This document shows, piece by piece, positions 1 to 64,000 of a stretch of DNA of 64,000 nucleotides (the stretch's first letter is position 1; each line of letters opens with the position of its first letter). A model generated the notes under the pieces. It worked only from the letters and a program-made list of their open reading frames with translations. It searched no databases and was not told the DNA's origin. The stretch lies in the NCBI GenBank assembly GCA_025462865.1, contig JAOAPI010000006.1:1-64000 (forward strand), in the 5' to 3' direction. This DNA comes from Candidatus Sulfotelmatobacter sp. Lineage in GTDB: Bacteria > Acidobacteriota > Terriglobia > Terriglobales > Acidobacteriaceae. A program made the position numbers and the translations under genes.

Positions 1-758
1 GTCTCCGGCGGCTGCAGACCGATTACATCGATCTATACCAAGTGCACGGATGGGACAGCAACACGCCGCTGGAGGAGACGCTGCGGACGCTCGACGATCT
101 TGTGCGCCAGGGAAAGGTTCGCTATATCGGGCTGTCCAACCTCATGTCATGGCAGGCGGCCACTGCGGTAATGCTGCAGGAGCACCTGGGGTTAGAGAAA
201 TACGTAACGGCACAGATGTACTACAGTCTCGTCGGTCGAAGTCTCGAGTACGAGTTCCAGTCGTTCGCCGAGTATCACAACATCGGCATCCTGGTCTGGA
301 GCCCGCTTGCGGGCGGATTTCTCACAGGTAAGTACACTCGCGCTAACCCTGCTCCGACCGGGAGCCGCTTCGCCGAAGCAGGCAATTTCGTGCCTTTCGA
401 CAGGGAAATGGGCTACAGGGTCGTCGATGCATTAAAGGAAGTAGCCAATCGACATGACGCGACTCCGGCTCGCGTTGCGCTCGCATGGGTATTAGGACGG
501 CCGGCGGTGAGTAGTGTAATTATCGCCGCTCGGAAGCCCGAGCAACTGGAAGATAACATCCGCGCCGTAGACCTTCGGCTCTCGGACGATGACGTCCGGT
601 TCCTGGACACGGCCTCGGACCCGGGCGTTCCGTATCCGAAGTGGATGGTCCTTCAGCTCGACACCGCGGAAGACCCTCGTTCGAAGATACTGAATCCCGA
701 GCGTTACGCGGATGGCGGATCCTGGAAAGATCTCCGCCGGACCGGGTGGTCCGGCTGA
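1..758 (+). CDS. Aldo/keto reductase, C-terminal part (5' end outside window)
   Basis: This is the C-terminal two-thirds of an NADPH-dependent aldo/keto reductase, which reduces aldehydes or ketones. The reading frame is open from base 3, ahead of any start codon, and begins with the family motif for the barrel strand (LQTDYIDLYQVH), so the gene starts outside the window. Later hallmarks are KVRYIGLSN, WSPLAGGFLTGKY and the cofactor-binding tail with IIAARKPEQLEDN. The catalytic Asp, Tyr and Lys lie upstream of the window and cannot be checked. It ends at TGA 756-758 and is followed by a 149-bp gap, so it is probably not in an operon with the next gene. The substrate is unknown. Family call is secure. 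Confidence 0.93.
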   Translation, partial: LRRLQTDYIDLYQVHGWDSNTPLEETLRTLDDLVRQGKVRYIGLSNLMSWQAATAVMLQEHLGLEKYVTAQMYYSLVGRSLEYEFQSFAEYHNIGILVWSPLAGGFLTGKYTRANPAPTGSRFAEAGNFVPFDREMGYRVVDALKEVANRHDATPARVALAWVLGRPAVSSVIIAARKPEQLEDNIRAVDLRLSDDDVRFLDTASDPGVPYPKWMVLQLDTAEDPRSKILNPERYADGGSWKDLRRTGWSG

Positions 759-907
759 GCCATCAAACGGTGTCGACGGACGTCGTTTGCTGCGCTGATC
801 TCGCAATTCCGAAATTCACAACACCCGAAGGGGTAACCCGCGTGCATGCCCTCACATGACGGTGTCGCGACGTCTTCAGTTGTCGAATCGCGCTAAGAGA
901 GGAAATC

Positions 908-2551
908 GTGATCGATCGAATCGTCCGAAAGCTAGCAATCCCTGCGCTGCTCGCCGCGTGTGTCGGCGTCCTGACAATAGCCAGGGCGCATTCGGATGCG
1001 CCCATACGCGCCGGGGCTATCGGCTCCTCGTCCGCAACAAAGGCGGTGCTCGGCGCCCGTATGCCAGCGGGTGATGCCCGTGGCGGGTCCGGCGTCCCGA
1101 TGCAGCCGGACTGGGGCAGCTCGGGGCAGAACAATCACAACACGCGTAGCGCCGCGGCCGAGCACACAATCAACGCTGGCAACGTTGGCAATCTGAAGAC
1201 CGCATGGATATTCACCACCGCCGGTGACGTCTCGGCAACAGCGACCGTAGTCAACGGGGTCGCCTACTTTCCGGACTGGGGTGGCAAGCTCTGGGCTGTC
1301 GACACCAAGACTGGCAAGGCCGTCTGGTCGCACGATGTCAGCGACTATACCGGAACCGCTGGCTCAGCCTCGCGGACGAGCCCGGCATACTGGAATGGCG
1401 AGCTAGTTATCGGCACCGGCAACCTAATGACCCCAAACCTCAGCCCGGCGTTCGAGATCGGCATCAACGCCCTTAGCGGCGCGATGCTCTGGCGTACCCA
1501 AACCGATGCCAACCAAGCCGCTATCATGACTGGCTCAGCAACGATCGACAACGGCATCGTTTACACAGGAATCTCCTCCAAGACCGAGCACACGACAGTT
1601 ACGCCAACATTTCGTGGCTCAGTGGAGGCGCTGGACGCGCGCACTGGCAAGATCCTGTGGAAGACATATATGGTGCCCGCCGGTTTCAACGGTGCCGCCG
1701 TGTGGAGCAGCCAGCCAGTCGTTGACCACAGAACAGGCATGCTGTACGTCACCACCGGCAACAGCTACTCGGTCCCGAATGGCTACTGCGTGAACCCGGG
1801 GCAAACGAATTGCAAGCGGCTGCCACCCGACGCCTACATTGATTGCATTGTGGCTCTCCGCTTGACCACCGGCAAGATCGTGTGGGCCCATCACACCCTG
1901 ACAGCGGACACCTGGACGATGGCCAATCCTAACGCCTCGCCGGACTTCGATTTCGGCGCTGACCCGAATCTCTACACCACGACGATTGAAGGCAAAAGGA
2001 CCGATGTGCTGGGCGCGGGCCAGAAGAGCGGCATGTACTACGCGCTAGACCCCGCGACCGGCGAGGAGATTTGGGCGACGCAGGCCGGCCCGGGCGGAGT
2101 GCTCGGGGGCATCGAGTGGGGCACATCCGCTGACGGCGAACGCATCTACGCAGCTATTACCAACGGCAGCCACAAGACGTACAACTACACCACTTACGAT
2201 GGAGAGAAGAAGACCACGAGTGGCGGCTTATGGACAGCGCTGGACGCAGCCACCGGAAAGATTCTCTGGCAGACCGCCGATCCGCAGGGTTCCCAGTACA
2301 TCACAGATGGCTTTGTCTCTAGCGCGAATGGCGTAGTTTACGCCGGCTCTTCGGGCGGGAATTTCTATGCCATGGACGCAGCGACCGGTCAGATCAGGTG
2401 GACCTTCCCCAGCGGCGGAGCCGTATGGTCGGGCGCGGCAATTGTGGACGGCGTCGTTTACTGGGGCAGTGGATACGACACTCGGGAACGCAAGCTCCCC
2501 TACGACGGCAACAACAACAAGTTTTACGCGTTCTCGCTGAACGGCCGCTGA
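908..2551 (+). CDS. Secreted PQQ-binding-like beta-propeller protein (polyvinyl-alcohol-dehydrogenase type)
   Basis: A 547-residue exported propeller. It starts at a GTG preceded by an AGAGAGGAAAT ribosome site and has a hydrophobic signal sequence in the first ~28 residues. Repeats of the PQQ-enzyme blade motif are obvious: LWAVDTKTGKAVW, EALDARTGKILW, YALDPATGEEIW, TALDAATGKILW and YAMDAATGQIRW. This pattern matches quinoprotein alcohol dehydrogenases and polyvinyl-alcohol dehydrogenase-like proteins. No CxxCH heme motif is visible, so it is not a quinohemoprotein fusion. If it binds PQQ it would oxidise alcohols or sugars in the periplasm; it could also be a non-enzymatic propeller. Fold call is strong, activity uncertain. 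Confidence 0.85.
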   Translation: MIDRIVRKLAIPALLAACVGVLTIARAHSDAPIRAGAIGSSSATKAVLGARMPAGDARGGSGVPMQPDWGSSGQNNHNTRSAAAEHTINAGNVGNLKTAWIFTTAGDVSATATVVNGVAYFPDWGGKLWAVDTKTGKAVWSHDVSDYTGTAGSASRTSPAYWNGELVIGTGNLMTPNLSPAFEIGINALSGAMLWRTQTDANQAAIMTGSATIDNGIVYTGISSKTEHTTVTPTFRGSVEALDARTGKILWKTYMVPAGFNGAAVWSSQPVVDHRTGMLYVTTGNSYSVPNGYCVNPGQTNCKRLPPDAYIDCIVALRLTTGKIVWAHHTLTADTWTMANPNASPDFDFGADPNLYTTTIEGKRTDVLGAGQKSGMYYALDPATGEEIWATQAGPGGVLGGIEWGTSADGERIYAAITNGSHKTYNYTTYDGEKKTTSGGLWTALDAATGKILWQTADPQGSQYITDGFVSSANGVVYAGSSGGNFYAMDAATGQIRWTFPSGGAVWSGAAIVDGVVYWGSGYDTRERKLPYDGNNNKFYAFSLNGR

Positions 2552-2808
2552 CCTGTGCCGCAGAAACTCGGACCGAGCATCAGGAGGATGATAGTCGTGA
2601 GCAAAGGCGCTACACGGAAGACGACAGCTCTGACGATCCATTCGCGACGGCAGTCGCCTTCGCTCACGCCGCCCCCTGGACCTTCGAGCCCAACGAACAT
2701 TTTCCGTGCGGTCTCAACTCCGGCACAATCGATCGATGGGCTGTCTCTTTTGTACTTGCGATTACCGCAGCAGTGTTTGTCCTCGTATTCGCCTTACTCG
2801 CTTAAGCA

Positions 2809-3203
2809 GTGATCAAATTCAGAGAGCGGGCTCACGACGATAGGCGGGTACCCCGCAGGTCAGCACCATTGCGCACTCCGTCAGACATCGATACTCAAGC
2901 AGTCAAGGAGTAAGCGGAGCGCTCAACGCGCTACTCGCCGACGTGTTCTCGGTTTATCTCAAGACCAAGAACTTCCACTGGCACATGAGCGGACCTCTTT
3001 TTCGCGACTACCATCTTCTATTAGACGATCATGTGGATCAGATTTTCGCAATGACCGACGACATTGCTGAGCATCTCCGCAAGATAGGAGGAACGACCAT
3101 CCGTTCCATCGGAGAACCGCCAGCACACCGAACATGGCCGCTAGCCACAATAGCCGCTCCGGCGAAGTGTAGGCCTCGTCCCCCAGCATCGAACAACGGT
3201 TGA
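2809..3203 (+). pseudogene. dps: dps (ferritin-like DNA-protection protein), frameshifted and truncated
   Basis: A broken Dps gene; the intact protein would be a ferritin-like dodecamer that stores iron and protects DNA. From a GTG at 2809 one frame reads the Dps leader (APLRTPSDIDTQAVKE) and stops at TAA 2911-2913. The next frame continues exactly where expected with SGALNALLADVF, then the ferroxidase-region sequence KTKNFHWHMSGP and FRDYHLLLDDHVDQIFAMTD. One missing base (GAG-[a]TA-AGC) explains the shift. After IGGTTIRSIG at about 3110 the sequence stops matching the family, and the last ~70 residues are lost or scrambled. It is not expected to make a working Dps unless the indel is a sequencing error; the lost C-terminus argues for real decay. 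Confidence 0.75.
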
Positions 3204-3237
3204 GCAAAGATGGCTCATCGTCTAACTCAAGAACCAT

Positions 3238-4728
3238 TCAGCTGGAAGTTCCTGGGAGCGGCATCTCCTCTGGTTTCGACGAAATGCTCATCGGCTGCTT
3301 CCTTGTAACGGGAGCCGCTGTTTTGGGGAGGATGTTTTTCTCCCCCTGCTTGCCGCTGGAAAAAAGCGCGTTGAGACCTTCAGCCATGGTAGGGTGCGTG
3401 ATAATAGCATCTCGCAATGCGGTGTAAGGAAGTCCAGCAAGCATTGCCATCTCGACTGCAGCCATCACTTCACCGGCCTCAGGACCGATCATCGTAAAGC
3501 CGAGAATCCGATCGCCATCTTGTTCGATCAGCGCTTTCATGAATCCGCGGCTTTCATCTATGGTTCGCGTCCTCAGCACTGAGGCCATAGGTAATTTAAG
3601 GATACGAACTGCAATACCTTGGCGGACTGCTTCGGTTTCGCTGAGGCCAATATGTGAGACTTGGGGATCGGTGAACAGGCATGACGGGATCATGCGGCCG
3701 CGGGTCGTCCGATCTTTGCCGGCAAGGTTGTCGCGAATCACTCGAAAATCGTCAAATGAGATATGAGTGAATTGCGGACTGCCGGCACATTCCCCAATCG
3801 CCCAAACATTGGGAGCGGTTGTCTGGAGCCGTTCGTTCACCTTCACGTAACCTCTTTGATCCAGTTCGACGCCAGCGACTTCCAGCCCAATTCCGGTGGT
3901 ATTAGGCGCGCGGCCAGCCGCAACCAGGATGTCACTGCCTGTAATTTTCTTTTCGCCGGAGGACGTTCGCACGGTCAGGCTGACGCCAGTTCCGGAGCGG
4001 CCGTCCACGCCGACGATCTCGGCAGGGGCGATGATGTTAATTCCGTCATCAGCAAATATCTGAAGGAGTGCGGCTACAACGTCTGGGTCCTGGTTGGCAA
4101 GAAGTTGCGGGCCCAACTCAAGAATCGTTACCCGGCTTCCAAAACGACAATAGGCCTGAGCGAATTCAAGACCGACGTAACCACCCCCGAGAACAATCAG
4201 GTGTTCAGGTAAACGATCCAGTTCGAGAATCTCAATATTTGTTAATGGCTCGGACTCTGCCAGCCCGGGCACCGATGGAATTGACGCGTGGGTTCCAAGG
4301 TTTAGAAATATTCGTTCGCCCGTCAGCGTTCGCATGCCACCGTCATTCAGTCGCACGTCCAGAGTCTTGGAACCTCTAAACTTCGCTTCGCCCATAACCA
4401 GTTCGGCGCCACTTGCTTTGTAACGGTCCAGGTGCATGGCGATGAGACCCTCGACCATCTCGCGTTTCCGTTTTCGAACCGCCGCCATGTTAGATGAGGC
4501 GCTGCCTGGCGTAAGGCCAAATCTGGTTGCGTGATGCACGAGATCCGCAACTTTAGCGCTCCAGATTTCGTTCTTGCTGGGAAGACAATTGACGTTCGGG
4601 CAGGAACCCCCGACCCACCGCCGCTCGACAACTGCGGTGCGTTCGCCGGACTGGGCCAAGTGCCAGGCGAGATATTTGCCGCCTTCGCCGCTCCCGATGA
4701 TGAGATTCTTGTAATTTTCCTCACTCAT
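3238..4728 (-). CDS. Class I pyridine nucleotide-disulfide oxidoreductase (mercuric/dihydrolipoyl reductase-like)
   Basis: A 496-residue FAD- and NAD(P)-dependent flavoenzyme. It shows the FAD-binding glycine motif (IIGSGEGGKYLAWHLA, residues ~10-25), the redox-active disulfide GGSCPNVNCLPSKN with Cys43 and Cys48, the NAD(P) motif VLGGGYVGLEFA at ~180, and the second FAD motif VWAIGECAGSPQFTH at ~310. The C-terminal dimerisation domain carries HPTMAEG near residue 445. Family members with this redox motif reduce lipoamide, glutathione, mercury or unknown disulfides. No MerR regulator, mercury transporter or lipoyl-dehydrogenase complex gene is nearby, so the substrate is open. It stands alone, with ~680 bp upstream free of clear genes and the dps relic on the other side. 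Confidence 0.9.
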   Translation of the reverse strand: MSEENYKNLIIGSGEGGKYLAWHLAQSGERTAVVERRWVGGSCPNVNCLPSKNEIWSAKVADLVHHATRFGLTPGSASSNMAAVRKRKREMVEGLIAMHLDRYKASGAELVMGEAKFRGSKTLDVRLNDGGMRTLTGERIFLNLGTHASIPSVPGLAESEPLTNIEILELDRLPEHLIVLGGGYVGLEFAQAYCRFGSRVTILELGPQLLANQDPDVVAALLQIFADDGINIIAPAEIVGVDGRSGTGVSLTVRTSSGEKKITGSDILVAAGRAPNTTGIGLEVAGVELDQRGYVKVNERLQTTAPNVWAIGECAGSPQFTHISFDDFRVIRDNLAGKDRTTRGRMIPSCLFTDPQVSHIGLSETEAVRQGIAVRILKLPMASVLRTRTIDESRGFMKALIEQDGDRILGFTMIGPEAGEVMAAVEMAMLAGLPYTALRDAIITHPTMAEGLNALFSSGKQGEKNILPKTAAPVTRKQPMSISSKPEEMPLPGTSS

Positions 4729-5411
4729 ATTGAGATCCTTTGAACTATGTCCGGGTCATCTATCGTCACAGACTTCGCGGTGCTGCCAGGCCGCGCATCT
4801 GCATACCTCAGTTCGGGCACGGGGCTTGGTGCGACAGGCTCGATGTCTGTGCGATTGCGCGCGATAGTTGACGGCAGAGTGCGGCGAGAAGCTTTCCTGC
4901 TAAATCGTCCCGCTGATCGCCATGTGTACGAAATTTCGATGCTGCGAACCTCTCTTCTTCATCATTTAATCCACGTCGCCCACGTTCCTCCCTAACCAAG
5001 CCTGCGTCCACCTGCGATAAGGTCCGAGGGCTTCGCGGTTTAATCGATCCATCCTCAGACGCGACCTGTCTAACTATTGAGAAAGTTCTTAGTGCTTTCA
5101 TTACCGGAGCGACTGCAACTCCCCTTCCACTAGTCTGCGAGCCCGGATCGATGACGACTGGACATAGTTATAGTTATGTCCGACGCTAGCCGGGTCTTCG
5201 GATTGTGCGCGGCTGATTAGGATTAGCTGCGGCGCGCATGTTTTCGCACCAGTTGTAGGCATCCTCAGCGTTGCACAGGAAGAGTATGACGTATCGGACC
5301 CCCGTACCTCCGTGGCCCAACTTGCGCGATCCTGTACCCTCAGAATCGGAGTTCCACGGAAGAAGAATTCGCCATCGCTCGAGCTGGGTTGAGCCCCCAC
5401 GGTTGAGCAAC
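4729..5411. other. Intergenic stretch without a supported gene
   Basis: About 680 bp between two minus-strand genes. Open frames exist on both strands (for example 4808-5101 minus), but none has a convincing ribosome site, compositional signature or recognisable motif. I see no tRNA or strong hairpin. It may hold the promoter of the oxidoreductase gene at its left end. Confidence 0.4.
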
Positions 5412-6398
5412 CTACTCACCCTGCCCGAGGCTCTGGTTCACCAGAACTTTGATATCTACGTGACGGTTGAGTTCACGGTCATAGGCGTCCTTGTTGCTGA
5501 CTGCCGGATGGGCGGCTCCATAACCGACCGGCACCAAAATGCGCCTTAGGGGGATGTGCTTCGTGTCTCGCAGGTACTGTGCGACGACTGCCGCTCGCTC
5601 TTCGCTGATCTGCAGGTCCGCCTCTTTAGTTAAGGTGTTCGAAGAGTAGCCCGCGATTTCGATCATGTAGCCACCCAATGGTTTGGCGATGTCAGCGAGA
5701 TTGTCGAGGTCTTTCTTTGCCTTTTCGTCCAGGACGGCTGAATCCCGGGCAAAGAAGAGGTCAACCTGGAACTCGTTTTTGTAATCACCCAACTCCGACA
5801 CACGCTTATTGAGCATCGATACGGCTGCTGCATCCGAAATGCCGACGGCAGTCGCGGTTTGTGCGTCTGCATCAGCCCGGTCCGCTGAGGCGTTTGCTTG
5901 ATCCGCTGAGGATTGAGCCTGTGCCGCCGCGGCCTTATCTCCCTGCGCCTCACTGGCCGCGTCTTTTGTGGCTTTTTTGTTCGCCATGACTTCCTGCTGC
6001 TCGGCCACTTCAACTGCGAATTCGTCGGGATTGAACGATATTCTTTCCGCTTCGAGACGACTTTTTGCATCGCCTTTACCTTCAGCTTCTATCGTTAGGC
6101 CCGGCACTAGAGCCGTCACATCCATGTCAGTGTGGCGGAGGAACTGTAGATGACCTCTGTTGCGTTCAATCTTGGTATTGTCGGTGATGTTCACGACAAC
6201 GAAGTGACCGGACTTTCTGTCTTTAATCCGAACGGTGTCGCCATTGCGTGACAGAATCAGACCGGTGACTTTGACGTTCTTGCCTGCGGGGATGTCAGAA
6301 GCGCTTGTTGACGCTGTGCAGAGCAACGTTCCCAACAGAGCGACGGAGACTGCGCAGCATAGCGCGGCACCACTCCATTTGCTAGTCGTTAGTTTCAC
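5412..6398 (-). CDS. OmpA-family outer-membrane/peptidoglycan-binding protein with N-terminal DUF5666-like domain
   Basis: A 328-residue exported protein. It begins at a GTG with GGAGAA seven bases upstream and has a signal peptide (ALCCAVSVALLGTLLCTAST). Residues ~38-125 form a small beta-rich domain (GLILSRNGDTVRIKDRKSG) like the OB-fold domains seen in acidobacterial exported proteins. An Ala/Gln/Asp-rich helical linker follows (~135-195). Residues ~215-325 are an OmpA C-terminal peptidoglycan-binding domain, with FFARDSAVLDEKAKKDL, the IEIAGYSS motif, and NRHVDIKV at the end. It probably tethers the outer membrane to peptidoglycan. The linker suggests a rod-like spacer between the two domains. 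Standalone gene. Confidence 0.88.
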   Translation of the reverse strand: MKLTTSKWSGAALCCAVSVALLGTLLCTASTSASDIPAGKNVKVTGLILSRNGDTVRIKDRKSGHFVVVNITDNTKIERNRGHLQFLRHTDMDVTALVPGLTIEAEGKGDAKSRLEAERISFNPDEFAVEVAEQQEVMANKKATKDAASEAQGDKAAAAQAQSSADQANASADRADADAQTATAVGISDAAAVSMLNKRVSELGDYKNEFQVDLFFARDSAVLDEKAKKDLDNLADIAKPLGGYMIEIAGYSSNTLTKEADLQISEERAAVVAQYLRDTKHIPLRRILVPVGYGAAHPAVSNKDAYDRELNRHVDIKVLVNQSLGQGE

Positions 6399-6885
6399 CG
6401 AATTTTCTCCGTAATCTTATTTTCGTAAGCCGACGGCCTCAAGCAGCACGAAGTGGGCAAGCGATTCATACGGTAAGAGCTGCTGTGTGGCAATCCGTTT
6501 AACACATGCAAAGCTCTTGCCAAAGTGCGGCTGTTGGGGAACAGATGGCGGGAGTTATGAATTGCAGAGAATTGAAGCCTGCGAGATCGCACTTTCAACA
6601 GTGCTGCCGGAACCAGCGTCCGCAGGCCGACACGCTTGTCACTCCGTGGTCATGGCATCTTTAACATCCGAAGGAACCGAACGGGCCGCCGGGAGACACT
6701 TAATTGTTGCCATTTCGTCCCACTTGATCGATGAAGTCGCGCACGAGTGCTTGATCAGTGGAGATATCCACTTGATGCGTGTAGCTGCTAACGTCACCGC
6801 AAGGTCAGCCCGCTATACTGCCACTTCGTGCCTGAAGAGACCCTGAAAATCTAAGGATCTATCGCGCCGTCGAAAACGAAAGGTC
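6399..6885. other. Intergenic stretch between divergent genes
   Basis: About 490 bp separating the minus-strand OmpA gene from the plus-strand propeller cluster. I see no credible protein, RNA or repeat. It must contain the outward promoters for both directions, but I cannot pick out a convincing -35/-10 pair. Confidence 0.4.
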
Positions 6886-7222
6886 ATGAATTTCTTGGGC
6901 ATGATCCTTGCCAGCGTGGCATTTTCGCAAAGGGCTGCAGTGTCCAAGGCGTCTCCTCCGCTTCGCTTGATTCAGGAGATACCCCTATCCGGAATTCAGG
7001 GGCGAATTGACCACTTCAGCGTGGACGCAGAGCGGGAGCGCCTGATCTTGTCCACTCTAGGCACTGTGGAAATTGTCAGCCTCTTCGCGGGTAAGGTGAT
7101 TCATTCCATTACCGGGGTTGGAAAGCGACCGCATTGTTGTAGCTAATTCAGGAGACGGCAAAGCTAAAATCTTCAATGGTACCTCCCTTTTATGTGGCGG
7201 TTCCATCTCATGCCGGCTTTAA
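6886..7222 (+). pseudogene. Decayed YncE-like beta-propeller protein (first of three tandem paralogues)
   Basis: A broken paralogue of the next two genes. The N-terminal ~85 residues are recognisable: signal-like start, then PLRLIQEIPLSGIQGRIDHF and HSITGVGK, matching PLLLVQQIPLPNVGGRIDHF and QSITGAADP in the intact neighbour. The frame then shifts: DRIVVANSGDGKAKIFNGTS continues in another frame, and a third frame gives FYVAVPSHAG, which corresponds to the extreme C-terminus (FYLAVPASS) of the neighbour. So at least two indels and a large internal deletion removed most of the propeller. It cannot encode a folded propeller. It shows that the family expanded by tandem duplication here. Confidence 0.75.
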
Positions 7223-7331
7223 CCTTAGTCACAACAAGAGAGGCCGAAGTTAGAATTTATGAGCCGATACCGTAAGCGAGTTACGAACCAAAGTAATGTT
7301 CGAAGTGAATAGACACGATCAGGAGCGAAAC

Positions 7332-8348
7332 ATGAAAAGATTGGCGACATTTTGCGCGACGGTATTGATTTTTGGATCTGTTGCACTTTCGCAGGATCAA
7401 CCCAGCACGCCTGACCGGGCGCCCTTACTTTTGGTCCAACAAATTCCATTACCGAACGTGGGAGGCCGTATCGATCATTTCACGTTCGACGCAAAGCGGA
7501 AACGCGTCATTGGAGCCGCTCTCGGCAACAATACCGTCGAAGTCGTAGACACGTTTGCGGGTCGCGATATACAGAGCATTACCGGGGCCGCCGACCCTCA
7601 GGGTGTGGTTTTCGTTGGCGAGTTTAACAAGCTTTTCGTCGCCAACGGCACAGATGGAAAGCTCAGAATCTACGATGGAGATTCGTTCAAACTCCTGAAT
7701 ACCGTAGACATCGGAGAGGACGCCGACAATGTGCGATACGATCCTGCCGAAAAGAGAGTCTATGTAGCCTTTGGCGGAGACGAAGGTGGCGGTATTGCCG
7801 TGCTGGATGCCGCGAGTGAGAAGCGCTTAGACGATGTCGCTAAACTCGACGCCCACCCTGAATCGTTTCAGATTGCTACTTCAAAGCCTGTGATCTACGC
7901 GAATATCGCTACCAAGGCGAAAGTTGTGGTGATTGATCGGAATACGCATAAGGTCACAGATTGGCCGTTGAAAAACGGGAGATCCAACTACCCGATGGCT
8001 CTCGACGAAGCTGATCACCGAATCTTCGTAGTGACGCGAAGGCCGGCACAACTGGTAGCCATCAACACAGAAACCGGTGCGATGGTTGCGAGCGTCCCGT
8101 GCGTCAATGACGCGGATGATGTCTACTATGACACTGGGCGAAAGCGTATCTACGTTCCCGGAGGAGAGGGCTTCATCACCGTTATCCAGCAAACGGACGC
8201 AGATCATTACCAGGCACTGGCAAAAATTCCGACAACAATCGGGGCACGCACAGGCTTGTGGTATGAGAAACGAGACCGGTTCTATTTGGCTGTGCCCGCA
8301 AGTTCCAAAGAAGGAGCCGCCTTATGGGTCTACGCGCCAGAAGATTAG
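7332..8348 (+). CDS. Secreted YncE-like seven-bladed beta-propeller protein
   Basis: An exported propeller of ~338 residues. The start is placed at ATG 7332 because AGGAGCG lies just upstream and the product then begins with a clean signal peptide (MKRLATFCATVLIFGSVALS); an in-frame start further upstream lacks these. Blade-like repeats are visible: KRVIGAALGNNTVEVVDTF, FVANGTDGKLRIYDGDSF, RVYVAFGGDEGGGIAVLD and RIYVPGGEGFITVIQQ. The family (YncE/40-residue YVTN repeat) is periplasmic or secreted, usually of unknown function; some members are lactonases or heme-related. No catalytic residues can be assigned. It precedes its paralogue by 8 bp, so the two are likely co-transcribed. Confidence 0.82.
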   Translation: MKRLATFCATVLIFGSVALSQDQPSTPDRAPLLLVQQIPLPNVGGRIDHFTFDAKRKRVIGAALGNNTVEVVDTFAGRDIQSITGAADPQGVVFVGEFNKLFVANGTDGKLRIYDGDSFKLLNTVDIGEDADNVRYDPAEKRVYVAFGGDEGGGIAVLDAASEKRLDDVAKLDAHPESFQIATSKPVIYANIATKAKVVVIDRNTHKVTDWPLKNGRSNYPMALDEADHRIFVVTRRPAQLVAINTETGAMVASVPCVNDADDVYYDTGRKRIYVPGGEGFITVIQQTDADHYQALAKIPTTIGARTGLWYEKRDRFYLAVPASSKEGAALWVYAPED

Positions 8349-8356
8349 GACAAAGT

Positions 8357-9394
8357 ATGAGCAGCAGTTCCATCATCTGTTTAGTTGCTGCCGGCTTCCT
8401 CATTGCTAACAGCGCGGTTGCCTTTTCGCAAGAGGGTGGAAAGCAGCCGCTTCGACTCGTTCAGACAATTCCACTACGAAACGTGAAAGGCCGTCTCGAC
8501 CACATGGATGTGGATGTCAAAGGTAAACGCCTGTTCGTTGCGGGATTGGAAAATGGTACTTTTGAGGTGGTGGACCTGCAACCCGGCAAGTGGGTCCGCA
8601 GCATCCCCGGATTCAAAAAGCCGCAAGGGGCATTGTTCGTCCCGGAACTAAACAAGCTGTTTCTGTCAAGCGGCGATGATGGGATGCTCCGCGTATTTCG
8701 AGGGGACACGCTGGAACTCCTCGATTCGATCCATCTTGAACCAGGACCGAACCGCGTGGTCTATGAGCCGAAGTCGAAGTTTGTTTACGTCGGCTATGGC
8801 GGTAAAGACGCTGGAAAAGACTACGGAGAAATCGGAATCATCGATGCCCAGAAGGACAAGGTCGTTGGTGACATAAAGGTCGTGGCACATCCGTCTGAGC
8901 TTTTGCTAGACAAAGCCGGGAAGACACTGTTTGTTTTCGTTTCCATCGCCAGCAAACTCCAGGTAATTGACACCAACAAACGAGAGGTTCTATCCACTTG
9001 GCCGGTCACAAGCCAGCGTCCCGGCGATGCAGCGTTCGATGAGTCCACGTCGCGGCTGTTCATTGGAACTCGGACACCTGCTGAAATGATCGTCATGGAC
9101 TCAAAGTCGGGCAGGGAGATCGCTCACTTGCCGACCCCCGAAAGTATGGACGGTGTTTACTTTGACGCGAGACGAAAGCGGATATACGTTTCGGGCGGGC
9201 GAGATTTACAGGTTGGTTTTGTATACGTTTACCAACAAAGGGATGCTGACCACTACGACACTATCGGGAAGGTCCCCACGCGCGACGGTGCCGGCACATC
9301 TTTCTGGTCACCCGAACTAGACCGCTATTACGTTGCAGCAGAAGCGACTGACAAGGAGCAGGCAGCAATTCTGGTTTATGCATCGCAGGATTGA
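8357..9394 (+). CDS. Secreted YncE-like beta-propeller protein, second intact paralogue
   Basis: A ~345-residue paralogue of the preceding gene. ATG 8357 is chosen: AGGA sits six bases upstream and it yields a signal peptide (MSSSSIICLVAAGFLIANSA) with cleavage near VAFSQ. Shared landmarks are PLRLVQTIPLRNVKGRLDHM, a KLFLSSGDDGMLRVFRGD blade, RIYVSGG near the end, and the terminal AAILVYASQD. The last ~135 bp and ~300 bp downstream recur in inverted orientation at 40616-41051. No enzyme residues are recognised; a role at the cell surface, perhaps with the TonB-type receptors, is inference from neighbourhood. Confidence 0.82.
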   Translation: MSSSSIICLVAAGFLIANSAVAFSQEGGKQPLRLVQTIPLRNVKGRLDHMDVDVKGKRLFVAGLENGTFEVVDLQPGKWVRSIPGFKKPQGALFVPELNKLFLSSGDDGMLRVFRGDTLELLDSIHLEPGPNRVVYEPKSKFVYVGYGGKDAGKDYGEIGIIDAQKDKVVGDIKVVAHPSELLLDKAGKTLFVFVSIASKLQVIDTNKREVLSTWPVTSQRPGDAAFDESTSRLFIGTRTPAEMIVMDSKSGREIAHLPTPESMDGVYFDARRKRIYVSGGRDLQVGFVYVYQQRDADHYDTIGKVPTRDGAGTSFWSPELDRYYVAAEATDKEQAAILVYASQD

Positions 9395-9695
9395 AAGGAG
9401 TTGTGTTGGTGCAGACCTCGAAGTCGCGACATAGGGGGATGCGCAGTTGGGCAATCGGCCCCGTCGAGATCAGCGATTGTAAGAGGGCGCCGCGGAGCCA
9501 TTTCGGCTACTGCTGCAAAGTCATCAGAACTCAAAGTCAATCGACAACTGCAATTGTCTTGGAATGCCAGCCTTGTTCGGTCTCGTGAATACTGGAATGG
9601 GGGTGAACTCTCGGGACCAAAGAACTGGTTCAGGCCTCGACATCTGTATCGTTGAGCAGGTTAAACGACTCCACGACGAAATCCGGCTTCCCGTC
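9259..9695 (+). repeat. Left copy of a ~436-bp inverted duplication (partner at 40616-41051)
   Basis: Read on the plus strand, this stretch aligns along its whole length with the reverse complement of 40616-41051, with scattered substitutions and small indels. It covers the last ~135 bp of the second propeller gene, the intergenic DNA, and the decayed tail of a TonB-dependent receptor on the opposite strand. The copies are diverged enough to be an old duplication. They are ~31 kb apart and inverted, so recombination between them would invert the region between. Confidence 0.8.
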
Positions 9696-9745
9696 TGCCA
9701 TTTCCGCTCCAGTTCGCGCCACGTGCCCTACCTGAACGTCGAACT
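9524..9745 (-). pseudogene. C-terminal relic of an Oar-like TonB-dependent receptor
   Basis: On the minus strand, running down to a TGA at 9524-9526, pieces of the C-terminus of a TonB-dependent receptor can be read. Examples are KPDFVVESFNLLN and the terminal QLQLSIDFEF-like segment, each matching the end of the intact receptor at 37891-40788 (KLDFVVESFNLLN; RQLQLSIDFEF). Several indels break the frame, and upstream of about 9745 the resemblance ends, so only the last ~60 codons remain. It was convergent with the propeller gene at 8357. Nothing functional is expected. Confidence 0.7.
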
Positions 9746-10034
9746 GAAGCAGGGTGTTCCAACGAGAATCCGGACTACCACTAGCTGTCGGTCAGCCAGA
9801 CACGGACGGACTTCTGAGGTGACTTCCCAGATGCCGACTTCGGGACAGTTTCGCGCCTCTCTGGCCGAAAACCACCGATCAATCAGTGTCCGCCTTCAGA
9901 TAACTTCCGCATAGCCCGTCACTCGGTCGCAAACGCCCGTGTCAGGGTCTACATCTGAAGTTAGCCACGAATGAAACCCCTGGGTGGGCGAGTGCGTGCT
10001 AAACTTTCGCCTCAACCGATCTCCGGAGGCCTCA

Positions 10035-12875
10035 TTGTTCCGACTAGCGCTTGTGTGGATATCGTCGCTTGCGTTGTTGACCGTCACTGCGCTTGCGCAA
10101 AGCCCTGATATCCCCGAGCCCGGCTCGGTCGAGGCAATCGCGGCGGCCACGACCGATCCGCATTTTGTCTCACCCTGGGTCTCGTATGTCCCCCAGTCAA
10201 ATACCGTTCCGTCTCCGGAGAAATTTCTCGGCCGGATCATGGGCGCTCCGGGAGAACTATTAGATACGAAGAAAACATACGCCTATGCCCGTGCTCTGGC
10301 TGCTGCCAGCCCCCGAGTCCGCGTGTTCACGATTGGGCATAGTGAAGAAGGGCGCGAAATCCTCATGCTCGCCATCGCAGACGAAGCCGGTATCCGCGAT
10401 CTCGATCGCCTGAAAGCCGCCACTGCAGCCTTAGCGGATCCGCGCCGTACCAACGAGGCGGCTGCCGATAGCCTTATCCCAACCTCCCGGCCGATTTATT
10501 ACTTCAATGCTGCGCTCCATTCCGATGAAACCGGGTCAACCGAAGCAACGCTCGAACTTGCGTTCCGCCTGGCGGTATCGGAGCTGCCCTTGATCCAACG
10601 GATCCGAGAACAAGTGGTCGTGCTGATCAATCCCGTTTCCAATCCCGACGGCCGGGACAAGATGGTCGACTGGTTTTACCGCTACCTCAAGGGCAAGACT
10701 GATCGCTCCACGCTGCCCCGGCAGTCGCCCCCGTACTGGTCGAAGTACACCTTCGTTGATATCAACCGTGATAGCCATCAGCAAACGCACGAAACCACAA
10801 AAGCTGTGCACCGCATGTTCTATGAGTGGCATCCGACGGTCGTGCACGACCTGCATGAGGGCCAACCCCTGTTGATGACCTGGAACGGCACGGGCCCCTA
10901 TGACCCCAATATTGATCCCATTACCTATGCCGAGTTTCTGGAACTCAGCTTCCACGAAGTACAGGCTCTCACCGCCATGGGCATGCCGGGCGTTGCGACG
11001 TGGAATTTTGGGGAATCGTTTGCCAACCTCTATCTCGAATCCGTAGCCATGAATCACAACAGTATGGGACGTGGCTACGAGACCTTCGGCAACGGCAGCG
11101 CGGAAACTGAGCGGCGATCGGTTCGCCAATCCGACGCCACGATGGAGTGGTACCGTCCTCTTCCTGCGCCACGAGAGGTTATCTGGTCGGCTCGCGACAA
11201 TCTCAACTACCAGGAAACGGCTGCCCTTTCTGCCCTGGACGATACCGCTCACCGGCCCAAGGAAATGCTGCACAATTTCTACAAGAAGGGATGGAACTCC
11301 TGGCAGAAAGGCCTGACGCAGCCACCCTATGCGTTTCTGATTCCTCAGGATCAAGGAGACCCCGCCCGGGTGGCGCAGATGATTGCACGGCTCATGAGCC
11401 AGCAAATCGAAGTTGCCCGAGCTCAGGACCTAATTCAACTCAAGGAAGGAAATTTTCCTCCCGGAACCTACGTGGTCCGCCTCGATCAGCCATACCGCAA
11501 CTACGCGGTGGATTTGCTAACTCCGCAGAACTTCCCGAAGAATGGAGGGGAGCCTTATGACGATGTCTCGTGGGAGCTCCCCGCCCACTACCATTTGCAG
11601 GCCATACCTACGGCTGACGCATCTATCCGTGATGTCTCCCTGACACGGTTGACTGATCCACCGCGTGCGGTAGGAAGCGTCACCGGCACTGGGCCCATTT
11701 ACTTGCTGAAAGACACCGGACAGGAATCGTTTCTCTCCGCCCGTTATCGTCTGGCCAACTTCGATATTCAAATTGCCGAGCGTGACTTCGACATAGAGGG
11801 CGCGAAGTTTCCCGCCGGGTCATGGATTCTTGCCTCCCAAGCCGGATTACGCGATGCCATTCTGTCGACCGCCGCGGAACTGGGCCTCGACTTCACACAA
11901 GTTCCCGACCAACCTGACGTGCCGCACCACAACGCTAGACCGCCGCGCATTGGCGTGTGGGTGCCTTGGGCTGATACCGACTCGATCGGTTGGATCCGTT
12001 ACTCCCTGGATCAGCGCAAAGTTCCTTACACGTATGTGCGCGACGAAGACATTCGCGCCGGGAATCTACGCACGCGCATCGACGTCCTGCTTTACGGACA
12101 TGTTGATCTGGAACTGGCCGAGCAGATTGAAGGTCTGCCGAAGATCTGGTCGCCCATGCCTTTCAAGAAGACCGCTCAGACGCCCAGTTTCGGCGCTCCC
12201 GCTGAATCCGACGACATTACTCGAGGAATTGGCTACCAAGGACTCGCGCAGATCCAGCGTTTCATCGAAGATGGAGGACTGATGGTGACGCTTGGCAGCG
12301 GCAGCATACTGGTGCTTGAAGGTGGGCTGGTGCGTTTTGTCCGCCGCTCTTCGGGAGGCGTTCCCCGTAGCGCGGCAGGAGGCGGTGCCGCCTCGGCAGC
12401 TGCCGCCCAGCAAGCCGCTACGCGAACACCCGGAGCGCACGTCCGGGTTACTTTTGATCGCGCCGACCATCCCATCGCGTACGGTTATCCCGCGCACACT
12501 TACGTCTTCCGACAAAATTTTCCGCTGTATGACGTCCCGCGTCGCTGGTTGCGCATGGCCTATTGCACTACGTGCCTCGACGGTCCCGAAGACCGCAGCG
12601 GTGTGGTGATGGAATGGGGCGATACCGAGGGGAAGCCGTTCGTCGAAAGCGGCCAGGCATGGGGAGAAGAGAACCTGATCGGTCGGTCTGCAATCTTAGA
12701 CATGCCCGTGGGCAAAGGGCACGTCGTCTGTTTCAACTTTAACCCTATGCACCGCGATTTGAACCGCGGCGATCAGCGTCTGCTTTGGAACGCTATCCTG
12801 AACTGGCAGGCAATCGTTGCGGGTCAGCCGAAGCCTCCCGAAACCTCGGCGTCAGGACCTGCGCCCGAAGAATAA
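10035..12875 (+). CDS. Secreted M14-family zinc carboxypeptidase-like peptidase, large form
   Basis: A ~946-residue exported metallopeptidase. I prefer TTG 10035: GGAGG lies five bases upstream and the product starts with a good signal peptide (MFRLALVWISSLALLTVTALA); GTG starts at 9984 and 9996 are in frame but lack both. The M14 zinc site is visible: HSDE (His~162, Glu~165) plus a later His in VVHDLHEG (~271). The family landmarks INPVSNPDGR and DINRDSHQQTHE are also present. Beyond the ~350-residue catalytic domain is a long C-terminal part ending in a glutamine-amidotransferase-like or beta-rich region (GKGHVVCFNFNPMHRDLN). Members of this size degrade extracellular peptides. It lies upstream of TonB receptor 1, suggesting scavenging of peptides for uptake. 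Confidence 0.85.
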   Translation: MFRLALVWISSLALLTVTALAQSPDIPEPGSVEAIAAATTDPHFVSPWVSYVPQSNTVPSPEKFLGRIMGAPGELLDTKKTYAYARALAAASPRVRVFTIGHSEEGREILMLAIADEAGIRDLDRLKAATAALADPRRTNEAAADSLIPTSRPIYYFNAALHSDETGSTEATLELAFRLAVSELPLIQRIREQVVVLINPVSNPDGRDKMVDWFYRYLKGKTDRSTLPRQSPPYWSKYTFVDINRDSHQQTHETTKAVHRMFYEWHPTVVHDLHEGQPLLMTWNGTGPYDPNIDPITYAEFLELSFHEVQALTAMGMPGVATWNFGESFANLYLESVAMNHNSMGRGYETFGNGSAETERRSVRQSDATMEWYRPLPAPREVIWSARDNLNYQETAALSALDDTAHRPKEMLHNFYKKGWNSWQKGLTQPPYAFLIPQDQGDPARVAQMIARLMSQQIEVARAQDLIQLKEGNFPPGTYVVRLDQPYRNYAVDLLTPQNFPKNGGEPYDDVSWELPAHYHLQAIPTADASIRDVSLTRLTDPPRAVGSVTGTGPIYLLKDTGQESFLSARYRLANFDIQIAERDFDIEGAKFPAGSWILASQAGLRDAILSTAAELGLDFTQVPDQPDVPHHNARPPRIGVWVPWADTDSIGWIRYSLDQRKVPYTYVRDEDIRAGNLRTRIDVLLYGHVDLELAEQIEGLPKIWSPMPFKKTAQTPSFGAPAESDDITRGIGYQGLAQIQRFIEDGGLMVTLGSGSILVLEGGLVRFVRRSSGGVPRSAAGGGAASAAAAQQAATRTPGAHVRVTFDRADHPIAYGYPAHTYVFRQNFPLYDVPRRWLRMAYCTTCLDGPEDRSGVVMEWGDTEGKPFVESGQAWGEENLIGRSAILDMPVGKGHVVCFNFNPMHRDLNRGDQRLLWNAILNWQAIVAGQPKPPETSASGPAPEE

Positions 12876-13059
12876 GACGAGTTCGCCCGTCCGCCCAAGA
12901 AATTTCATCCTGGAGTGTCCGAATCTGGTAGATTGCGCCTGACCGCGAGTCAAGGGATTCTCTGCAGATTTTGCTTGACTAAATGTCTCGTTCCGATTGA
13001 CGATCTCGGCTAGCTGTTAGTGAAGGTGGTGTCTACTTAAGAGGAGCTTGGGGGCCAAG

Positions 13060-16000
13060 ATGGCAGCGAACCGTCTTCTGCGTCGGGTATCTTTTCTGCT
13101 TCTCACCAGCTTCATTGCCAGCCTTCCTCTGTTCGCCCAGAAAATCACCGGAGACATATCCGGCACAGCGACTGATGCCAGCGGCGCGGCCGTCGCTGGG
13201 GCTTTGGTGCGGGCGGAGAATGCCGGGACGGGAGAGAAGCAATCCGCCACCACCAATGAAACCGGTTTCTTTCGCATCGTCAATCTCAACCCCGGACAGT
13301 ATCGCTTGACGGTGGAGGCTTCCGGGTTTAAGACGATGCAGCGTCAAGCCAGCGTTGATATCGCTTTGGTGACGCAGGCGAACTTTTCCCTGCAAGTCGG
13401 GGCCAAGACCGAAACGATAGAAGTGCAGGATGCGACTCCTCTGGTTGAGGCGACCGAAGACCGGCTGAGCACGCTCTTCGTCGGCCGAGAGGTGCAGGAT
13501 CTTCCCAACAACGGCGGCGATTTCAACAATCTTCTCGACGGAGTGCCCGGCGTGCAGCGCAGCCCAGGCGGTGGTTTCCAAAGCCTTAACATCAACGGGC
13601 AACGGGCCACATCAAATAACTTCGCAGTGGACGGTATTCCCAACAATGACCGCTATTACGGGGAGTCGTCGCTTGGTCAAGCAGCCATCTCGGGTACGGC
13701 TGCCGCCCTGATCCCTCTGGACGGGATTTCCGAATTCAACGTGCAGTCGAATCCTGGCGTGGAGTACGGAGTCAAGGGGGGCTCGGTCATCAATATCGGG
13801 CTCAAGAGCGGAACCAACGAGATTCATGGCAATTTCTTTTGGAACCGGCACACCGATGCTTTTGATGCCAAGAACTGGTTTGCCAGTTCGGTTACGCCGT
13901 TTCGTCTGAACCAGTTTGGTGGATCGGGGGGCTTCCCAATCAAGAAGGATAAGGCATTCGTTTACATGTCCTACCAGGGCTTCCATCTCAAAGACGTGTT
14001 TCCGGCGACGGTGAATTTGCCCGCGCAGGCACAAATCAATGATGCCCTAGGTTGCGTAGCGACAGGAATTAATCCAAACACGGTCGGTGATCCGACGCCT
14101 GCCACCTGCATCAACGATGGCTTTCCCGGAGCAGGACCGGATCAGATCATGGGCACGGCTGACGATGGCATGCCCAGCAGCATAGGGATGAATTTCCTTT
14201 CATTTCTGCCGTTGGCCCCCAGTCCCGGAGCGCCCGTCAACATCGCGGCCAACAATGCGCTCGATCTGAACAACTTCCACGTCAAGTTTGACTACGTCTT
14301 CAGCCAGAAGCACCGCGTTTCCGTGAAATATCTCTTTGGCGATAGCCTGCAAAGCCAGCCCCCAGCCCCGGGCGTGCCACAGTCGGTTGGACCACTGGCG
14401 ACAAGTGCGAACATGTGGAATTCGGTCGCTCCAACTCGAGCCCAGTTGGCCGGAGTTAACTACAGTTGGACGATCAGTCCGACCAAGGTTCTCGAGAGCC
14501 GGTTTGGCTATCAGCGGTTCTCGCAGCGTATCGGCATCAACAACAGCATTGATCCCCAGGCGTTGGGCTTAAATACCGGACCGCTGGGCGCAGGTCCCAA
14601 TGACAAAGAAAATTTTGAAGTTCCCGCACTCTACGGATACTCCTTTGGAAACACGACGTACAGTTTTGTAGGCGGCGTTCAGGGGTACCCGATCGTGACT
14701 CGTCCAGATGCTTCCTACGATTGGCAGGAACACTTCACGATGATCAAAGGCAACCACACCATCAAAGTGGGCGGGCAATATCAGGATGCCTACACGAAGT
14801 CGCGACGCGACCGTGCGCATACGTCGCTCTATTTTTATTATGGTGGCTCGTCCAATAGTGCTCAGGTAACGGACCTCAACGAGCTGCTCTTAGGGCTGGC
14901 AAATGGTGCGGGACGATCGTTTGGAGTTACCAACCGGCACATCTTCCAAAAGTCGGTCGGGCTCTATGTGCAGGACAGTTGGAAGGTGAAGCCCAATTTC
15001 ACTCTGGAGGCAGGTGTTCGTTGGGATGTCGCGGGTGCATTGGGAGAAAGGGACAATATCGGAGCAAATTTCTTGCCGGACGATCCCAAGGCCGATCCGA
15101 CCACAGGTTTTGTGAGCCTGGCTGCGCACCCACTCTACAACGTCGATAAAAACAATTTTGGCCCGCGAGTTGGTTTTGCCTGGGACGTGTTCAAGAATGG
15201 CAAAACGGTGCTGCGCGCTGGCTACTCGCTGAATTACGATCTGGCGAATTTTGGCACCATCGCAGCTCCGCAAACCTACTTCAACATGTGGGGTGGCACT
15301 CGTTCCGGCTTCTTTACTCAAGTCGAGAACGGCATCTTCGCCGTCAGCGAAAATGTAACCCCGTCAGCCTACACCGACCCCGGGGGCGTCCTTAACAGCA
15401 ACTCGCTGTGTCTCTCCTATATCTGCATGGCCCCGGGCTTAAACATCTACGGCTCGAGCGTGACGCCGAGTCCTCCGTTCAACGTCGTGCAATTGACGCG
15501 CGACTTCCAAACGCCAATGAATCACGCTTTCAACCTGACGATTGAACAGGAACTGAGCAATAAGACGGCGTTCAGCATTGCGTACGTGGGCACCAAGGGC
15601 CGCGACCTTGTCAATTGGCGGGATCTTAACGCCTGTCCGGTAAGCACGCTTGGCTGCGACTCAACCAGGCAGCCGTTCGGGACCAGGTTCCCGCAGTACA
15701 ACCACATATTGCAACTGAACAACGATGGCTATTCCAACTACAACAGTTTGCAACTCGCGTATAAAGTGCGCGAAGTGCATGGCTTTACGGGGCAGATAAA
15801 CTACACCTGGTCGCGGGCTTTTGATACGGGTTCCGCCAATCGAGGGGGAACGTTCCTTTCGGACTATCAGAACCCCTACAGTGTCGGCAAGGGCTACGCA
15901 CCATCGGACTTCGACACACCGTGGAATATCAACTTCACGGTGGTGTACGACGTGCCGAAGATTCATGGCGTGCCCAAGGTCATCGGAGAAGGATGGTCCA

Positions 16001-16473
16001 TCAACTCGCTGTTCCGTGCCCAGGACGGCCGCCCGTTTACCGTCTACGAGCGTGGCGATCCGTCGAATCAAGGATTGCGCGAAACCTATGTGGACTACAC
16101 CGGCGCGCCGCTCGACTATCACTATCACATTAACAACAGCCAACAAGACTTCTTCAATACTTCCGCCTTCGTGACGCCGGCCGATGGAACCATCGGCAAC
16201 GCCGGGCGCAACAGAGTTCGTCAGCCGGGAATTGCTCAGCTGGACGTCGGCATATTTAAGAAGTTCAAGATTGGAGAGCGTTATTCCGTGAAATTTAAAT
16301 GGGACGTGTTCAACGTGCTAAATCACGCCATGTTCGCATATGAAACGGGAAACATCGGTAGCAGCGGCTTCGGGAAACTCTTTGCCACCCCTGATGTCGG
16401 ACTTGGTTTCAACCCCGTCCTCGGCACGGGCGCGCAGCGCAACATGCAGTTTGGCCTCTCCGTAGACTTCTGA
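13060..16473 (+). CDS. Oar-like TonB-dependent receptor 1 with carboxypeptidase-regulatory domain
   Basis: A ~1137-residue outer-membrane receptor. ATG 13060 is chosen over TTG 13048 because it starts a signal peptide (RVSFLLLTSFIASLPLFAQ) and has GAGGAG upstream. Residues ~28-110 are a CarboxypepD_reg-like beta-sandwich (ITGDISGTATDASGAAVAGA, NETGFFRIVNLNPGQYRLTVEASGF). A plug-like region follows (DLPNNGGDFNNLLDGVPGV, NINGQRATSNNFAVDGIPNND), then a long beta-barrel ending in VDF, an aromatic C-terminus as in outer-membrane proteins. Such receptors are abundant in Acidobacteriota and import or adhere to oligosaccharides, peptides or metal complexes using TonB. It probably works with the peptidase upstream. 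A strong terminator follows it. Confidence 0.9.
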   Translation: MAANRLLRRVSFLLLTSFIASLPLFAQKITGDISGTATDASGAAVAGALVRAENAGTGEKQSATTNETGFFRIVNLNPGQYRLTVEASGFKTMQRQASVDIALVTQANFSLQVGAKTETIEVQDATPLVEATEDRLSTLFVGREVQDLPNNGGDFNNLLDGVPGVQRSPGGGFQSLNINGQRATSNNFAVDGIPNNDRYYGESSLGQAAISGTAAALIPLDGISEFNVQSNPGVEYGVKGGSVINIGLKSGTNEIHGNFFWNRHTDAFDAKNWFASSVTPFRLNQFGGSGGFPIKKDKAFVYMSYQGFHLKDVFPATVNLPAQAQINDALGCVATGINPNTVGDPTPATCINDGFPGAGPDQIMGTADDGMPSSIGMNFLSFLPLAPSPGAPVNIAANNALDLNNFHVKFDYVFSQKHRVSVKYLFGDSLQSQPPAPGVPQSVGPLATSANMWNSVAPTRAQLAGVNYSWTISPTKVLESRFGYQRFSQRIGINNSIDPQALGLNTGPLGAGPNDKENFEVPALYGYSFGNTTYSFVGGVQGYPIVTRPDASYDWQEHFTMIKGNHTIKVGGQYQDAYTKSRRDRAHTSLYFYYGGSSNSAQVTDLNELLLGLANGAGRSFGVTNRHIFQKSVGLYVQDSWKVKPNFTLEAGVRWDVAGALGERDNIGANFLPDDPKADPTTGFVSLAAHPLYNVDKNNFGPRVGFAWDVFKNGKTVLRAGYSLNYDLANFGTIAAPQTYFNMWGGTRSGFFTQVENGIFAVSENVTPSAYTDPGGVLNSNSLCLSYICMAPGLNIYGSSVTPSPPFNVVQLTRDFQTPMNHAFNLTIEQELSNKTAFSIAYVGTKGRDLVNWRDLNACPVSTLGCDSTRQPFGTRFPQYNHILQLNNDGYSNYNSLQLAYKVREVHGFTGQINYTWSRAFDTGSANRGGTFLSDYQNPYSVGKGYAPSDFDTPWNINFTVVYDVPKIHGVPKVIGEGWSINSLFRAQDGRPFTVYERGDPSNQGLRETYVDYTGAPLDYHYHINNSQQDFFNTSAFVTPADGTIGNAGRNRVRQPGIAQLDVGIFKKFKIGERYSVKFKWDVFNVLNHAMFAYETGNIGSSGFGKLFATPDVGLGFNPVLGTGAQRNMQFGLSVDF

Positions 16474-16499
16474 GGCTTTGCCCGGCTGGAATCGCGTTG

Positions 16500-16529
16500 G
16501 GGAGTTTACCGATGGTAAACTCCCTTTTT
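16500..16529 (+). terminator. Intrinsic terminator after TonB receptor 1
   Basis: A perfect 11-bp stem, GGGAGTTTACC (16500-16510) and GGTAAACTCCC (16514-16524), closes a GAT loop and is followed at once by TTTTT (16525-16529). This is a textbook Rho-independent terminator for the receptor gene. Unusually, the start codon of the next gene lies only four bases after the T-run. Confidence 0.9.
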
Positions 16530-16533
16530 GCTT

Positions 16534-18492
16534 ATGCGGCGTTCATTCTTTCTTCTCCTGCTGCTCTTTTTCGGTGCGCGCCTGTCCGTTTTGGCGGAAG
16601 CCCCCGACATAGTCTTCATCACCATAGACACCACCCGCGCCGACCGCATGGGATTTCTGGGCAACACCCACGGGCTCACCTCGAATCTGGATCTGGTGGC
16701 GCGTCAGGGAGTAGTCTTCGAACGGGCTTACTCGCAGGCGCCGCTGACTCCGGTTTCGCACGCCACGATTTTTACCGGGACGTATCCGCAGTTTCACACC
16801 GTCACCGACTTCGGCCATCCCCTGCCGACCTTGCTGCCGTACCTGCCGGAAATTCTCCAGAAGAGCGGTTATCACACCGCTGCGTTCATCGGCTCGATCA
16901 TCCTCGACCCGAACGCGAGCATGGGGCCTGGATTCGATCGCGGCTTCAGTTTTTTCGATGCGGGCTTCCACATCAAGCGCGACCGCAACGAGAGCCGCTA
17001 CGACACCATCGAGCGCCGCGGCGGAGACGTCGTGGCTCACGCGATTTCGTGGCTCGACAAGAACCGCCAGCAGCCATTCTTTATCTGGGTGCATTTGTAT
17101 GACCCGCACGCGCCCTATGATCCACCGGCGCCCTATGACAAGCGTTTTAAGGACCCCTACGAAGGCGAGATCGCCTACGCTGACGCTTCGTTAGGCAAAT
17201 TGTTCACCTACCTGCGGCAACGCGGCCTCTACGAACGTACGCTGATTGTGGTGATGTCCGATCACGGGGAATCGCTAGGCGCTCACGGCGAAAGCATGCA
17301 CGGAATCTTTCTCTATGACGAGACCATTCGCGTTCCCCTAGTCTTCAAGTTGCCGGGCGAGTTGCTGGCCCGACATCGCGTAAGCACGCGCGTGCGCCTG
17401 GTGGACGTGGCTCCTACCCTTTTGAACATGCTAAGCCTGCCTTTGCCGCCGACGTTCCAGGGTGAGTCGCTGGTGCCCTTGATGAAGGGCGGCGAGAAAG
17501 CGACAGCCGATCTTCCGGCTTACGCCGAGACCGACTATCCCCATCGCGCGTTTGGGTGGAGCGCACTGCGCTCTCTGCGTAGCGGAAAATATCTTTTCGT
17601 GCACGCTCCCAAGCGCGAGCTTTACGACCAGTCCCAGGACAAAAATGCAGACCACAACCTGGTAGCATTGTCTCCCGCGGTCGCCAGCACGTTGCAGGCG
17701 CAACTAGACGATCTCCACGATAAAACCACCAGCTATCACGAGAAATCACCTCAGGCGCCGCTCACCGCGGAGCAGGCGGAAAATCTCTCTGCTCTAGGCT
17801 ATGTGTCGTCGAGCGCAGCCGGCCAATCGCAGGACCCCTTTCAAGGCGCGGACCCAAAAGATAAGATTGGAATCTCGAACATTCTGCAAGTTGGGATGGT
17901 TGCCATCGAAGATGGCCGCTACGAGGAGGCAATTCCTCTCTTAAAGCATGTCCTCGAAGATAGCCCTCTGGTAACTGCGGCTCAACTGCAACTGGGAATC
18001 GCGCTGTCCAAGACGAAGCGCTATCCGGCAGCCATCGCAGCTCTGCGCAAAGCGATTGATCAGTTACCGGATTCCGTTCAGGCGCAATATGAACTTGGCC
18101 TCGCCCTGTTCGAAACCGGGGCGTGGCGGGACTCAGTTCCCTATTTCGAGTTCGTGGCGAAGAAGCGTCCCAAATGGCCGGACGCCCAATACTCCCTAGC
18201 ATCCGTCTACGCGCGGACACAGCATGTGCCTGAGGCTGTAGAACTGTTGCAGACTGTTCTTGAACTCAATCCTCAGCACTTCCGCGCCAACCTGCTGCTG
18301 GGGCGCATTCTTACGCTGCAGCACCGCTCTCAAGAAGCGCTGCCTTACTTAAAGCAAGCAGAAGGTTCAGAGCCTGATAACTTCGAGCCCCATGCCTTCC
18401 TCGCCGACGCCTTGGATGAACTCGGAGAATCGCAGAGTGCCACCACGGAGCGCATGCGGGCTCAGGCTTTGAGGCACAGTGCCAAGCCCTAA
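16534..18492 (+). CDS. Secreted sulfatase-fold (alkaline phosphatase superfamily) hydrolase fused to TPR repeats
   Basis: A 652-residue protein starting with a signal peptide (RRSFFLLLLLFFGARLSVLA). Residues ~25-400 have the sulfatase fold: metal-binding IDTTRADR (Asp32), APLTPVSHATIFTG around residue 72, and VVMSDHGESLGAHGE near 247. Classic sulfatases need Cys or Ser in CxPSR for formylglycine; here the nucleophile position is Thr72 (LTPVSH). It is therefore more likely a phosphoesterase or phosphotransferase-like member, or an unconventional sulfatase. Residues ~440-650 hold four to six TPRs (EAIPLLKHVLEDSP, AAIALRKAIDQLPDS, EAVELLQTVLELNPQHF). No Shine-Dalgarno is visible and a terminator hairpin abuts the start. 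Confidence 0.85.
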   Translation: MRRSFFLLLLLFFGARLSVLAEAPDIVFITIDTTRADRMGFLGNTHGLTSNLDLVARQGVVFERAYSQAPLTPVSHATIFTGTYPQFHTVTDFGHPLPTLLPYLPEILQKSGYHTAAFIGSIILDPNASMGPGFDRGFSFFDAGFHIKRDRNESRYDTIERRGGDVVAHAISWLDKNRQQPFFIWVHLYDPHAPYDPPAPYDKRFKDPYEGEIAYADASLGKLFTYLRQRGLYERTLIVVMSDHGESLGAHGESMHGIFLYDETIRVPLVFKLPGELLARHRVSTRVRLVDVAPTLLNMLSLPLPPTFQGESLVPLMKGGEKATADLPAYAETDYPHRAFGWSALRSLRSGKYLFVHAPKRELYDQSQDKNADHNLVALSPAVASTLQAQLDDLHDKTTSYHEKSPQAPLTAEQAENLSALGYVSSSAAGQSQDPFQGADPKDKIGISNILQVGMVAIEDGRYEEAIPLLKHVLEDSPLVTAAQLQLGIALSKTKRYPAAIAALRKAIDQLPDSVQAQYELGLALFETGAWRDSVPYFEFVAKKRPKWPDAQYSLASVYARTQHVPEAVELLQTVLELNPQHFRANLLLGRILTLQHRSQEALPYLKQAEGSEPDNFEPHAFLADALDELGESQSATTERMRAQALRHSAKP

Positions 18493-19065
18493 TCTGCACG
18501 CTGCAGTCTGGCTTCCAGCTCCTCGCTCGCCCGGTCGGGATTTGCAATTCGAGCGACAATGCGATCGCTCCCGTATGGTCGGCCATCCGGAAGTTATCCA
18601 GAAACGGGCTTGTGGGAAGTGCAAACCGTGTGCCGACTGTGTGCAAACTTTCACGTCTCGGGAGGGGAACGAGACGAAACGAATCGACTGAGTGTCGGTC
18701 AGCCAGAAATGCTAAAGATGGAACCACGGCACTGTATCAACAGTTGAACGGAGTGTGCGGGCGACGTATTCCAAAAACGGTTCTAGTCGAATTGCGAAAG
18801 AGCGTCCCCCTGACTACACTGACGGCTTCGACATCCTTTTCACGCCCATCTCCACTAGCCATTTGCTAATGTTTGCCGGGTCGAATCTAACGCATGAGCC
18901 GACACGGAAGGATGGGATAGTTCGACGTTTTGCCCGACGAAGAATCGTCAATCGCGAGACTCTCAACAAATCCGCAAGTTCCTCAGCGTCATGGCGTGAT
19001 GAATCGCTTTTATGCGGGAGGCTAGAGAAATCAGCTGGTAAGAGTTTCTTTCGCCCAAGTTCTTA
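18493..19065. other. Intergenic stretch holding one copy of a dispersed repeat
   Basis: About 570 bp without a supported gene. Bases ~18583-18632, read on the minus strand, contain the motif ACAAGCCCGTTTCTGGATAA, which recurs near 41263 and, more diverged, near 46421. The remaining open frames have no ribosome site or recognisable motif. This stretch also carries GTCGGTCAGCCAGA (18693), echoed near 9789. Confidence 0.6.
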
Positions 19066-20265
19066 TTATCCATTCTTCCCTCCGAAAATCTCGTTAACCT
19101 TCATACGCACAGCTTCGTTCCGGGCTGGTTTCAAATACCGCATGGTGCTTTCCATGTCCGAGTGACCGAGCCACTGCTGCACCTTCCGCAGATCGACGCC
19201 GGCCGAGAGGCAGCGAGTGGCGAATGTTGCCCGGAATTTGTGCAGCCAGAAATTGTCTTTATTGATCTTGGCACGTTCCGCAACTACCTTTAGATCGTCG
19301 AGGAAATTCAGCTTTGGGTTGCAGCCGGCTGTAGGAAAAACAAGACTGCACTTTTTGTCTGCTCTTGCCTTCCACTCTTTGAGACTGTTGGCGAGATTCG
19401 TAGGAATAGGAACTTCGCGCTCTTTGTAGGCCTTCGGTGTCCATCCTCGGTCAGGTTTGTGGCTGACACGAACGATCGCGTGCTTGAGATTGATGTCAGA
19501 CCAATAGGTGTACATGACTTCCTGTTCTCTCATGCCCGTCATTAAAAAGAACTCAAACCAGAGTCGCTCGCGGTCATCGCAGGCTTTAAACAGGGCATTG
19601 AGTTCTTCTTGCTCATAAATCTCCGGCTCTTCCTCCGTGTAGCGTGGCCAGTCGTTCTTTTTCACTAGGCCGCGAATATCGTTGGACTTCAGAAATGACA
19701 TCACATTGGCGAACTTGTTCCAACAACTACGGGGAGCTTGGTGCTTGTCGTCGCGTAGAAAGGCTGCGAACTTGAGCAAGTCTTTGCGTTCGATTTCTTC
19801 GAGGAATTGTTTGGGACACGACGTAGTGAAATAGTTTAGAGAGGTCGTATACGCGGACAGAGTCTTCGGTTTCTTCGTTAACTTGGTTTCCTATAGAAAG
19901 TCCTCGACTGCCGCCGAAAGCGATCGGCGGCCGTTGCCGTTCTGAGGCACGGTGTCGATACCATTGTTCTTGGCGTTGAGTTCGGCTTCCTTTTGCAGGC
20001 GGCGAGCGGTGGCAGTTGCAGCGTCTTTTCCAATGGAAAGGCGGATTCGCTTTGTGTCCTCATGCCATTCTAAGTAGTAGGCGCCCTCCGGATGCCTCTC
20101 TTCCCCGCAATTGAGGAGAACCCAGTCCGGCCTGATGCGTCCATTGGCGGAGATCACTACGGGACAGTAACGAAGACCCTGAGGAGTTTTGACGCGTTTG
20201 GTGACGTTGACTTCGCGGTTCACGGTGGCCTTTCCTGATTGTGGTATCAGTCTAGGTATCACCAC
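19066..20265 (-). pseudogene. Tyrosine-recombinase integrase interrupted by an in-frame amber codon
   Basis: A phage-type integrase of ~399 codons split by one TAG at 19893-19891. The N-terminal part (20265-19894) ends SAAVEDFL, and the same frame resumes ETKLTKKPKTLSAYTTSLNYF (SAM-like core-binding domain). The catalytic domain follows with Arg in TGMREQE, HKFRATFAT (His-x-x-Arg), LGHSDMEST and the nucleophile Tyr in TMRYL. All five catalytic positions are intact, so a single GAG- or CAG-to-TAG type change is the only visible lesion. An internal start at 19779 could make only the catalytic half. It lies 26 bp from a tRNA-Ser 3' fragment, as expected for an integrase and its attachment site. 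Confidence 0.85.
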
Positions 20266-20291
20266 GGCGTAAGTGCAAGATTACAAGGTAA

Positions 20292-20316
20292 TGGCGGAGA
20301 GAGTGGGATTCGAACC
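20292..20316 (-). other. Attachment-site relic: 3' end of a tRNA-Ser gene
   Basis: On the minus strand this 25-bp stretch reads as a TTCGAATCC T-loop followed by an acceptor-stem 3' strand (TCTCTCCG) and encoded CCA, as in bacterial tRNA-Ser. The 5' side has no variable arm, anticodon or 5' acceptor strand, so this is not a complete tRNA. A partial tRNA 3' end beside an integrase is the usual sign of attL or attR. No second copy or intact tRNA-Ser was noticed in the window. Confidence 0.7.
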
Positions 20317-20956
20317 TAGTATCTCCAACTAAATCAATAAGTTAGGAGGCGCGAATGGCACATCCAACCTCCACAATTCTACAAAAACAATGAACTCCAT
20401 TATTGTATTGGACGCTTAATGGACGCTGATTTCTCGGCGCATAAATTAATTTGGCGGTAGAGCAAGGCTTGATTTATGGGTACGTACTTCGCTCATGTGC
20501 TTCAGAGTGGGTCGGCAGGGTTGAAAAGCGCTGATCGGTTCGGTGTTTCTTGGATCTTACTCGAAGATTTGAGAACAGCTACCTTCATTGGCAATTGGCC
20601 CTCTATATTTGCCGTGTCTCCCTCTGGGGAAAGGCTCACAATCCTGTAAACCCCGACCATACGTCGAGAACCACGACTAACCCGTTTTTATCTGTGCTTT
20701 CGCCATGCAGACAGTTTCCCACAGACCGTAGACGATTGCTAGCCCCTTAGGTTTCAAACTGCACACTACCGAGCGGGCGTGTCTCTCGCGTAGAGATTCA
20801 GTGTTCGCTTTGCCGATTACGGGAGCGACACGACACCTCCAATCTTCGCGTGTATAGCAAAATCACAGGCTTTGTGGGTTGTCCCTCCGGCCGTGAATGA
20901 TCGCTCGCCCTTCGGAGTGATAGACGACTTAATGAGCCGAGGTTTCGATGATGTGG
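20317..20956. other. Intergenic stretch next to the attachment site
   Basis: About 640 bp. I see no gene with a convincing start or recognisable motif; short frames on either strand look random. Given its position beside the integrase and tRNA fragment, it may be residual mobile-element DNA. Confidence 0.4.
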
Positions 20957-21169
20957 TCAGCAGGAGACTTTGGTTTCAGAAGTGGAAGGAGAAATGTTTC
21001 GTAACAGGGTAAGAATTATTCCATCGGCGAGTTCCTCCGGCAGGTCCATATGCTGAGTTGAATCTTTCTGTTTTACCCTCTTGTAGCTCGCATGAATGGT
21101 GATTTCGTTCTTCGAGCATTCGATGACGGTGTCAATCGGGTGTGGGAAGAATGGACCTTTTTGAATCAA
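20957..21169 (-). CDS. Small hypothetical protein
   Basis: A possible 70-residue protein from a TTG start, with only a weak TAGGA upstream. The composition looks protein-like: mixed charged and hydrophobic residues, and a C-terminal amphipathic stretch (DLPEELADGIILTLLRNI). No family, signal peptide or motif is recognised. It lies between the integrase relic and the YihY gene and may be an orphan. Uncertain. Confidence 0.3.
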   Translation of the reverse strand: MIQKGPFFPHPIDTVIECSKNEITIHASYKRVKQKDSTQHMDLPEELADGIILTLLRNISPSTSETKVSC

Positions 21170-21296
21170 TGATCCTAGTGGGGAGGCTCATTGCGGACTG
21201 GTACGGCGCCCGCAGCTGTAGTCTGGAAGCTCAGTACCTTTGGACTTTCGACTTCTGCTCCTTGTGTTCCTTGCTAAACTTGCTCGGTCGGCCGCG

Positions 21297-22238
21297 CTAC
21301 CCAGCCTTCATCCTCTGCTGGATTTGCCGCTTTTTGACCTCAAAGACCGCTGTTTTCTTATCTTCGTTCTCGATAACCCAATTCATTTCGCCGCCAATCA
21401 AGATTGCAAAGCCCGTCATGTACAGCCAAAGCATTAGAATAATGACCGCACCAAGAGAGCCGTAAGTGGCACTATAGCTATTGAAAAAGTGCAAATAAAG
21501 CCGGAAACCAAGCGAAGCCAGCAGCCACAGAGCGACGCCAGCTGCCGCCCCTGGAGTCACCCAATACCATTTCCGTGCGTCAAGGTTGGGAGCAAAGTAA
21601 TAGACAATTGAGAATGAAAGGAACATGGCGGCGAAGGAGACCGGCCATTGCAGCACTTTCCACGCGATCCGGAAGATATTCCCGAGACCGACGTGACTCG
21701 CAATCAGTTGACCAAGCCTGCCCCCATAGAGCATCAGAACCAACGCCACGATGATGAGCGCCGCCAAACTCACTGTTAAACCGACGATGGTAAGTTTCTG
21801 TTTCCACCAAGGTCGCGTTTCGGTAACACCGTAGATTACATTTAGAGAAACGACTACCGCGTCCATACCGCCAGAGGCGGCCCACAGTGCCCCCAGGATT
21901 CCGGAGGCAAGCTTGATGCCATTGCTGTTCTTGAATGTCTGATTGATTACGCTCTGAACTAAGTCGGAAGCTGAGCCGGGAGCCAGTTGTCCCAAGCCGG
22001 AAATAATGCTTTCGCGCATTTCAGATCCAGGTCCAGCGAAAACCCCTACCAGTGAAACGAGGAACAGAAACATTGGGAACAGAGCCAGGAGGAAATAGTA
22101 GGACAGTGACGCGGAGCGGGTGGACAGTTCATCTTGCCCGATTTTTGTGATTGCAAGTTGCGTCAGTCTTATCGGAGTGAGTCCGCCAAATTTCCATAAC
22201 GAGGGCATAGTCTCAAGCTGCCTTAGCGCGCTTGCCAT
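21297..22238 (-). CDS. YihY/BrkB family inner-membrane protein
   Basis: A 313-residue polytopic membrane protein of the YihY/virulence-factor BrkB family, once misassigned as RNase BN. Features are the family start (TRSASLSYYFLLALFPMFLFLVS), six predicted helices, the conserved GALWAASGGMDAVVVSLNVIYGV segment, and GSLGAVIILMLWLYMTGFAILIGGEMN. The tail is charged and cytoplasmic. The function is unknown; roles in envelope stability have been suggested. It overlaps the end of the upstream frameshifted gene and closes a minus-strand cluster of small envelope-stress membrane proteins. An internal ATG at 22208 is an alternative start. Confidence 0.92.
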   Translation of the reverse strand: MASALRQLETMPSLWKFGGLTPIRLTQLAITKIGQDELSTRSASLSYYFLLALFPMFLFLVSLVGVFAGPGSEMRESIISGLGQLAPGSASDLVQSVINQTFKNSNGIKLASGILGALWAASGGMDAVVVSLNVIYGVTETRPWWKQKLTIVGLTVSLAALIIVALVLMLYGGRLGQLIASHVGLGNIFRIAWKVLQWPVSFAAMFLSFSIVYYFAPNLDARKWYWVTPGAAAGVALWLLASLGFRLYLHFFNSYSATYGSLGAVIILMLWLYMTGFAILIGGEMNWVIENEDKKTAVFEVKKRQIQQRMKAG

Positions 22239-22627
22239 CCTTCTCTGAAAGTTGCGATTTTCCCGGATATCGCGTCAGTTCGCTTACAGCACTAATGACC
22301 GCTCCCTGTGTCAAAAAAAACTTCTTTTCATGCTCGTCTTTGAACGCCAGAAATTCGGGCATGGTCGCCACCATACCGGCTAGTCCGAGGTCAATTTCGC
22401 GACGCGCTCGAAAGCCGAAGACTTTTTTTGCTCCGCCGGGATAGTCGGTTAGTAGACTGACGGCGAGTTTCGCACCGCCGCAAATGACGGCCGCCACCGT
22501 AGCACGCTTGCTGCGCTGCCAGGAATGATCCCACAATGATGTAATCGATAACCGCGTGAGCCCCCGGTGAGATCAGGCGGGGCATTGGTTTTGCTGCGAC
22601 TCTAGCAAGCATATTAAGCGTTGGCAT
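22213..22627 (-). pseudogene. Small membrane-associated protein gene, frameshifted
   Basis: Two frames together make one protein. From ATG 22627 (AGGAG eight bases upstream) the first frame reads MLARVAAKPMPRLISPGAHAVIDY and IIVGSF, then runs out of frame near 22525. A second frame continues WQRSKRATVAAVICGGAKLAVSLLTDYPGG and KKVFGFRARREIDLGLAGM. In related acidobacterial proteins, as I recall them, these segments are continuous (SPKTHAALDY... RSKRA... LLTDYPGG), so an indel broke this copy. It lies between the 73-residue membrane protein and YihY in what looks like one transcript. It could be a sequencing indel rather than true loss. Confidence 0.65.
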
Positions 22628-22667
22628 CTGTGATTCTCCTAAATAAACAAGGATCCGATCCCGGCAC

Positions 22668-22889
22668 TCAGTTCCGCGTGAACATTCCCGCAAAACCATA
22701 GCCAGACAAAAGGGAAAACGCAGCCACGATCATAGTCGCGCCGATCAAATGTTCTCGGGCATTTCTGGCCACATTCATTTTCTCCCGGACAGCCGTAATT
22801 TGTGTCTTCAACTCTGTAGCGGTGTGGTGAAGATGATTGCGCTGTTCCAGTGCGCGCAGTTCTAAATTATCTAGTGATGATGTATTCAT
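22668..22889 (-). CDS. Small single-span membrane protein of the YqjD/YqjE-like cluster
   Basis: A 73-residue protein with a coiled-coil-like N-terminus (LELRALEQRNHLHHTATELKT, cut at 20 here) and one C-terminal transmembrane helix (GATMIVAAFSLLSGYGFAG). Its ATG overlaps the stop of the upstream gene as ATGA (22889-22886), implying translational coupling. Helical stalk plus terminal membrane anchor resembles YqjD/ElaB/YqjK-type stress proteins, but no exact family is recognised. A role in envelope stress is inferred from the cluster. Confidence 0.7.
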   Translation of the reverse strand: MNTSSLDNLELRALEQRNHLHHTATELKTQITAVREKMNVARNAREHLIGATMIVAAFSLLSGYGFAGMFTRN

Positions 22890-23305
22890 ATCTGATTCTT
22901 CGCCTCAGATCGGATCCAAACTTTGTCACCTTTCAGGACTTGGAGGGTTCTGTTTGGCATCAGGCCATTCAGTTCAAATTCTCGCTTGGCAAAGTATGCG
23001 GCAACGCCTCCCAGCAAAGACCAAAGAACTGCGACGGCCAGGAAAGCAAAACACCAACGGAACGGATTATCGTGAAGGAATGCAGCCACTAAACCCACGA
23101 GCGCTAAGGTAAATAGCAAATAGGCCGTACCGAGCAGAACGATACCAAGCAATGCCAACGGAGCCGCGACCTTTAACATCTTGAGTTTTTCGCGTAGCTC
23201 TGTTTTGAACATCGCTAGCCGCGTTTCGAGGAACTCCTTGAGTTCCTCCTTCATTTCAACCAGGACTGCGGCTAAGTTTCTGCCGTTACCTAAATCGGTA
23301 TTCAT
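22886..23305 (-). CDS. YqjE-like phage-holin-superfamily membrane protein
   Basis: A 139-residue protein with an N-terminal amphipathic helix (LVEMKEELKEFLETRLAMFK) and two transmembrane helices (APLALLGIVLLGTAYLLFTL; WCFAFLAVAVLWSLLGGVAA). This is the architecture of the YqjE / Putative Actinobacterial Holin-X group. Start ATG 23305 forms an ATGA overlap with the stop of the upstream gene; the earlier in-frame ATG at 23323 lacks this coupling. These proteins are usually encoded after a YqjD-like gene, exactly as here, and are linked to stationary phase or osmotic stress; they are not true phage holins. Confidence 0.82.
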   Translation of the reverse strand: MNTDLGNGRNLAAVLVEMKEELKEFLETRLAMFKTELREKLKMLKVAAPLALLGIVLLGTAYLLFTLALVGLVAAFLHDNPFRWCFAFLAVAVLWSLLGGVAAYFAKREFELNGLMPNRTLQVLKGDKVWIRSEAKNQI

Positions 23306-23664
23306 AAGTTCCGTGACCTCCATATCCTGAGAGCGATACCGGCAGCGAATGCAATCGTCGCAACGGCTGCCAATACTCGAAGTGGATGCTCCTGCTTAGT
23401 CCATTGCGCGCGATTCCATGCGCGGCTCGTTAGATCTCTTGTCCCATGGCTGACTTTAGCGTAACCGACGACGGCACGAGCGCGAGCTTCGTCGTATATT
23501 TTGCTGGCGGCCTGTTTCGTTGTACTCAAGACGTGACTTGCTCGCTTGCCATATTCCTCCAAAGCGTGCGCAGCTCGTGGCCTATCGAAAGCGGGCATCC
23601 GTACAACTGCCGCCGGACCTCTTGAATCTTCAACTGGACGGTCTGGCTTGACCGCTGTCGCCAT
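23302..23664 (-). CDS. YqjD/DUF883-like membrane-anchored protein
   Basis: A 120-residue protein with a helical, Ala- and Arg-rich N-terminal region (HALEEYGKRASHVLSTTKQA, KIYDEARARAVVGYAKVS) and one C-terminal transmembrane helix (VLAAVATIAFAAGIALRIW) ending in RSRNL. This is the YqjD/ElaB-type layout; in Escherichia coli such proteins are anchored in the membrane and bind ribosomes in stationary phase. Here the family assignment rests on architecture and on the YqjE-like partner immediately downstream with a 4-bp overlap, so it is probable rather than certain. Confidence 0.72.
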   Translation of the reverse strand: MATAVKPDRPVEDSRGPAAVVRMPAFDRPRAAHALEEYGKRASHVLSTTKQAASKIYDEARARAVVGYAKVSHGTRDLTSRAWNRAQWTKQEHPLRVLAAVATIAFAAGIALRIWRSRNL

Positions 23665-23749
23665 AACATGCCTCCTTAATAGTCACTTCCTCGGACCGTC
23701 AACGACCACTTTCGCACTCCTCCTCGACAAACCCGCCATTTGTGTCGCA

Positions 23750-24067
23750 CTATGCAACCTTTCGTAAATTGTTATCGCCACCACCGCGATCGGAACGATC
23801 AGAGCTGCCACCTTTCGCGTCACTCCGGCCGATGATCAGCCGATACAGCCAAGTCAGGAACACAGCTCCGCCAATGGCGACCAGAATCGTGTAGATTGTG
23901 CCGCCCTGTCCTTCGAAGCCGATCGCTCGCATAATCCAACCTCCTACAATGGCGCCTGCAATACCGATCAGGATATCTACCAGCGGGCCGTATCCTGAAC
24001 CCCGCATGATCTTGCCAGTGGCCCATCCGGCGATAAGACCCACAATGATCCACCATAGAAAATGCAT
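23750..24067 (-). CDS. GlsB/YeaQ/YmgE family stress-response membrane protein
   Basis: A 105-residue membrane protein with three helices and the family hallmarks WWIIVGLIAGWATGKIMRGSG, DILIGIAGAIVGGWIM and IYTILVAIGGAVFLTWLYRL. The Ser/Asp/Gly-rich tail is longer than usual (family members are ~80-90 residues). Members are induced by envelope or general stress; the molecular role is unknown. It is the first gene of the minus-strand stress cluster, 85 bp upstream of the YqjD-like gene. Confidence 0.92.
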   Translation of the reverse strand: MHFLWWIIVGLIAGWATGKIMRGSGYGPLVDILIGIAGAIVGGWIMRAIGFEGQGGTIYTILVAIGGAVFLTWLYRLIIGRSDAKGGSSDRSDRGGGDNNLRKVA

Positions 24068-24384
24068 AAATTAACCCTTTCCGCTCCATAGAGAGCAAAT
24101 TGCCAAAAGTCAACTACGCCGATCTACGCTGCTTGCTGCGATGCCTTGCCCTGCGGCGTGGACTTGTCCACTAAAGCCGGTAAAATGCGCGCAGGAGCTG
24201 CACTCGCAATCGATGGCGGAACTCCGGCCCGTTGCGCGAATTGGCTCAATGGGTCTTGTCCAATCAGCCCCTGTACCTGTCTGGGCGCAACGGGCTGATT
24301 TGGTCCCGTGGCGATCCACGACTTGACGATGTGGCCCAGCCCGCTGGATTCAGCCTTCCCAATTAGTTCAAATCGACGGGCTTC
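24068..24384. other. Intergenic stretch upstream of the hybrid kinase
   Basis: About 315 bp between divergent genes. No supported gene. The kinase downstream lacks the N-terminal half normal for its architecture, and no remnant of that half is recognisable here in any frame, so the missing part was replaced rather than merely frameshifted. Confidence 0.4.
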
Positions 24385-26298
24385 GTGTACATCCGGTCCG
24401 ACCTGCAGGCCATTTACGGCCGCCTGAAGACCTATGCATTAATCGCCGCTGCCGTGATGTTCATCTCGCTGGTACTTGCTCTGATGATTTCGAGAATATC
24501 TCAGCGTGTTGTCTCCGAGCCGGTGATGCAGTTGGCGCAGACTGTGCGGATCGTGTCCCACGAGAAAAACTACTCGATCCGGGCGGCCACAAGCAAAAAT
24601 CGTGATGAAGTGTCGACCTTGATTGCAGCGGTCAATGAGATGTTGGAACAGATTCAGCAGCGTGACACTGCACTGCAACGGGCTCACGGCGAGTTGGAGC
24701 ATCGGGTTCAGGAACGCACCACCCAACTCGCAGCTGCCAACAAAGAGCTGGATTTACGCAACCGTGAAGTCGAACGTGCGACCAAATTGAAGAGTAAGTT
24801 TCTGGCCAGCATGAGTCACGAGTTACGTACTCCCCTTAACGCGATCGTAGGATTTTCAGATCTGCTCGCAGAACAAACAGCCGGGGAACTCAATGACAAG
24901 CAAAAGCGCTTCGTCAATCACATAAAGCAAGGCTCGGCTCATCTATTGCAGTTGATCAACGACATCCTGGACCTGTCAAAAATCGAAGCCGGACAGCTTG
25001 AACTTCGGAACGAACGGTTCCAGATCAGCGAAGCTCTGCCGGAGGTCCTCTCCACCATCCGTCCCTTGGCCATGGCCAAGCAGATTTTCGTCCAACATAC
25101 CTTGGATACGGATCTTCCCGTATATGCCGATCGCGTGCGCTTCAAACAAATCCTGTACAACCTGCTCAGCAATGCCGTGAAATTCACACCCAAAAACGGC
25201 CGAATTACTATCGAATGCAAAGGGAATCGGGATTTCATTACTCTGTCGGTGACTGATACGGGGATCGGAATCCGCGCCGAAGATCAAGCAATCATTTTCG
25301 AAGAGTTTCGCCAGGTAGAAGGCGACAAGGACTCGACTCAAGAGGGCACCGGGCTGGGGCTTGCGATCACCAAGCGCCTAGTGGAACAACAAGGTGGCAA
25401 GATCTCGTTGACGAGTGAAATCGGAAAGGGTAGCCGATTTACCTTCACTCTGCCCGCGGGTGCAAAGACAGAGACATTAGATACTCATCCCGCCAGTGCA
25501 CCAGCCTCGAGGCGCGTTCCGTTGGGAGAGGTCCGCAAGCCTCTGGTTCTCGTGGTCGATGACGAAGTTCCGGCGCGCGAACTCCTGGCTAGCTATCTTG
25601 ACTCGGAATATCGCACCGTCTCGGCCGAATCGGGAGAAGAAGCCGTGAAAAAAGCGCAACAACTGCGGCCCGATGCCATCACCTTAGACGTTATGATGCC
25701 GGGCGGCAGCGGTTTCGAGACCATGATCGCATTGAGAAAGAATCCCGATACGGCGAATATCCCAATCATCATTGTTTCGATCGTCGATCAGAAACAGGTT
25801 GGTTTTGCATTGGGCGCAGCCGACTATCTGATCAAGCCCATCCGCAAAACAGTACTGCTGGAGACCGTTCGTAAGCATGTGCCGTATCCGCAAGATGACG
25901 ATGCTGCGATCCTGCTGGTCGATGACGACACCAAAACTCTGGCACTGCTGGAGGAGACGTTGCGTGCTGCCGGGTACGAGACTCAGAGCGTGCGCAGCGG
26001 CGCCAGGGCGCTGGAGGTACTCTCGTCCAAACTAATAAGCGCCGTGCTCCTCGATTTACTGATGCCGGGAATCGACGGATTTGAAGTCATCCGTCATGTA
26101 AGGCAGGAAGCTGCGTTGAGGGATCTGCCGATTCTTGTAATGACAGGTAAAAGCCTAACCGCAGAGGAATCGGCTCTGCTTGGCCATGAAACTCAGGCGC
26201 TGTTGCAGAAGAACGGCTCCTGGCAGGAGCAGCTCATCCTCGAAGTTGGCAGGGTCGTCGGGGGCCGCAAGCAGGCCAAATCTGCGGGGCAGTCATGA
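24385..26298 (+). CDS. Hybrid histidine kinase with two receiver domains, N-terminally truncated
   Basis: A 637-residue membrane sensor kinase. Order: a sequence typical of the end of a periplasmic sensor domain ([13 protein letters not shown]), one transmembrane helix (~16-36), HAMP and coiled coil (~37-135), HisKA with phospho-acceptor His145 in [18 protein letters not shown], HATPase_c (N-box [10 protein letters not shown]-box GTGLGLAI), then two receiver domains (LVVDDE...[17 protein letters not shown]...[11 protein letters not shown]) with acceptor aspartates. The first transmembrane helix and extracytoplasmic sensor expected before YIRSDL are missing: an in-frame TAG lies just upstream of the GTG start. 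It may be constitutive or non-functional. A response-regulator stub overlaps its end. Confidence 0.85.
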
Positions 26299-26456
26299 AG
26301 ACAGTTCTGATTGCGGAGGACAATCCTACCAACCGTGAATTACTCCGGGAATTGCTGGAGATCCGTGGCATTTGGTCATTTGGAAAGGAACTGGCGCAAT
26401 ACCGACGATCTACAGGAACAACCAGTCGAGCGGCTCTGGCTCAAAGTCGAAATTGA
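26295..26456 (+). pseudogene. Response-regulator gene reduced to its first ~26 codons
   Basis: The ATG overlaps the kinase stop as ATGA (26295-26298), so this was the coupled downstream gene. It reads [20 protein letters not shown] and LEIRG, the first beta-alpha unit of a CheY-like receiver with its acidic pair ED. At about 26370 the homology stops abruptly and unrelated sequence completes a 53-residue frame. The phospho-acceptor Asp and the rest of the domain are absent. A deletion or insertion junction is therefore close to 26370. Confidence 0.75.
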
Positions 26457-26517
26457 GACAAACGAATCCTACGGCTATATAAAGCAGTGAGCGCCAAGAA
26501 CCGGCCAGCCACTATGG

Positions 26518-26586
26518 TTGTTGAAATATCGCCATTTCACTCACTGACAGGTCAGTGAGCGCTATCGCCTGTTAGCGACAACTGTC
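26518..26586 (+). repeat. Palindromic dispersed repeat, copy 1
   Basis: An imperfect palindrome of ~70 bp. It begins TTGTTGAAATATCGCCATTT, has central arms CACTCACTGAC / GTCAGTGAG, and ends GCCTGTTAGCGACAAC. Related copies are at 27110-27190, 34573-34643 (minus) and 59668-59746. It lies just downstream of a lipoprotein gene and could fold as a transcript-end hairpin. Confidence 0.75.
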
Positions 26587-26596
26587 CGTTCTTCGT

Positions 26597-27067
26597 TCAA
26601 CGTGCGTTCAGCGGTCCAGCCGCTACGGTAATACGAGTGAGGCCGTCGTGCCCCCCTGTTAGGTAGTGGATTCGCAGTTCGGCTGGCTTCTTGAAAACCT
26701 TATTTACTCCTTGATTGAAACGGAACCCTATGTCGAGGGATGCAGTACTGCGCGCAGGGAGGGTCAACGGGTAGGACTCCGCCGCACGGGGTTGGTTCTC
26801 GTAGGTAGCAGCTTGCGCTACTAACTCGACCCTCGTGATCGTAACTGGCGAGTCGGACGAGTTCTTTACTTTGACCTGCGGATCGTACCAGCCTTCGCCG
26901 ATTAATTGATGCGTAGTTTTGATTTCAATCGTCATCTCGGGAGGAACAACAACCGATGTTTTCTTTGAATCGACTGTGGAATTGATCTGACGTATGGTCA
27001 TTCCCGGATCGCACCCTAAGAATAGAGCGAACGGCAGGACCAACAGAATCGAGGCAAGGGGTTTCAT
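26597..27067 (-). CDS. Small lipoprotein with immunoglobulin-like/beta-sandwich domain
   Basis: A 156-residue exported lipoprotein. From ATG 27067 it has a lipoprotein signal peptide ending in the lipobox LFLGC (MKPLASILLVLPFALFLGC). The mature part looks like a beta-sandwich: VKVKNSSDSPVTITRVELVA, and a second half rich in alternating hydrophobic strands (RSTASLDIGFRFNQGVNKVF). Such domains resemble conserved bacterial FxLYD or Ig-like modules, but no named family is certain. Copies of the same palindromic repeat flank the gene on both sides, which is unusual and may reflect mobilisation or shared terminators. Confidence 0.65.
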   Translation of the reverse strand: MKPLASILLVLPFALFLGCDPGMTIRQINSTVDSKKTSVVVPPEMTIEIKTTHQLIGEGWYDPQVKVKNSSDSPVTITRVELVAQAATYENQPRAAESYPLTLPARSTASLDIGFRFNQGVNKVFKKPAELRIHYLTGGHDGLTRITVAAGPLNAR

Positions 27068-27109
27068 TGGAGCTTCCATACATCGTAGCAGCTACCGGGA
27101 ATCGGTTGA

Positions 27110-27190
27110 TGGTTGACGTTAAATCGCCATTTCACTCATTGACCGGGTCGTCAATTCTCAATGAGTGTAAACGCCTGATAGCAACAATTG
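27110..27190 (+). repeat. Palindromic dispersed repeat, copy 2
   Basis: Same element as copy 1: TCGCCATTTCACTCATTGAC, then the inverted right arm AATGAGTGTAAACGCCTGAT and AGCAACAA. It is ~70 bp and sits upstream of the lipoprotein gene, in the same orientation as copy 1 at the other end of that gene. Confidence 0.75.
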
Positions 27191-27621
27191 ACTTTCCTCG
27201 GTGCGTGTGTCAGTACGCCAGCGCACATCCATATGGGCACGGATACCAGAATCCCTCTGCTGATTTATCGGGGTTGATAGAAAGTGAACCGAGTTGCGCC
27301 TGATGGCGGAAAATGCCGGAAACACCCATTTCTCCCGAATGGGAACTTCCGTTCGGTACCATACGGCGAGGACTGTATTCCATTAGACATACGCCGTGTA
27401 AGAAACTAAACCTTCTTGGGGAGGGGCTTCTTGTATAACGTCCATTTGGTACGCCAGCTTTGCCGGGAAATATCCGCCGAGCAAGACCCCAACGGACCGA
27501 AGACCTTCTGTCGCTCCTCCATGCCGTCCTAAAAGAAGACCAACTAGAAATCCGTGCCAGAATGGTCTTCCTTGCAAAAAAGTTTGCGGATGTCATCAGT
27601 GAATCGAAGGCCGCAGACTAG
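27191..27621. other. Intergenic stretch with one weak possible small ORF
   Basis: About 430 bp. On the plus strand a frame from TTG 27460 to TAG 27619-27621 encodes a protein-like helix (EDLLSLLHAVLKEDQLEIRA), but there is no ribosome site and no family, so I do not call it as a gene. Minus-strand frames look random. Confidence 0.35.
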
Positions 27622-27804
27622 TCAGCAGGCTTCCCGAAGATGCAAGCGGAGCAGGTAGCATTCCTCATGCATCGCTTTCCCGTCTTCATCCGTCTTCGCA
27701 ATCTCTAGCGGAACTTCCTTGTTGCAAAGCCGGCAGAGCAGACTTGATTTTCGGCCTCTCTCCAACCTTGCACGATACCAGTCCAAGGTTTTAGTTGTCG
27801 CCAC
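27622..27804 (-). CDS. Tiny zinc-motif protein (CxxC ... HExC)
   Basis: A 60-residue cytoplasmic protein starting at GTG 27804. It has CRLCNKEVP and a second half-site MHEECYLL, giving a plausible Cys3His zinc-binding site. The N-terminus is basic (DWYRARLERGRK). Small proteins like this are common in Acidobacteriota, but their function is unknown; the zinc motif suggests nucleic-acid or protein binding. It overlaps the upstream gene by 14 bp, so the two are co-translated. Confidence 0.65.
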   Translation of the reverse strand: MATTKTLDWYRARLERGRKSSLLCRLCNKEVPLEIAKTDEDGKAMHEECYLLRLHLREAC

Positions 27805-28042
27805 GGTGCATCTTTTCGCGCTCAGTCACTTCTTCCAATATTTGCAAGGCGTGGAGCGCAGTACGCAAGGCACCATTTTCTGCGCCCGATGGTTGGGTTA
27901 ATATTTCTTCTGCTCTGTCGAGGATTGCGCGACGGGCAATATCAATTCTGTCAGGTAACAGGCCCCTGTCGAGTTCCAGAATTGCACATTCGTAGAGTCC
28001 TCTCCATCCTGTGCTGAAAGAGGGAATGTGCCGTTGAGCCAT
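27791..28042 (-). CDS. Conserved small hypothetical protein
   Basis: An 83-residue soluble protein with a good AAGGAG ribosome site before its ATG. It is mostly helical: GWRGLYECAILELDRGLLPD, IARRAILDRAEEIL, and ALRTALHALQILEEVTER. No catalytic or binding motif is seen. It is the first gene of a two-gene unit with the zinc-motif protein. I recognise similar acidobacterial hypotheticals but no function. Confidence 0.65.
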   Translation of the reverse strand: MAQRHIPSFSTGWRGLYECAILELDRGLLPDRIDIARRAILDRAEEILTQPSGAENGALRTALHALQILEEVTEREKMHRGDN

Positions 28043-28253
28043 GGATATTCTCCTTTGAGCGAAGAGAATAATCTGTCTGTTCTCTGAGAATACGCCAGGG
28101 GCGCTTAGGTGTCGGTACGCTCACGCACTTTTCCTTGTCGGTTAGCGATCACAGGTGAAGGACAAATCCCTTGGCGGGAAATTCAGCAGAATCAGTGCAA
28201 CTTTGTAGCCGGCTTTTTGGGGGTGGGGGAGGGATACCCATCGCGCGCGTTAT

Positions 28254-28523
28254 GTGATCGGCGAGTTTGAAGCGATAGAGAATCCTACAAAGAACGTAAC
28301 CGAGGAGCAGGCAGCACAGGTGAGTGCTCGCACAGTGCCTCCAAATGTTCCATGGTTGAAATCGGAAGATTTAGCGCTTGCAGCCGTGTTTCTAGTCAGT
28401 GGAATAGTGAGGGTGGTGCGGTTGTGGACTGCTGTTGTTGTCATATGGAAGGTGGCGAAAATTTTATTATGGTTCAGAAACCTCTTCAGCGAAAGATCAA
28501 TGACCGTAATCGCGATGTTTTAA
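28254..28523 (+). CDS. Possible small membrane protein
   Basis: An 89-residue frame from a GTG without a clear ribosome site. It has an acidic N-terminal half (GEFEAIENPTKNVTEEQAAQ) and a hydrophobic C-terminal half that could span the membrane (AVFLVSGIVRVVRLWTAVVV). It may be real or a relic; nothing about its function can be said. Confidence 0.25.
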   Translation: MIGEFEAIENPTKNVTEEQAAQVSARTVPPNVPWLKSEDLALAAVFLVSGIVRVVRLWTAVVVIWKVAKILLWFRNLFSERSMTVIAMF

Positions 28524-28636
28524 CCACAAACTCACCGCGATTTCGGCACACGGTCTTCATTGACTTGTCCGTTCGAGAGACATAAGATTTCGCCCCAGTG
28601 GCGTCGCAACAAACACGTTCGAAAGGATGGACTGGC

Positions 28637-29455
28637 ATGCCTAAGATCAAAGCCAACAACATCACCGTGAACTATGACCAACAAGGAACGGGTGAGCCGC
28701 TCATTCTAATTCCTTATTTGGCCGCCGATTACGCCTGTTACGCCTTCTAGGTGGCAGAGTATGCCAGGCACTTTACCTGCATTTCGCTCGACCTGCGAGG
28801 AACCGGTGAAACGGACAAACCGGATGGCGTCTATTCCACCGAGCTTTTCGCCGACGATGTTGCCGCCTTTATGCAAGCAGTGGGCATCCAAAAGGCGCAC
28901 ATCTCTGGTTTATCTCTGGGCGCGGCTACCGGGATGTGGTTGGCGGCTAAGCATCCCGACAAGGTTCTATCGTTGTCCCTGCATAGTGGTTGGCCCAAAA
29001 CTGACCCCTTCCTAAAGACCGTAATCGAAGGTTTTCAGATAGTCGCCAAAGCGTTGAATAATGTTCCCAAAATGGTCATTAGCGCAATCTTCCCCTGGTG
29101 CTTAACGCCCGAACTCTATGCCGCCAGGCCGGACTACATCCAATCACTGGCGGACTTTGTTCTTAGCCGTCCAGTGCAGCCCCTCTCGCCTTTCATACAA
29201 CAGTCGAATGCGGCGATGGCCCATGACGTGGAGGCCCAGCTTGGCAGGATCACAGCGCCGACGCAGATCACATTCGGACGTCACGACCTGGCGACGTCCA
29301 CTCGTTTTGCGGATCGGATGAAAGGTAGCATTCGCGGTTCCGAACTGCTGATCTTTGAAGGATGTGCGCACGCGCCCATCTACGAGAAGGTCGAGGAGTT
29401 TAATCAGAACACCTTACAGTTCCTGCGGCGCCATACCAGCACAGTCGCCGCGTAG
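28637..29455 (+). pseudogene. Alpha/beta hydrolase interrupted by an in-frame amber codon
   Basis: A complete alpha/beta hydrolase frame broken by one TAG at 28748-28750. ATG 28637 has GAAAGGA upstream and begins KIKANNITVNYDQQGTGEPL. After DYACYAF the TAG stands where relatives usually carry Gln (YAFQVAEYA), consistent with CAG-to-TAG. The frame then continues VAEYARHFTCISLDLRGTGE. The nucleophile elbow SGLSLGAA, a later acidic residue (FGRHDLAT) and a catalytic-type His (EGCAHAPIYEK) are all intact. Translation could restart at GTG 28751, but that product would lack strands beta-1 to beta-3. Either recent nonsense inactivation or amber readthrough. Confidence 0.8.
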
Positions 29456-30124
29456 AGCGCGGCAAAGATCCGACACTGCCCTACGACCTTCTGAAAGTTT
29501 GTGGATAACTAAGCTCGTTAGAAACTGGCACGCGCCACTTAGCCCGATAGCGTGCTAGTTCAAGTACCTTCCATAGAAATACCAGCCAGCACAATCGACG
29601 GGTACGATTACCCATATTTGTGTAAGTCTGCTGATTCATGCGAAACAGGGTAATCAGCCCGTATAAACGACATTTCTTGGCATTATTGGCACGCCGCAGT
29701 ATTAAACACCATACTTTTTTCTTTAGCTTTGCTTGGCCGTGAGCTTGCCGCGGTTTGGTGTATTGGATTTGCAGGTCTTAGCGTTTCGACGCTTCCACAA
29801 ACACTTTATTGCGAAAGCGGCACCGACGGACACCGATAAGGTATTAATGCCACTAACTAATGGATTGGAACATGAATACTTCCAACGCCATGCCTGAGCC
29901 TCGGTCCCTCAACAATGCGCGGCGCGTGTTAGCGACGACGTCTTTAGTGTGCGGAAACTATTTTAATAATTGCTTGCAGTATGCAAAGTATTAACTTGCG
30001 ACCAACGCTTTGTCTGTATTTAAGCTCGATTACGAATGTAACCGCTTTTTCAATCCTAAGTGGTGCACTCTTTCGAGTTGTGGTTCACACTATCTACATA
30101 CCTGTATGTGAGCATGCGAGATAT
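29456..30124. other. AT-richer leader region upstream of the exopolysaccharide-type operon
   Basis: About 670 bp, visibly richer in A and T than the surroundings between ~29690 and 30130. No gene is supported. A GGGTA-CGAT-TACCC hairpin lies at ~29600 and a TTGCA-GTA-TGCAA inverted repeat at 29974-29986. The length and composition suggest a regulatory region for the three-gene operon, but I cannot define a promoter with confidence. Confidence 0.4.
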
Positions 30125-31405
30125 ATGTTTAGTATTCCTAAGTATCTCGAAACGAGTGTGCTTGTCATCATTAGAGTGGTGATAGGTATCGGGCTATTTT
30201 GCACCGTTGCTTGGGGGCAATTGGTGATTTCAACTTGGCGAGAAGATGTGCGAAGCCGCGTTGAAGCGCACGATTGGAATGCAGCGATGAGTATTGTGGA
30301 TCGCGAAGTGGCGCTTGCACCGCAGGATATGGACGTGAGGGCATGGAAAGCGCGGGTTCTGCTTTGGTCAGGAAAGGTTGCGGAAGCTGAACTTGAGTAT
30401 CAAGCGATTTTGGCAGTTGCACCGACCGATCCTGACGACTGGGAGGGCCTAGCTAATACTTATTCGCGTGAAGGCCGTACCAAAGAAGCGCTACACGCGC
30501 TGGATTGTGCACTGGAGCTAGATCCCAAGCGTGCGGACATTCGCGCTGCGCGCGGGACGGCACTGCGGGCCCTCGGTGCTCAGAACGAAGCAAAACTGGA
30601 GTTTAGCCGTGCACTGGAATTGGACCCAACGAATCCAGAGGGACGTGCAGGCCTAGTTTCTCTACGCGGCGAATCAAAGCACGAACTGCGCGTGGGAGTG
30701 AATAGCGACTTCTTCAACTTTGCCGATGCCAATCAGGATGAGGGAGTCAACCTCATCTCTAACTGGACGCCACGCTGGGGGACTACTGTGGCCGTTGACG
30801 GCTACCACTGGGCCGGATTGGACGCGCAAAAAGTCATGGCTAGCTTGACGCGGAAGTCTCCTCGATGGGGCGCAGTAACCATCGGTGGGGCGGGAGCGCA
30901 CGACAACGGCGTCATTCCCAAAGACGAAGGGTTCTTTGCCTACGACCAGGGGTTCCGATTTCATGGGAGTAAGTTTTTGCGAGGATTCGAGATCGTCTAC
31001 GGACAGCACTGGTATTGGTACACCACGGCCCGGATTCTGACCATTAACGAAACCACACTGCTCTACCTGACGCGCGGCTGGACATTGTCCCTGGGGTTGA
31101 CCGGTGCACGAAGTCACTTTTCGGGAACGGGCGCGGAATGGCGTCCTTCGGGAATGACCCGACTGGAATTTCCCATTACCAAGTGGGAAGAGCGCCGACT
31201 GGGGGGAAATGTTTTTTTTGCAGTCGGGACTGAGAATTTTGCACAAGTTAACCAGATCGGAGCATTTTCTTCCCATACTTACGGGGGCGGTCTGCGCTTC
31301 CAACTGACTGCACGGCAAGACGTGACTGGCTTCGCCGCTCAGCAAATACGATCGCAGGACCGGGCCGAATCAAGTTTCGGATTTTCTTATGGGATCCGCT
31401 TTTGA
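30125..31405 (+). CDS. TPR domain plus YaiO-type outer-membrane beta-barrel protein (putative polysaccharide exporter)
   Basis: A ~426-residue exported protein. ATG 30125 is favoured because it gives a signal sequence (TSVLVIIRVVIGIGLFCTVAWG); an in-frame start at 29981 adds an implausible leader. Residues ~35-170 contain three to four TPRs (WNAAMSIVDREVALAPQDMD, AELEYQAILAVAPTDPDDW, ALHALDCALELDPKRAD). The rest is an aromatic-rich beta-barrel of the YaiO type (VNSDFFNFADANQDEG, TTVAVDGYHWAG) ending in a terminal aromatic (YGIRF). TPR-plus-barrel is the plan of PgaA and similar exopolysaccharide exporters. It overlaps the next gene by 17 bp, and the third gene is a processive-type glycosyltransferase. 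Confidence 0.85.
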   Translation: MFSIPKYLETSVLVIIRVVIGIGLFCTVAWGQLVISTWREDVRSRVEAHDWNAAMSIVDREVALAPQDMDVRAWKARVLLWSGKVAEAELEYQAILAVAPTDPDDWEGLANTYSREGRTKEALHALDCALELDPKRADIRAARGTALRALGAQNEAKLEFSRALELDPTNPEGRAGLVSLRGESKHELRVGVNSDFFNFADANQDEGVNLISNWTPRWGTTVAVDGYHWAGLDAQKVMASLTRKSPRWGAVTIGGAGAHDNGVIPKDEGFFAYDQGFRFHGSKFLRGFEIVYGQHWYWYTTARILTINETTLLYLTRGWTLSLGLTGARSHFSGTGAEWRPSGMTRLEFPITKWEERRLGGNVFFAVGTENFAQVNQIGAFSSHTYGGGLRFQLTARQDVTGFAAQQIRSQDRAESSFGFSYGIRF

Positions 31406-32606
31406 CACATTTCGCAAGTTAGGGCCAGCGGCTTTCGTGTTGAAGGCGATCATCTCCGTGATCGTCGCAGACCTGCTGCTCTTGGGGTTTATCCTGCTGC
31501 GGCGCACCTACCGCAAACGCTATTTCTCAAACCGCGACGCACGTATGTTTGAAATCCGACAGAAGTGGGAGGCGACCATTTCCGGAGAGATTCCCTACAG
31601 CACATGGCGCACGAAAGCATCGGACCGCGAACTGATCGAAACCATGGCTCTGGACGCATTCGAAGTGGCGAATCCGGAGGAATCGGCTCGCTTGCTGAAA
31701 TTTATGCGCGCCAGCGGGCTCATCGAGAAACGCATCGCCGACAGCAGGCAGCATCAAGGATGGCGCCGTCACAAGGCACTGGTAGCCTTGGGTCGAACGC
31801 GTGCGCCTGAGGGCATCCCCGCGCTGGCAGAAGGACTGCGCGATCCCGACTCGGAAACCCGGCTGGCAGCGCTACGCGGACTAGGGCGGATGGCTTGTCC
31901 GGAAGCCGCGAAGCAGATCTTAAATTGGGTGGACGAAGCCGGTGTAATCGTGCCGGCGCTTCCCTTGCAAAGTGCGCTGGTCCAGACTTGCGCGGAACGT
32001 CCACAAGTGTTGTTACCGCATCTACACAATGCCGACCAAACCGTGCGCGAGGTGCTTGGGCGCGTTCTCGGGGAGGTGGCCACGCCTTCGCTCGGTCCCC
32101 AGTTGCTACAGTTTGCGGACGACAACCTGGCTGAATTGCGGGCGGCAGCCGCACGGGGACTATCGTTCCTGAGCCCGGGCGCCGCAGTCAATGTTCTGAG
32201 TGAGTTGGCGAAGGATACCGTGTGGTTTGTGCGTCTGCGCGCCATTGTGAGTTTGGGCAAACTCTGTCACCGCACTGCGATCCCATTTTTGTTGAACGGA
32301 TTGACAGATTCAAATCGGCTGGTACGTCTGCGGGCCGCGGAAGGACTCATAGATTTCAAAGCAGACCTGGTGTTGATTTTCGAAATGGTGGTAGCGCTGC
32401 GAGACCAATACGGTCTGCACGCCTACCTAACTGCTATCGAAAACGGCGGCCTGCAAGCCAGGCTCGATACAGAGATCAAAGCCACTGCGCGCTCTGGCAG
32501 GGAGACTAATGAGCGGTTGCTAGAAGTCTTGCTCACGGGGAAAGTGTCAGCCTCACCGTTGGCGCCTCAAGAAAGCACTCATGCCGAGGCGGCGTCTCAA
32601 TCGTGA
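31389..32606 (+). CDS. Membrane-anchored HEAT-repeat protein
   Basis: A 405-residue protein with one N-terminal transmembrane helix (~18-38, AFVLKAIISVIVADLLLLGF) and a cytoplasmic HEAT/ARM solenoid from ~110 to ~340. Repeats are visible as HKALVALGRTRAPEGIPALA, TRLAALRGLGRMACPEAAKQ, LRAAAARGLSFLSPGAAVNV, VRLRAIVSLGKLCHRTAIPF and LVRLRAAEGL. HEAT solenoids are protein-binding scaffolds, so this may organise or regulate the glycosyltransferase encoded next. It is fused by overlap to both neighbours (17 bp upstream; GTGA overlap downstream). No PilZ, cyclic-di-GMP motif or catalytic residues are visible. Confidence 0.85.
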   Translation: MGSAFDTFRKLGPAAFVLKAIISVIVADLLLLGFILLRRTYRKRYFSNRDARMFEIRQKWEATISGEIPYSTWRTKASDRELIETMALDAFEVANPEESARLLKFMRASGLIEKRIADSRQHQGWRRHKALVALGRTRAPEGIPALAEGLRDPDSETRLAALRGLGRMACPEAAKQILNWVDEAGVIVPALPLQSALVQTCAERPQVLLPHLHNADQTVREVLGRVLGEVATPSLGPQLLQFADDNLAELRAAAARGLSFLSPGAAVNVLSELAKDTVWFVRLRAIVSLGKLCHRTAIPFLLNGLTDSNRLVRLRAAEGLIDFKADLVLIFEMVVALRDQYGLHAYLTAIENGGLQARLDTEIKATARSGRETNERLLEVLLTGKVSASPLAPQESTHAEAASQS

Positions 32607-34045
32607 TTTACCTTTTGGATGTCGCCAATCACACCCTTTTCTTCTACTACCTGTTTTCCAATTTCGCGTACCTCGCCATGCTCCTCATTGCGCTGAAGAC
32701 CAGCGCGGCACACCTTCGGCACTTGGAGAGCGTTCGATTCGACTGGATTAAAGGGTCTCCCCTGGTGCCTCCTATCACCTTGCTGGTGCCGGCACACAAC
32801 GAGGAGAAATTTATCTGCACCGCAGTGAGGAACCTTCTTGACCTGGATTACCCGGACCTTGAAGTCATCGTCATAAACGATGGATCAGCGGATAAAACGT
32901 TGCAGATAATGCAAAAGGAATTTCGGCTGCGCTTGGTGAGAGCGGTGTATGTCCCAGAAGTACCGAGTGCTCCGGTCCGCGGGCTGTACAGGAGTGATTC
33001 GGACGTCCGCCTCCTGGTTGTGGATAAGGAGCCAGCGGGAAGCAAGGCCGACGCGGTAAATGCAGGCTTGAACGCAGCATCCTCGCCCTACGTATGCGTT
33101 GTCGACGCTGACTCCGTGCTTGAGACGGACGCCCTGCTGCGGATTATGGTGCCCGTCCTGGCAGACCCAAAACGTGTCGTAGCCGCCGGGGGAATCGTCC
33201 GAGTGTTGAACGGGTGTGAGATCGAAGCCGGACGCATTCGCCGTGTGCGACTGGCCAGGAAAAGCATCGAAGTTATCCAAGTGGTCGAATATTTGCGCGC
33301 TTTCCTAATTGGGCGCGAGGCCTGGGCTCGAGGCAACATGCTGATGATTGTTTCCGGAGCCTTCGGAGTCTTCCGAACCGATCTGGTGCGTGCCGTGGGA
33401 GGCTATCGGTCTTTCGCTATCGGCGAGGATTTCGATTTAGTGGCTCGATTGCATCGACATTTACTCGATGAGGGCGCGGACTACCGCATCGAGTTTGTAC
33501 CGGATCCGGTGTGCTGGACTGAAGTGCCGTCCGATCTGCGCTCTCTCGCCAGGCAGCGGGCGCGCTGGCAAAAAGGTCTGCTGGATGTTTTGTGGCCGAA
33601 CAGGGATATGCTCTTCCGACCAACCTACGGCCGTGTCGGATGGCTAGCGCTCCCGTACTTGTGGATTTTCGAACTTCTAGCTCCGGTCATCGAACTGACA
33701 GGGATCGCTACGATAGCATTAGCGGCATCCTTAGGCGTTCTTAGCGGATCCTTTTTCCTTCAGTTCGTTCTGTTCGGGTGGGGGTTTGCCACGATGATCT
33801 CCATCGGCGCCGTACTGCAAGAAGAACTGACCTACAAGCGATATAACGATTGGCAAGATGTCGCTCGGCTGGTAACCTTTTGTTTCCTCGAACACTTTCC
33901 TTATCGCCAGTTGCATATGATCTGGCGGTTGCAAGGTCTGTGGCAGTACTTGCGAGGCGATATGGCTTGGCGACCGCTGAAGCGGCAAGGACAAGAATCA
34001 GTAGACCCTGACAAAACCGGTTCCTCCCCGGTCCCAGCTAGTTGA
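32603..34045 (+). CDS. Processive-type family 2 glycosyltransferase (membrane)
   Basis: A 480-residue inner-membrane glycosyltransferase. GTG 32603 overlaps the stop of the HEAT gene. One N-terminal helix (~12-32) precedes a GT-A domain with PAHNEEK (~63), the UDP-binding Asp in INDGS (92-95), DADS (168-171), the acceptor acidic pair GEDFD (274-278) and QRARW (318-322, the QxxRW signature). Two or three C-terminal helices follow (~345-410). This D,D,D,QxxRW set marks hyaluronan/cellulose/PgaC-like synthases that polymerise and translocate a sugar chain. Substrate cannot be told from sequence. Together with the TPR-barrel protein it makes a plausible synthesis-and-export pair. Confidence 0.9.
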   Translation: MIYLLDVANHTLFFYYLFSNFAYLAMLLIALKTSAAHLRHLESVRFDWIKGSPLVPPITLLVPAHNEEKFICTAVRNLLDLDYPDLEVIVINDGSADKTLQIMQKEFRLRLVRAVYVPEVPSAPVRGLYRSDSDVRLLVVDKEPAGSKADAVNAGLNAASSPYVCVVDADSVLETDALLRIMVPVLADPKRVVAAGGIVRVLNGCEIEAGRIRRVRLARKSIEVIQVVEYLRAFLIGREAWARGNMLMIVSGAFGVFRTDLVRAVGGYRSFAIGEDFDLVARLHRHLLDEGADYRIEFVPDPVCWTEVPSDLRSLARQRARWQKGLLDVLWPNRDMLFRPTYGRVGWLALPYLWIFELLAPVIELTGIATIALAASLGVLSGSFFLQFVLFGWGFATMISIGAVLQEELTYKRYNDWQDVARLVTFCFLEHFPYRQLHMIWRLQGLWQYLRGDMAWRPLKRQGQESVDPDKTGSSPVPAS

Positions 34046-34284
34046 AAACCTTGCTCTCGAAATGCTGTGAGTGGTATTTAGGCCGGTCATGGAAGGGTAT
34101 CGGCTGCCGGTTTGAAAACGTTTTTCTCCTGTGGCGAAACGTCCCATGTTCGTCCGGGCAGGTTTCTTTGCGGAACCGAGTGGATTATTTCGCACAAGGG
34201 ACTAGCGATGGATGGCTGCAAATCAGCGTGATATCCGAAGGTGAAACGGAAGAGCGCAAACACTCAGATATACCAAGTAATGGG

Positions 34285-34476
34285 CTATGAACGATAAGCA
34301 TGCCCCAGATCTGCTTTTTCATTCTCCTGCTGTTCTCTTTGTAGCAACTCCAACCATTCCATTGCTTCCTGATCATCGCACTTTAGACGGGCTGTCACGA
34401 ACTGCTTCGCTTGTTCTAGGGCTAGTTTTGCCCCGCCCGGTCGAGAATATGGTCTTTTCCTGTCGGAATCGAACAC
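34285..34476 (-). CDS. Small hypothetical protein, possible
   Basis: A possible 63-residue protein from GTG 34476. The C-terminal half is protein-like and helical (GAKLALEQAKQFVTARLKCD, then EAMEWLELLQREQQENEK). The ribosome site is weak, and a longer in-frame start at 34587 looks less natural and runs into a repeat. No family is recognised. Confidence 0.35.
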   Translation of the reverse strand: MFDSDRKRPYSRPGGAKLALEQAKQFVTARLKCDDQEAMEWLELLQREQQENEKADLGHAYRS

Positions 34477-34572
34477 CCTACGAAATCGGCTACTCCTTTG
34501 AAGGAGTGACTCACGAATCCAGTTCCTCTCAACCGGTTCTTGATCCTTTTGTAGCCTCGTCCACGGGGGGCG

Positions 34573-34643
34573 ACGTAACTGTTGCAAGGAGGCGATTACA
34601 CTCGGCGACCGGTTGTGAGTGAAATGGCAATTCTTACGTTAAC
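34573..34643 (-). repeat. Palindromic dispersed repeat, copy 3 (reverse orientation)
   Basis: On the minus strand it reads TTGTTAACGTAAGAATTGCC, then ATTTCACTCA, a spacer, GAGTGTAATCGCCT and TTGCAACAG. It matches copies 1, 2 and 4 over its whole ~70 bp in the opposite orientation. Confidence 0.7.
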
Positions 34644-34694
34644 AAGAGTGATTGAGTAGGCGCGGAAGGAACGCAACGAAAAAGCACGGGTGAT

Positions 34695-34880
34695 TCAGGT
34701 GTGCCTACGCCTAACTCTATTTGCGAACATGCACCCGAGGGCACAACCTAGCAAGGCTCCAAGAAAGGCAGCAGTGAGCATAACGCCTGCTGACGAATCA
34801 CCATTGTCCCGGGCAAAATGGGCAAACAGGAGGGCAATGTATGCCATCGACCCAGTCCAAAAAGCGAGCCGCAAATACAT
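34695..34880 (-). CDS. Small two-helix membrane protein
   Basis: A 61-residue protein with GAGGTCACC directly before ATG 34880. It has two hydrophobic helices (LRLAFWTGSMAYIALLFAHF and VMLTAAFLGALLGCALGCMF) joined by RDNGDSSAG, and a basic tail (ANRVRRRHT) that would stay in the cytoplasm. No family or function is recognised. Confidence 0.55.
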   Translation of the reverse strand: MYLRLAFWTGSMAYIALLFAHFARDNGDSSAGVMLTAAFLGALLGCALGCMFANRVRRRHT

Positions 34881-35404
34881 GGTGACCTCGGTGCAGATTC
34901 TATCACGCACGCCCGATGGTCGTGTGGGAGTCCGCTCGCAAGTGATAGAGCCGCCTTGGAGGCGTTTCAAAGCCAGCAATTAAGAAGGACATTGCTTCGC
35001 ACTCCGCGGTGAGTGTAATCGCGATACCACACCAATTGAGCCATTGCCTGCCAATCGGCTCACATAACTTCCCGTGTGCCGACAATCCAGAGATGAGCGC
35101 GGTCACTGACCACAAAGGCGTTTCTCGGCATCTCCCTGTCTTGATCCCCGTGCGGAAGCGCTATTTCTCAAGAACATCGGACACAGCATCAGTGCATCCA
35201 CGCTGATTGTCATCTCCCATCGGCCCACTACCTTTTCTACATTCGCAAGGATTCTTATTCTTTCGTACGGACAAACCATTGGCGAGGGTAGTTCAGACTC
35301 ATTCATGCTTTCGCAGACCGCCTGCCTATTTCCCAAGGTTCCAGCTCAGTGGCAATCGCCACCAATACCGAGGAAGAGTTAGACCTTGATCCGCAAATCC
35401 GTTT
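34881..35404. other. Intergenic stretch without a supported gene
   Basis: About 520 bp between two minus-strand genes. Short frames occur on both strands but none has both a ribosome site and protein-like composition. No repeat or RNA gene is evident. Confidence 0.4.
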
Positions 35405-36433
35405 TCAGACGCCCACAGATATGATTGACTTCCCGTCAATCATGGCGGCAGTGCCGACGACGCGTTGGTACGACTGTAGCCGGTCCGCATGCTCATAGGT
35501 GTCGGTTACAACAATCACCTCGTCGGCCCCAGTTTCGCCCACCAGTTTCTCTAGTCCCGCCTTTACCGTTGCCTCCGATCCCACAATCGCTGCGCGAAGC
35601 TTGTTCTCCACGGCCGCTCGTTCCCCGTCTTGCCATAGCGGCTCCATTGAATCCACTGGAGGCAAGAGCTCCACCGGCTGGTCTCGGATTAGCCGCAGAA
35701 AGCGCTGCTGCGGTGTGGTAAATAAGCGCCGGGCAGCTACGTCCGTCTCCGCTGCAATCACCTGCACCGCCACCATCAAGTAGGGCTTCCGTAGAACCTC
35801 GCTCGGCCGAAAATGCTCGCGGTACAATTGCGCCGCCGCATATAAGTACTCGGGAGCAAAGTGCGCCGCAAAGGCAAACGGCAATCCCTGCATCCCCGCC
35901 AGCTGCGCGCTGAAGCCGCTCGATCCCAGCAATGTGATCGGTACATTACTTCCCTGCCCCGGAATTGCTTTGACCGCTTGCCCGGGCTTTTCCGGCCCCA
36001 AGTATGTTCGCAGTTCCGCCAGGAGCGCTGGAAAATCTTCCCCACTCTGTCCGAGATCCCTGCGCAAAGCTCGCATGGTCCGAAAGTCGCCTCCCGGCGC
36101 GCGTCCCAATCCCAGGTCAATTCGACCCGGGTACAGCGCTTCCAGAGTTCCAAACTGTTCCGCCACCACCAGAGGTGCATGGTTTGGAAGCATCACTCCG
36201 CCACTGCCCACGCGAATCGTTTTCGTCGCTGCCGCCACATGGCCAATCAGTACCGGCGTGGCCGAACAAGCGAGCCCAGAAATGGAGTGGTGTTCTGCCA
36301 ACCAATAACGCTTGTATCCCAGTCGTTCCGCGTGCCGTGCCAGGTCCACTGACCGGGCGATCGCACTGCCCGCGGACTCACCCGCGCGCATGCCTACAAG
36401 ATCCAATACCGATACCGCTAACTCATTACGCAT
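35405..36433 (-). CDS. LLM-class flavin-dependent oxidoreductase (luciferase-like)
   Basis: A 342-residue member of the bacterial-luciferase-like monooxygenase family, which uses reduced FMN. Family landmarks are clear: LSVLDL-type start ([15 protein letters not shown]), [61 protein letters not shown], and [12 protein letters not shown]. It fits the MsnO8-type subgroup that lacks a known substrate. Length is normal. The gene is single and divergent from the ModA relic 10 bp away. No pathway context points to a substrate. Confidence 0.92.
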
Positions 36434-36443
36434 GCTGGATTAG

Positions 36444-37037
36444 ATGAAACTGTTCGAGCAGGCGATGCGGACTCGCGCCTTAGAGATTTTTAAATATGCC
36501 GAGAAGTGCTTCCACCCATGCGGAATAGTTACGCCGATGGAGTTCTTCCACTACCAGTATGCCAAGGGCAAAATCGTCGTTTGGGTTCCCAAAGACTTCA
36601 CGATTAATATGAATTCCGGCCTGAAGGTTCTTCTCGATCCGAGAGTAAAGAAAATAGTTATCGCCAATCCTTTACGTGCTCCCCATGGGCAGCGGGCTGT
36701 CTCAGCAATGCAGAAGGAAGGTACCTATGACCAAGCAAAAGATAAGTTTGTTCCGGGCGAGAATATCTCGCAAACGGCATCATTCGTTGTCTCGGGCTCA
36801 GTTGATATTGGGGTTGGCGCTCTCTCCCTTGCATTGTCTCCAAACATGAAGGATAAGGGGCGCTACGCCGAGATCCCTGCGGATGAGTACCCGCCCATTG
36901 AACAGGCCTGTGTGATCCTGAGTTCATCGAAGAACAACGAGATCGCGCAACAGTTCCTTTCCTATTTCAAAAGTGCGACTGTCGGTGACTTGCTGGGAGG
37001 TTATGGCTTCGACGTGAGCGGTCGCGCTAACAAATAA
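36444..37037 (+). pseudogene. modA: Molybdate-binding protein (ModA-like), N-terminal half missing
   Basis: The C-terminal two-thirds of a periplasmic molybdate/oxyanion-binding protein: GKIVVWVPKDF, LKVLLDPRVKKIVIANPLRAP, GTYDQAKDKFVPGENISQTA, VDIGVGALSLALSP and YPPIEQACVILSSSKN. The signal peptide and the first ~90 residues with the first ligand-binding loop are absent; instead ~45 unrelated residues precede. Without export or the first lobe it cannot act in molybdate uptake. No modB or modC gene follows. The truncation point abuts the divergent oxidoreductase gene, suggesting a rearrangement there. Confidence 0.75.
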
Positions 37038-37163
37038 ACAATTTTTTGGCGGTTATGAATCTCTACATTGTTGTCGACTGCAAAACTCACAATTGCAGAA
37101 CTGTTCACGTACTCATTGCATCTCGGCGAAAAAAGAAAGGCGCCGCTGAAGGTTGAGTACTGA

Positions 37164-37343
37164 ATGCCCTACCCATTGATGGTTGACTGCCCGACTTGCG
37201 GCAAGGCCTGCGATTACTCGGATGCCGAGAGAAATTCTGGCAAAAAGAGCTTCCGGCTCCCCCGTCTGGATATTCGAACAGGCTCGCCCCGCCGTCGGTT
37301 CAGAACGAATTTATTCAGAAGAAAACTGACATACTCAGACTGA
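37164..37343 (+). CDS. Possible tiny zinc-motif protein
   Basis: A 59-residue frame starting MPYPLMVDCPTCGKACDYSD: a CxxC plus a further Cys, like the N-terminus of YacG-type zinc ribbons. The second half is basic and does not supply a second CxxC pair. GAAGG lies 11 bases upstream. It may be real or a relic whose second half was lost. Confidence 0.35.
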   Translation: MPYPLMVDCPTCGKACDYSDAERNSGKKSFRLPRLDIRTGSPRRRFRTNLFRRKLTYSD

Positions 37344-37503
37344 ATTGATTGCCCCTCGTCGCCTGCCGTGGAGATCCACTCATCTTCCATGAGCTTTCGT
37401 TCTTGACCGTGCGATAGTCTTTAGGACTTTCAGGGTGTCTTCAGTCACGAAGTGGCAGTATGGTGGGTAGGCTACGTGTGTTGTCCGCGCGCCGACCTTG
37501 CAA

Positions 37504-37824
37504 ATGGAATCAGAAAGTAAAGTGCGGCTACGACTTCTTCAATTCGTTGCGTTGTGCCTTTTAGCGGTTTGTCTCTGCGGGCACGTCGCTGAAACATTCG
37601 ACTTCTGGGATCACACCCTGCAGACGGGCAATGACATTGAATACAGTCTGGTGATCTTGGCTGTGGTCGCTGGAGCGGGCTTTGGGATCGTTCACGTCGC
37701 CATCGTGATGCGCGCCGCCTCCCTAACCCATTGCCTTTTACTTTCAGTTGATCCTTCCTCGGCTTGCTCACTGCTTCCGGTTGCAAGTACTTGCTGTTCC
37801 CCGCCCCAACCTCTCCGAATCTGA
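37504..37824 (+). CDS. Small inner-membrane protein upstream of TonB receptor 2
   Basis: A ~106-residue protein starting at ATG 37504. It has a transmembrane helix (LLQFVALCLLAVCLCGHVAE), a short extracytoplasmic segment (TFDFWDHTLQTGNDIEYSLV) and a second helix (ILAVVAGAGFGIVHVAIVMR). I recall similar acidobacterial proteins with a DxWDxTxQTGxDxE-like loop near metal- or receptor-related genes; this is memory, not proof. The tail after ~75 residues is Cys- and Ser-rich. It ends 66 bp before the receptor and may be co-transcribed. Confidence 0.6.
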   Translation: MESESKVRLRLLQFVALCLLAVCLCGHVAETFDFWDHTLQTGNDIEYSLVILAVVAGAGFGIVHVAIVMRAASLTHCLLLSVDPSSACSLLPVASTCCSPPQPLRI

Positions 37825-37890
37825 TTCGCTCGCATTCGACACAGGGATTAGCACGATTGATCCGTTCATTCTGTTCGTTCGAGGGCGGGC

Positions 37891-40788
37891 ATGTTTTTAT
37901 TGGAAAGAAGACGACCGGTGAGGTCGTCACTCGCGGGCGTTGTCATCCTTGCAGTTGCTTTTTCTTGCGCGGCACAAAGTTCCAGAGTTGCGGGCGCTAT
38001 CCAAGGGAGTGTTGTGGACCAGACTGGCGGGGCAGTCGCTGGTGCGATAGCGACGCTACGCAATCAAGGGACAAATCAGACTCGCTCGATATCGAGCAAC
38101 GCGGAAGGTCTTTTTCGTGCGGGAGAGCTTCCCGTGGGGCAGTACGAGCTTCGAGTTGATTCAAGTGGTTTTTCTCCGTACGTAAACAATGCGATTGTGG
38201 TCTCTGTCGGCACCGTGGTTCAGATCGCAGTTCGGCTCGCTCCCGCAATGGTGCAGCGACAGATCACGGTTTCTGAGCAACCACCGCCGATTGATCCCAC
38301 CGAGACGACGGAGGCCACGAGTATCGGCCACGACCGAATTGAGGAGTCACCTGTGGTTAGCCGCAACTACCTTGATTTCGTGCTTTTGGCTCCCCAGTTA
38401 ACTCGGTCGAACATTCAGGGAGCAACGGGCGGCAAGAGCGCCCTTGCCGACAGCGGATTTAGCTTCGCGGGGCTGCGTTCTCGCAGCAACAGCCTCTACA
38501 TTGATGGCGTCGAGAACAACGATGAGTTCACTGGCTCGGCACGCACGGAACTGTCTCCTGAGACCGTTCAGGAATTTCAGGTGGTCAATAACGGTCTTTC
38601 GGCAGAATCGGGCGGAGGCGCGAGCGGCCCCATAAACGTCGTCACCAAGAGTGGGGTGAATATCCTCCACGGGGACGCTTTCGCATTTGTCCAAAATGGT
38701 GTTTTGAATGCCAGAGACCCTCTCACGAATGAGACCGGCGCTCCAGACCTGAGCCGATTTCGAGCAGGTTTGTCGGCTGGCGGCCCGATTGTTCGGGATC
38801 GCACCTTTTACTACTTCGCTGGCGAGCAGGAAGGAGCGCACGGCGACGATAGCTCCCTGATCACACCCTCAGTAGCAGGAACGATCAACGGCATTCTCGT
38901 CTCTGGGGCATTCCCGAGAATCTCCATCCGCGCGATCAATCCAGCAGTATTTCGGGCGGCGCGCGCAGAGACGGAGGTCTCTGGCAGGTTGGATCATCAC
39001 CTCGGAAACAACCACTCCTTGCTCCTGAAGTATGCGTTGACCAATAACCGCGAGGCCGGAGACGCCTTCAATACCGGGGGGCTGGTCGATCCGAGTGGTA
39101 GGGGCAGCAGTTTTGTTGAAGACCAGGGAGTGACGGGATCTCTTACGTCAGTGCTCAGCAACGATGCTCTGAATAGCATCCGATTCCAGGTGAGTACGCG
39201 CAGAGCCGTGTTGCGAACCGCCGACCAGATCGGGCCGGAAATCAGTATTGCTGGTCTGGTCGATTTCGGTCGCTCTTACGACGGAAATGGCGCGAGACGA
39301 GAAAACCACTACGAGTTAGCCGATGTCACGTCTTTGGCGAAGGGTCGGCACCTAATCAGCTTTGGAGCGGATTTGGATTGGATACGAGAGAACGTTTCAG
39401 CCTATGACGGTTTTGGAGCGCAATACGTCTTTCCGAACCTCAACGCGTTTGTGAGCGGTCAGCCGGATCAATACCGACAAACGTTCGGCAGTCCCAGCAC
39501 CAATTTCGCAACGCCCAAATACTCCGGCTTCATCCAAGATCACTGGACACTCGCCAGAGGTTTTACTATGGATGCGGGCATCCGCTACGACTTCGAGCAT
39601 TTGCCAGTTCAATTCAAGTACGACACAAACGATTTCGCTCCAAGAATTGGCCTGGCGTACAGCCCTTCATCGCAGTGGGCACTGAGGGCTGGGTTCGGCG
39701 TTTTCTTTGACCGTTACCTTTTGGCGGCGGTAAACAATGCGCTAGAAAAGAATGGCCTGCAAGCATTTGAGCAAGTCGCAGATGGGCAAGTCGCGACCCA
39801 AATCTTCCGGTCGGAACTCGGCGGGAGCGCAGGAAGTCCCATCTCCTCGATTCCTCGGTCGATCTTCACTGCCGACCCGAACTTGCAGACCTCGCGCAGC
39901 GAAATTGCCAGCGCCGGGGTCGAGCGTCTAATCACGAATAATCTTACCGCAAGCGCAACGTTCTTATTTGCGCGCGGCGCAAGGCTGTCGCGGACCCGCA
40001 ACGTGAACCTTCTTCCGCCTGCCGTGCTTACCCCCGACAACGCTGCCAGCCTCGGGATTCCCAATCCCTTTCTTCAGCAACTTGGGAGACTTGTGCTTCC
40101 CCCCGCACGACTCGCATCTCAATTCGACAACATTTATCAGTGGGAGAACCACGCCAGTTCGGTTTACAACGGGTTGTCGTTATCCCTGAATCGAAGGCTC
40201 TCGAATGAGATTTCGTTTTCCGGGAGCTACACGTTTTCCAAAGCCATTGACGACGCTTCCGATTTCAACGAACAGGCGGAAAACCCGTACTCGCTCCATG
40301 CCGAACGGGCGTTGTCTTCCAACGATCAGCGACATCGGTTCGTATTCAGCGGGACTTTCGACCTGCCGTTCGCAGATGAGGAAAACGGCAAGGAGTCCTC
40401 TGGAATGATCGCCAAGCTGCTCGGCAACATTGAAGCGGCTCCGATTTTGATAGTCGGAAGCGGCAGGCCAATTAATCCTCTGACTGGATTTGATGCGAAC
40501 CGCAACGGAGCATTTCCGTTGTCTTCTCGTCCTCTTGGGTTTGGCCGGAACTCCCTAACCACGACCATTCAGGAGGAATTGGATTTGCGTGTGCTGAAGT
40601 TCTTCAAAGTCGGTGAGCACGGGAAATTGGATTTCGTCGTGGAGTCTTTTAACTTGCTCAACCATACAAATGTCGAGGCTCTGAACCAGTTCTATGGTTC
40701 CGAGAGTTCACCCATTCCAGCATTCACGAGACCGAACAAGGCGGGCATTCCAAGGCAATTGCAGTTGTCGATTGACTTTGAGTTCTGA
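37891..40788 (+). CDS. Oar-like TonB-dependent receptor 2 with carboxypeptidase-regulatory domain
   Basis: A 965-residue outer-membrane receptor with a signal peptide (SLAGVVILAVAFSCAAQSS). A CarboxypepD_reg domain spans ~33-115 (GAIQGSVVDQTGGAVAGAIA, LFRAGELPVGQYELRVDSSG). The plug has ISGL-type features (FSFAGLRSRSNSLYIDGVEN, FQVVNNGLSAESGGGASGPI), and the barrel ends in IDFEF with a terminal Phe. It is shorter than receptor 1 and distinct in sequence. Its last ~170 bp and downstream DNA are duplicated in inverted orientation at 9259-9695, where only a relic of a sister receptor remains. Substrate unknown; import or adhesion of complex organics is likely. Confidence 0.9.
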   Translation: MFLLERRRPVRSSLAGVVILAVAFSCAAQSSRVAGAIQGSVVDQTGGAVAGAIATLRNQGTNQTRSISSNAEGLFRAGELPVGQYELRVDSSGFSPYVNNAIVVSVGTVVQIAVRLAPAMVQRQITVSEQPPPIDPTETTEATSIGHDRIEESPVVSRNYLDFVLLAPQLTRSNIQGATGGKSALADSGFSFAGLRSRSNSLYIDGVENNDEFTGSARTELSPETVQEFQVVNNGLSAESGGGASGPINVVTKSGVNILHGDAFAFVQNGVLNARDPLTNETGAPDLSRFRAGLSAGGPIVRDRTFYYFAGEQEGAHGDDSSLITPSVAGTINGILVSGAFPRISIRAINPAVFRAARAETEVSGRLDHHLGNNHSLLLKYALTNNREAGDAFNTGGLVDPSGRGSSFVEDQGVTGSLTSVLSNDALNSIRFQVSTRRAVLRTADQIGPEISIAGLVDFGRSYDGNGARRENHYELADVTSLAKGRHLISFGADLDWIRENVSAYDGFGAQYVFPNLNAFVSGQPDQYRQTFGSPSTNFATPKYSGFIQDHWTLARGFTMDAGIRYDFEHLPVQFKYDTNDFAPRIGLAYSPSSQWALRAGFGVFFDRYLLAAVNNALEKNGLQAFEQVADGQVATQIFRSELGGSAGSPISSIPRSIFTADPNLQTSRSEIASAGVERLITNNLTASATFLFARGARLSRTRNVNLLPPAVLTPDNAASLGIPNPFLQQLGRLVLPPARLASQFDNIYQWENHASSVYNGLSLSLNRRLSNEISFSGSYTFSKAIDDASDFNEQAENPYSLHAERALSSNDQRHRFVFSGTFDLPFADEENGKESSGMIAKLLGNIEAAPILIVGSGRPINPLTGFDANRNGAFPLSSRPLGFGRNSLTTTIQEELDLRVLKFFKVGEHGKLDFVVESFNLLNHTNVEALNQFYGSESSPIPAFTRPNKAGIPRQLQLSIDFEF

Positions 40789-41051
40789 TGAGTTTGCAGC
40801 AGCAGCCCGAAGAGGTTCCCCGGCGCCCTCTTACAATCGCTCGTCTCGACGGTGCCGATTGCCGAACTGCGCAATCATCCAGTTCGCGACTTCGAGGTCT
40901 GCAGCAAGAGTCCTTTCAATCCTGCGGTGCATACACCAGAATCCTTGCCTGCTCCTTGTCAGTCGCTTCTGCGGCAACGTTAGCGGTCTAGGTTTCGGGT
41001 GACCAGAAAGATGTGCCGGCACCGTCGCGCGTGGGGACCTTCCCGATAGTG
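40616..41051 (-). repeat. Right copy of the ~436-bp inverted duplication (partner at 9259-9695)
   Basis: The reverse complement of this stretch follows 9259-9695 base by base with scattered differences. It covers the end of receptor 2, the intergenic DNA, and the dead tail of a propeller gene. Homology stops sharply at 41051, where the propeller reading frame is cut. Confidence 0.8.
40916..41051 (-). pseudogene. C-terminal relic of a YncE-like propeller gene
   Basis: On the minus strand, running to TGA 40918-40916, the sequence reads TIGKVPTRDGAGTSFWSPE, then a TAG caused by a small indel, then VAAEATDKEQARILVYAPQD. This matches the end of the intact propeller at 8357-9394 (TIGKVPTRDGAGTSFWSPE; EATDKEQAAILVYASQD). 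Everything upstream of this tail is gone. It was convergent with receptor 2, mirroring the first locus. Confidence 0.78.
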
Positions 41052-41448
41052 AACTTCCGACCGCCCTATATAAAGGCGTACTCCCCTTAGTTGGTTCAGA
41101 GATTCCTTGCTATGTGTTGATCACTGGACAGCGCGTGACCGTGAGAACTGCCTACACCGAATCTCTGACGGAAATCGAAGGCGGAGGTGACCTCGAGAAG
41201 TTTCTTGGAGTTTCGTCCCTAAAACCCTTTATTAACATCAACGCCTTTAGGAGAGTTCGTTCGCACTTCTCACAAGCCCGTTTCTGGATAACTTTCGGGT
41301 AGCCGAACATCCACCCGGAAACTCTTGCCCGGCCAGACCCCCCCCCGAATTCCATTTTAGGGTCACCACGCGGATGCCTTGGCTCTGAGAAAAGCTTACG
41401 ACCGGCCCCAGTCCCGGCATGTAGTCACGTCGATTTGCCTCCGTTGCT
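41052..41448. other. Intergenic stretch with a dispersed repeat copy
   Basis: About 400 bp without a gene. Bases ~41250-41320 carry CACAAGCCCGTTTCTGGATA and following sequence that matches the reverse complement of 18583-18632 closely. The rest shows no recognisable feature. Confidence 0.55.
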
Positions 41449-43026
41449 CTATTCGTCGTCGCCCGCGCAAAGTTTGAACCGTTGTATCTTTCCGGTGGCT
41501 GTTTTCGGAAGTTCGGGAAGGAATTCCACCCGATGCGGGCGCTTGAAGATAGGCAAGCGGCTGAGCACGAATTCCTGCAGTTCCCGGGCGAGTTCCGGCG
41601 TGCCCGCAGTGCCGTTACGTGTCACGATACAGGCGACCGGTTTGGGTAATTCGTCTTCGTCCTTTCGGAAGACCACCGCCGCTTCCTGCACGGCAGGATG
41701 CTCGATTAACGCGCGCTCAATCTCAATGGGGCTGACCCACACGCCGCTCACTTTCAGCATGTCGTCGGCTCTTCCCGCGTACCAAAAATATCCGTCTTCA
41801 TCCTGATAGTACTTGTCGCCGGTCCGGATCCAATGGCCCTCAATTGTGTCTTTCGTCTTTTCATGCTGGTTCCAATAGTAAGCACAGGTGGAGTCGGCCT
41901 TAACCAACAAGTTGCCAATCTCACCCTTCACCACGAGGCGGTTATTGTCGTCGACGATCCTGGCCTCGAAGCCAGGAATAATTTTTCCACTGGACCCAGG
42001 GCGCACGGCGCAAGGGACATTGGAGATGATCATGTGCAGTGCTTCGGTCGAGCCGATCGCATCCAGAATTTCCACTCCGAATCGCTCTTTGAAGCGATAA
42101 AAAACACTGGCTGGCAACGCCTCGCCGGCAGAAATCGCATGACGCACACAAGAAAGGTCAAATTCCCTCCCGTCCGCCGCGGTGTGGGCGAGAAGCTTGA
42201 CATAGTTCGATGGAACCGAAAAGAACAATGTTGGCCGTTGGCGTTCGATGATCTCGAACACGCTCTGAGGTTTGGGTGGGCCGGGTAATAGGATGCTGGT
42301 AGCGCCTACGGCCAGGGGAAAATAGAGTCCGTTTCCCAATCCGTAGGCGAAGAAAAGCTTGGCGACACTGAAGCATCGATCTTTGTCTGTAATGTTTAGT
42401 ATGCCTCTGGCATACCTTTCGGAACTCACCACCATGTCATGTTGCAGATGAACGCAAGCTTTCGGCGGCCCGGTGCTGCCGGAAGAATAGAGCCAAAAGG
42501 CAGCATCGTCCTTGCCAGTCGACTCTGGTTCGAGCACAAAGGAATTCTCTTGCACCAGTTGTTTGAACGACAGGGTGCCTGTCCGAGGCTCGCCATCGAC
42601 AACGATAATGGTTTCCAGATAGCGCAATTGCTGTCTGGGAATCGCCTCAATGCCAGCCATCAATGAGTCACTGACAATCGCCACTCGCGCTCGTGAGTTG
42701 TTGAGCAGGTATTCATAGTCCTTACTTTTCAGTAGTGTGTTTACCGGAACGGGGACTGCTCCGATCTTGATGGCACCGAAGAGGCTGGCAGCAAACTCCG
42801 GCGAATCCAGCAGAAGCAAGAACACACGTTCCTCGATGCGTACGCCTAACCTTCGCAGCCCGTTCCCAACCTGGTTCACACGCTCAAAAAGCTGGCGATA
42901 AGTAACATGAACTTCTCCGCATTCGATTGCTACTTTATCGCCGCGGCCGTCTTTGATATGGCGGTCTACGAAGTAGGAAGCGGCATTGAATTCATCCGGA
43001 AGAAACATCGGAGCAACTGAACTCAT
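41449..43026 (-). CDS. Benzoate-CoA ligase family protein (AMP-forming)
   Basis: A 525-residue acyl-adenylate-forming ligase that would activate benzoate or a related aromatic acid to its CoA thioester. It starts with the family-like NAASYFVDRHI and has the P-loop YSSGSTGPPKACVH (~178), the A5-type motif DAIGSTEALHMI, the adenylate-binding GHWIRTGDKYYQDEDGYFWY, and the C-terminal hinge and catalytic Lys motif ELPKTATGKIQRFKL. The benzoate-CoA subgroup is supported by YGLGNGLYFPLAVGA and NNRLVVKGEIGNLLV. No other aromatic-degradation gene is adjacent, so its pathway partners are elsewhere or the substrate differs. Confidence 0.88.
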   Translation of the reverse strand: MSSVAPMFLPDEFNAASYFVDRHIKDGRGDKVAIECGEVHVTYRQLFERVNQVGNGLRRLGVRIEERVFLLLLDSPEFAASLFGAIKIGAVPVPVNTLLKSKDYEYLLNNSRARVAIVSDSLMAGIEAIPRQQLRYLETIIVVDGEPRTGTLSFKQLVQENSFVLEPESTGKDDAAFWLYSSGSTGPPKACVHLQHDMVVSSERYARGILNITDKDRCFSVAKLFFAYGLGNGLYFPLAVGATSILLPGPPKPQSVFEIIERQRPTLFFSVPSNYVKLLAHTAADGREFDLSCVRHAISAGEALPASVFYRFKERFGVEILDAIGSTEALHMIISNVPCAVRPGSSGKIIPGFEARIVDDNNRLVVKGEIGNLLVKADSTCAYYWNQHEKTKDTIEGHWIRTGDKYYQDEDGYFWYAGRADDMLKVSGVWVSPIEIERALIEHPAVQEAAVVFRKDEDELPKPVACIVTRNGTAGTPELARELQEFVLSRLPIFKRPHRVEFLPELPKTATGKIQRFKLCAGDDE

Positions 43027-43387
43027 AGCCTAATCACCTCTGCAGAGACTGCGGCTTTCCCCGTCTCAGACACCACTGAACCAGATGCGAGTCTTTGCGC
43101 ACATCTGGGATGAAGAGCCTTCAGGCGTCAGTTAATCTGTAGTAGCCTCTTTCACAATCCGGGGAGCGCTTGGCTAAAGTCGAGTGATTCCTTACCCTTT
43201 GGCCGTGTCTCAAGCTTTTTCGATGGCTTCATCATCTTCACAGTATCCGACTTAATTCTTGCCAAATTCAATATATTGTCTGGCGTGCGGATTGCAAACT
43301 GCGCGGCGACCAGAGTTTCCGGTTAGCAGGCAATACGGCCATCGAGTAAGCTATACTGCATTTCCCATTCACATCGAGGAGGCCGTA
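43027..43387. other. Intergenic stretch between divergent genes
   Basis: About 360 bp. No gene, repeat or RNA is evident. A GAGGAGG ribosome site for the next gene lies at its right end (just before 43388). Confidence 0.45.
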
Positions 43388-44632
43388 ATGACGCGAATTA
43401 TCCTCGCCGTTGTCCTGGTTGTTTCGGTGCAGGCGGCTGCTCAGACCAGTTCCACTCCGGCCGCTTCGTCCAATCCGAAGGTAAGGGCAATCACCGGATT
43501 CGTGCGGCTGGACCGAGCAACGTACCAAAAGCAAATTGACGATGCCCTCGTCGTGTTGCGCACAGTAAAGGCCGAATTTGAATCCTCTGGTTATGGAGTA
43601 GAGACTGTGCGCCTGACGACGCAACCACTGGCGGAACTCGTCGCCGGCATGTCTGAGGGGCAGGCGTTGGCCTTCCTTGCACAGCTTGATGACCTTTCTG
43701 TAAAGGAGAATTTCCTCCCGAACGTTGGGCCGGGGATGCTGCGCGACACTGATGATCCTGCGACAATGCACCTCCTCGAAAGAGCGCTCTCGACTCTTCC
43801 GAACATCGAGGCCAGCACGATCATCGCAGACGAATCTGGAATTCATTGGAGAACAATTCGGCGCACTGCCGAACTCGTGAAGTATGTCAGCGAGCACAGT
43901 CCAGGCAGCCATGGAACTTTCAACTTCACAACCACGGCCATGCTGAAGCCGTTTGCTCCATTCTTCCCGGGTTCTTATCACACCGGCGCTGGCAGGCAAT
44001 TTGCGATCGGTTTTGAAGGAGCTAACGTCGTCCGCGACGTCTTCGCCAAAGATAAGGGGAACGCCGAAGCTGCTATTGCCGACCTGACCACTGCCCTCAT
44101 GAAACATGCATCGGTGGCCGCGGCTGTCGGTAAGAAGGTTGCAGCGGAAACTGGATGGGCCTACCTGGGCGTCGACCCTACTCCTGCACCTTTGGGGGAT
44201 GTATCCATAGGGGCGGCCATCGAAGCTTTCACTGGCGCAAAGTTCGGATCCAGCGGGACCCTCACTGCGGCCAGGATCATCACCGCCGCCGTAAAAGCCG
44301 TACCGGAGAAGCAAGTCGGCTACTCTGGATTGATGGTGCCTGTGATGGAGGACAAGGTTTTGGCACAGCGGTGGGCCGAGTCTACCTACGACGTAGACTC
44401 ATTGCTTGCCTATTCGGCAGTTTGCGGCACTGGTCTGGATACGATTCCTCTCCCGGGAAACATCACTGCGGAGCAGATGGAGCGCATTTTCGGTGATGTG
44501 GCCTCGCTCGCCACGAAATGGAACAAGCCCCTCTCGGCGCGACTTCAGCCTATTCTGGGCAAGAAGCCGGGCGATCGGACCGATTTTCAGGATCCGTTTC
44601 TCTTTAACACCACGGTGCACAATTTGCTATAG
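43388..44632 (+). CDS. Exported DUF711 family protein
   Basis: A 414-residue DUF711 protein with an N-terminal signal peptide (MTRIILAVVLVVSVQAAAQ); ATG 43388 follows a strong GAGGAGG. The DUF711 core is visible: VRAITGFVRLDR, YGVETVRLTTQPLAEL, DESGIHWRTIRRTAELVKYV, FNFTTTAMLKPFAPFFPGSY, FAIGFEGANVV, GWAYLGVDPTPAPLGDVSIG and VCGTGLDTIPLPGNI. The family is structurally related to pyruvate-formate-lyase/ribonucleotide-reductase-like folds, but function is unknown and most members are cytoplasmic. A signal peptide makes this an exported version. It is followed by a repeat and a convergent decarboxylase gene. Confidence 0.85.
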   Translation: MTRIILAVVLVVSVQAAAQTSSTPAASSNPKVRAITGFVRLDRATYQKQIDDALVVLRTVKAEFESSGYGVETVRLTTQPLAELVAGMSEGQALAFLAQLDDLSVKENFLPNVGPGMLRDTDDPATMHLLERALSTLPNIEASTIIADESGIHWRTIRRTAELVKYVSEHSPGSHGTFNFTTTAMLKPFAPFFPGSYHTGAGRQFAIGFEGANVVRDVFAKDKGNAEAAIADLTTALMKHASVAAAVGKKVAAETGWAYLGVDPTPAPLGDVSIGAAIEAFTGAKFGSSGTLTAARIITAAVKAVPEKQVGYSGLMVPVMEDKVLAQRWAESTYDVDSLLAYSAVCGTGLDTIPLPGNITAEQMERIFGDVASLATKWNKPLSARLQPILGKKPGDRTDFQDPFLFNTTVHNLL

Positions 44633-44682
44633 TTCTTGCCATTTCCTTTATCGCGTTGTACTCGGTGGTTGGCCACCGATAC

Positions 44683-44765
44683 CTGGTGGATGACGGGCAG
44701 ACCGGAAGTTATTCCGGTCAGAGTCGGCTTCGAGGAGATCGCCATTGATCTCCGGATCGTCGACC
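44683..44765. repeat. Dispersed repeat family B (GAAGTCGGCTT type), copy
   Basis: Contains GGTGGATGACGGGCAGACCG, GAAGTTATTCCGG and AGTCGGCTTCGAGGAGATCG followed by CCATTGATC. Parts recur near 46345-46430, 47100-47155 and 52025-52110. It fills the gap between two convergent genes. Confidence 0.55.
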
Positions 44766-44790
44766 ATTCACCCAACACCGGCATGACTCC

Positions 44791-46218
44791 TTAGGCCTTC
44801 TTTCGCAAGACCGCAAAACACTCTTGCTGAAGAAAATGGAATAACTCCTCCATATGTTCCTGGCGGGTGCGGAAGTTCACCGGATTGATGCGAAACCAGG
44901 TTTTACCTTTGAGCTCGGTGGTTGATATCCAGAAGCGGCCGCTTCGCTCCACTCGCTGCGCAACCTCCGCATGCAAGTCCTTTGATTCGGCCTCATTTAG
45001 CCCGGGGCCATTGAATCGGATGCAAATCGCCGACATTGGTGGGATAGTGGCCGGCTCGAACTCGGGGTGTCTTTCGGTTAGAGCATACAGGTGTTTCGCC
45101 TGACGCACATTGTTGTCAACCCATTCGCCGATCTGGCGGGCTCCGTATCGCTTGAAGCTCATCCACACTTTCAGGCTGCGAAATCGCCGCGACTGCTCAA
45201 AGCCATGCACATAATATTGATAGCGCTCATTGGACTGGTCGAGTTCGTCCGTCAAATAAGAAGGCTTGATGCCGAACGATGCTGTGAGACGGTCCTGATC
45301 TTTCACGAGCACAGCTCCAGCATCAAGCGGAGCATAGAACCACTTGTGAGGATCAATGGTAATTGAATCGGCGAGCTCAAGCCCTCGATCTCGCATCGAC
45401 CACTCATGCGAGAGCAACATGCCGCCACCGTAAGCCGCATCTACATGCAGCCACATACCTTCGCGATCCGCTATGCTCCGTAACACGCGGATGTCATCAA
45501 CCGCGCCGGTATTCGTAGTCCCGAACAAACCCACAATGCACAGGGGTCGAATTCCACCCTTTTTGTCTCGTGCGATCGCCTCCTCCAGCGCGTCGATCCT
45601 CACCTGAAAATTCGCGTCCGTGGGCAGCGGGCGCAACGCATTTCGACCGAGGCCGATGCAATCCACAGCTTTGTCAACGGAAACGTGCCGCTCTTCCGCG
45701 GTATACACCGCCCAGCTCTCACGGACTCCATCGTGCTGTGCCCGGTCGCCTGTTACAGCGTCGCGCCCGACTTTCAAGCCGATGAAATTGGCCATCATTC
45801 CACCGCTCGTGAGATTCCCTCCTGCTTTCGGGCCATAGCCGCTAAGATCCGTCAGCCAACGTACTACGCGGCGTTCCATCGCCACCGCCGATGGGCCGAT
45901 TGAGTACGCTCCCACGTTCTGATTGAGGGCGGAGCAGATGAAGTCTGCAATGATACCCATTGGATTGGGCGACGGAGTGATCAAGCCCATGTACCCTGGG
46001 TGCCCAACGTTGGTGCAGTAGGGGATCAGTTTGGTTTCGAGCTCGTTCAAAACAGCTTCCGCTGTGGTTGGATCCTGCGGAAGCGGTTCAGCAAACAGCT
46101 CATTCGTTGTCCGTGGCTCCGTGTCAGGGAAAACGCGTTTCTCTTCGATATGGTCCAGATACTCAGCGAGGAGATCTACAACCCGATGTCCAGCGTCACG
46201 AAACTCTCTTGCGTCCAT
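44791..46218 (-). CDS. PLP-dependent group II decarboxylase (aromatic-L-amino-acid decarboxylase type)
   Basis: A 475-residue pyridoxal-phosphate enzyme that removes the carboxyl group from an amino acid. PLP-binding features are the Schiff-base Lys292 in ITIDPHKWFYAPLDAG, the Asp in LHVDAAYGG (~260), and the ring-stacking His178 in ERHVSVDKA. The N-terminal layer matches the family (FRDAGHRVVDLLAEYL, VGHPGYMGLITPSPNPMGII, TSGGMMANFIGLK). Substrate may be an aromatic L-amino acid, but Gln/Glu/Asp decarboxylases share much of this; cysteine sulfinate or tyrosine are alternatives. No transporter or amine-oxidase gene lies next to it. Confidence 0.87.
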   Translation of the reverse strand: MDAREFRDAGHRVVDLLAEYLDHIEEKRVFPDTEPRTTNELFAEPLPQDPTTAEAVLNELETKLIPYCTNVGHPGYMGLITPSPNPMGIIADFICSALNQNVGAYSIGPSAVAMERRVVRWLTDLSGYGPKAGGNLTSGGMMANFIGLKVGRDAVTGDRAQHDGVRESWAVYTAEERHVSVDKAVDCIGLGRNALRPLPTDANFQVRIDALEEAIARDKKGGIRPLCIVGLFGTTNTGAVDDIRVLRSIADREGMWLHVDAAYGGGMLLSHEWSMRDRGLELADSITIDPHKWFYAPLDAGAVLVKDQDRLTASFGIKPSYLTDELDQSNERYQYYVHGFEQSRRFRSLKVWMSFKRYGARQIGEWVDNNVRQAKHLYALTERHPEFEPATIPPMSAICIRFNGPGLNEAESKDLHAEVAQRVERSGRFWISTTELKGKTWFRINPVNFRTRQEHMEELFHFLQQECFAVLRKKA

Positions 46219-47492
46219 GAATTCTCTCCACCCTTCAGTCTACGTTGTCAGTTCGGGGGCTGTCGCTCCGGTTTTTTCGCTTCGAATGGTTCTTCGCTCG
46301 TGACTCCAGGATCACGAGCAATCCAGAAGGTGAACCGTGCCGAGCCAGGCTGGCCAGAAGTCGGCTTCGAAAAAACCTGATGCCGTTGATCGTTGATCGT
46401 TATGAGTGCTCCGATCTCCTCGAAGCCCGTTTCTGGATACTTCGTTGTTTCCGACGCTCTCCTGAGATGTACCTCATAGCCGGAGCTTCACGGGTCATGG
46501 GTCTTCAAAGGCAGATATCCAGATAGGACGCCCGCGAGCGGACCTGCAATTCCGCGCAGAGTTATTTAATCTGTTCAACATCGTCAACATGGGGCTACCC
46601 GCGAACATCATCGCGGGTAAAGGGTTCGGCATGATCAGCACGACCGCTGGAACCTCGCGGCAAAATTCAGTTCTCGCTAAATCTCATCTACTGAGGCGCG
46701 TCAGGCAGTGACTCAGGTTTGTGGGACGACATGTTACTCGAAAGTGACGCCTCGACGCTGGCTAAGCCGGATAGATCGTGAGAAACGGGCTAAGCAAAAA
46801 TCATTCCGCGACAGAAGTCGGCTTCAGGGCCTGACCAACCTCAGGGGCTCTCCATCCGAGGTTGTGGTTTACCGCATGGCTGAGTCTCGGCTTGCAGCCG
46901 AGATACCGCTCGGTGCCTGAACCGATGCGTGGCTGAGGAAGGCTGCTTTCAAAGGGACCAGCATGCGCGTCTTAAAACGCTCCCTGATCCGCTCGCATTA
47001 GCAGTTAACGGCAATGAGAAATCCATGCGGTCGCCACCACAGCCAGAGTGGTACTGGTAAGCCGGCCAGTGTGGAGTGCTCGTCAAAAGCAGCCTAAACT
47101 CCCGAGAAGTCGGCTTGGAGGAGATCACCATTGATCCCTTCCGAGTCCGTTTCTGGACCGCCAGACGAAAGGCTCAAGGCTCCCGGATTACTTCCTCATT
47201 GCCGACAAACCGGGAGTTAGGTGACGAGATGCACGTTTGTCATTACTAATCCTCTTTGGGCTTCCTGATTTGTTCCCTGATGAGTGATTGGCGGGTAATC
47301 ATAAAGCGAAGTCTTGGTCAGCCACGCACCTCGATTGACAAGGGCTTAACGGGCAGTTCCCCACATCTATCGTTAACTAGCTCAAAGCCGAACCCCAATG
47401 AATATCCAATTTAACCTTATATTATGGATGTACCCGATCACTGAAGCCGTTTCATTGCTCTCTGATGAACCAAGAAAAGACGTGGATCTTCC
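46219..47492. other. Long intergenic stretch with repeats and a receptor relic
   Basis: About 1.27 kb with no intact gene. It contains two dispersed family-B repeat segments (~46345-46430 with GAAGTCGGCTTCG and CTCGAAGCCCGTTTCTGGAT; ~47100-47155 with GAAGTCGGCTTGGAGGAGAT) and a TonB-receptor C-terminal relic (46541-46694). A CTCGGCTTGCAGCCGAG hairpin is at ~46886. It looks like a graveyard where a receptor gene was lost. Confidence 0.6.
46541..46694 (+). pseudogene. C-terminal relic of a third TonB-dependent receptor
   Basis: Reads DLQFRAELFNLFNIVNMGLP, then ANIIAGKGFGMISTTAGTSRQ, and, after one extra base, IQFSLNLIY followed by TGA 46692-46694. This is the standard C-terminus of Oar-like receptors (FNLFNRVNFG..., ...SRQIQFALKLIF). 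All upstream barrel, plug and signal sequence is missing. It differs from receptors 1 and 2, so a third family member once lay here. Confidence 0.75.
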
Positions 47493-49811
47493 ATGGTAAT
47501 GCCAAGCTTGAAGACTGGCCATGATGCCCGTCGCCGCCGATTCTGGTTAGCGATGTCGGGGTTTGTGATGGCGCTTGTGCTGCTGCCCTTTTCCTATAAA
47601 GTCGAACGTCGCCTGGAGACAGCTGTTCACATCAGGGGCGGGGAATCCGAAAAAGTTGACATGGAACTGGCGCAGCGTTTCCAGTCTCCGTACGCCCACC
47701 GCCTGGTTCTGGTGATCACCGGTATTCCCGATCCGGATTCAGCCAAAGGCGCAGATGCATTGGGCTTCTTAACCAGTTCATTTCGTAGTGTGCCAGCTGT
47801 GTCCGGTGCCATATCGAGTCTGGATTGGCCAGATCCTCTGTTCACTGGGAACAATGGCGGAGCCTTGATCATCGTCGGGTTGGACCCGCACGATGAAACG
47901 ATCGAGGCGCTGGTTCCCAAACTGAGGGCAAGAGCGGACTGGATGGAAGGCCAGCTTAGGTCGCAATACCCCAATATCAAATTGGAGATTACGGGTGAAA
48001 CGCCACTGAACTTCGATCTTCGCAAGGTCAGTGCGGATGACGTCAACCATGCCGAGAAACGAGCGATGCCGGTAACTCTCGTGCTGCTGTTGCTGGCTTT
48101 CGGCAGTCTTGTGGCCGCGCTATTGCCGCTGGGAGTTGGAGTACTCTCAATCTCGATGGCGATGGGTGCGGCTGCGCTACTCGCGCATTATCTGCAGCTA
48201 TCGATTCTGGTGCAGAATCTGGCGACGATGCTCGGCCTTGGCTTGGGCATCGACTATGCATTGCTGATGGTGAGCCGGTTTCGCGAAGCACTGGCCGAGG
48301 GGTATGATCCCGGCCCTGCTGCCGACATTGCCGCCGGGCAAGCGGGGCGCACGCTGATAATCTCGGCCACGACAGTTGCAATCGGATTTTCAGCGCTGCT
48401 GACTGTGCCCATCAGTGAACTGCGCTCCATCGGGATAGCTGGCCTGCTGGTAACCGTTGTAAGTGTCATGCTGTGTACATTCATTCTGCCTTGGGTGCTG
48501 GGTCTGCTAGGGCATCGCATCAATGCCGCCAGAGTGCGCCTTCCAGACAAACGAATCAAAACGCAGGAGAGCCTATGCGCGGCGAGTGAGCGGTGGGTGC
48601 GGTGGGGCAGCATCATAACCCGCCGGCCCTGGACCGCGCTGCTTATGGCCGGGATTCCGCTACTCATCCTTGCATTCCAGGCACGGCGAATCTCTCCTGG
48701 GATTCCAGACCATAACTCGCTCCCGGCCGCAGCCGAGTCGGTGCAAGCACTGCACACGCTTCAAGGCATGGGGCGGTCGGGTATTGTGCAGTCTCTCCGC
48801 GTGATCCTGGAGTTGCCGCCGCAGTCTCCGCCGCTGTCGGCGACTGGATGGCTTGCTGTCAGTCACTTGACGGAACGCTTTCAGAGCGATCCTAGAGCGG
48901 AAGAGGTCGTATCACTTCCGACCCTCACCGGAATGTCTGACACTGCGGATGCCGTCCATGATGTACCCGAGTCAATCCGCAAGAGTTTTCTGCGCAGCGA
49001 TGGCCGAGCGACCTTGATTGAATTGCTGCCCACCGCCGCTCTTTCGCCCAACGCGCAGGTGCAATGGGTACGAGACGTACGTACCTCCGATGTTACGGCG
49101 ATAACCGGCGTTCCCGGCGCGATACTGCGCGTCGGCGGCGTTCCCGCACTCGAAGCAGATTATGACTCTGTAGTAAAAGAGCGGTTGCCGAAAGTGGTCC
49201 TTGGCGTCGTATTGGGAAGCTTGCTGGCACTCATGATCGGGTTACGTTCTTTATTTGCAGCGGTCAAAGCAATTCTGCTCAATCTGCTTTCCGTGGGCGC
49301 TTCATTCGGCGTGTTAGTCGTCGTTTTTCAGGAAGGCCACGGTAGCAAACTCTTTGGCCTCGACGGACCCACCGGCACCGTATACCCGATTGTGCCGATT
49401 CTCTCGTTTGCCATCGTCTTCGGATTGAGCATGGACTATGAGGTTTTCCTGGTCGCCCGAGTCCTCGAAGAACGGCGGCGCGGTCTATCCGAGAGATCAG
49501 CGGTAATCGAGGGCCTGGCGCGGACGGCCGGGCTCATCACGAGCGCCGCGGCAATTATGATTGCCGTCTTTACAGCTTTCACCGTGGGAAGCTTTCTGGT
49601 CGTTCAAATGCTGGGCTTTACGCTCGCCGTGGCGGTGTTCATTGATGCCACAGCGGTGCGGATGGTCGTCGGGCCGGCACTATTGCAACTTGCCGGCGAC
49701 TGGAATTGGTGGCCCTTTGGCTTGTATGGGGCCTCAGCAACATCTGAGAAAGAGCTTATCCCAGACGGCGAACACCGTGGATGCTCCAGTGACTCGCATC
49801 AGCCCAATTAA
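47493..49811 (+). CDS. MMPL/RND superfamily transporter
   Basis: A 772-residue polytopic transporter. Layout: helix 1 (~20-36), a periplasmic domain (LVLVITGIPDPDSAKGADAL), helices 2-6 (~205-360) with GLGLGIDYALLMVSRFREAL carrying the Asp-Tyr pair used for proton coupling, a second periplasmic domain, and helices 7-12 with the mirrored motif FAIVFGLSMDYEVFLVARVL. This is the MMPL (MmpL/HpnN-like) plan used for exporting lipids or hydrophobic compounds. The next gene, convergent and 15 bp away, is a LolA-type lipoprotein-sorting protein; these often occur together, supporting a lipid-transport role. No hopanoid gene is adjacent. Confidence 0.88.
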   Translation: MVMPSLKTGHDARRRRFWLAMSGFVMALVLLPFSYKVERRLETAVHIRGGESEKVDMELAQRFQSPYAHRLVLVITGIPDPDSAKGADALGFLTSSFRSVPAVSGAISSLDWPDPLFTGNNGGALIIVGLDPHDETIEALVPKLRARADWMEGQLRSQYPNIKLEITGETPLNFDLRKVSADDVNHAEKRAMPVTLVLLLLAFGSLVAALLPLGVGVLSISMAMGAAALLAHYLQLSILVQNLATMLGLGLGIDYALLMVSRFREALAEGYDPGPAADIAAGQAGRTLIISATTVAIGFSALLTVPISELRSIGIAGLLVTVVSVMLCTFILPWVLGLLGHRINAARVRLPDKRIKTQESLCAASERWVRWGSIITRRPWTALLMAGIPLLILAFQARRISPGIPDHNSLPAAAESVQALHTLQGMGRSGIVQSLRVILELPPQSPPLSATGWLAVSHLTERFQSDPRAEEVVSLPTLTGMSDTADAVHDVPESIRKSFLRSDGRATLIELLPTAALSPNAQVQWVRDVRTSDVTAITGVPGAILRVGGVPALEADYDSVVKERLPKVVLGVVLGSLLALMIGLRSLFAAVKAILLNLLSVGASFGVLVVVFQEGHGSKLFGLDGPTGTVYPIVPILSFAIVFGLSMDYEVFLVARVLEERRRGLSERSAVIEGLARTAGLITSAAAIMIAVFTAFTVGSFLVVQMLGFTLAVAVFIDATAVRMVVGPALLQLAGDWNWWPFGLYGASATSEKELIPDGEHRGCSSDSHQPN

Positions 49812-49826
49812 GCGATTCGATTTATT

Positions 49827-50696
49827 TCACTTTTCTGCTTGAGCGCCGGACAGGCGAATCTCAAAATCCTTGCGTCCAAGATTTGCCTTTCCCGAGCCCC
49901 CTTCGATTACAAGAATCGAGGAGCCGGGCTTGCCCTGCAGCTTGGCCTCCACTTGGGTCGCAGACCAAACGCCGCTGATCTGCCGCAGCCCATAGTAAAT
50001 GAAATCCTTTTGCTGTCCCGTTCCGCGAAACGTCTTCACCACATGCACGGGGTACAAAATTCCGCGGTCAATCCACGATGTCACCGAATCATAGTAAGTC
50101 CGGTCTTGAGATCCGGACATGCTCTGAAGGACAAAGCACTCCCGTGCTCCGTATTTCTCAGGGGCCAGGAGTTTCTGATTCTTCCAGAAGAACTGGCTCT
50201 CTACCATGTCTTCATAGGAGAAGTCTGTTCCCACTAGGGGATCGTTCCAACGGTCGAATGGCAACACGCTGGCGGCCTTCTCGCCAGGACGTACCGCCTC
50301 GATGGTCACGTGCCCACTCACGCTCATATAAAGAAGAAGGCTCGTCTTCTCTGAGCCAGGCGCCGAGATCTCGCATAGCACACGCAGACCATCGGGAAAC
50401 CAGTGAGCCTTGGCGACAAACTTGTAGATCGTGCGCTTGCCGTTGCCTTCTACCCGCGTGAGTCGCCCAGTCACGCGGTAGTCCAATTTCTGAATACGCT
50501 GGCGCGAGCCAGTCAGCACAGTCTGCAGGTCAGGATTCGCCGCGAAGGTCCGCGATGGATGCACCAGCGACAACAGCACCAGCAAAGCGATGGACGCTTG
50601 GATCGTCCCAAAGACGCAATTCGCGCATCTGACCCCTGGATACCGGCCAAACTTGCGTCTGCGAGGGAGCATTACGACTCGGCGCAGGAAGGTCAT
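49827..50696 (-). CDS. Outer-membrane lipoprotein-sorting (LolA-like) protein
   Basis: A ~289-residue exported protein. Start is uncertain: ATG 50696 or 50672 both precede a signal sequence (FGTIQASIALLVLLSLVHPS). The mature part has the half-barrel strand pattern of LolA/DUF4292-like proteins: RQRIQKLDYRVTGRLTRVEG, APGSEKTSLLLYMSVSGHVT, GTDFSYEDMVESQFFWKNQK (a family-typical phrase) and LYPVHVVKTFRGTGQQKDFI. Members carry lipids or lipoproteins across the periplasm and are frequently beside MMPL transporters, as here. The two stops are 15 bp apart and convergent, with no room for a separate terminator. Confidence 0.8.
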   Translation of the reverse strand: MTFLRRVVMLPRRRKFGRYPGVRCANCVFGTIQASIALLVLLSLVHPSRTFAANPDLQTVLTGSRQRIQKLDYRVTGRLTRVEGNGKRTIYKFVAKAHWFPDGLRVLCEISAPGSEKTSLLLYMSVSGHVTIEAVRPGEKAASVLPFDRWNDPLVGTDFSYEDMVESQFFWKNQKLLAPEKYGARECFVLQSMSGSQDRTYYDSVTSWIDRGILYPVHVVKTFRGTGQQKDFIYYGLRQISGVWSATQVEAKLQGKPGSSILVIEGGSGKANLGRKDFEIRLSGAQAEK

Positions 50697-50785
50697 AGCT
50701 AATGTATACAACCAAACTCCGTATAGCACTCAGGGCGACGGGAAGTGATCCATTTGGCGCTCCAGATTGCGCTAGCGGCAAGCAG

Positions 50786-51886
50786 CTAATTCGCGATTAG
50801 CTCCAAAGATAGGTGGGTGATGTCCCCAACGACCTCTACTCCTGCCTTTCTGGTCGACCATTTCGATTCGACGCTGGCATCGACCGTCACTATTGCCCAG
50901 TACTCCCCAGGAAGGACCTGATTAAACACAAAAGAGCCACTCGCCCCTGCATCTGCTGTGTACGCGAGCAAGGGTTGGCTCGCGCTCATCAACATCACCT
51001 TGACCTTGGCTGGTAGCTGGGGGTTGTCGGAGTTGGACACCGTTCCGCTGACTGAGAATGTCGCTTGAGACGGAACGTTGAATACGAGATCGGACGGGGT
51101 GTGACCTGGGATGACTATCGCGGTTGCCTCAGACAGATCGGTGACACCGGGGAAGTAGACAAATGAAGTCAGGGTTTCCTCGATCCTATTCACAAAGAGT
51201 AGAAGATACTTGCCCGGATTGATGTCTGTGACGCAAAAGGAGCCGTCATTATCAGGTCCGGCTTCGCTATTTGGAACCGGGGATTTACTGCCTACTCGGA
51301 CAAGCAGGACCTGACTATCAATAGAACCAGTTGGGTCCGTCGGAACGATTCGGCCACATAGCTTGCTTGTTCTGGTCGATGCTCCTTTGTTCGCTGCTGG
51401 TGCCACGCGCTTCCCTCCAATGTAAGCTGAATACCCGGGGCCCTTCTCCAACCGTGTTGTTCTAGTACAGATGTTTGTAGACAGTTCGCCGGCCTCGTCT
51501 TTGGAGGCATAGACGAGGTACTGCTTCCCAACTTCAAAATCGAATCCACAGTCACCACCACCGAGGCCCGTACTAAGCCGCACAGGCCTCCGCTGATCAC
51601 CGCGATAGGAGTGCAATATCTCCAACGAGACCAGGATTACGGGACCATCTTGGTCGGGGTCGGCAGCTACAGTTGGTATGACATCTCCAATTTGCGCGTC
51701 CTTCAATTTCCATCTCAACTCGACACTTTCGACTTTACCTTCGAATATTGCGTCAGCTCCGGTCCAAGCCGCCAATTCTGACGCAGTCTCGATCTCCGGT
51801 GGTGGTGCAGCGCACGTACAACCAAAAACAGCCGCAGGGCTTAAGGTGAGTCCAAGAATGACTGCCGCAATGAATTGAACACGCAT
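50786..51886 (-). CDS. Secreted protein with TIMP/NTR-like N-terminal domain and beta-sandwich repeats
   Basis: A ~366-residue exported protein. ATG 51886 gives a signal peptide (VQFIAAVILGLTLSPAAVFG) with the mature protein beginning CTCAAPP, the CxC start typical of the TIMP/netrin (NTR) domain. Further cysteines lie in GGGDCGFDF, NICTRTT and SKLCGRI. Then come two carboxypeptidase-regulatory-like sandwiches (DNDGSFCVTDINPGKYLLLF; GASGSFVFNQVLPGEYWAIV). NTR domains bind or inhibit metalloproteases in animals; in bacteria the role is unknown. A link to the M14 peptidase of this region would be speculation. Confidence 0.72.
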   Translation of the reverse strand: MRVQFIAAVILGLTLSPAAVFGCTCAAPPPEIETASELAAWTGADAIFEGKVESVELRWKLKDAQIGDVIPTVAADPDQDGPVILVSLEILHSYRGDQRRPVRLSTGLGGGDCGFDFEVGKQYLVYASKDEAGELSTNICTRTTRLEKGPGYSAYIGGKRVAPAANKGASTRTSKLCGRIVPTDPTGSIDSQVLLVRVGSKSPVPNSEAGPDNDGSFCVTDINPGKYLLLFVNRIEETLTSFVYFPGVTDLSEATAIVIPGHTPSDLVFNVPSQATFSVSGTVSNSDNPQLPAKVKVMLMSASQPLLAYTADAGASGSFVFNQVLPGEYWAIVTVDASVESKWSTRKAGVEVVGDITHLSLELIAN

Positions 51887-52421
51887 TCTGATCCCGTAGA
51901 TTGATGAGTATACGCGTTTCGAAGCAGCTTCAAAATTACAGAATTTGAAGGGCCGTTGACCGAAAGTCATGAAACTGAGTCTTGGCGTGGATTAACCGCC
52001 GTTATAGGCTCCGGATTACTCCCCGAAAGTCGGCTTGTAGGAAGTCATTGTTGTACGCTTCGCAACCCATTCTTGGCGGATGACGGGCAAACTTGACGTA
52101 ACCGGTGGCGACTTATCGGCTGTCAGCCAAAGACAGCTTATCGAACGGTCGGTTGTTTTCGAAATTTGGCAGCTTCTTGGCACCAATCGAGTGGCACATA
52201 GTAAATAACGCAGATCGAAACCTCTCAACCTACTCTGCTCCGGGAATTTCAAAAGGTCTCTGTTGCGAGGGTCGGAAATGAGGAGCGATACACTGACGGC
52301 AGGACGTCCGCCATTGCCGAAGTCTTGAGGAAAGCAGGGAGCGGCGTTCATGTCCACCCCTATCAGAAGTGGCTTGTCGCGATCGCCTAATAGCCCTGAC
52401 TCGACCTCATCCAAGGTGAGG
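51887..52421. other. Intergenic stretch with family-B repeat
   Basis: About 535 bp. Bases ~52025-52110 contain GAAAGTCGGCTTGTAGGAAG and GGCGGATGACGGGCAAAC, matching the repeat near 44690. A minus-strand frame at 52016-52414 runs through this repeat and is not supported as a gene. Confidence 0.5.
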
Positions 52422-53726
52422 CTAGTGCGCTATTTCAAACACTGTTCCCCCTAAGTTGGACCCGGCGCCAGAGGTTGTGCCGTAGAAATTGCCTGCGGCA
52501 TCGAGAATCATGCCGGCCTCGGGGAACTCTCCATCATTTTTGAACGCCCCAAAATTATGCACTATCCTCTCGGCCCAAGTCCCGCCAGTGGCAAGCGTCA
52601 ACTTGAACACCGTGCCACATCCGAGGCCACTACAATTCGGAAGTGTACTGTCGCCACCATAAATAGTGGTGCCGTAAAGATTGCCCGCGGCATCGAAGAT
52701 CAGTCCCGATACCGGCTGGTAACCATCCTTGCCGTTGTTGGTGAAGTAATGCAGCGTCTTTTTGGTCCAGCCCCGGGCACTGGGCGACAACTCAAACACC
52801 GTGCCGCAACCAATGGAGCAATTCTTACCGACTCCCCCCAGGTAGGTCGTACCGTACACATTGCCGGCAGTATCGAAAACTAGGGCGCCCTGAGGTTGGT
52901 AGCCGCCCGAGCTGGTGCTGAATCCATGCAGCACTCTTAGTGTCCAGTTTCCGCCCGGAACGTCCGCCAACTCGAACACTGTGCCCCCATAGTAAGGGCC
53001 GCCTAGCTCGGTTGTGCCGTACAGGTTACCGGCAGAATCAAAGACCATGGTTGAGTTCGGCGCCTGGCCATCATTGCCATCAAAGCTGTGCAGGATGATT
53101 TCGTTCCAGTTCTCTCCCGACGTCCGGGACAATTTGAATATCGTTCCCCAACCGAATGCTCCGCCGGCGACGGTCGTGCCGTAGAGGTTGCCGGAGTCAT
53201 CGAAGGTCAAGCCTCCCCAGGGACTGCCTCCGTCCGCACAGCCGGGCAGTGAACCGAAGGTATGCAGCACCCGTTCCTTCCAACCGCCGGTCAAAGTGGG
53301 CGACAACTCGAATGCAGTGCCACCGCCAAAGATGCCGCAATTCGTACCAGTACCACCGTAGTAAGCCACGCCGTAGAAGTTACCGACCCCATCAGTGACC
53401 AGACCGCCCTGCGGATAATAGCCTTCATTGTCGCCGTTGTGAAAGACATGCAGAACCGTTTCGTTCCACCCTCCGCCTGGTTGGGGAGATAGTTCGAAAC
53501 CCGTGCCCCCGTTGTCAATGCCGCCTTCCAAAGTCGTCCCGTAAAGATTGCCTGCCCCGTCGAAAATCAAGGTTGAAGTTGGTTTCCACGGTGCGAATGA
53601 GTTGTCATTGAAGTTATAGAGCACCGTTTCCTGCGCCGTCGCAAAAACGCCGGTGACAAATATAGTCGCAGCAAGAACAGCGAATGCCGAAGTCAGGCTG
53701 AGTGTCCGTTTCTTGGTTTGCATCAT
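52422..53726 (-). CDS. Secreted GloVer-type tandem-repeat protein
   Basis: A ~435-residue exported protein made almost wholly of repeats. ATG 53726 (or 53723) follows CAAGGAGGACGG and starts a signal peptide (LTSAFAVLAATIFVTGVFAT). About eight repeats of ~45 residues share the pattern FDxAGNLYGTTxxGG...GTVFEL (for example FDGAGNLYGTTLEGG, FDSAGNLYGTTELGG, FDAAGNLYGTTIYGG). This is the choice-of-anchor GloVer repeat, thought to build a propeller or solenoid on exported proteins. No anchor domain is visible at the C-terminus, which ends in a repeat (GGTVFEIAH). The DNA repeats are themselves similar, so copy number may vary between strains. Confidence 0.85.
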   Translation of the reverse strand: MMQTKKRTLSLTSAFAVLAATIFVTGVFATAQETVLYNFNDNSFAPWKPTSTLIFDGAGNLYGTTLEGGIDNGGTGFELSPQPGGGWNETVLHVFHNGDNEGYYPQGGLVTDGVGNFYGVAYYGGTGTNCGIFGGGTAFELSPTLTGGWKERVLHTFGSLPGCADGGSPWGGLTFDDSGNLYGTTVAGGAFGWGTIFKLSRTSGENWNEIILHSFDGNDGQAPNSTMVFDSAGNLYGTTELGGPYYGGTVFELADVPGGNWTLRVLHGFSTSSGGYQPQGALVFDTAGNVYGTTYLGGVGKNCSIGCGTVFELSPSARGWTKKTLHYFTNNGKDGYQPVSGLIFDAAGNLYGTTIYGGDSTLPNCSGLGCGTVFKLTLATGGTWAERIVHNFGAFKNDGEFPEAGMILDAAGNFYGTTSGAGSNLGGTVFEIAH

Positions 53727-54279
53727 CCGTCCTCCTTGAGAAAAGCACTTCGGGACAAGCTTGGGCTCTTTAGCAGGAGCGAAGGTTGCACGGGCAAAGC
53801 CCGGTGTCAAGATGAAGGATCTTGCGATCTGCAAGTGGTAAACCATGGCCCCGGGAAGCAAGCCTACCAAGGCAACCAATGAAGAGGGAGGCGCGTTTTC
53901 TCTCGTCGGCGGGTACATCACCGGTAGGCAGCTTGAACTCGTGCCGAACGAACGAATCGTGCCAAGCGTGGAGAACGAGAGGTTGGGAACCGGGTGTTTT
54001 TTCAAGCGTAAAATTCCAGCTCACCGGACAAGGCGCCGGGACAAAGATCATTTTTGACCGTACGGGCTTTCCTAAAGGTCAGCGCGACCATCTCGCAGCG
54101 GGATGGCAAAGAATCTACTGGGAGCCGCTCGCGAAATTCTTCGTGTAGTTGCGACGATTCGCGCCTAGAGGTAGTGTTGCTGTGACTCACTACAACGAAA
54201 ACCGCTACTATCCTCGACAAGGCTGACCGCCTGTCTGTAGTTCTGCCCACCTCGATCCAAGCGGGAGGATCGCGCCACA
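53727..54279. other. Intergenic stretch without a supported gene
   Basis: About 550 bp between two minus-strand genes. Frames on both strands lack ribosome sites and motifs. The promoter of the GloVer gene should lie at its left side. Confidence 0.4.
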
Positions 54280-55764
54280 CTAGGCAGCAGACTCGCGTTG
54301 AGGCTGTCTGCGAGTTCCCACATGTAAGGGAATGGTGGCTTGCAGTACGGTGCCCTTCTCATCCGACTGAACTCGTAACTCCCCACCGAGATCAACGAGA
54401 CGTGCTCGCATTCCCGCTAGACCAACCCCAGCATTACCTGATCTTTGAAATTGTTCCATGACCCGATGAGGGATGCCCCGTCCAGCATCCCTTACAGCCA
54501 GACTGACCCTTTCAGCATCGACCTCTATTTTAATCTCTACCGTCGGACTTCCAGAATGGCGGTGTACGTTCGTCAGGCTTTCCTGAAGAATGCGGAAAAG
54601 CGCGAGTTCAACGGACCTGGTTAATCGATCCATTTTCTCGGGAAAGCTCAACTTCGCCTGAATTCCGCCGCGTTGAGCAAAGCCATCGACGTACCATCGG
54701 GCGGCAGACTCAAATCCCGCCTCGTCGAGCAAGGGTGGATGAAGCAAATAGGAGATAGTCCTAGTCTCTTTTAGACATTCTTCGACGGCGTGCAAACATT
54801 GGGAAAGAAGCTCTGGTTGTTTAAGATCACCCCGTCCCAATCCGTTCATTGCATCGAGATTCATCTTTATGATCGTAAGATACTGACCGATGCTGTCGTG
54901 AAGATTGCGTCCAAATCGACGTCGCTCCTCATCCTGCGATTGCAGCAGGCTGATTGTGAGTTTCCGCAACGCACCAGTTCTTTCCTCGATCAGGCTTTCG
55001 AGCTTGGTATTACTCAGCCGAAGCGCTAGTTCTTTCTTTTCACCTCTGGCCAGTCCTAAATTGAGGGCGTCCAGCGACGTCAGAAGTTGATAAGCGGAGG
55101 AAGCAAATCTTCCCAAAGAAAGCATCAACCGTTCATCTTCCGCGTCGAACTTCCGTTGAGAATTGTGAGCGACCGCCCAAATGGTTCCAACGGCTTTCCC
55201 CCGGACGTAGAAAGGAACGAGCAAAGCCTCTTCGACCGCAGGGGTGACAGTTTGGAAGTACGTGTAGCGGAGTGCAACATTGCGAAATAATAATGGAGTG
55301 TTGCAGTCAAGCACGTCGCCGCAGGGACCGAAGTTTCGCGGGGTTCCGCCTCCGATGTGCTGTTTCCATTCCCCCGCTATTGCGGGCCAGCAGAATTTCG
55401 CTTCCCCTTCGTCGGTCGTCAATAGGCTGATGCCCGCTGAGCCGCTCTGGCAGACCTCAAGAATCGTGTCGGCAAGTGTCTGAAGAACGGTACGTGGCGT
55501 ATCCGCCAGCGCGTTGGATAGAACCAATAGCGCGCCATTCTCCTTCTGATAATCCGGCGGACGTGACCGGCGACGACGCAACTCTTCCGTGCAAAGGATT
55601 GATTCCAGAGGAACCGCCCCCGCATCTATGACGCCGCTTTTCTGGGATTCCGCAGATTGGGTCACAATTTGCGATACATCTGTTTGCAAAGGCATCTGCG
55701 AGAGGCTGCTAGGCCGTCTTCCTTGAATGTTTTGTGACAGATTTCCATAATTCTTATCGGTCAC
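54280..55764 (-). CDS. GAF-domain sensor histidine kinase (NarX/HisKA_3 type)
   Basis: A 494-residue cytoplasmic kinase without membrane helices. Residues ~75-235 form a GAF domain (LADTILEVCQSGSAGISLLT, VPFYVRGKAVGTIWAVAHNS). A short coiled coil (~240-270) leads to the HisKA_3 dimerisation domain with phospho-acceptor His289 in RRRFGRNLHDSIGQYL. HATPase_c follows with RILQESLTNVHRHSG, VRDAGRGIP and GVGLAGMRARLVDLGG. Such kinases normally pair with NarL/FixJ-type response regulators; none is next to it. The receiver-like gene 490 bp away on the other strand lacks a clear phospho-acceptor. The GAF ligand is unknown. Confidence 0.9.
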   Translation of the reverse strand: MTDKNYGNLSQNIQGRRPSSLSQMPLQTDVSQIVTQSAESQKSGVIDAGAVPLESILCTEELRRRRSRPPDYQKENGALLVLSNALADTPRTVLQTLADTILEVCQSGSAGISLLTTDEGEAKFCWPAIAGEWKQHIGGGTPRNFGPCGDVLDCNTPLLFRNVALRYTYFQTVTPAVEEALLVPFYVRGKAVGTIWAVAHNSQRKFDAEDERLMLSLGRFASSAYQLLTSLDALNLGLARGEKKELALRLSNTKLESLIEERTGALRKLTISLLQSQDEERRRFGRNLHDSIGQYLTIIKMNLDAMNGLGRGDLKQPELLSQCLHAVEECLKETRTISYLLHPPLLDEAGFESAARWYVDGFAQRGGIQAKLSFPEKMDRLTRSVELALFRILQESLTNVHRHSGSPTVEIKIEVDAERVSLAVRDAGRGIPHRVMEQFQRSGNAGVGLAGMRARLVDLGGELRVQSDEKGTVLQATIPLHVGTRRQPQRESAA

Positions 55765-56251
55765 ATAAACCTAGTTTCCCTCTGACCGCCGAATAGTATC
55801 ATTGATATGCTCAGTTGGCGATAGGCGCTCTCTGGCGGCTCTTTCGGTGTGAAATTAGAATGCTTTACCAGGCGCGTACCGTTCGATGTCGAACACGAGA
55901 TACCGTGGGCCTGCGAAATCGCACTGCTAACATTGGCTGTTGCGGGATCGGAAATCTGACGAGCGATTAACCTTCACGTCAACACCCACAGGAGTTTGCA
56001 TAAACACAATAGCGCTACTGATCTTGATTCTGCTACTGCTCGGCGCTCGACCCTCTTGGCCTTACAGCGTGGGTTGGGGGTTACTGCGCGAGCGGAGATT
56101 AGTTTGGCGTTGTCGATCATCCTGATGTTCGGCGCTAACAGGTCGTCTTTAACGCCCTTGAGTTTCCGCCGGCGGTAAGACATCAGTCGCAGAATGCCAG
56201 TCCTCACGGTCTCCACAACCTTCCGTTTCCGCTCAACATCCAAGCAGACGG
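55765..56251. other. Intergenic stretch between divergent signalling genes
   Basis: About 490 bp. No supported gene on either strand. It holds the outward promoters of the histidine kinase (minus) and the receiver-like protein (plus). Confidence 0.4.
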
Positions 56252-56611
56252 ATGACCTATGAAAACACAGCGCTGTCGCTGAATCCTAACGGGAAAACCC
56301 TGCTTCCTTATGAAATAGCTCTTCGCGAAACTGGTTTTGAGGTTATATCTGTTTCTGCTCCTCTAGACGCTCGTTTCGAAATAGAAATGGGTAGATGCGG
56401 GATTTTCCTCACCAGCTACCTAACGCCCGCCCCCGTCTATCGCGATCTGGCCAGTCTTTTCAGACGCAGTTGTACCGATGGTCAAATTATCTTCTTCATT
56501 GATCATCCAGACGACAACGTTCCAGATGCGGACATCCTTGTGTCCGATCGGGACGAACCACGATCCGTTGTTGAGAGAATTCGCTCGAAGCAACAAATGA
56601 AAGCAGGCTGA
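56252..56611 (+). CDS. Receiver-like small protein, probably pseudo-receiver
   Basis: A 119-residue protein with the alternating strand-helix rhythm of a CheY-like fold: LPYEIALRETGFEVISVSAP, then CGIFLTSYLTP, GQIIFFIDHP, and a C-terminal DADILVSDRDEPRSVVERIR, like the last helix of receivers. The DD pair and the Asp of the LDxxMP motif expected in a phosphorylatable receiver are not present, so it would be a pseudo-receiver if the fold is right. It sits between the kinase and the dioxygenase gene (116 bp to the latter). Confidence 0.55.
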   Translation: MTYENTALSLNPNGKTLLPYEIALRETGFEVISVSAPLDARFEIEMGRCGIFLTSYLTPAPVYRDLASLFRRSCTDGQIIFFIDHPDDNVPDADILVSDRDEPRSVVERIRSKQQMKAG

Positions 56612-56727
56612 ATTCTCTCAGCGGTCGCGCCCATTATCAATACTTGACGGACGGGTTCTACTGCCGATGTCAGCAAGAGATCGGGAAAGTTCCGCCGTCG
56701 TGCAATCCTCAAGCTTTGTCAGGAGAA

Positions 56728-57474
56728 ATGATGGGTCAACATACCTTTATTCCGGTTGAAACGAATGCCAAGTCGCGGAACGACCTCGTTGAGCTCGGGT
56801 TTACTCGTCAGCCCCTCAAAGTTGACCTAGAAGTCGCGCGCACGCTGGAGGCATTAGCCCACGCTGCTTGGTCCATTCCGAGAGACCAATACTATGACGG
56901 GGGCGACAGGTATCGTTCCCTAAATCGTCTTCGGGCCGAGATTGTTGAGGGCGGTGTGAAAGTTTGGTCGACGGATGAGAACACGCCGTATGTACAGCTG
57001 GAAAAATACAATACGACAATAGGCGGCCGGCCGCGCGAATACTCTTCACTCTCCCAGGCGATCGCCGGTACCGCAGGCGTTCGCAAGATGATTGCTTACC
57101 ACCTTCGATACCTGCCGCTCTCGGCGGTGGGCACGAGGTATTTAGTCAACATGCACTTGATTAGATTCACGGCTACGCCGGGCCGGCCATGTGACACAAG
57201 CCCACCGGGCTTACATAAAGACGGTGAAAAGTATATCGCCACGCACCTACTGAGCCGCTGCGGTGCTGAGGGCGGCGAAGTCATCATCACCGACAATGAC
57301 AAACGCGAAATAGATCGTTTCACGATGCGCGAATTGGGTGAATGTTATGTCTTCGACGATGACCGCATCTGGCATATGTTGAGTCCAGTGGCTGTACTGG
57401 ACGGCAATCAGTACGCTCACCGTGACACGCTGGCGTTCGATATGCTACCCGAGGGCTGGGAACCCGCGAAGTGA
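56728..57474 (+). CDS. 2OG-Fe(II) dioxygenase of the BsmA/IDO-like family
   Basis: A ~248-residue non-heme iron enzyme. ATG 56728 or 56731 follows AGGAG. The iron-binding triad is visible as His163 and Asp165 in GLHKDGEKY and His216 in RIWHMLSP; Arg232 in YAHRDTLAFDM would hold 2-oxoglutarate. LVNMHLIRFTATPG and GGEVIITDND complete the double-stranded helix. Family PF10014 includes L-isoleucine 4-hydroxylase and related free amino-acid hydroxylases, so an amino-acid substrate is plausible. No nonribosomal peptide or amino-acid transport gene is adjacent. Confidence 0.82.
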   Translation: MMGQHTFIPVETNAKSRNDLVELGFTRQPLKVDLEVARTLEALAHAAWSIPRDQYYDGGDRYRSLNRLRAEIVEGGVKVWSTDENTPYVQLEKYNTTIGGRPREYSSLSQAIAGTAGVRKMIAYHLRYLPLSAVGTRYLVNMHLIRFTATPGRPCDTSPPGLHKDGEKYIATHLLSRCGAEGGEVIITDNDKREIDRFTMRELGECYVFDDDRIWHMLSPVAVLDGNQYAHRDTLAFDMLPEGWEPAK

Positions 57475-57920
57475 TCGCGGAACTACTGGGCAGGGTGGTG
57501 CTGATCGGAGCGGTGGCTGTTGTTAACAGTCTGTTTTTCCTTCTGCACCTAATTGGTCTTCGACACGCGGATGCCCATATCTGGCGATCGGCTGAATCCC
57601 ATGCGGTCGGCTTCCTCTTTGGCGTCTGCCAATGCCCGCGAGGATACAGAGTACGGGTACCTATGGTGGCTTCAGAGCTTTCCCTGCTCGCACAAGGTCT
57701 CTGCGTTCCTACGGAATGTATGGCACAGGTGGCAACAAGGTTCAGCGCTGGTAGTCGGCTACCTGGAACTCTCGACTGCGACCTGGTCCGACGCATGCGC
57801 CCTTGCGAGGTCGGCCTATTGTGCCGAGATGTTCCTACCACGAGGCTCAGATGTTCGATCCCAAAGACACACTCACAAGAAGAAATCGTATTACGGTTCC
57901 AAGCGCTCTTTAATCGAAAC
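57475..57920. other. Ambiguous stretch: fragments in different frames
   Basis: About 450 bp with partly protein-like pieces in two plus-strand frames, such as a hydrophobic LLGRVVLIGAVAVVNSLFFL in one and EDTEYGYLWWLQSFPC in another. A long frame (57471-58178) spans it but changes character midway. It may be a frameshifted gene I cannot identify. Confidence 0.3.
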
Positions 57921-58178
57921 ATGACCCCAGAAGAAAAACGGGGATTTTTCTTGCATGAGTTCTTAGCAGAGCCGGACCAGGAACGCATTACAAAGGTGGC
58001 AAACCAATTAGAAGAGGAGCGTCAATGCCCTTTTGCCTTTGCCCATTTCTCCCGCTCGTGTACTTCCCGGACGTGGATGTCGAACATCTGGCGCAAAGTC
58101 GCCTTTTCCGCAAGCGTATTACCTACCAGGTTGAATCGAACATTGCGACAAAGCGAGCACCGCGCACGCAAGAAGTGA
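57921..58178 (+). CDS. Possible small hypothetical protein, end doubtful
   Basis: From ATG 57921 the first ~35 residues look like a genuine helical protein (MTPEEKRGFFLHEFLAEPDQ, ERITKVANQLEEERQ). The remaining half overlaps, antisense, the convergent zinc-motif gene and looks random, so the natural stop may have been lost. No family is known to me with certainty. Confidence 0.3.
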   Translation: MTPEEKRGFFLHEFLAEPDQERITKVANQLEEERQCPFAFAHFSRSCTSRTWMSNIWRKVAFSASVLPTRLNRTLRQSEHRARKK

Positions 58179-58243
58179 TGCTCGGGCTTGGATTCCAAGA
58201 TTAGTTCGGGGGTCTCCACGGCAATACATAGTGCCACAAGCAT
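58022..58243 (-). CDS. Small zinc-motif protein (CxxC ... HxxxxH)
   Basis: A 73-residue soluble protein. Its core is RARCSLCRNVRFNLVGNTLA followed by LRQMFDIHVREVHEREK: a CxxC and a HxxxH-like pair about 25 residues later, a plausible zinc finger. Similar short proteins are widespread in Acidobacteriota; no function is known. DNA or RNA binding is a guess from the finger-like spacing. It converges with the doubtful frame at 57921. Confidence 0.65.
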   Translation of the reverse strand: MLVALCIAVETPELILESKPEHHFLRARCSLCRNVRFNLVGNTLAEKATLRQMFDIHVREVHEREKWAKAKGH

Positions 58244-58414
58244 CGATTCGGGAACAAGGCTTCCGTCTGTTAATTCTCCAAGCGACCGAGGACATGCACG
58301 ATGCGATAAAATGCGTGAAACTGAATATTTGGCGCGCGTATCCAGACCCGCTGCCTTGTTCCGCCGGTATTCGCTTTCAATCGGCTCGATTTGGCCGCGC
58401 TGTAGAATTTGGTT

Positions 58415-59551
58415 TTATTGAGGCTTTGCAGAGCTGCTGGTGTCCACCGTGATGGCGGAAGGGTTGTCGGTCTTACCGGTGTCAATCCAAACCTGACCGA
58501 GCCGGCCATCGGAATCCGGAGTGAGAATGATGTGCGACCGATCGGTAGTGCCGCCCCCGCCCGGCCGTACAATATCGATCGCTTCTTGTGTGACGTGGAG
58601 ATCATCGCTCAAATTCCCGGGACGGGCCTGTTCGATCTGCTGAATCGTGCTCTGCGCACCGGCGGACGTCGTGCGCTGAATCGTGGTCTCGCGCTGCACA
58701 AGCTGCAGGCTGCCGTCCCCCGCTACCCCCGGAACGTTCGTCGAGTAAGTTTCGGTTGTGTCGCGCCCTTCCCTTGCAGCGGTCTGAGCCTGTTTGTTGA
58801 CCGTGTGCTCGACGACTGTTAGTTTGCCGGTTGAATCAGGCCGAAGGACACGTTCGTCTTTGCTGCGTACCAGACCGTCCTGCTGGGTCATGCTTTCTCG
58901 GACCTCGCTGAGTTTCCAACTCCCTGTTCCATCCGAGAGGAGCGTGGATTTCTTGGATTCGACCCTGGCGTCACCGCTTTTCGTCTCTCGTTGTTCGGTC
59001 TGCACCGCCGCAGAAAAACCGCCATTACCGTCCGCCATACTCACAGTGGTATTCGTCACCCGGACCCCTGGACTGACTTGCTTCGAGTCCTCCAAGTCGC
59101 GCTGCACGACCTGCAGTCTGCCGTTGCCGTCCGGATTGGAGACTGTACGGATCACCTTTTGTTCGCCGCCGGGGAGGGTCCGCGACTCCTCTTGCCTTTC
59201 CTGAATCAGAGTCCTATGACCATCGCAGTCTCTGCCAAATGTTCGCTCAATGTTGCGAACCGTCGTGTCGTTGATGCGGCGCGACTCCTTTTCCGTGTCC
59301 GAGTAGGGGACGTAGCGCCCGTCCGGACCAAGAGTTTCGACCGATGTCCTGTCAACCACTCGACCGTCGGCTTCCGTATGAGTTTCCTTCTTACGGGTCG
59401 GATTGACAGCTCCGCCGGGACTTTCTTGCTGGCTGCTGGCCGTCCAAGATTGGTTTCCGGAACTATCCTGCGCCCGGCAGATTTGCGGGATGACCACGGC
59501 GGCCGGCAATAAACTTAAAGCAAACGATTTCACCAAACGGCCAAATATCAT
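58415..59551 (-). CDS. Secreted protein with ~43-residue DG-motif repeats
   Basis: A ~378-residue exported protein. ATG 59551 gives a signal peptide (GRLVKSFALSLLPAAVVIPQ); in-frame upstream starts add an unlikely 51 residues. The mature chain holds at least six repeats of ~43 residues whose hallmark is a turn plus strand: NPDGNGRLQVVQRD, MADGNGGFSAAVQTE, LSDGTGSWKLSEVRE, RPDSTGKLTVVEHT, AGDGSLQLVQRE and TPDSDGRLGQVWID, with intervening charged strands (VTNTTVS, RDTTETYST). This suggests a long beta-solenoid or stacked hairpins. It is highly charged and has no cysteines after the N-terminal part. Function unknown; no neighbours in operon. Confidence 0.75.
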   Translation of the reverse strand: MIFGRLVKSFALSLLPAAVVIPQICRAQDSSGNQSWTASSQQESPGGAVNPTRKKETHTEADGRVVDRTSVETLGPDGRYVPYSDTEKESRRINDTTVRNIERTFGRDCDGHRTLIQERQEESRTLPGGEQKVIRTVSNPDGNGRLQVVQRDLEDSKQVSPGVRVTNTTVSMADGNGGFSAAVQTEQRETKSGDARVESKKSTLLSDGTGSWKLSEVRESMTQQDGLVRSKDERVLRPDSTGKLTVVEHTVNKQAQTAAREGRDTTETYSTNVPGVAGDGSLQLVQRETTIQRTTSAGAQSTIQQIEQARPGNLSDDLHVTQEAIDIVRPGGGGTTDRSHIILTPDSDGRLGQVWIDTGKTDNPSAITVDTSSSAKPQ

Positions 59552-60253
59552 AAAGCGGATCTTCCGGTTGTTCTGCTCGACTATATACCTCGGCTGCTCA
59601 ACAAAAAAAGCCAGGTGAACTGAAAGTTTGGAAAACTCGCAGCGTCGTCGAATGAAATAACGACTCAATTGTTGAAATCTCGCCATATCACTCAAGACCC
59701 TCACCGGCTATTCCCTCAGTGAGTGAAATCGCTGTTAACAACAGCGTCAGATCATTACCGAATTGCCCGAACAAGAAGTGGACGTGATCTAGGAAATCAA
59801 AACCCCGGATTGGATGCGCCTCAGCAATTAGCCAGATTGTTTGAAGAAATCGCTGTTCGGGAGAGTCAGGCGAACGGAACTCTCCGAGTAAGAACTTTCT
59901 GTATCTGGAAAGCCTCACTAGACTTTTGGCGTCTGGGTGGTGTAACCTCCGCTCGTCAACCTTCGAGAGGTTTCGCAACAAGGGCCCAGACTGGCATCTG
60001 GGCTTTTCTATTGCGCAACCAGATTACGCCAGAGAAAACGAAAACCAATGCGATTGTTTATAACGCGCGAGCTCGGATTTGCGATTGCGTTCGGAGTAGG
60101 GTCCACATTTAGGCCGTACCGGCTTGTCCGTCCGGAATTGGCGTAACATCGCTACAATGCCCATCGCCCACCAGTTCTTCCGACCCTCGTCACGCCGATT
60201 CCTTAAGTCAGCGATCCTTGGGAGATCGACATCGACGACGAGGCGTCTGCGTC
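59552..60253. other. Intergenic stretch with palindromic repeat
   Basis: About 700 bp. Apart from the palindromic repeat at 59668-59746, nothing is supported: the frames at 59688-59981 (minus) and 59723-60112 (plus) look random. Confidence 0.4.
59668..59746 (+). repeat. Palindromic dispersed repeat, copy 4
   Basis: Reads ATTGTTGAAATCTCGCCATA, TCACTCAAGACC, a short spacer, CTCAGTGAGTGAAATCGCTG and TTAACAACAG. Same layout and orientation as copies 1 and 2, with more divergence in the centre. Confidence 0.7.
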
Positions 60254-60493
60254 TTATTTGTTGGGGACTTTGGACACTGCCTTCGCATCGATAGTAACTT
60301 CGACATGTGCACCCAGCTTAAGACTCACCTCTTCACCATTTTCATTGGTCAGTGAGTTGTCGATGCGTATCTCTCCGTAAAGATGACCGGCTCCAACTAC
60401 ATGTATCTCGGCTTTGTCTGAAAGATTCGGAAATGGGGACTTGATAATCGTTTCCACTGTTCCCGCCATGACGGCACTCGGTCTTTTGTTCAT
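60254..60493 (-). CDS. Small conserved hypothetical protein
   Basis: A 79-residue soluble, beta-rich protein: RPSAVMAGTVETIIKSPFPN, KAEIHVVGAGHLYGEIRIDN, LTNENGEEVSLKLGAHVEVT and IDAKAVSK. I recall similar acidobacterial proteins beginning with a PSAVMxGxVExIIKSP motif, with no known function. The alternating strand pattern suggests a small barrel. GGAGAAC lies directly upstream of the ATG. No operon partners. Confidence 0.68.
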   Translation of the reverse strand: MNKRPSAVMAGTVETIIKSPFPNLSDKAEIHVVGAGHLYGEIRIDNSLTNENGEEVSLKLGAHVEVTIDAKAVSKVPNK

Positions 60494-60828
60494 GTTCTCC
60501 TTTTGGACTGTGAAAAATAACCGACCGTTTTTGTCCCTCAGCAGCTTTTCCTTGACCTTCTAATCTGTTCGTTGATAAAGCATAGGCCCGGAAGCATGAC
60601 TCCGCTGATCCAAACTGCTCATTGCTGAGACGATCCGCTTGCAATTTCAGGGATTTCAGCTACGAATCTAGCACAGTAACTATCCGTGGAGAACGATGTT
60701 GAGAGGTGAATTGCGAAGCCAGACAATCGCCGATGTGATAGTAGCATTTCGACCGGATCGAATCGCCAAACTGAACGCTGAGTGACCTTGGTGCGAACTT
60801 CCGCCCAAGATGCGCCGTACAATAAAGT

Positions 60829-61110
60829 ATGCGATTTATGTCAGGGCTCGTCTCCGAATCGATCGAACGTCTAGGGAAACAGCACAGATTTCTGCTTCGG
60901 GTGCATCAGGCAGAACTAGCCCAAGACCCTACCAGCAACGCAACGGCGTCATCGCGCAGCAATATCATGGCTGTGCGCCACACCATGGAACAGATATACG
61001 GAGAGGCTGTGGCCCGAGGGCTGTCCAATCTCGCTAAGCAGACCGCACCTTCCCTGGGGGGAAAGCCTTGTCCCACAACATCATTACACTTTGATGTAAG
61101 AGATAACTGA
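60829..61110 (+). CDS. Small hypothetical protein
   Basis: A possible 93-residue protein. The N-terminal 75 residues look natural and helical (LVSESIERLGKQHRFLLRVH, NIMAVRHTMEQIYGEAVARG, LSNLAKQ). The ribosome site is poor, and the last 15 residues lose protein character. No family is recognised. Confidence 0.4.
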   Translation: MRFMSGLVSESIERLGKQHRFLLRVHQAELAQDPTSNATASSRSNIMAVRHTMEQIYGEAVARGLSNLAKQTAPSLGGKPCPTTSLHFDVRDN

Positions 61111-61653
61111 ACCATCCGCCTTTGCAAATGTGGAGGTCCAGAGACCTGTTCGACAATGCTGTGACTTCTGGGCTTCCACGACTGCATGCCAATAAGTCTT
61201 GATCGGGGGCAGAAGCCGCCCCTGGGACGGCTTCGCTGTTCTTCGGAAGGTGCGCGTTGTTGATGTAAACAGGCGATTAAACGCAAAACTCAACTACGGC
61301 ATCTACAGGTTCCGAATTCGGTACGCGAACCCACCACGCAAAAAACATCGACGGGGCGACCAACGTCACCGCAGCGGACAGGTTGCCGCTTGGACAACAC
61401 ATTTGCCGTTTCTTTCACAGCAGGATGAAAAGCCGCACCACTGACCTGAAGGACACTACGAATCTTTTTGCAGCTCACGACCCGTATGCGAGCCTTGGAT
61501 AATTAGGCGCGCCAGTCATTTTCGTTTGCGCGGGGGTTTTGTTACATGCCACAACAGAGAATAGATGCAACGTCGCACCATACGCCCATGCTAAGCAAAA
61601 AAATGCCTCACAACCTCTGATCGGCACTCCGTACCCTTTCTTCTCAGGGTCGT
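61111..61653. other. Intergenic stretch without a supported gene
   Basis: About 540 bp with only random-looking short frames on both strands and no repeat or RNA that I recognise. Confidence 0.4.
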
Positions 61654-61848
61654 TCACTGTTTAACCGCACCGGTCGCCGTCGTCTCTTGCAGAATCCAGT
61701 TAGCACCTTTGTTGGGACAGCTGCGATTGCCGCAAAGTTCGAGGATATTTCCCTTGTAGACAACCTCGGTGAAGTGACACGCCGAATGCTGATATCGCCC
61801 GGTAGCCGGTGCGGGGCTTCCGACTGCACGATAAACCGTGTTTGCCAT
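61654..61848 (-). CDS. Small Cys-rich zinc-motif protein
   Basis: A 64-residue protein with GAGGAGGGCCTC just before its ATG. It reads VYRAVGSPAPATGRYQHSAC, a second segment ILELCGNRSCPNKG and ANWILQETT. The cysteines (HSAC, LCGNRSC) could bind zinc as a small ribbon. Proteins of this GRYQHSAC...GNRxCPNxG type are common in Acidobacteriota, without known function. Single gene. Confidence 0.65.
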   Translation of the reverse strand: MANTVYRAVGSPAPATGRYQHSACHFTEVVYKGNILELCGNRSCPNKGANWILQETTATGAVKQ

Positions 61849-62107
61849 GAGGCCCTCCTCTGAGCCACGTGAGGAACGCGCGGACTTGGCGGCAACAGTA
61901 GATTAGAGCCATAGAGGCAGGAAAAACTGTTCAACAATGCTCACCTGAATAAACCTAGGGGAGCCGGCGCTTGTCCTCCTCCTTTGCGTCTGGGCGCGAC
62001 GATCTGAACAACTTCGCGCGGAAAGTCTGAGCGAGTGAACCAGAAGAAGCGTACTCGAGTAACTCACTCGTACTATTCGAGGCACGGTTATACCGCCTAG
62101 CGTAACG

Positions 62108-62625
62108 CTAATTCGCGTAAAGCAGGTACGCGGCTTTGGTTCTGATCCAACAGGGGAGCAGCGGATCTAGGAAGAAATACTCTCCGCGATAGCGGTTGAG
62201 AATGTCGCGCGAGTCGAGTGACGGGAATGCTTTCTGAACACTTGATGCAGGGCCGAGACGGAACTCCTCCCGGACAGTTTGGGAATATATCTCCGTAGCT
62301 CCCCGGTGTGCCAGAGCCTGCTCCGCCTGTGCCGCTATCCCGCTGATGTCGCAACTGGCGATCGGTTGAACATAGCCCCAGCGGAAGTTAAACACCGCGG
62401 CAAAAAACCGAGTCCCTGCTCGGCGCGCGTTACCTAAGAGTCCCTGTGGTTTGCCCTTGGGAGCATCCAGGAGCGTGAAGAATGAATTGGTCCGCCGCTC
62501 CTCAACCTGTTTCGTAACGCGACTGCTTCGACACTACCTTTCCCTTCCACCAGATGTGCAATCTGGAACAAAGGGGGATTATTTCTCAATGAGCGGGTAC
62601 ATTCGAAGGAAGTCGATTTGAACAA
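62108..62625 (-). pseudogene. Frameshifted remnant of a larger gene, possibly AAA+/STAND-type ATPase tail
   Basis: Two frames join into one protein-like sequence. The first (from ~62625) reads RSLRNNPPLFQIAHLVEGKG and SVEAVALRN. One missing base near 62515 shifts it to VEERRTNSFFTLLDAPKGKP, FFAAVFNFRWGYVQP, and ends RDILNRYRGEYFFLDPLLPC, WIRTKAAYLL. The end (SVQK..., DILxRYRGEYFFLDPLLPxWIR) resembles the winged-helix tail of AAA+ ATPases that follow a nucleotide-binding core. The core with Walker motifs is absent. I am unsure of the family. Confidence 0.45.
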
Positions 62626-62765
62626 GCCGCCGACCCTTCTCGCACGATTCGTAAGAATGCTTCGATCTCCGGCGCGGAATTCATTCCTTGTAGGTCTGGA
62701 TAGTTTGGGAAAATGACGTGAAGCAGAGCCGCGCTTTCCTCGGCATTCAATCTATCATCACGCAC
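62586..62765 (-). CDS. Small hypothetical protein, possibly the head of the adjacent relic
   Basis: A 59-residue frame from GTG 62765, with GAGGTGA upstream. It reads VRDDRLNAEESAALLHVIFP, NYPDLQGMNSAPEIEAFLRI and VREGSAA, a helical, protein-like start, then degrades. It overlaps the relic at 62108-62625 by 40 bp in another frame, so the two may be pieces of one decayed gene. Confidence 0.35.
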   Translation of the reverse strand: MRDDRLNAEESAALLHVIFPNYPDLQGMNSAPEIEAFLRIVREGSAACSNRLPSNVPAH

Positions 62766-63271
62766 TGGGTCACCTCGGGAATATATTTTATGGCGACGTT
62801 ATCATCTTTCGGCTAGGACTTTACTGCTGCACGGCTTTGGCTCAATCTGACTCGCAACTATGGGGTAATCCGCGCCTAAGTCGCAAAGAAGGCCGGAACC
62901 CCAATTAAGTTCGGCCCAAAGGTGCAGTTATCAGAACAGTGAAACGAAGCGGTCACGAGGGTCGAACGTTGGTATTCCCACCGTTAACCCATGAGCGCTT
63001 TTCACAGGTGTCCAACTATCAGCCAAGATACCCGGTAACAATCTCAATAACTGTTCAATTATGTACATTTTCCAAACTAAACAAGTCACACAGGTACAGC
63101 GGAGGATTTAAGGTAACTGGACGCGACCGGGATCAGGGTCAATGGGTGATAGGGCGATGCTACGATACTTATCCGATCGTTCAGCCTTAAAGCGAGACAC
63201 GCAAGCAAAAATGTGGCGTTTGTTACACTGTTAGCATCGCGGTATACGCTGCACACGCGGTTGCCGGCGAG
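62766..63271. other. Intergenic stretch without a supported gene
   Basis: About 500 bp. It is somewhat more A+T-rich than its surroundings near 63030-63090. No gene, RNA or repeat is evident. Confidence 0.4.
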
Positions 63272-63460
63272 GTGTTTCAGCGTTCACTTGTTATCGGCCA
63301 TCAGCCAGCGTTCGCGCACAAGTGGCTCGCTGACCAACAAGGAGACTGGCTCGACAAGTTTCTGGCCGAAGAACACGAGCGGGAAAGGAAACACCCGGAC
63401 CGATCGAATTGCCGGCCTACTCTGTGGGATCGAATCGATCGTTTGCCAGGTCGACTCTGA
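63272..63460 (+). CDS. Small hypothetical protein, possible
   Basis: A 62-residue frame from GTG 63272 with protein-like content (QPAFAHKWLADQQGDWLDKF, LAEEHERERKHPD). The open frame extends a little further upstream without a clear start or ribosome site. It ends one base before the ATG of the zinc-ribbon relic, so the two may have been an operon. No family recognised. Confidence 0.35.
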   Translation: MFQRSLVIGHQPAFAHKWLADQQGDWLDKFLAEEHERERKHPDRSNCRPTLWDRIDRLPGRL

Positions 63461-63632
63461 TGGCTGGGGCCCCGAACGATGCCCCCATTAACCTCGCTAA
63501 AGTCCTCGCGTCACTCAACACCGTCTGTACGAAGTGCCGCCACTTTGGCTCGCCGGAGAGGCGAAAGACCTTAATTCTGAGAATATCGGGTGCCCCGCAT
63601 GCCGGGAACGGTTTGTCCCGCTGAAGAGGTAG
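63460..63632 (+). pseudogene. Small zinc-ribbon protein gene, frameshifted
   Basis: From ATG 63460 the frame reads NLAKVLASLNTVCTKCRHFG, with the first CxxC half-site. A shift then moves the continuation to another frame: EAKDLNSENIGCPACRERFV, with the second CxxC and a normal stop (TAG 63630-63632). Joined, they make a typical four-cysteine zinc ribbon of ~57 residues. As written, neither frame has both half-sites. Confidence 0.55.
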
Positions 63633-63714
63633 CCGTCTGGGCCGCTGTTCCCTGCTGTTGCGAACCGAATCGGCGGGAGAAGTTTACGGAGATGCAACGA
63701 GACTAGGGTAACCC

Positions 63715-64000
63715 ATGATGGATGCCGGAAAATACATTCGTATCACCGGCTCTGCCCTGAAAAACTGGGCGGTAGGACAGATTCAGGATTCCATCGCGGT
63801 GGCGCTACTGTGGCTGCTGGGTCTTTGGGTCTTCAAAGTGCCATTGGCCCCGCTTTGGGCAGCGCTTGCCGGCGCCCTGCAAATGGTCCCGCACCTTGGA
63901 CCCGTACTCAGTCTGGTCGGACCGGCGCTAGCCGCGTTATTGCGCTGGCGCGACTGGCAACATCCTCTCTATGTGCTCATCCTGTACGCGCTGATCGTCG
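63715..64000 (+). CDS. AI-2E/PerM family transporter, N-terminal part (runs off window)
   Basis: The start of a polytopic AI-2E (PerM/YhhT) family membrane protein, cut by the window end. ATG 63715 or 63718 opens MDAGKYIRITGSALKNWAVG and then shows family phrases: GQIQDSIAVALLWLLGLWVF (helix), PLAPLWAALAGALQMVPHLG with the characteristic PHLGP, and WQHPLYVLILYALIV. Members export signals or other small molecules, or act as antiporters; the substrate is seldom known. It begins much later in the family alignment than usual: full-length members have ~150-200 residues before this motif, so the N-terminus is short or the gene is truncated. Confidence 0.75.
   Translation, partial: MMDAGKYIRITGSALKNWAVGQIQDSIAVALLWLLGLWVFKVPLAPLWAALAGALQMVPHLGPVLSLVGPALAALLRWRDWQHPLYVLILYALIV

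Follow-up and report, generated by a model that had tools for sequence, protein, structure and literature searches.

A conserved TPR-barrel/HEAT/GT2 gene cassette of Acidobacteriota as a candidate system for polysaccharide assembly and export

A compact cassette of three overlapping genes was studied in Candidatus Sulfotelmatobacter sp., within a stretch of 64,000 nucleotides of contig JAOAPI010000006.1 (hereafter, the window). It encodes a tetratricopeptide repeat (TPR) protein with a predicted outer-membrane-type β-barrel, a HEAT-repeat protein, and a family 2 glycosyltransferase (GT2). The cassette is a real unit, and it probably represents a compact system for the synthase-dependent assembly and export of a polysaccharide, in which the GT2 acts together with a cytoplasmic HEAT adaptor that probably serves as a regulatory dock. 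What distinguishes the cassette is, at its core, the HEAT-GT2 pair, which also occurs outside Acidobacteriota; no description of a HEAT-GT2 polysaccharide pair was found in a literature search.

Layout of the cassette

An ORF check of the window confirmed the three genes of the preliminary description with their coordinates and strand (Table 1), including the overlaps of 17 bp between the TPR-barrel and HEAT genes and of 4 bp between the HEAT and GT2 genes. The cassette in the window has no deacetylase, GGDEF, or single receiver gene next to it, and none of the three proteins matched a PilZ or MshEN domain in Pfam. No known RNA family was found in 29400-30300 at E<=0.1 and none reached its gathering score anywhere in the window, promoter and terminator scans of the window gave counts close to those in shuffled sequences, and comparison of the upstream DNA with that of one other cassette (L020) revealed no recognisable conserved element.

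Table 1. Features of the cassette in the window
Feature	Position	Strand	Basis or remark
TPR and outer-membrane-type β-barrel protein, candidate export channel	30125..31405	+	426 aa from ATG 30125; this start is a choice
TPR region, residues ~38-180, presumably periplasmic	30236..30664	+	Pfam, AlphaFold2 model
Predicted 14-stranded barrel, residues 185-425; F426 is the last residue	30677..31399	+	AlphaFold2 model; F426 invariant in 11/11 aligned
HEAT-repeat protein, 405 aa, one N-terminal membrane helix	31389..32606	+	ORF, Pfam, alignment, AlphaFold2, hydropathy
HEAT protein membrane segment, residues 17-35, then basic stretch	31437..31493	+	Hydropathy; R38, R39, R42 invariant in 13/13 aligned
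GT2, 480 aa, membrane synthase of PgaC-like type	32603..34045	+	Pfam, NCBIfam, alignment, BLAST, tree
GT2 motif Asp93 (NDG)	32879..32881	+	Invariant in 13/13 cassette GT2s
GT2 DAD motif, 168-170	33104..33112	+	Invariant in 13/13 cassette GT2s
GT2 ED, 275-276	33425..33430	+	Invariant in 13/13 cassette GT2s
GT2 QRARW, 318-322	33554..33568	+	Q, R, W invariant in 13/13 cassette GT2s

The three proteins

The GT2 domain was recognised by Pfam (Glyco_tranf_2_3, 9.6e-27). D93, D168/D170, E275-D276, Q318, R321, and W322 are invariant in the 13 aligned cassette GT2s, all of which are membrane GT2s with the D, DxD, (T/G)ED, and QxxRW set that marks synthase-dependent secretion; in this family the catalytic base sits at the ED pair, and QRARW corresponds to QxxRW, the signature of processive synthases. 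Of four E. coli synthases compared by BLAST, PgaC was the closest (28% over 351 aa, 2e-28), followed by YaiP (2e-10) and BcsA (5e-5); NfrB gave no BLAST match at E<=1, and a profile comparison of NfrB with the window GT2 gave 61%. PgaC_IcaA was also the top NCBIfam match, at 127.7 bits vs a cut-off of 422.3. The description of this protein as a GT2 with a complete D, D, ED, QxxRW set holds, and it can be placed as a relative of PgaC.

In the first protein, TPRs were found with Pfam (TPR_2, 6e-12, plus other TPR models), and about four repeats are present. Its N-terminus, judged by hydrophobicity and not by a signal-prediction tool, reads as a signal peptide. An outer-membrane-type barrel is supported by prediction, i.e., by an AlphaFold2 model with 14 strands (mean pLDDT 87.5, pTM 0.57). 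With this whole model as query, Foldseek placed the cellulose exporter BcsC at rank 1 and PelBC at rank 5, at low whole-model TM-scores (0.38 and 0.34). Outside the TPRs, the sequence is unlike YaiO, PgaA, NfrA, and BcsC. Assignment to the YaiO family was rejected, and with it the earlier label "YaiO-type", because the curated models PF19413 and TIGR04390 gave no match to the window barrel at E<=1 and a profile comparison with five YaiO barrels was weak (probability 14%, 47 columns); the TPRs and the predicted barrel of that label stand. TIGR04390 does match the barrels beside HEAT-GT2 genes in Mesorhizobium, Legionella, Erythrobacter, and Emticicia, and it does not match those of two other loci (L021 and L030).

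The middle protein contains HEAT repeats (Pfam HEAT_2, 1.3e-24) and, as had been proposed, a single hydrophobic segment, which starts at residue 17 and is followed by a stretch of net charge +5. Its AlphaFold2 model (mean pLDDT 89) consists of one long helix (residues 12-58) and a helical solenoid, which on a positive-inside reading would be cytoplasmic. A fold search with this model returned generic solenoids only, among the matches listed. The HEAT repeat is a promiscuous domain type, and the HEAT proteins of Halosolutus and Emticicia, as annotated, have no clear membrane helix. Compared with E. coli PgaD, the HEAT profile reached a probability of 0.1%. In gene position there is a correspondence, as had been proposed: the HEAT gene adjoins the GT2 gene where PgaC has PgaD.

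Conservation in Acidobacteriota

In the 25 close (class I) loci (window included; L020 and L064 taken as one locus and counted once), a TPR-barrel gene, its barrel being predicted, lies upstream of the HEAT gene in 24, and a GT2 gene lies downstream in 22. The misses comprise one locus that has no barrel gene, two that run into a contig end, and one in which the cassette is broken. The arrangement is beyond chance, because it recurs in other class I loci that have few other neighbours in common, and the suspicion that the three genes might rarely co-occur elsewhere was not borne out. Full-length TPR-barrel matches were found in 10/11 cassette genomes, one per genome and adjoining the HEAT gene; the HEAT-GT2 genes of G004 are kept without such a match. 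Decay is seen as well: in L076 the GT2 and most of the HEAT gene are lost, and in L066 the barrel gene of one copy is split between frames. A distant acidobacterial form has a TPR protein of another kind.

The distribution is patchy (12/150 genomes of the family and 2/347 of the phylum sample, own genome counted). Negatives of the genome searches are soft, because only the first candidates per genome were scored, namely, up to five in the 347-genome phylum sample, four in the 397-genome cassette search, and three in the 397-genome deacetylase search. A scan of genome contigs with one query sequence found one locus.

HEAT-GT2 pairing beyond Acidobacteriota

Since the HEAT protein gave no match to plasmids at 1e-5, distant loci were located via the GT2. 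The GT2 matched 22 plasmid records, of which 16 were opened (H2, H3, H17, and H19-H21 were left out). In 12 of the 16, those with the fullest GT2 match, a HEAT-type gene stands directly upstream of the GT2 gene, weakly so in Emticicia, whose HEAT protein is below the Pfam cut-off and scores E 3.5e-6 in our own model; in the other four, this model found no HEAT gene. The 12 paired loci span Alpha- and Gammaproteobacteria, Bacteroidota, Deinococcota, Bacillota, and haloarchaea. No barrel gene is annotated beside the pair in three haloarchaea (Haloarcula, Salinirubellus, and Halosolutus), Planococcus, or Bacteroides, and the Deinococcus locus has a different sort of TPR protein. Whether a barrel occurs is not a simple function of having an outer membrane, as indicated by Bacteroides and by the other TPR proteins of Deinococcus and the distant acidobacterial form. 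The initial three-gene, Acidobacteriota-centred framing was thus correct about the conserved trio and too narrow for the pair.

A first GT2 tree, which included NfrB, BcsA, and one misframed row (L081), did not resolve the HEAT-paired GT2s as a single clade. In a second tree, from which NfrB and BcsA (very long branches) were dropped and in which the L081 row was corrected, 27 HEAT-paired GT2s fall on one side of a branch with support 97/98, apart from seven unpaired ones. This tree leaves out cassettes L025, L029, L031, L065-L071, and L073 and the distant L082, as well as L074-L076, for which the stretch fetched held no GT2; Devosia entered neither the trees nor the distance comparisons, because its GT2 annotation is fragmented. 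With a HEAT gene directly upstream and its GT2 in the supported clade, the window belongs to the HEAT-paired clade as defined here. HEAT and GT2 distances co-vary (Mantel r 0.94 for 24 pairs and 0.75 for 13 distant pairs; p 2e-4, the minimum possible with 5000 permutations).

These data bear on whether the HEAT protein is a synthase partner at all. It might instead be an operon-mate with a job of its own, e.g., membrane stress sensing or GT2 turnover, and the generic nature of HEAT solenoids would suit such a role. This appears unlikely given that the pairing is kept across two domains of life within one GT2 clade, that the two genes overlap or nearly touch (HEAT stop to GT2 start -20 to +36 bp, 13/13, window included), and that their divergence is correlated.

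Neighbouring genes

A polysaccharide deacetylase gene adjoins 7/24 other cassettes, so the description as a minimal system of three genes holds only in part: the three-gene unit is conserved, and in these cases it is extended. In 397 genomes, 9 of the 10 with the deacetylase also have the cassette, which occurs in 24 (Fisher 2e-11, uncorrected for kinship, the two counts coming from separate searches taken as the same sample); no such deacetylase was found in 15 of these 24 cassette genomes. A sequence search for solved relatives of the deacetylase gave a best E of 0.25. GGDEF genes occur in 4/25 flanks vs 0.65 expected (P 0.004), as counted with a small model built from those four neighbours and E. 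coli DgcT, the expectation being taken from Pfam counts. Of the 12 distant loci, seven have a single receiver gene upstream, at varying distance. In Halosolutus, the HEAT-GT2 pair is followed by a nucleotidyltransferase gene and glmS, and the Legionella locus has genes for a nucleotide-sugar dehydrogenase and epimerases as neighbours, which suggest a uronic acid.

An alternative, in which the GT2 acts non-processively in lipid or protein glycosylation and the TPR-barrel protein is an unrelated transporter that shares the operon by chance, is considered improbable. The GT2 does match lipid- and protein-glycosylation models weakly, and the pair lacks an adjacent barrel gene in G004 and several other organisms; against this stand the retention of the QxxRW residues and of the barrel gene in the aligned GT2s and cassettes described above, a TPR-barrel layout as in known polysaccharide exporters, and the deacetylase association. 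Polysaccharide synthesis coupled to export is the preferred reading.

Comparison with known systems

The cassette shares with PgaABCD/IcaADBC the GT2 motifs, a TPR-barrel exporter, a membrane partner encoded beside the GT2 and, in some cassettes, a deacetylase; it differs in having a HEAT solenoid instead of a PgaD-like sequence and a GT2 in a separate clade. Plain PgaABCD membership was rejected, as the scores are far below the curated cut-offs for PgaC (given above) and PgaA (25.4 vs 366.65 bits) and no PgaD likeness was found. A divergent poly-GlcNAc system with PgaD replaced would account for PgaC being the nearest relative in BLAST and NCBIfam, for the deacetylases, and for glmS in Halosolutus, and is given a small probability in view of these same scores, the separate clade, the absence of a BLAST match to PgaB at E<=1 for two cassette deacetylases, and the uronic acid suggested in Legionella.

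The NfrAB-YbcH system for the N4 glycan receptor of E. coli, as described in excerpts of PMC8669469, comprises a TPR outer-membrane protein, a GT2, and a third protein, with nfrB overlapping its neighbour; an MshEN c-di-GMP domain forms the C-terminal part of NfrB, and YbcH is a putative periplasmic scaffold. The compact three-gene plan with gene overlap is similar, whereas the cassette has a HEAT protein, interpreted as cytoplasmic, as the partner, and its GT2 lacks MshEN. NfrAB membership was rejected on the missing MshEN domain in the 480-aa GT2 and the missing BLAST match to NfrB. Bcs and Pel (BcsC, PelB) share the TPR-barrel layout, with the Foldseek ranks and low TM-scores given above; the cassette protein differs in its roughly four TPRs and predicted 14-strand barrel. 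The E. coli yaiS-yaiP-yaiX-yaiO locus likewise unites a GT2, an outer-membrane barrel, and a putative deacetylase; unlike there, the barrel in the window is missed by YaiO models, and our HEAT model found no HEAT gene at the yai locus.

Proposed function and significance

In the favoured scheme, the inner-membrane GT2 would polymerise a nucleotide sugar, in at least some members probably an amino sugar, and extrude the chain, presumably an exopolysaccharide. The TPR-barrel protein would take up the chain in the periplasm and pass it across the outer membrane. Anchored by its one helix, the HEAT protein, a seemingly constant partner, would hold its solenoid in the cytoplasm, in contact with the GT2 catalytic domain, where it would most likely stabilise the synthase and dock a regulator, i.e., a receiver domain or, in some Acidobacteriota, a c-di-GMP-responsive protein. 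As far as is known, the described synthases of this kind are controlled by PilZ, PgaD, MshEN, or GGDEF-like c-di-GMP-sensing parts (in part from PMC7112194 and PMC8669469), and the HEAT protein would occupy the place that PgaD or PilZ has elsewhere.

More tentatively, the HEAT solenoid could be an ancient, near-obligate subunit of one polysaccharide-synthase clade of bacteria and archaea, and a plug-in dock that lets phosphorelay receivers or c-di-GMP effectors switch the synthase. The outer parts would then be swapped by lineage, namely, a TPR-barrel protein with or without a deacetylase, a glycoside-hydrolase-like protein anchored in the membrane, or neither. A HEAT-partnered branch that reaches the archaea, with receiver proteins among its neighbours there, would imply a different control principle for biofilm or capsule sugars. 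A HEAT gene touching a GT2 gene also provides a genome signature for unknown polysaccharides, above all in soil Acidobacteriota.

Architecture of the cassette

The overlaps of 17 and 4 bp noted in the preliminary description, between three genes on the plus strand, were borne out by the ORFs of the window. The first gene encodes a product of 426 aa if the ATG at 30125 is taken as the start (a choice, as the ORF list begins at 29981), in which TPR repeats were detected by domain search and a 14-stranded barrel by structure prediction only. The second product carries HEAT repeats, and its single N-terminal hydrophobic segment precedes a basic stretch, an arrangement that would place the HEAT solenoid in the cytoplasm under the positive-inside rule. 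In the third, the family 2 glycosyltransferase GT2, residues D93, D168/D170, E275-D276, Q318, R321, and W322 are invariant in 13/13 cassette homologues.

Coordinates of the cassette and of features at related loci (L, fetched locus)
Feature	Location	Strand	Remark
TPR-barrel gene	window 30125-31405	plus	
HEAT gene	window 31389-32606	plus	
GT2 gene	window 32603-34045	plus	
Hybrid histidine kinase	window 24385-26298		with two receiver domains; some 3.8 kb before the cassette
Solute-binding (ModA-like) protein	window 36444-37037		
Longer relative of the preceding protein	L023:10142-10942		266 aa; downstream of cassette
Deacetylase-domain protein	L027:9971-11899	as cassette	
Second cassette copy	L066:5432-6657 (G545:C39)		barrel gene split between two frames
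Distant form	L077:6078-11930		
Glycoside-hydrolase-like protein	L097:882-3308		Deinococcus; adjoins pair
Glycoside-hydrolase-like protein	L102:1296-3365		Planococcus; adjoins pair

Occurrence in Acidobacteriota

Counting the window's own genome each time, the HEAT protein was found in 12 of 150 genomes of the family (E<=1e-15), 29 of 397 of the order (profile search, E<=1e-20), and 2 of 347 of the phylum (E<=1e-30, at most five candidates scored per genome). Among the 29 order genomes, 24 contain the close form of the cassette (class I) and five the distant form alone; G004 has both. Conserved co-occurrence of the three genes was confirmed in class I (the window and 24 other loci, i.e., 25 loci in 24 genomes, defined by the presence of HEAT), with TPR-barrel upstream in 24/25 and GT2 downstream in 22/25. 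No TPR-barrel gene is present in L029; L031 and L069 have a partial one, and in L066 it is split between frames. GT2 is absent, together with most of HEAT, in L076, and is not seen in L074 and L075, where the contig ends. A full-length TPR-barrel match occurs once, adjoining HEAT, in 10/11 cassette genomes, other matches covering the TPR part only; the genome of L029 (G004) has no full-length match elsewhere either. The other cassette copy in the genome of L066, L065, has unbroken reading frames.

Other neighbours are seldom common to class I loci, the largest further group being a polysaccharide deacetylase-domain protein of about 630-690 aa that, in 7/24 loci besides the window (L027, L067, L070, L071, L072, L073, L075), is encoded next to the cassette in the same orientation. 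Two were scanned against Pfam, of which L027 lies above and L073 below the cut-off. D293, D295, H356, H360, and H508, which we read as the probable NodB-type metal and catalytic positions, are invariant in 7/7. The protein is present in 9/24 cassette genomes, adjoining the cassette in seven, at a contig end in G688 (a copy with an internal stop), and elsewhere in G011. Nine of the ten order genomes (10/397) that contain it are among the 24 class I genomes (Fisher p 2e-11, presuming that both searches covered the same 397-genome sample, and overstating the association because five of the nine belong to one genus). The family was not found in the window's genome, which has eight other deacetylase-domain matches, two within one open frame, and no relative of solved structure was found for it by sequence (best E 0.25).

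The HEAT-GT2 pair beyond Acidobacteriota

Searching plasmids with GT2 as the query yielded 22 records at E<=1e-30, of which 16 were opened. At 12 of these loci, GT2 (30.6-47.4% identity, at least 85% of the query covered) has a HEAT-type gene directly upstream, recognised by annotation in Mesorhizobium, Erythrobacter, Devosia, Legionella adelaidensis, Deinococcus, Bacteroides, Planococcus, Haloarcula, Salinirubellus, and Halosolutus, by Pfam in Paenibacillus, and by a weak match in Emticicia. The distance from HEAT stop to GT2 start is -20 to +36 bp in 13/13 loci, window included. Near the GT2s of the other four loci opened (Novosphingobium, Sphingomonas, Levilactobacillus, and Prevotella, with 28-32% identity and 64-89% coverage), the HEAT model gave no match (E<=0.01), and the same holds for the pga, nfr, and yai loci of E. 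coli and for the surroundings of the GT2 paralogue in the window's genome.

In a tree of 34 GT2 sequences, one branch (97/98) separates 27 HEAT-paired from seven unpaired sequences; the split was not recovered in a first tree that included NfrB, BcsA, and one misframed row. HEAT and GT2 distances are correlated over 24 pairs (r 0.94), within ten class I pairs (r 0.91), and over 13 distant pairs (r 0.75; p 2e-4 each), part of which would also be expected from the common descent of the hosts.

Variable outer parts and regulatory neighbours

Mesorhizobium, Erythrobacter, Devosia, and Legionella have TPR or barrel genes upstream of the pair; Emticicia has a YaiO gene downstream of it. The annotation shows no such gene adjoining the pair in any of the three haloarchaea or in Planococcus, as expected since these have no outer membrane, nor, contrary to that expectation, in Bacteroides; the Paenibacillus locus is unannotated. 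In the distant acidobacterial form (L077-L082), HEAT has 24-29% identity to that of the window where BLAST aligns and GT2 37-40%, and a TPR and glycoside-hydrolase-like protein of 896-973 aa follows GT2 in 5/6 loci (L082 ends first). By eye, the membrane-anchored protein beside the pair in L077-L081, Deinococcus, and Planococcus looks like a glycoside hydrolase, and these proteins seem related; a Pfam scan of two acidobacterial ones matched TPRs alone and nothing in the hydrolase part.

In Mesorhizobium, Erythrobacter, Devosia, Haloarcula, and Salinirubellus, the gene immediately before the operon encodes a single receiver protein; in Halosolutus a small gene intervenes, and in Emticicia the receiver gene lies farther off. 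Both Mesorhizobium and Devosia also have Hpt genes downstream. GGDEF genes flank 4/25 class I loci against 0.65 expected (P 0.004); that of L029 lies no more than about 10 bp from the end of GT2, and that of L030 some 140 bp before the barrel gene. In L021, a receiver protein near GT2 has a C-terminus that resembles PilZ by eye. The ModA-like protein of the window is perhaps truncated, as its match is confined to positions 75-226 of the 227 in the Pfam model.

Proposed function

Gene order, motifs, HEAT-GT2 pairing, and the GT2 clade were computed; in the mechanism proposed alongside them, GT2 would polymerise a sugar chain and extrude it, TPR-barrel, where present, would export the polymer, and HEAT would contact GT2 as a cytoplasmic co-subunit that stabilises it and docks a regulator. 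Kinship to PgaC, the deacetylases, and glmS with a nucleotidyltransferase in Halosolutus point to an amino sugar as the putative substrate, and neighbour genes in Legionella point to a uronic acid there instead. No description of the HEAT-GT2 pair was found in the open-access papers searched, although one may exist under another name, and the words 'HEAT' and 'Acidobacteria' are absent from the main text of a survey of synthase-dependent operons (PMC7112194). Synthase-dependent secretion as such is known; what we rate as new is the presence of a HEAT partner, which extends as far as archaea.
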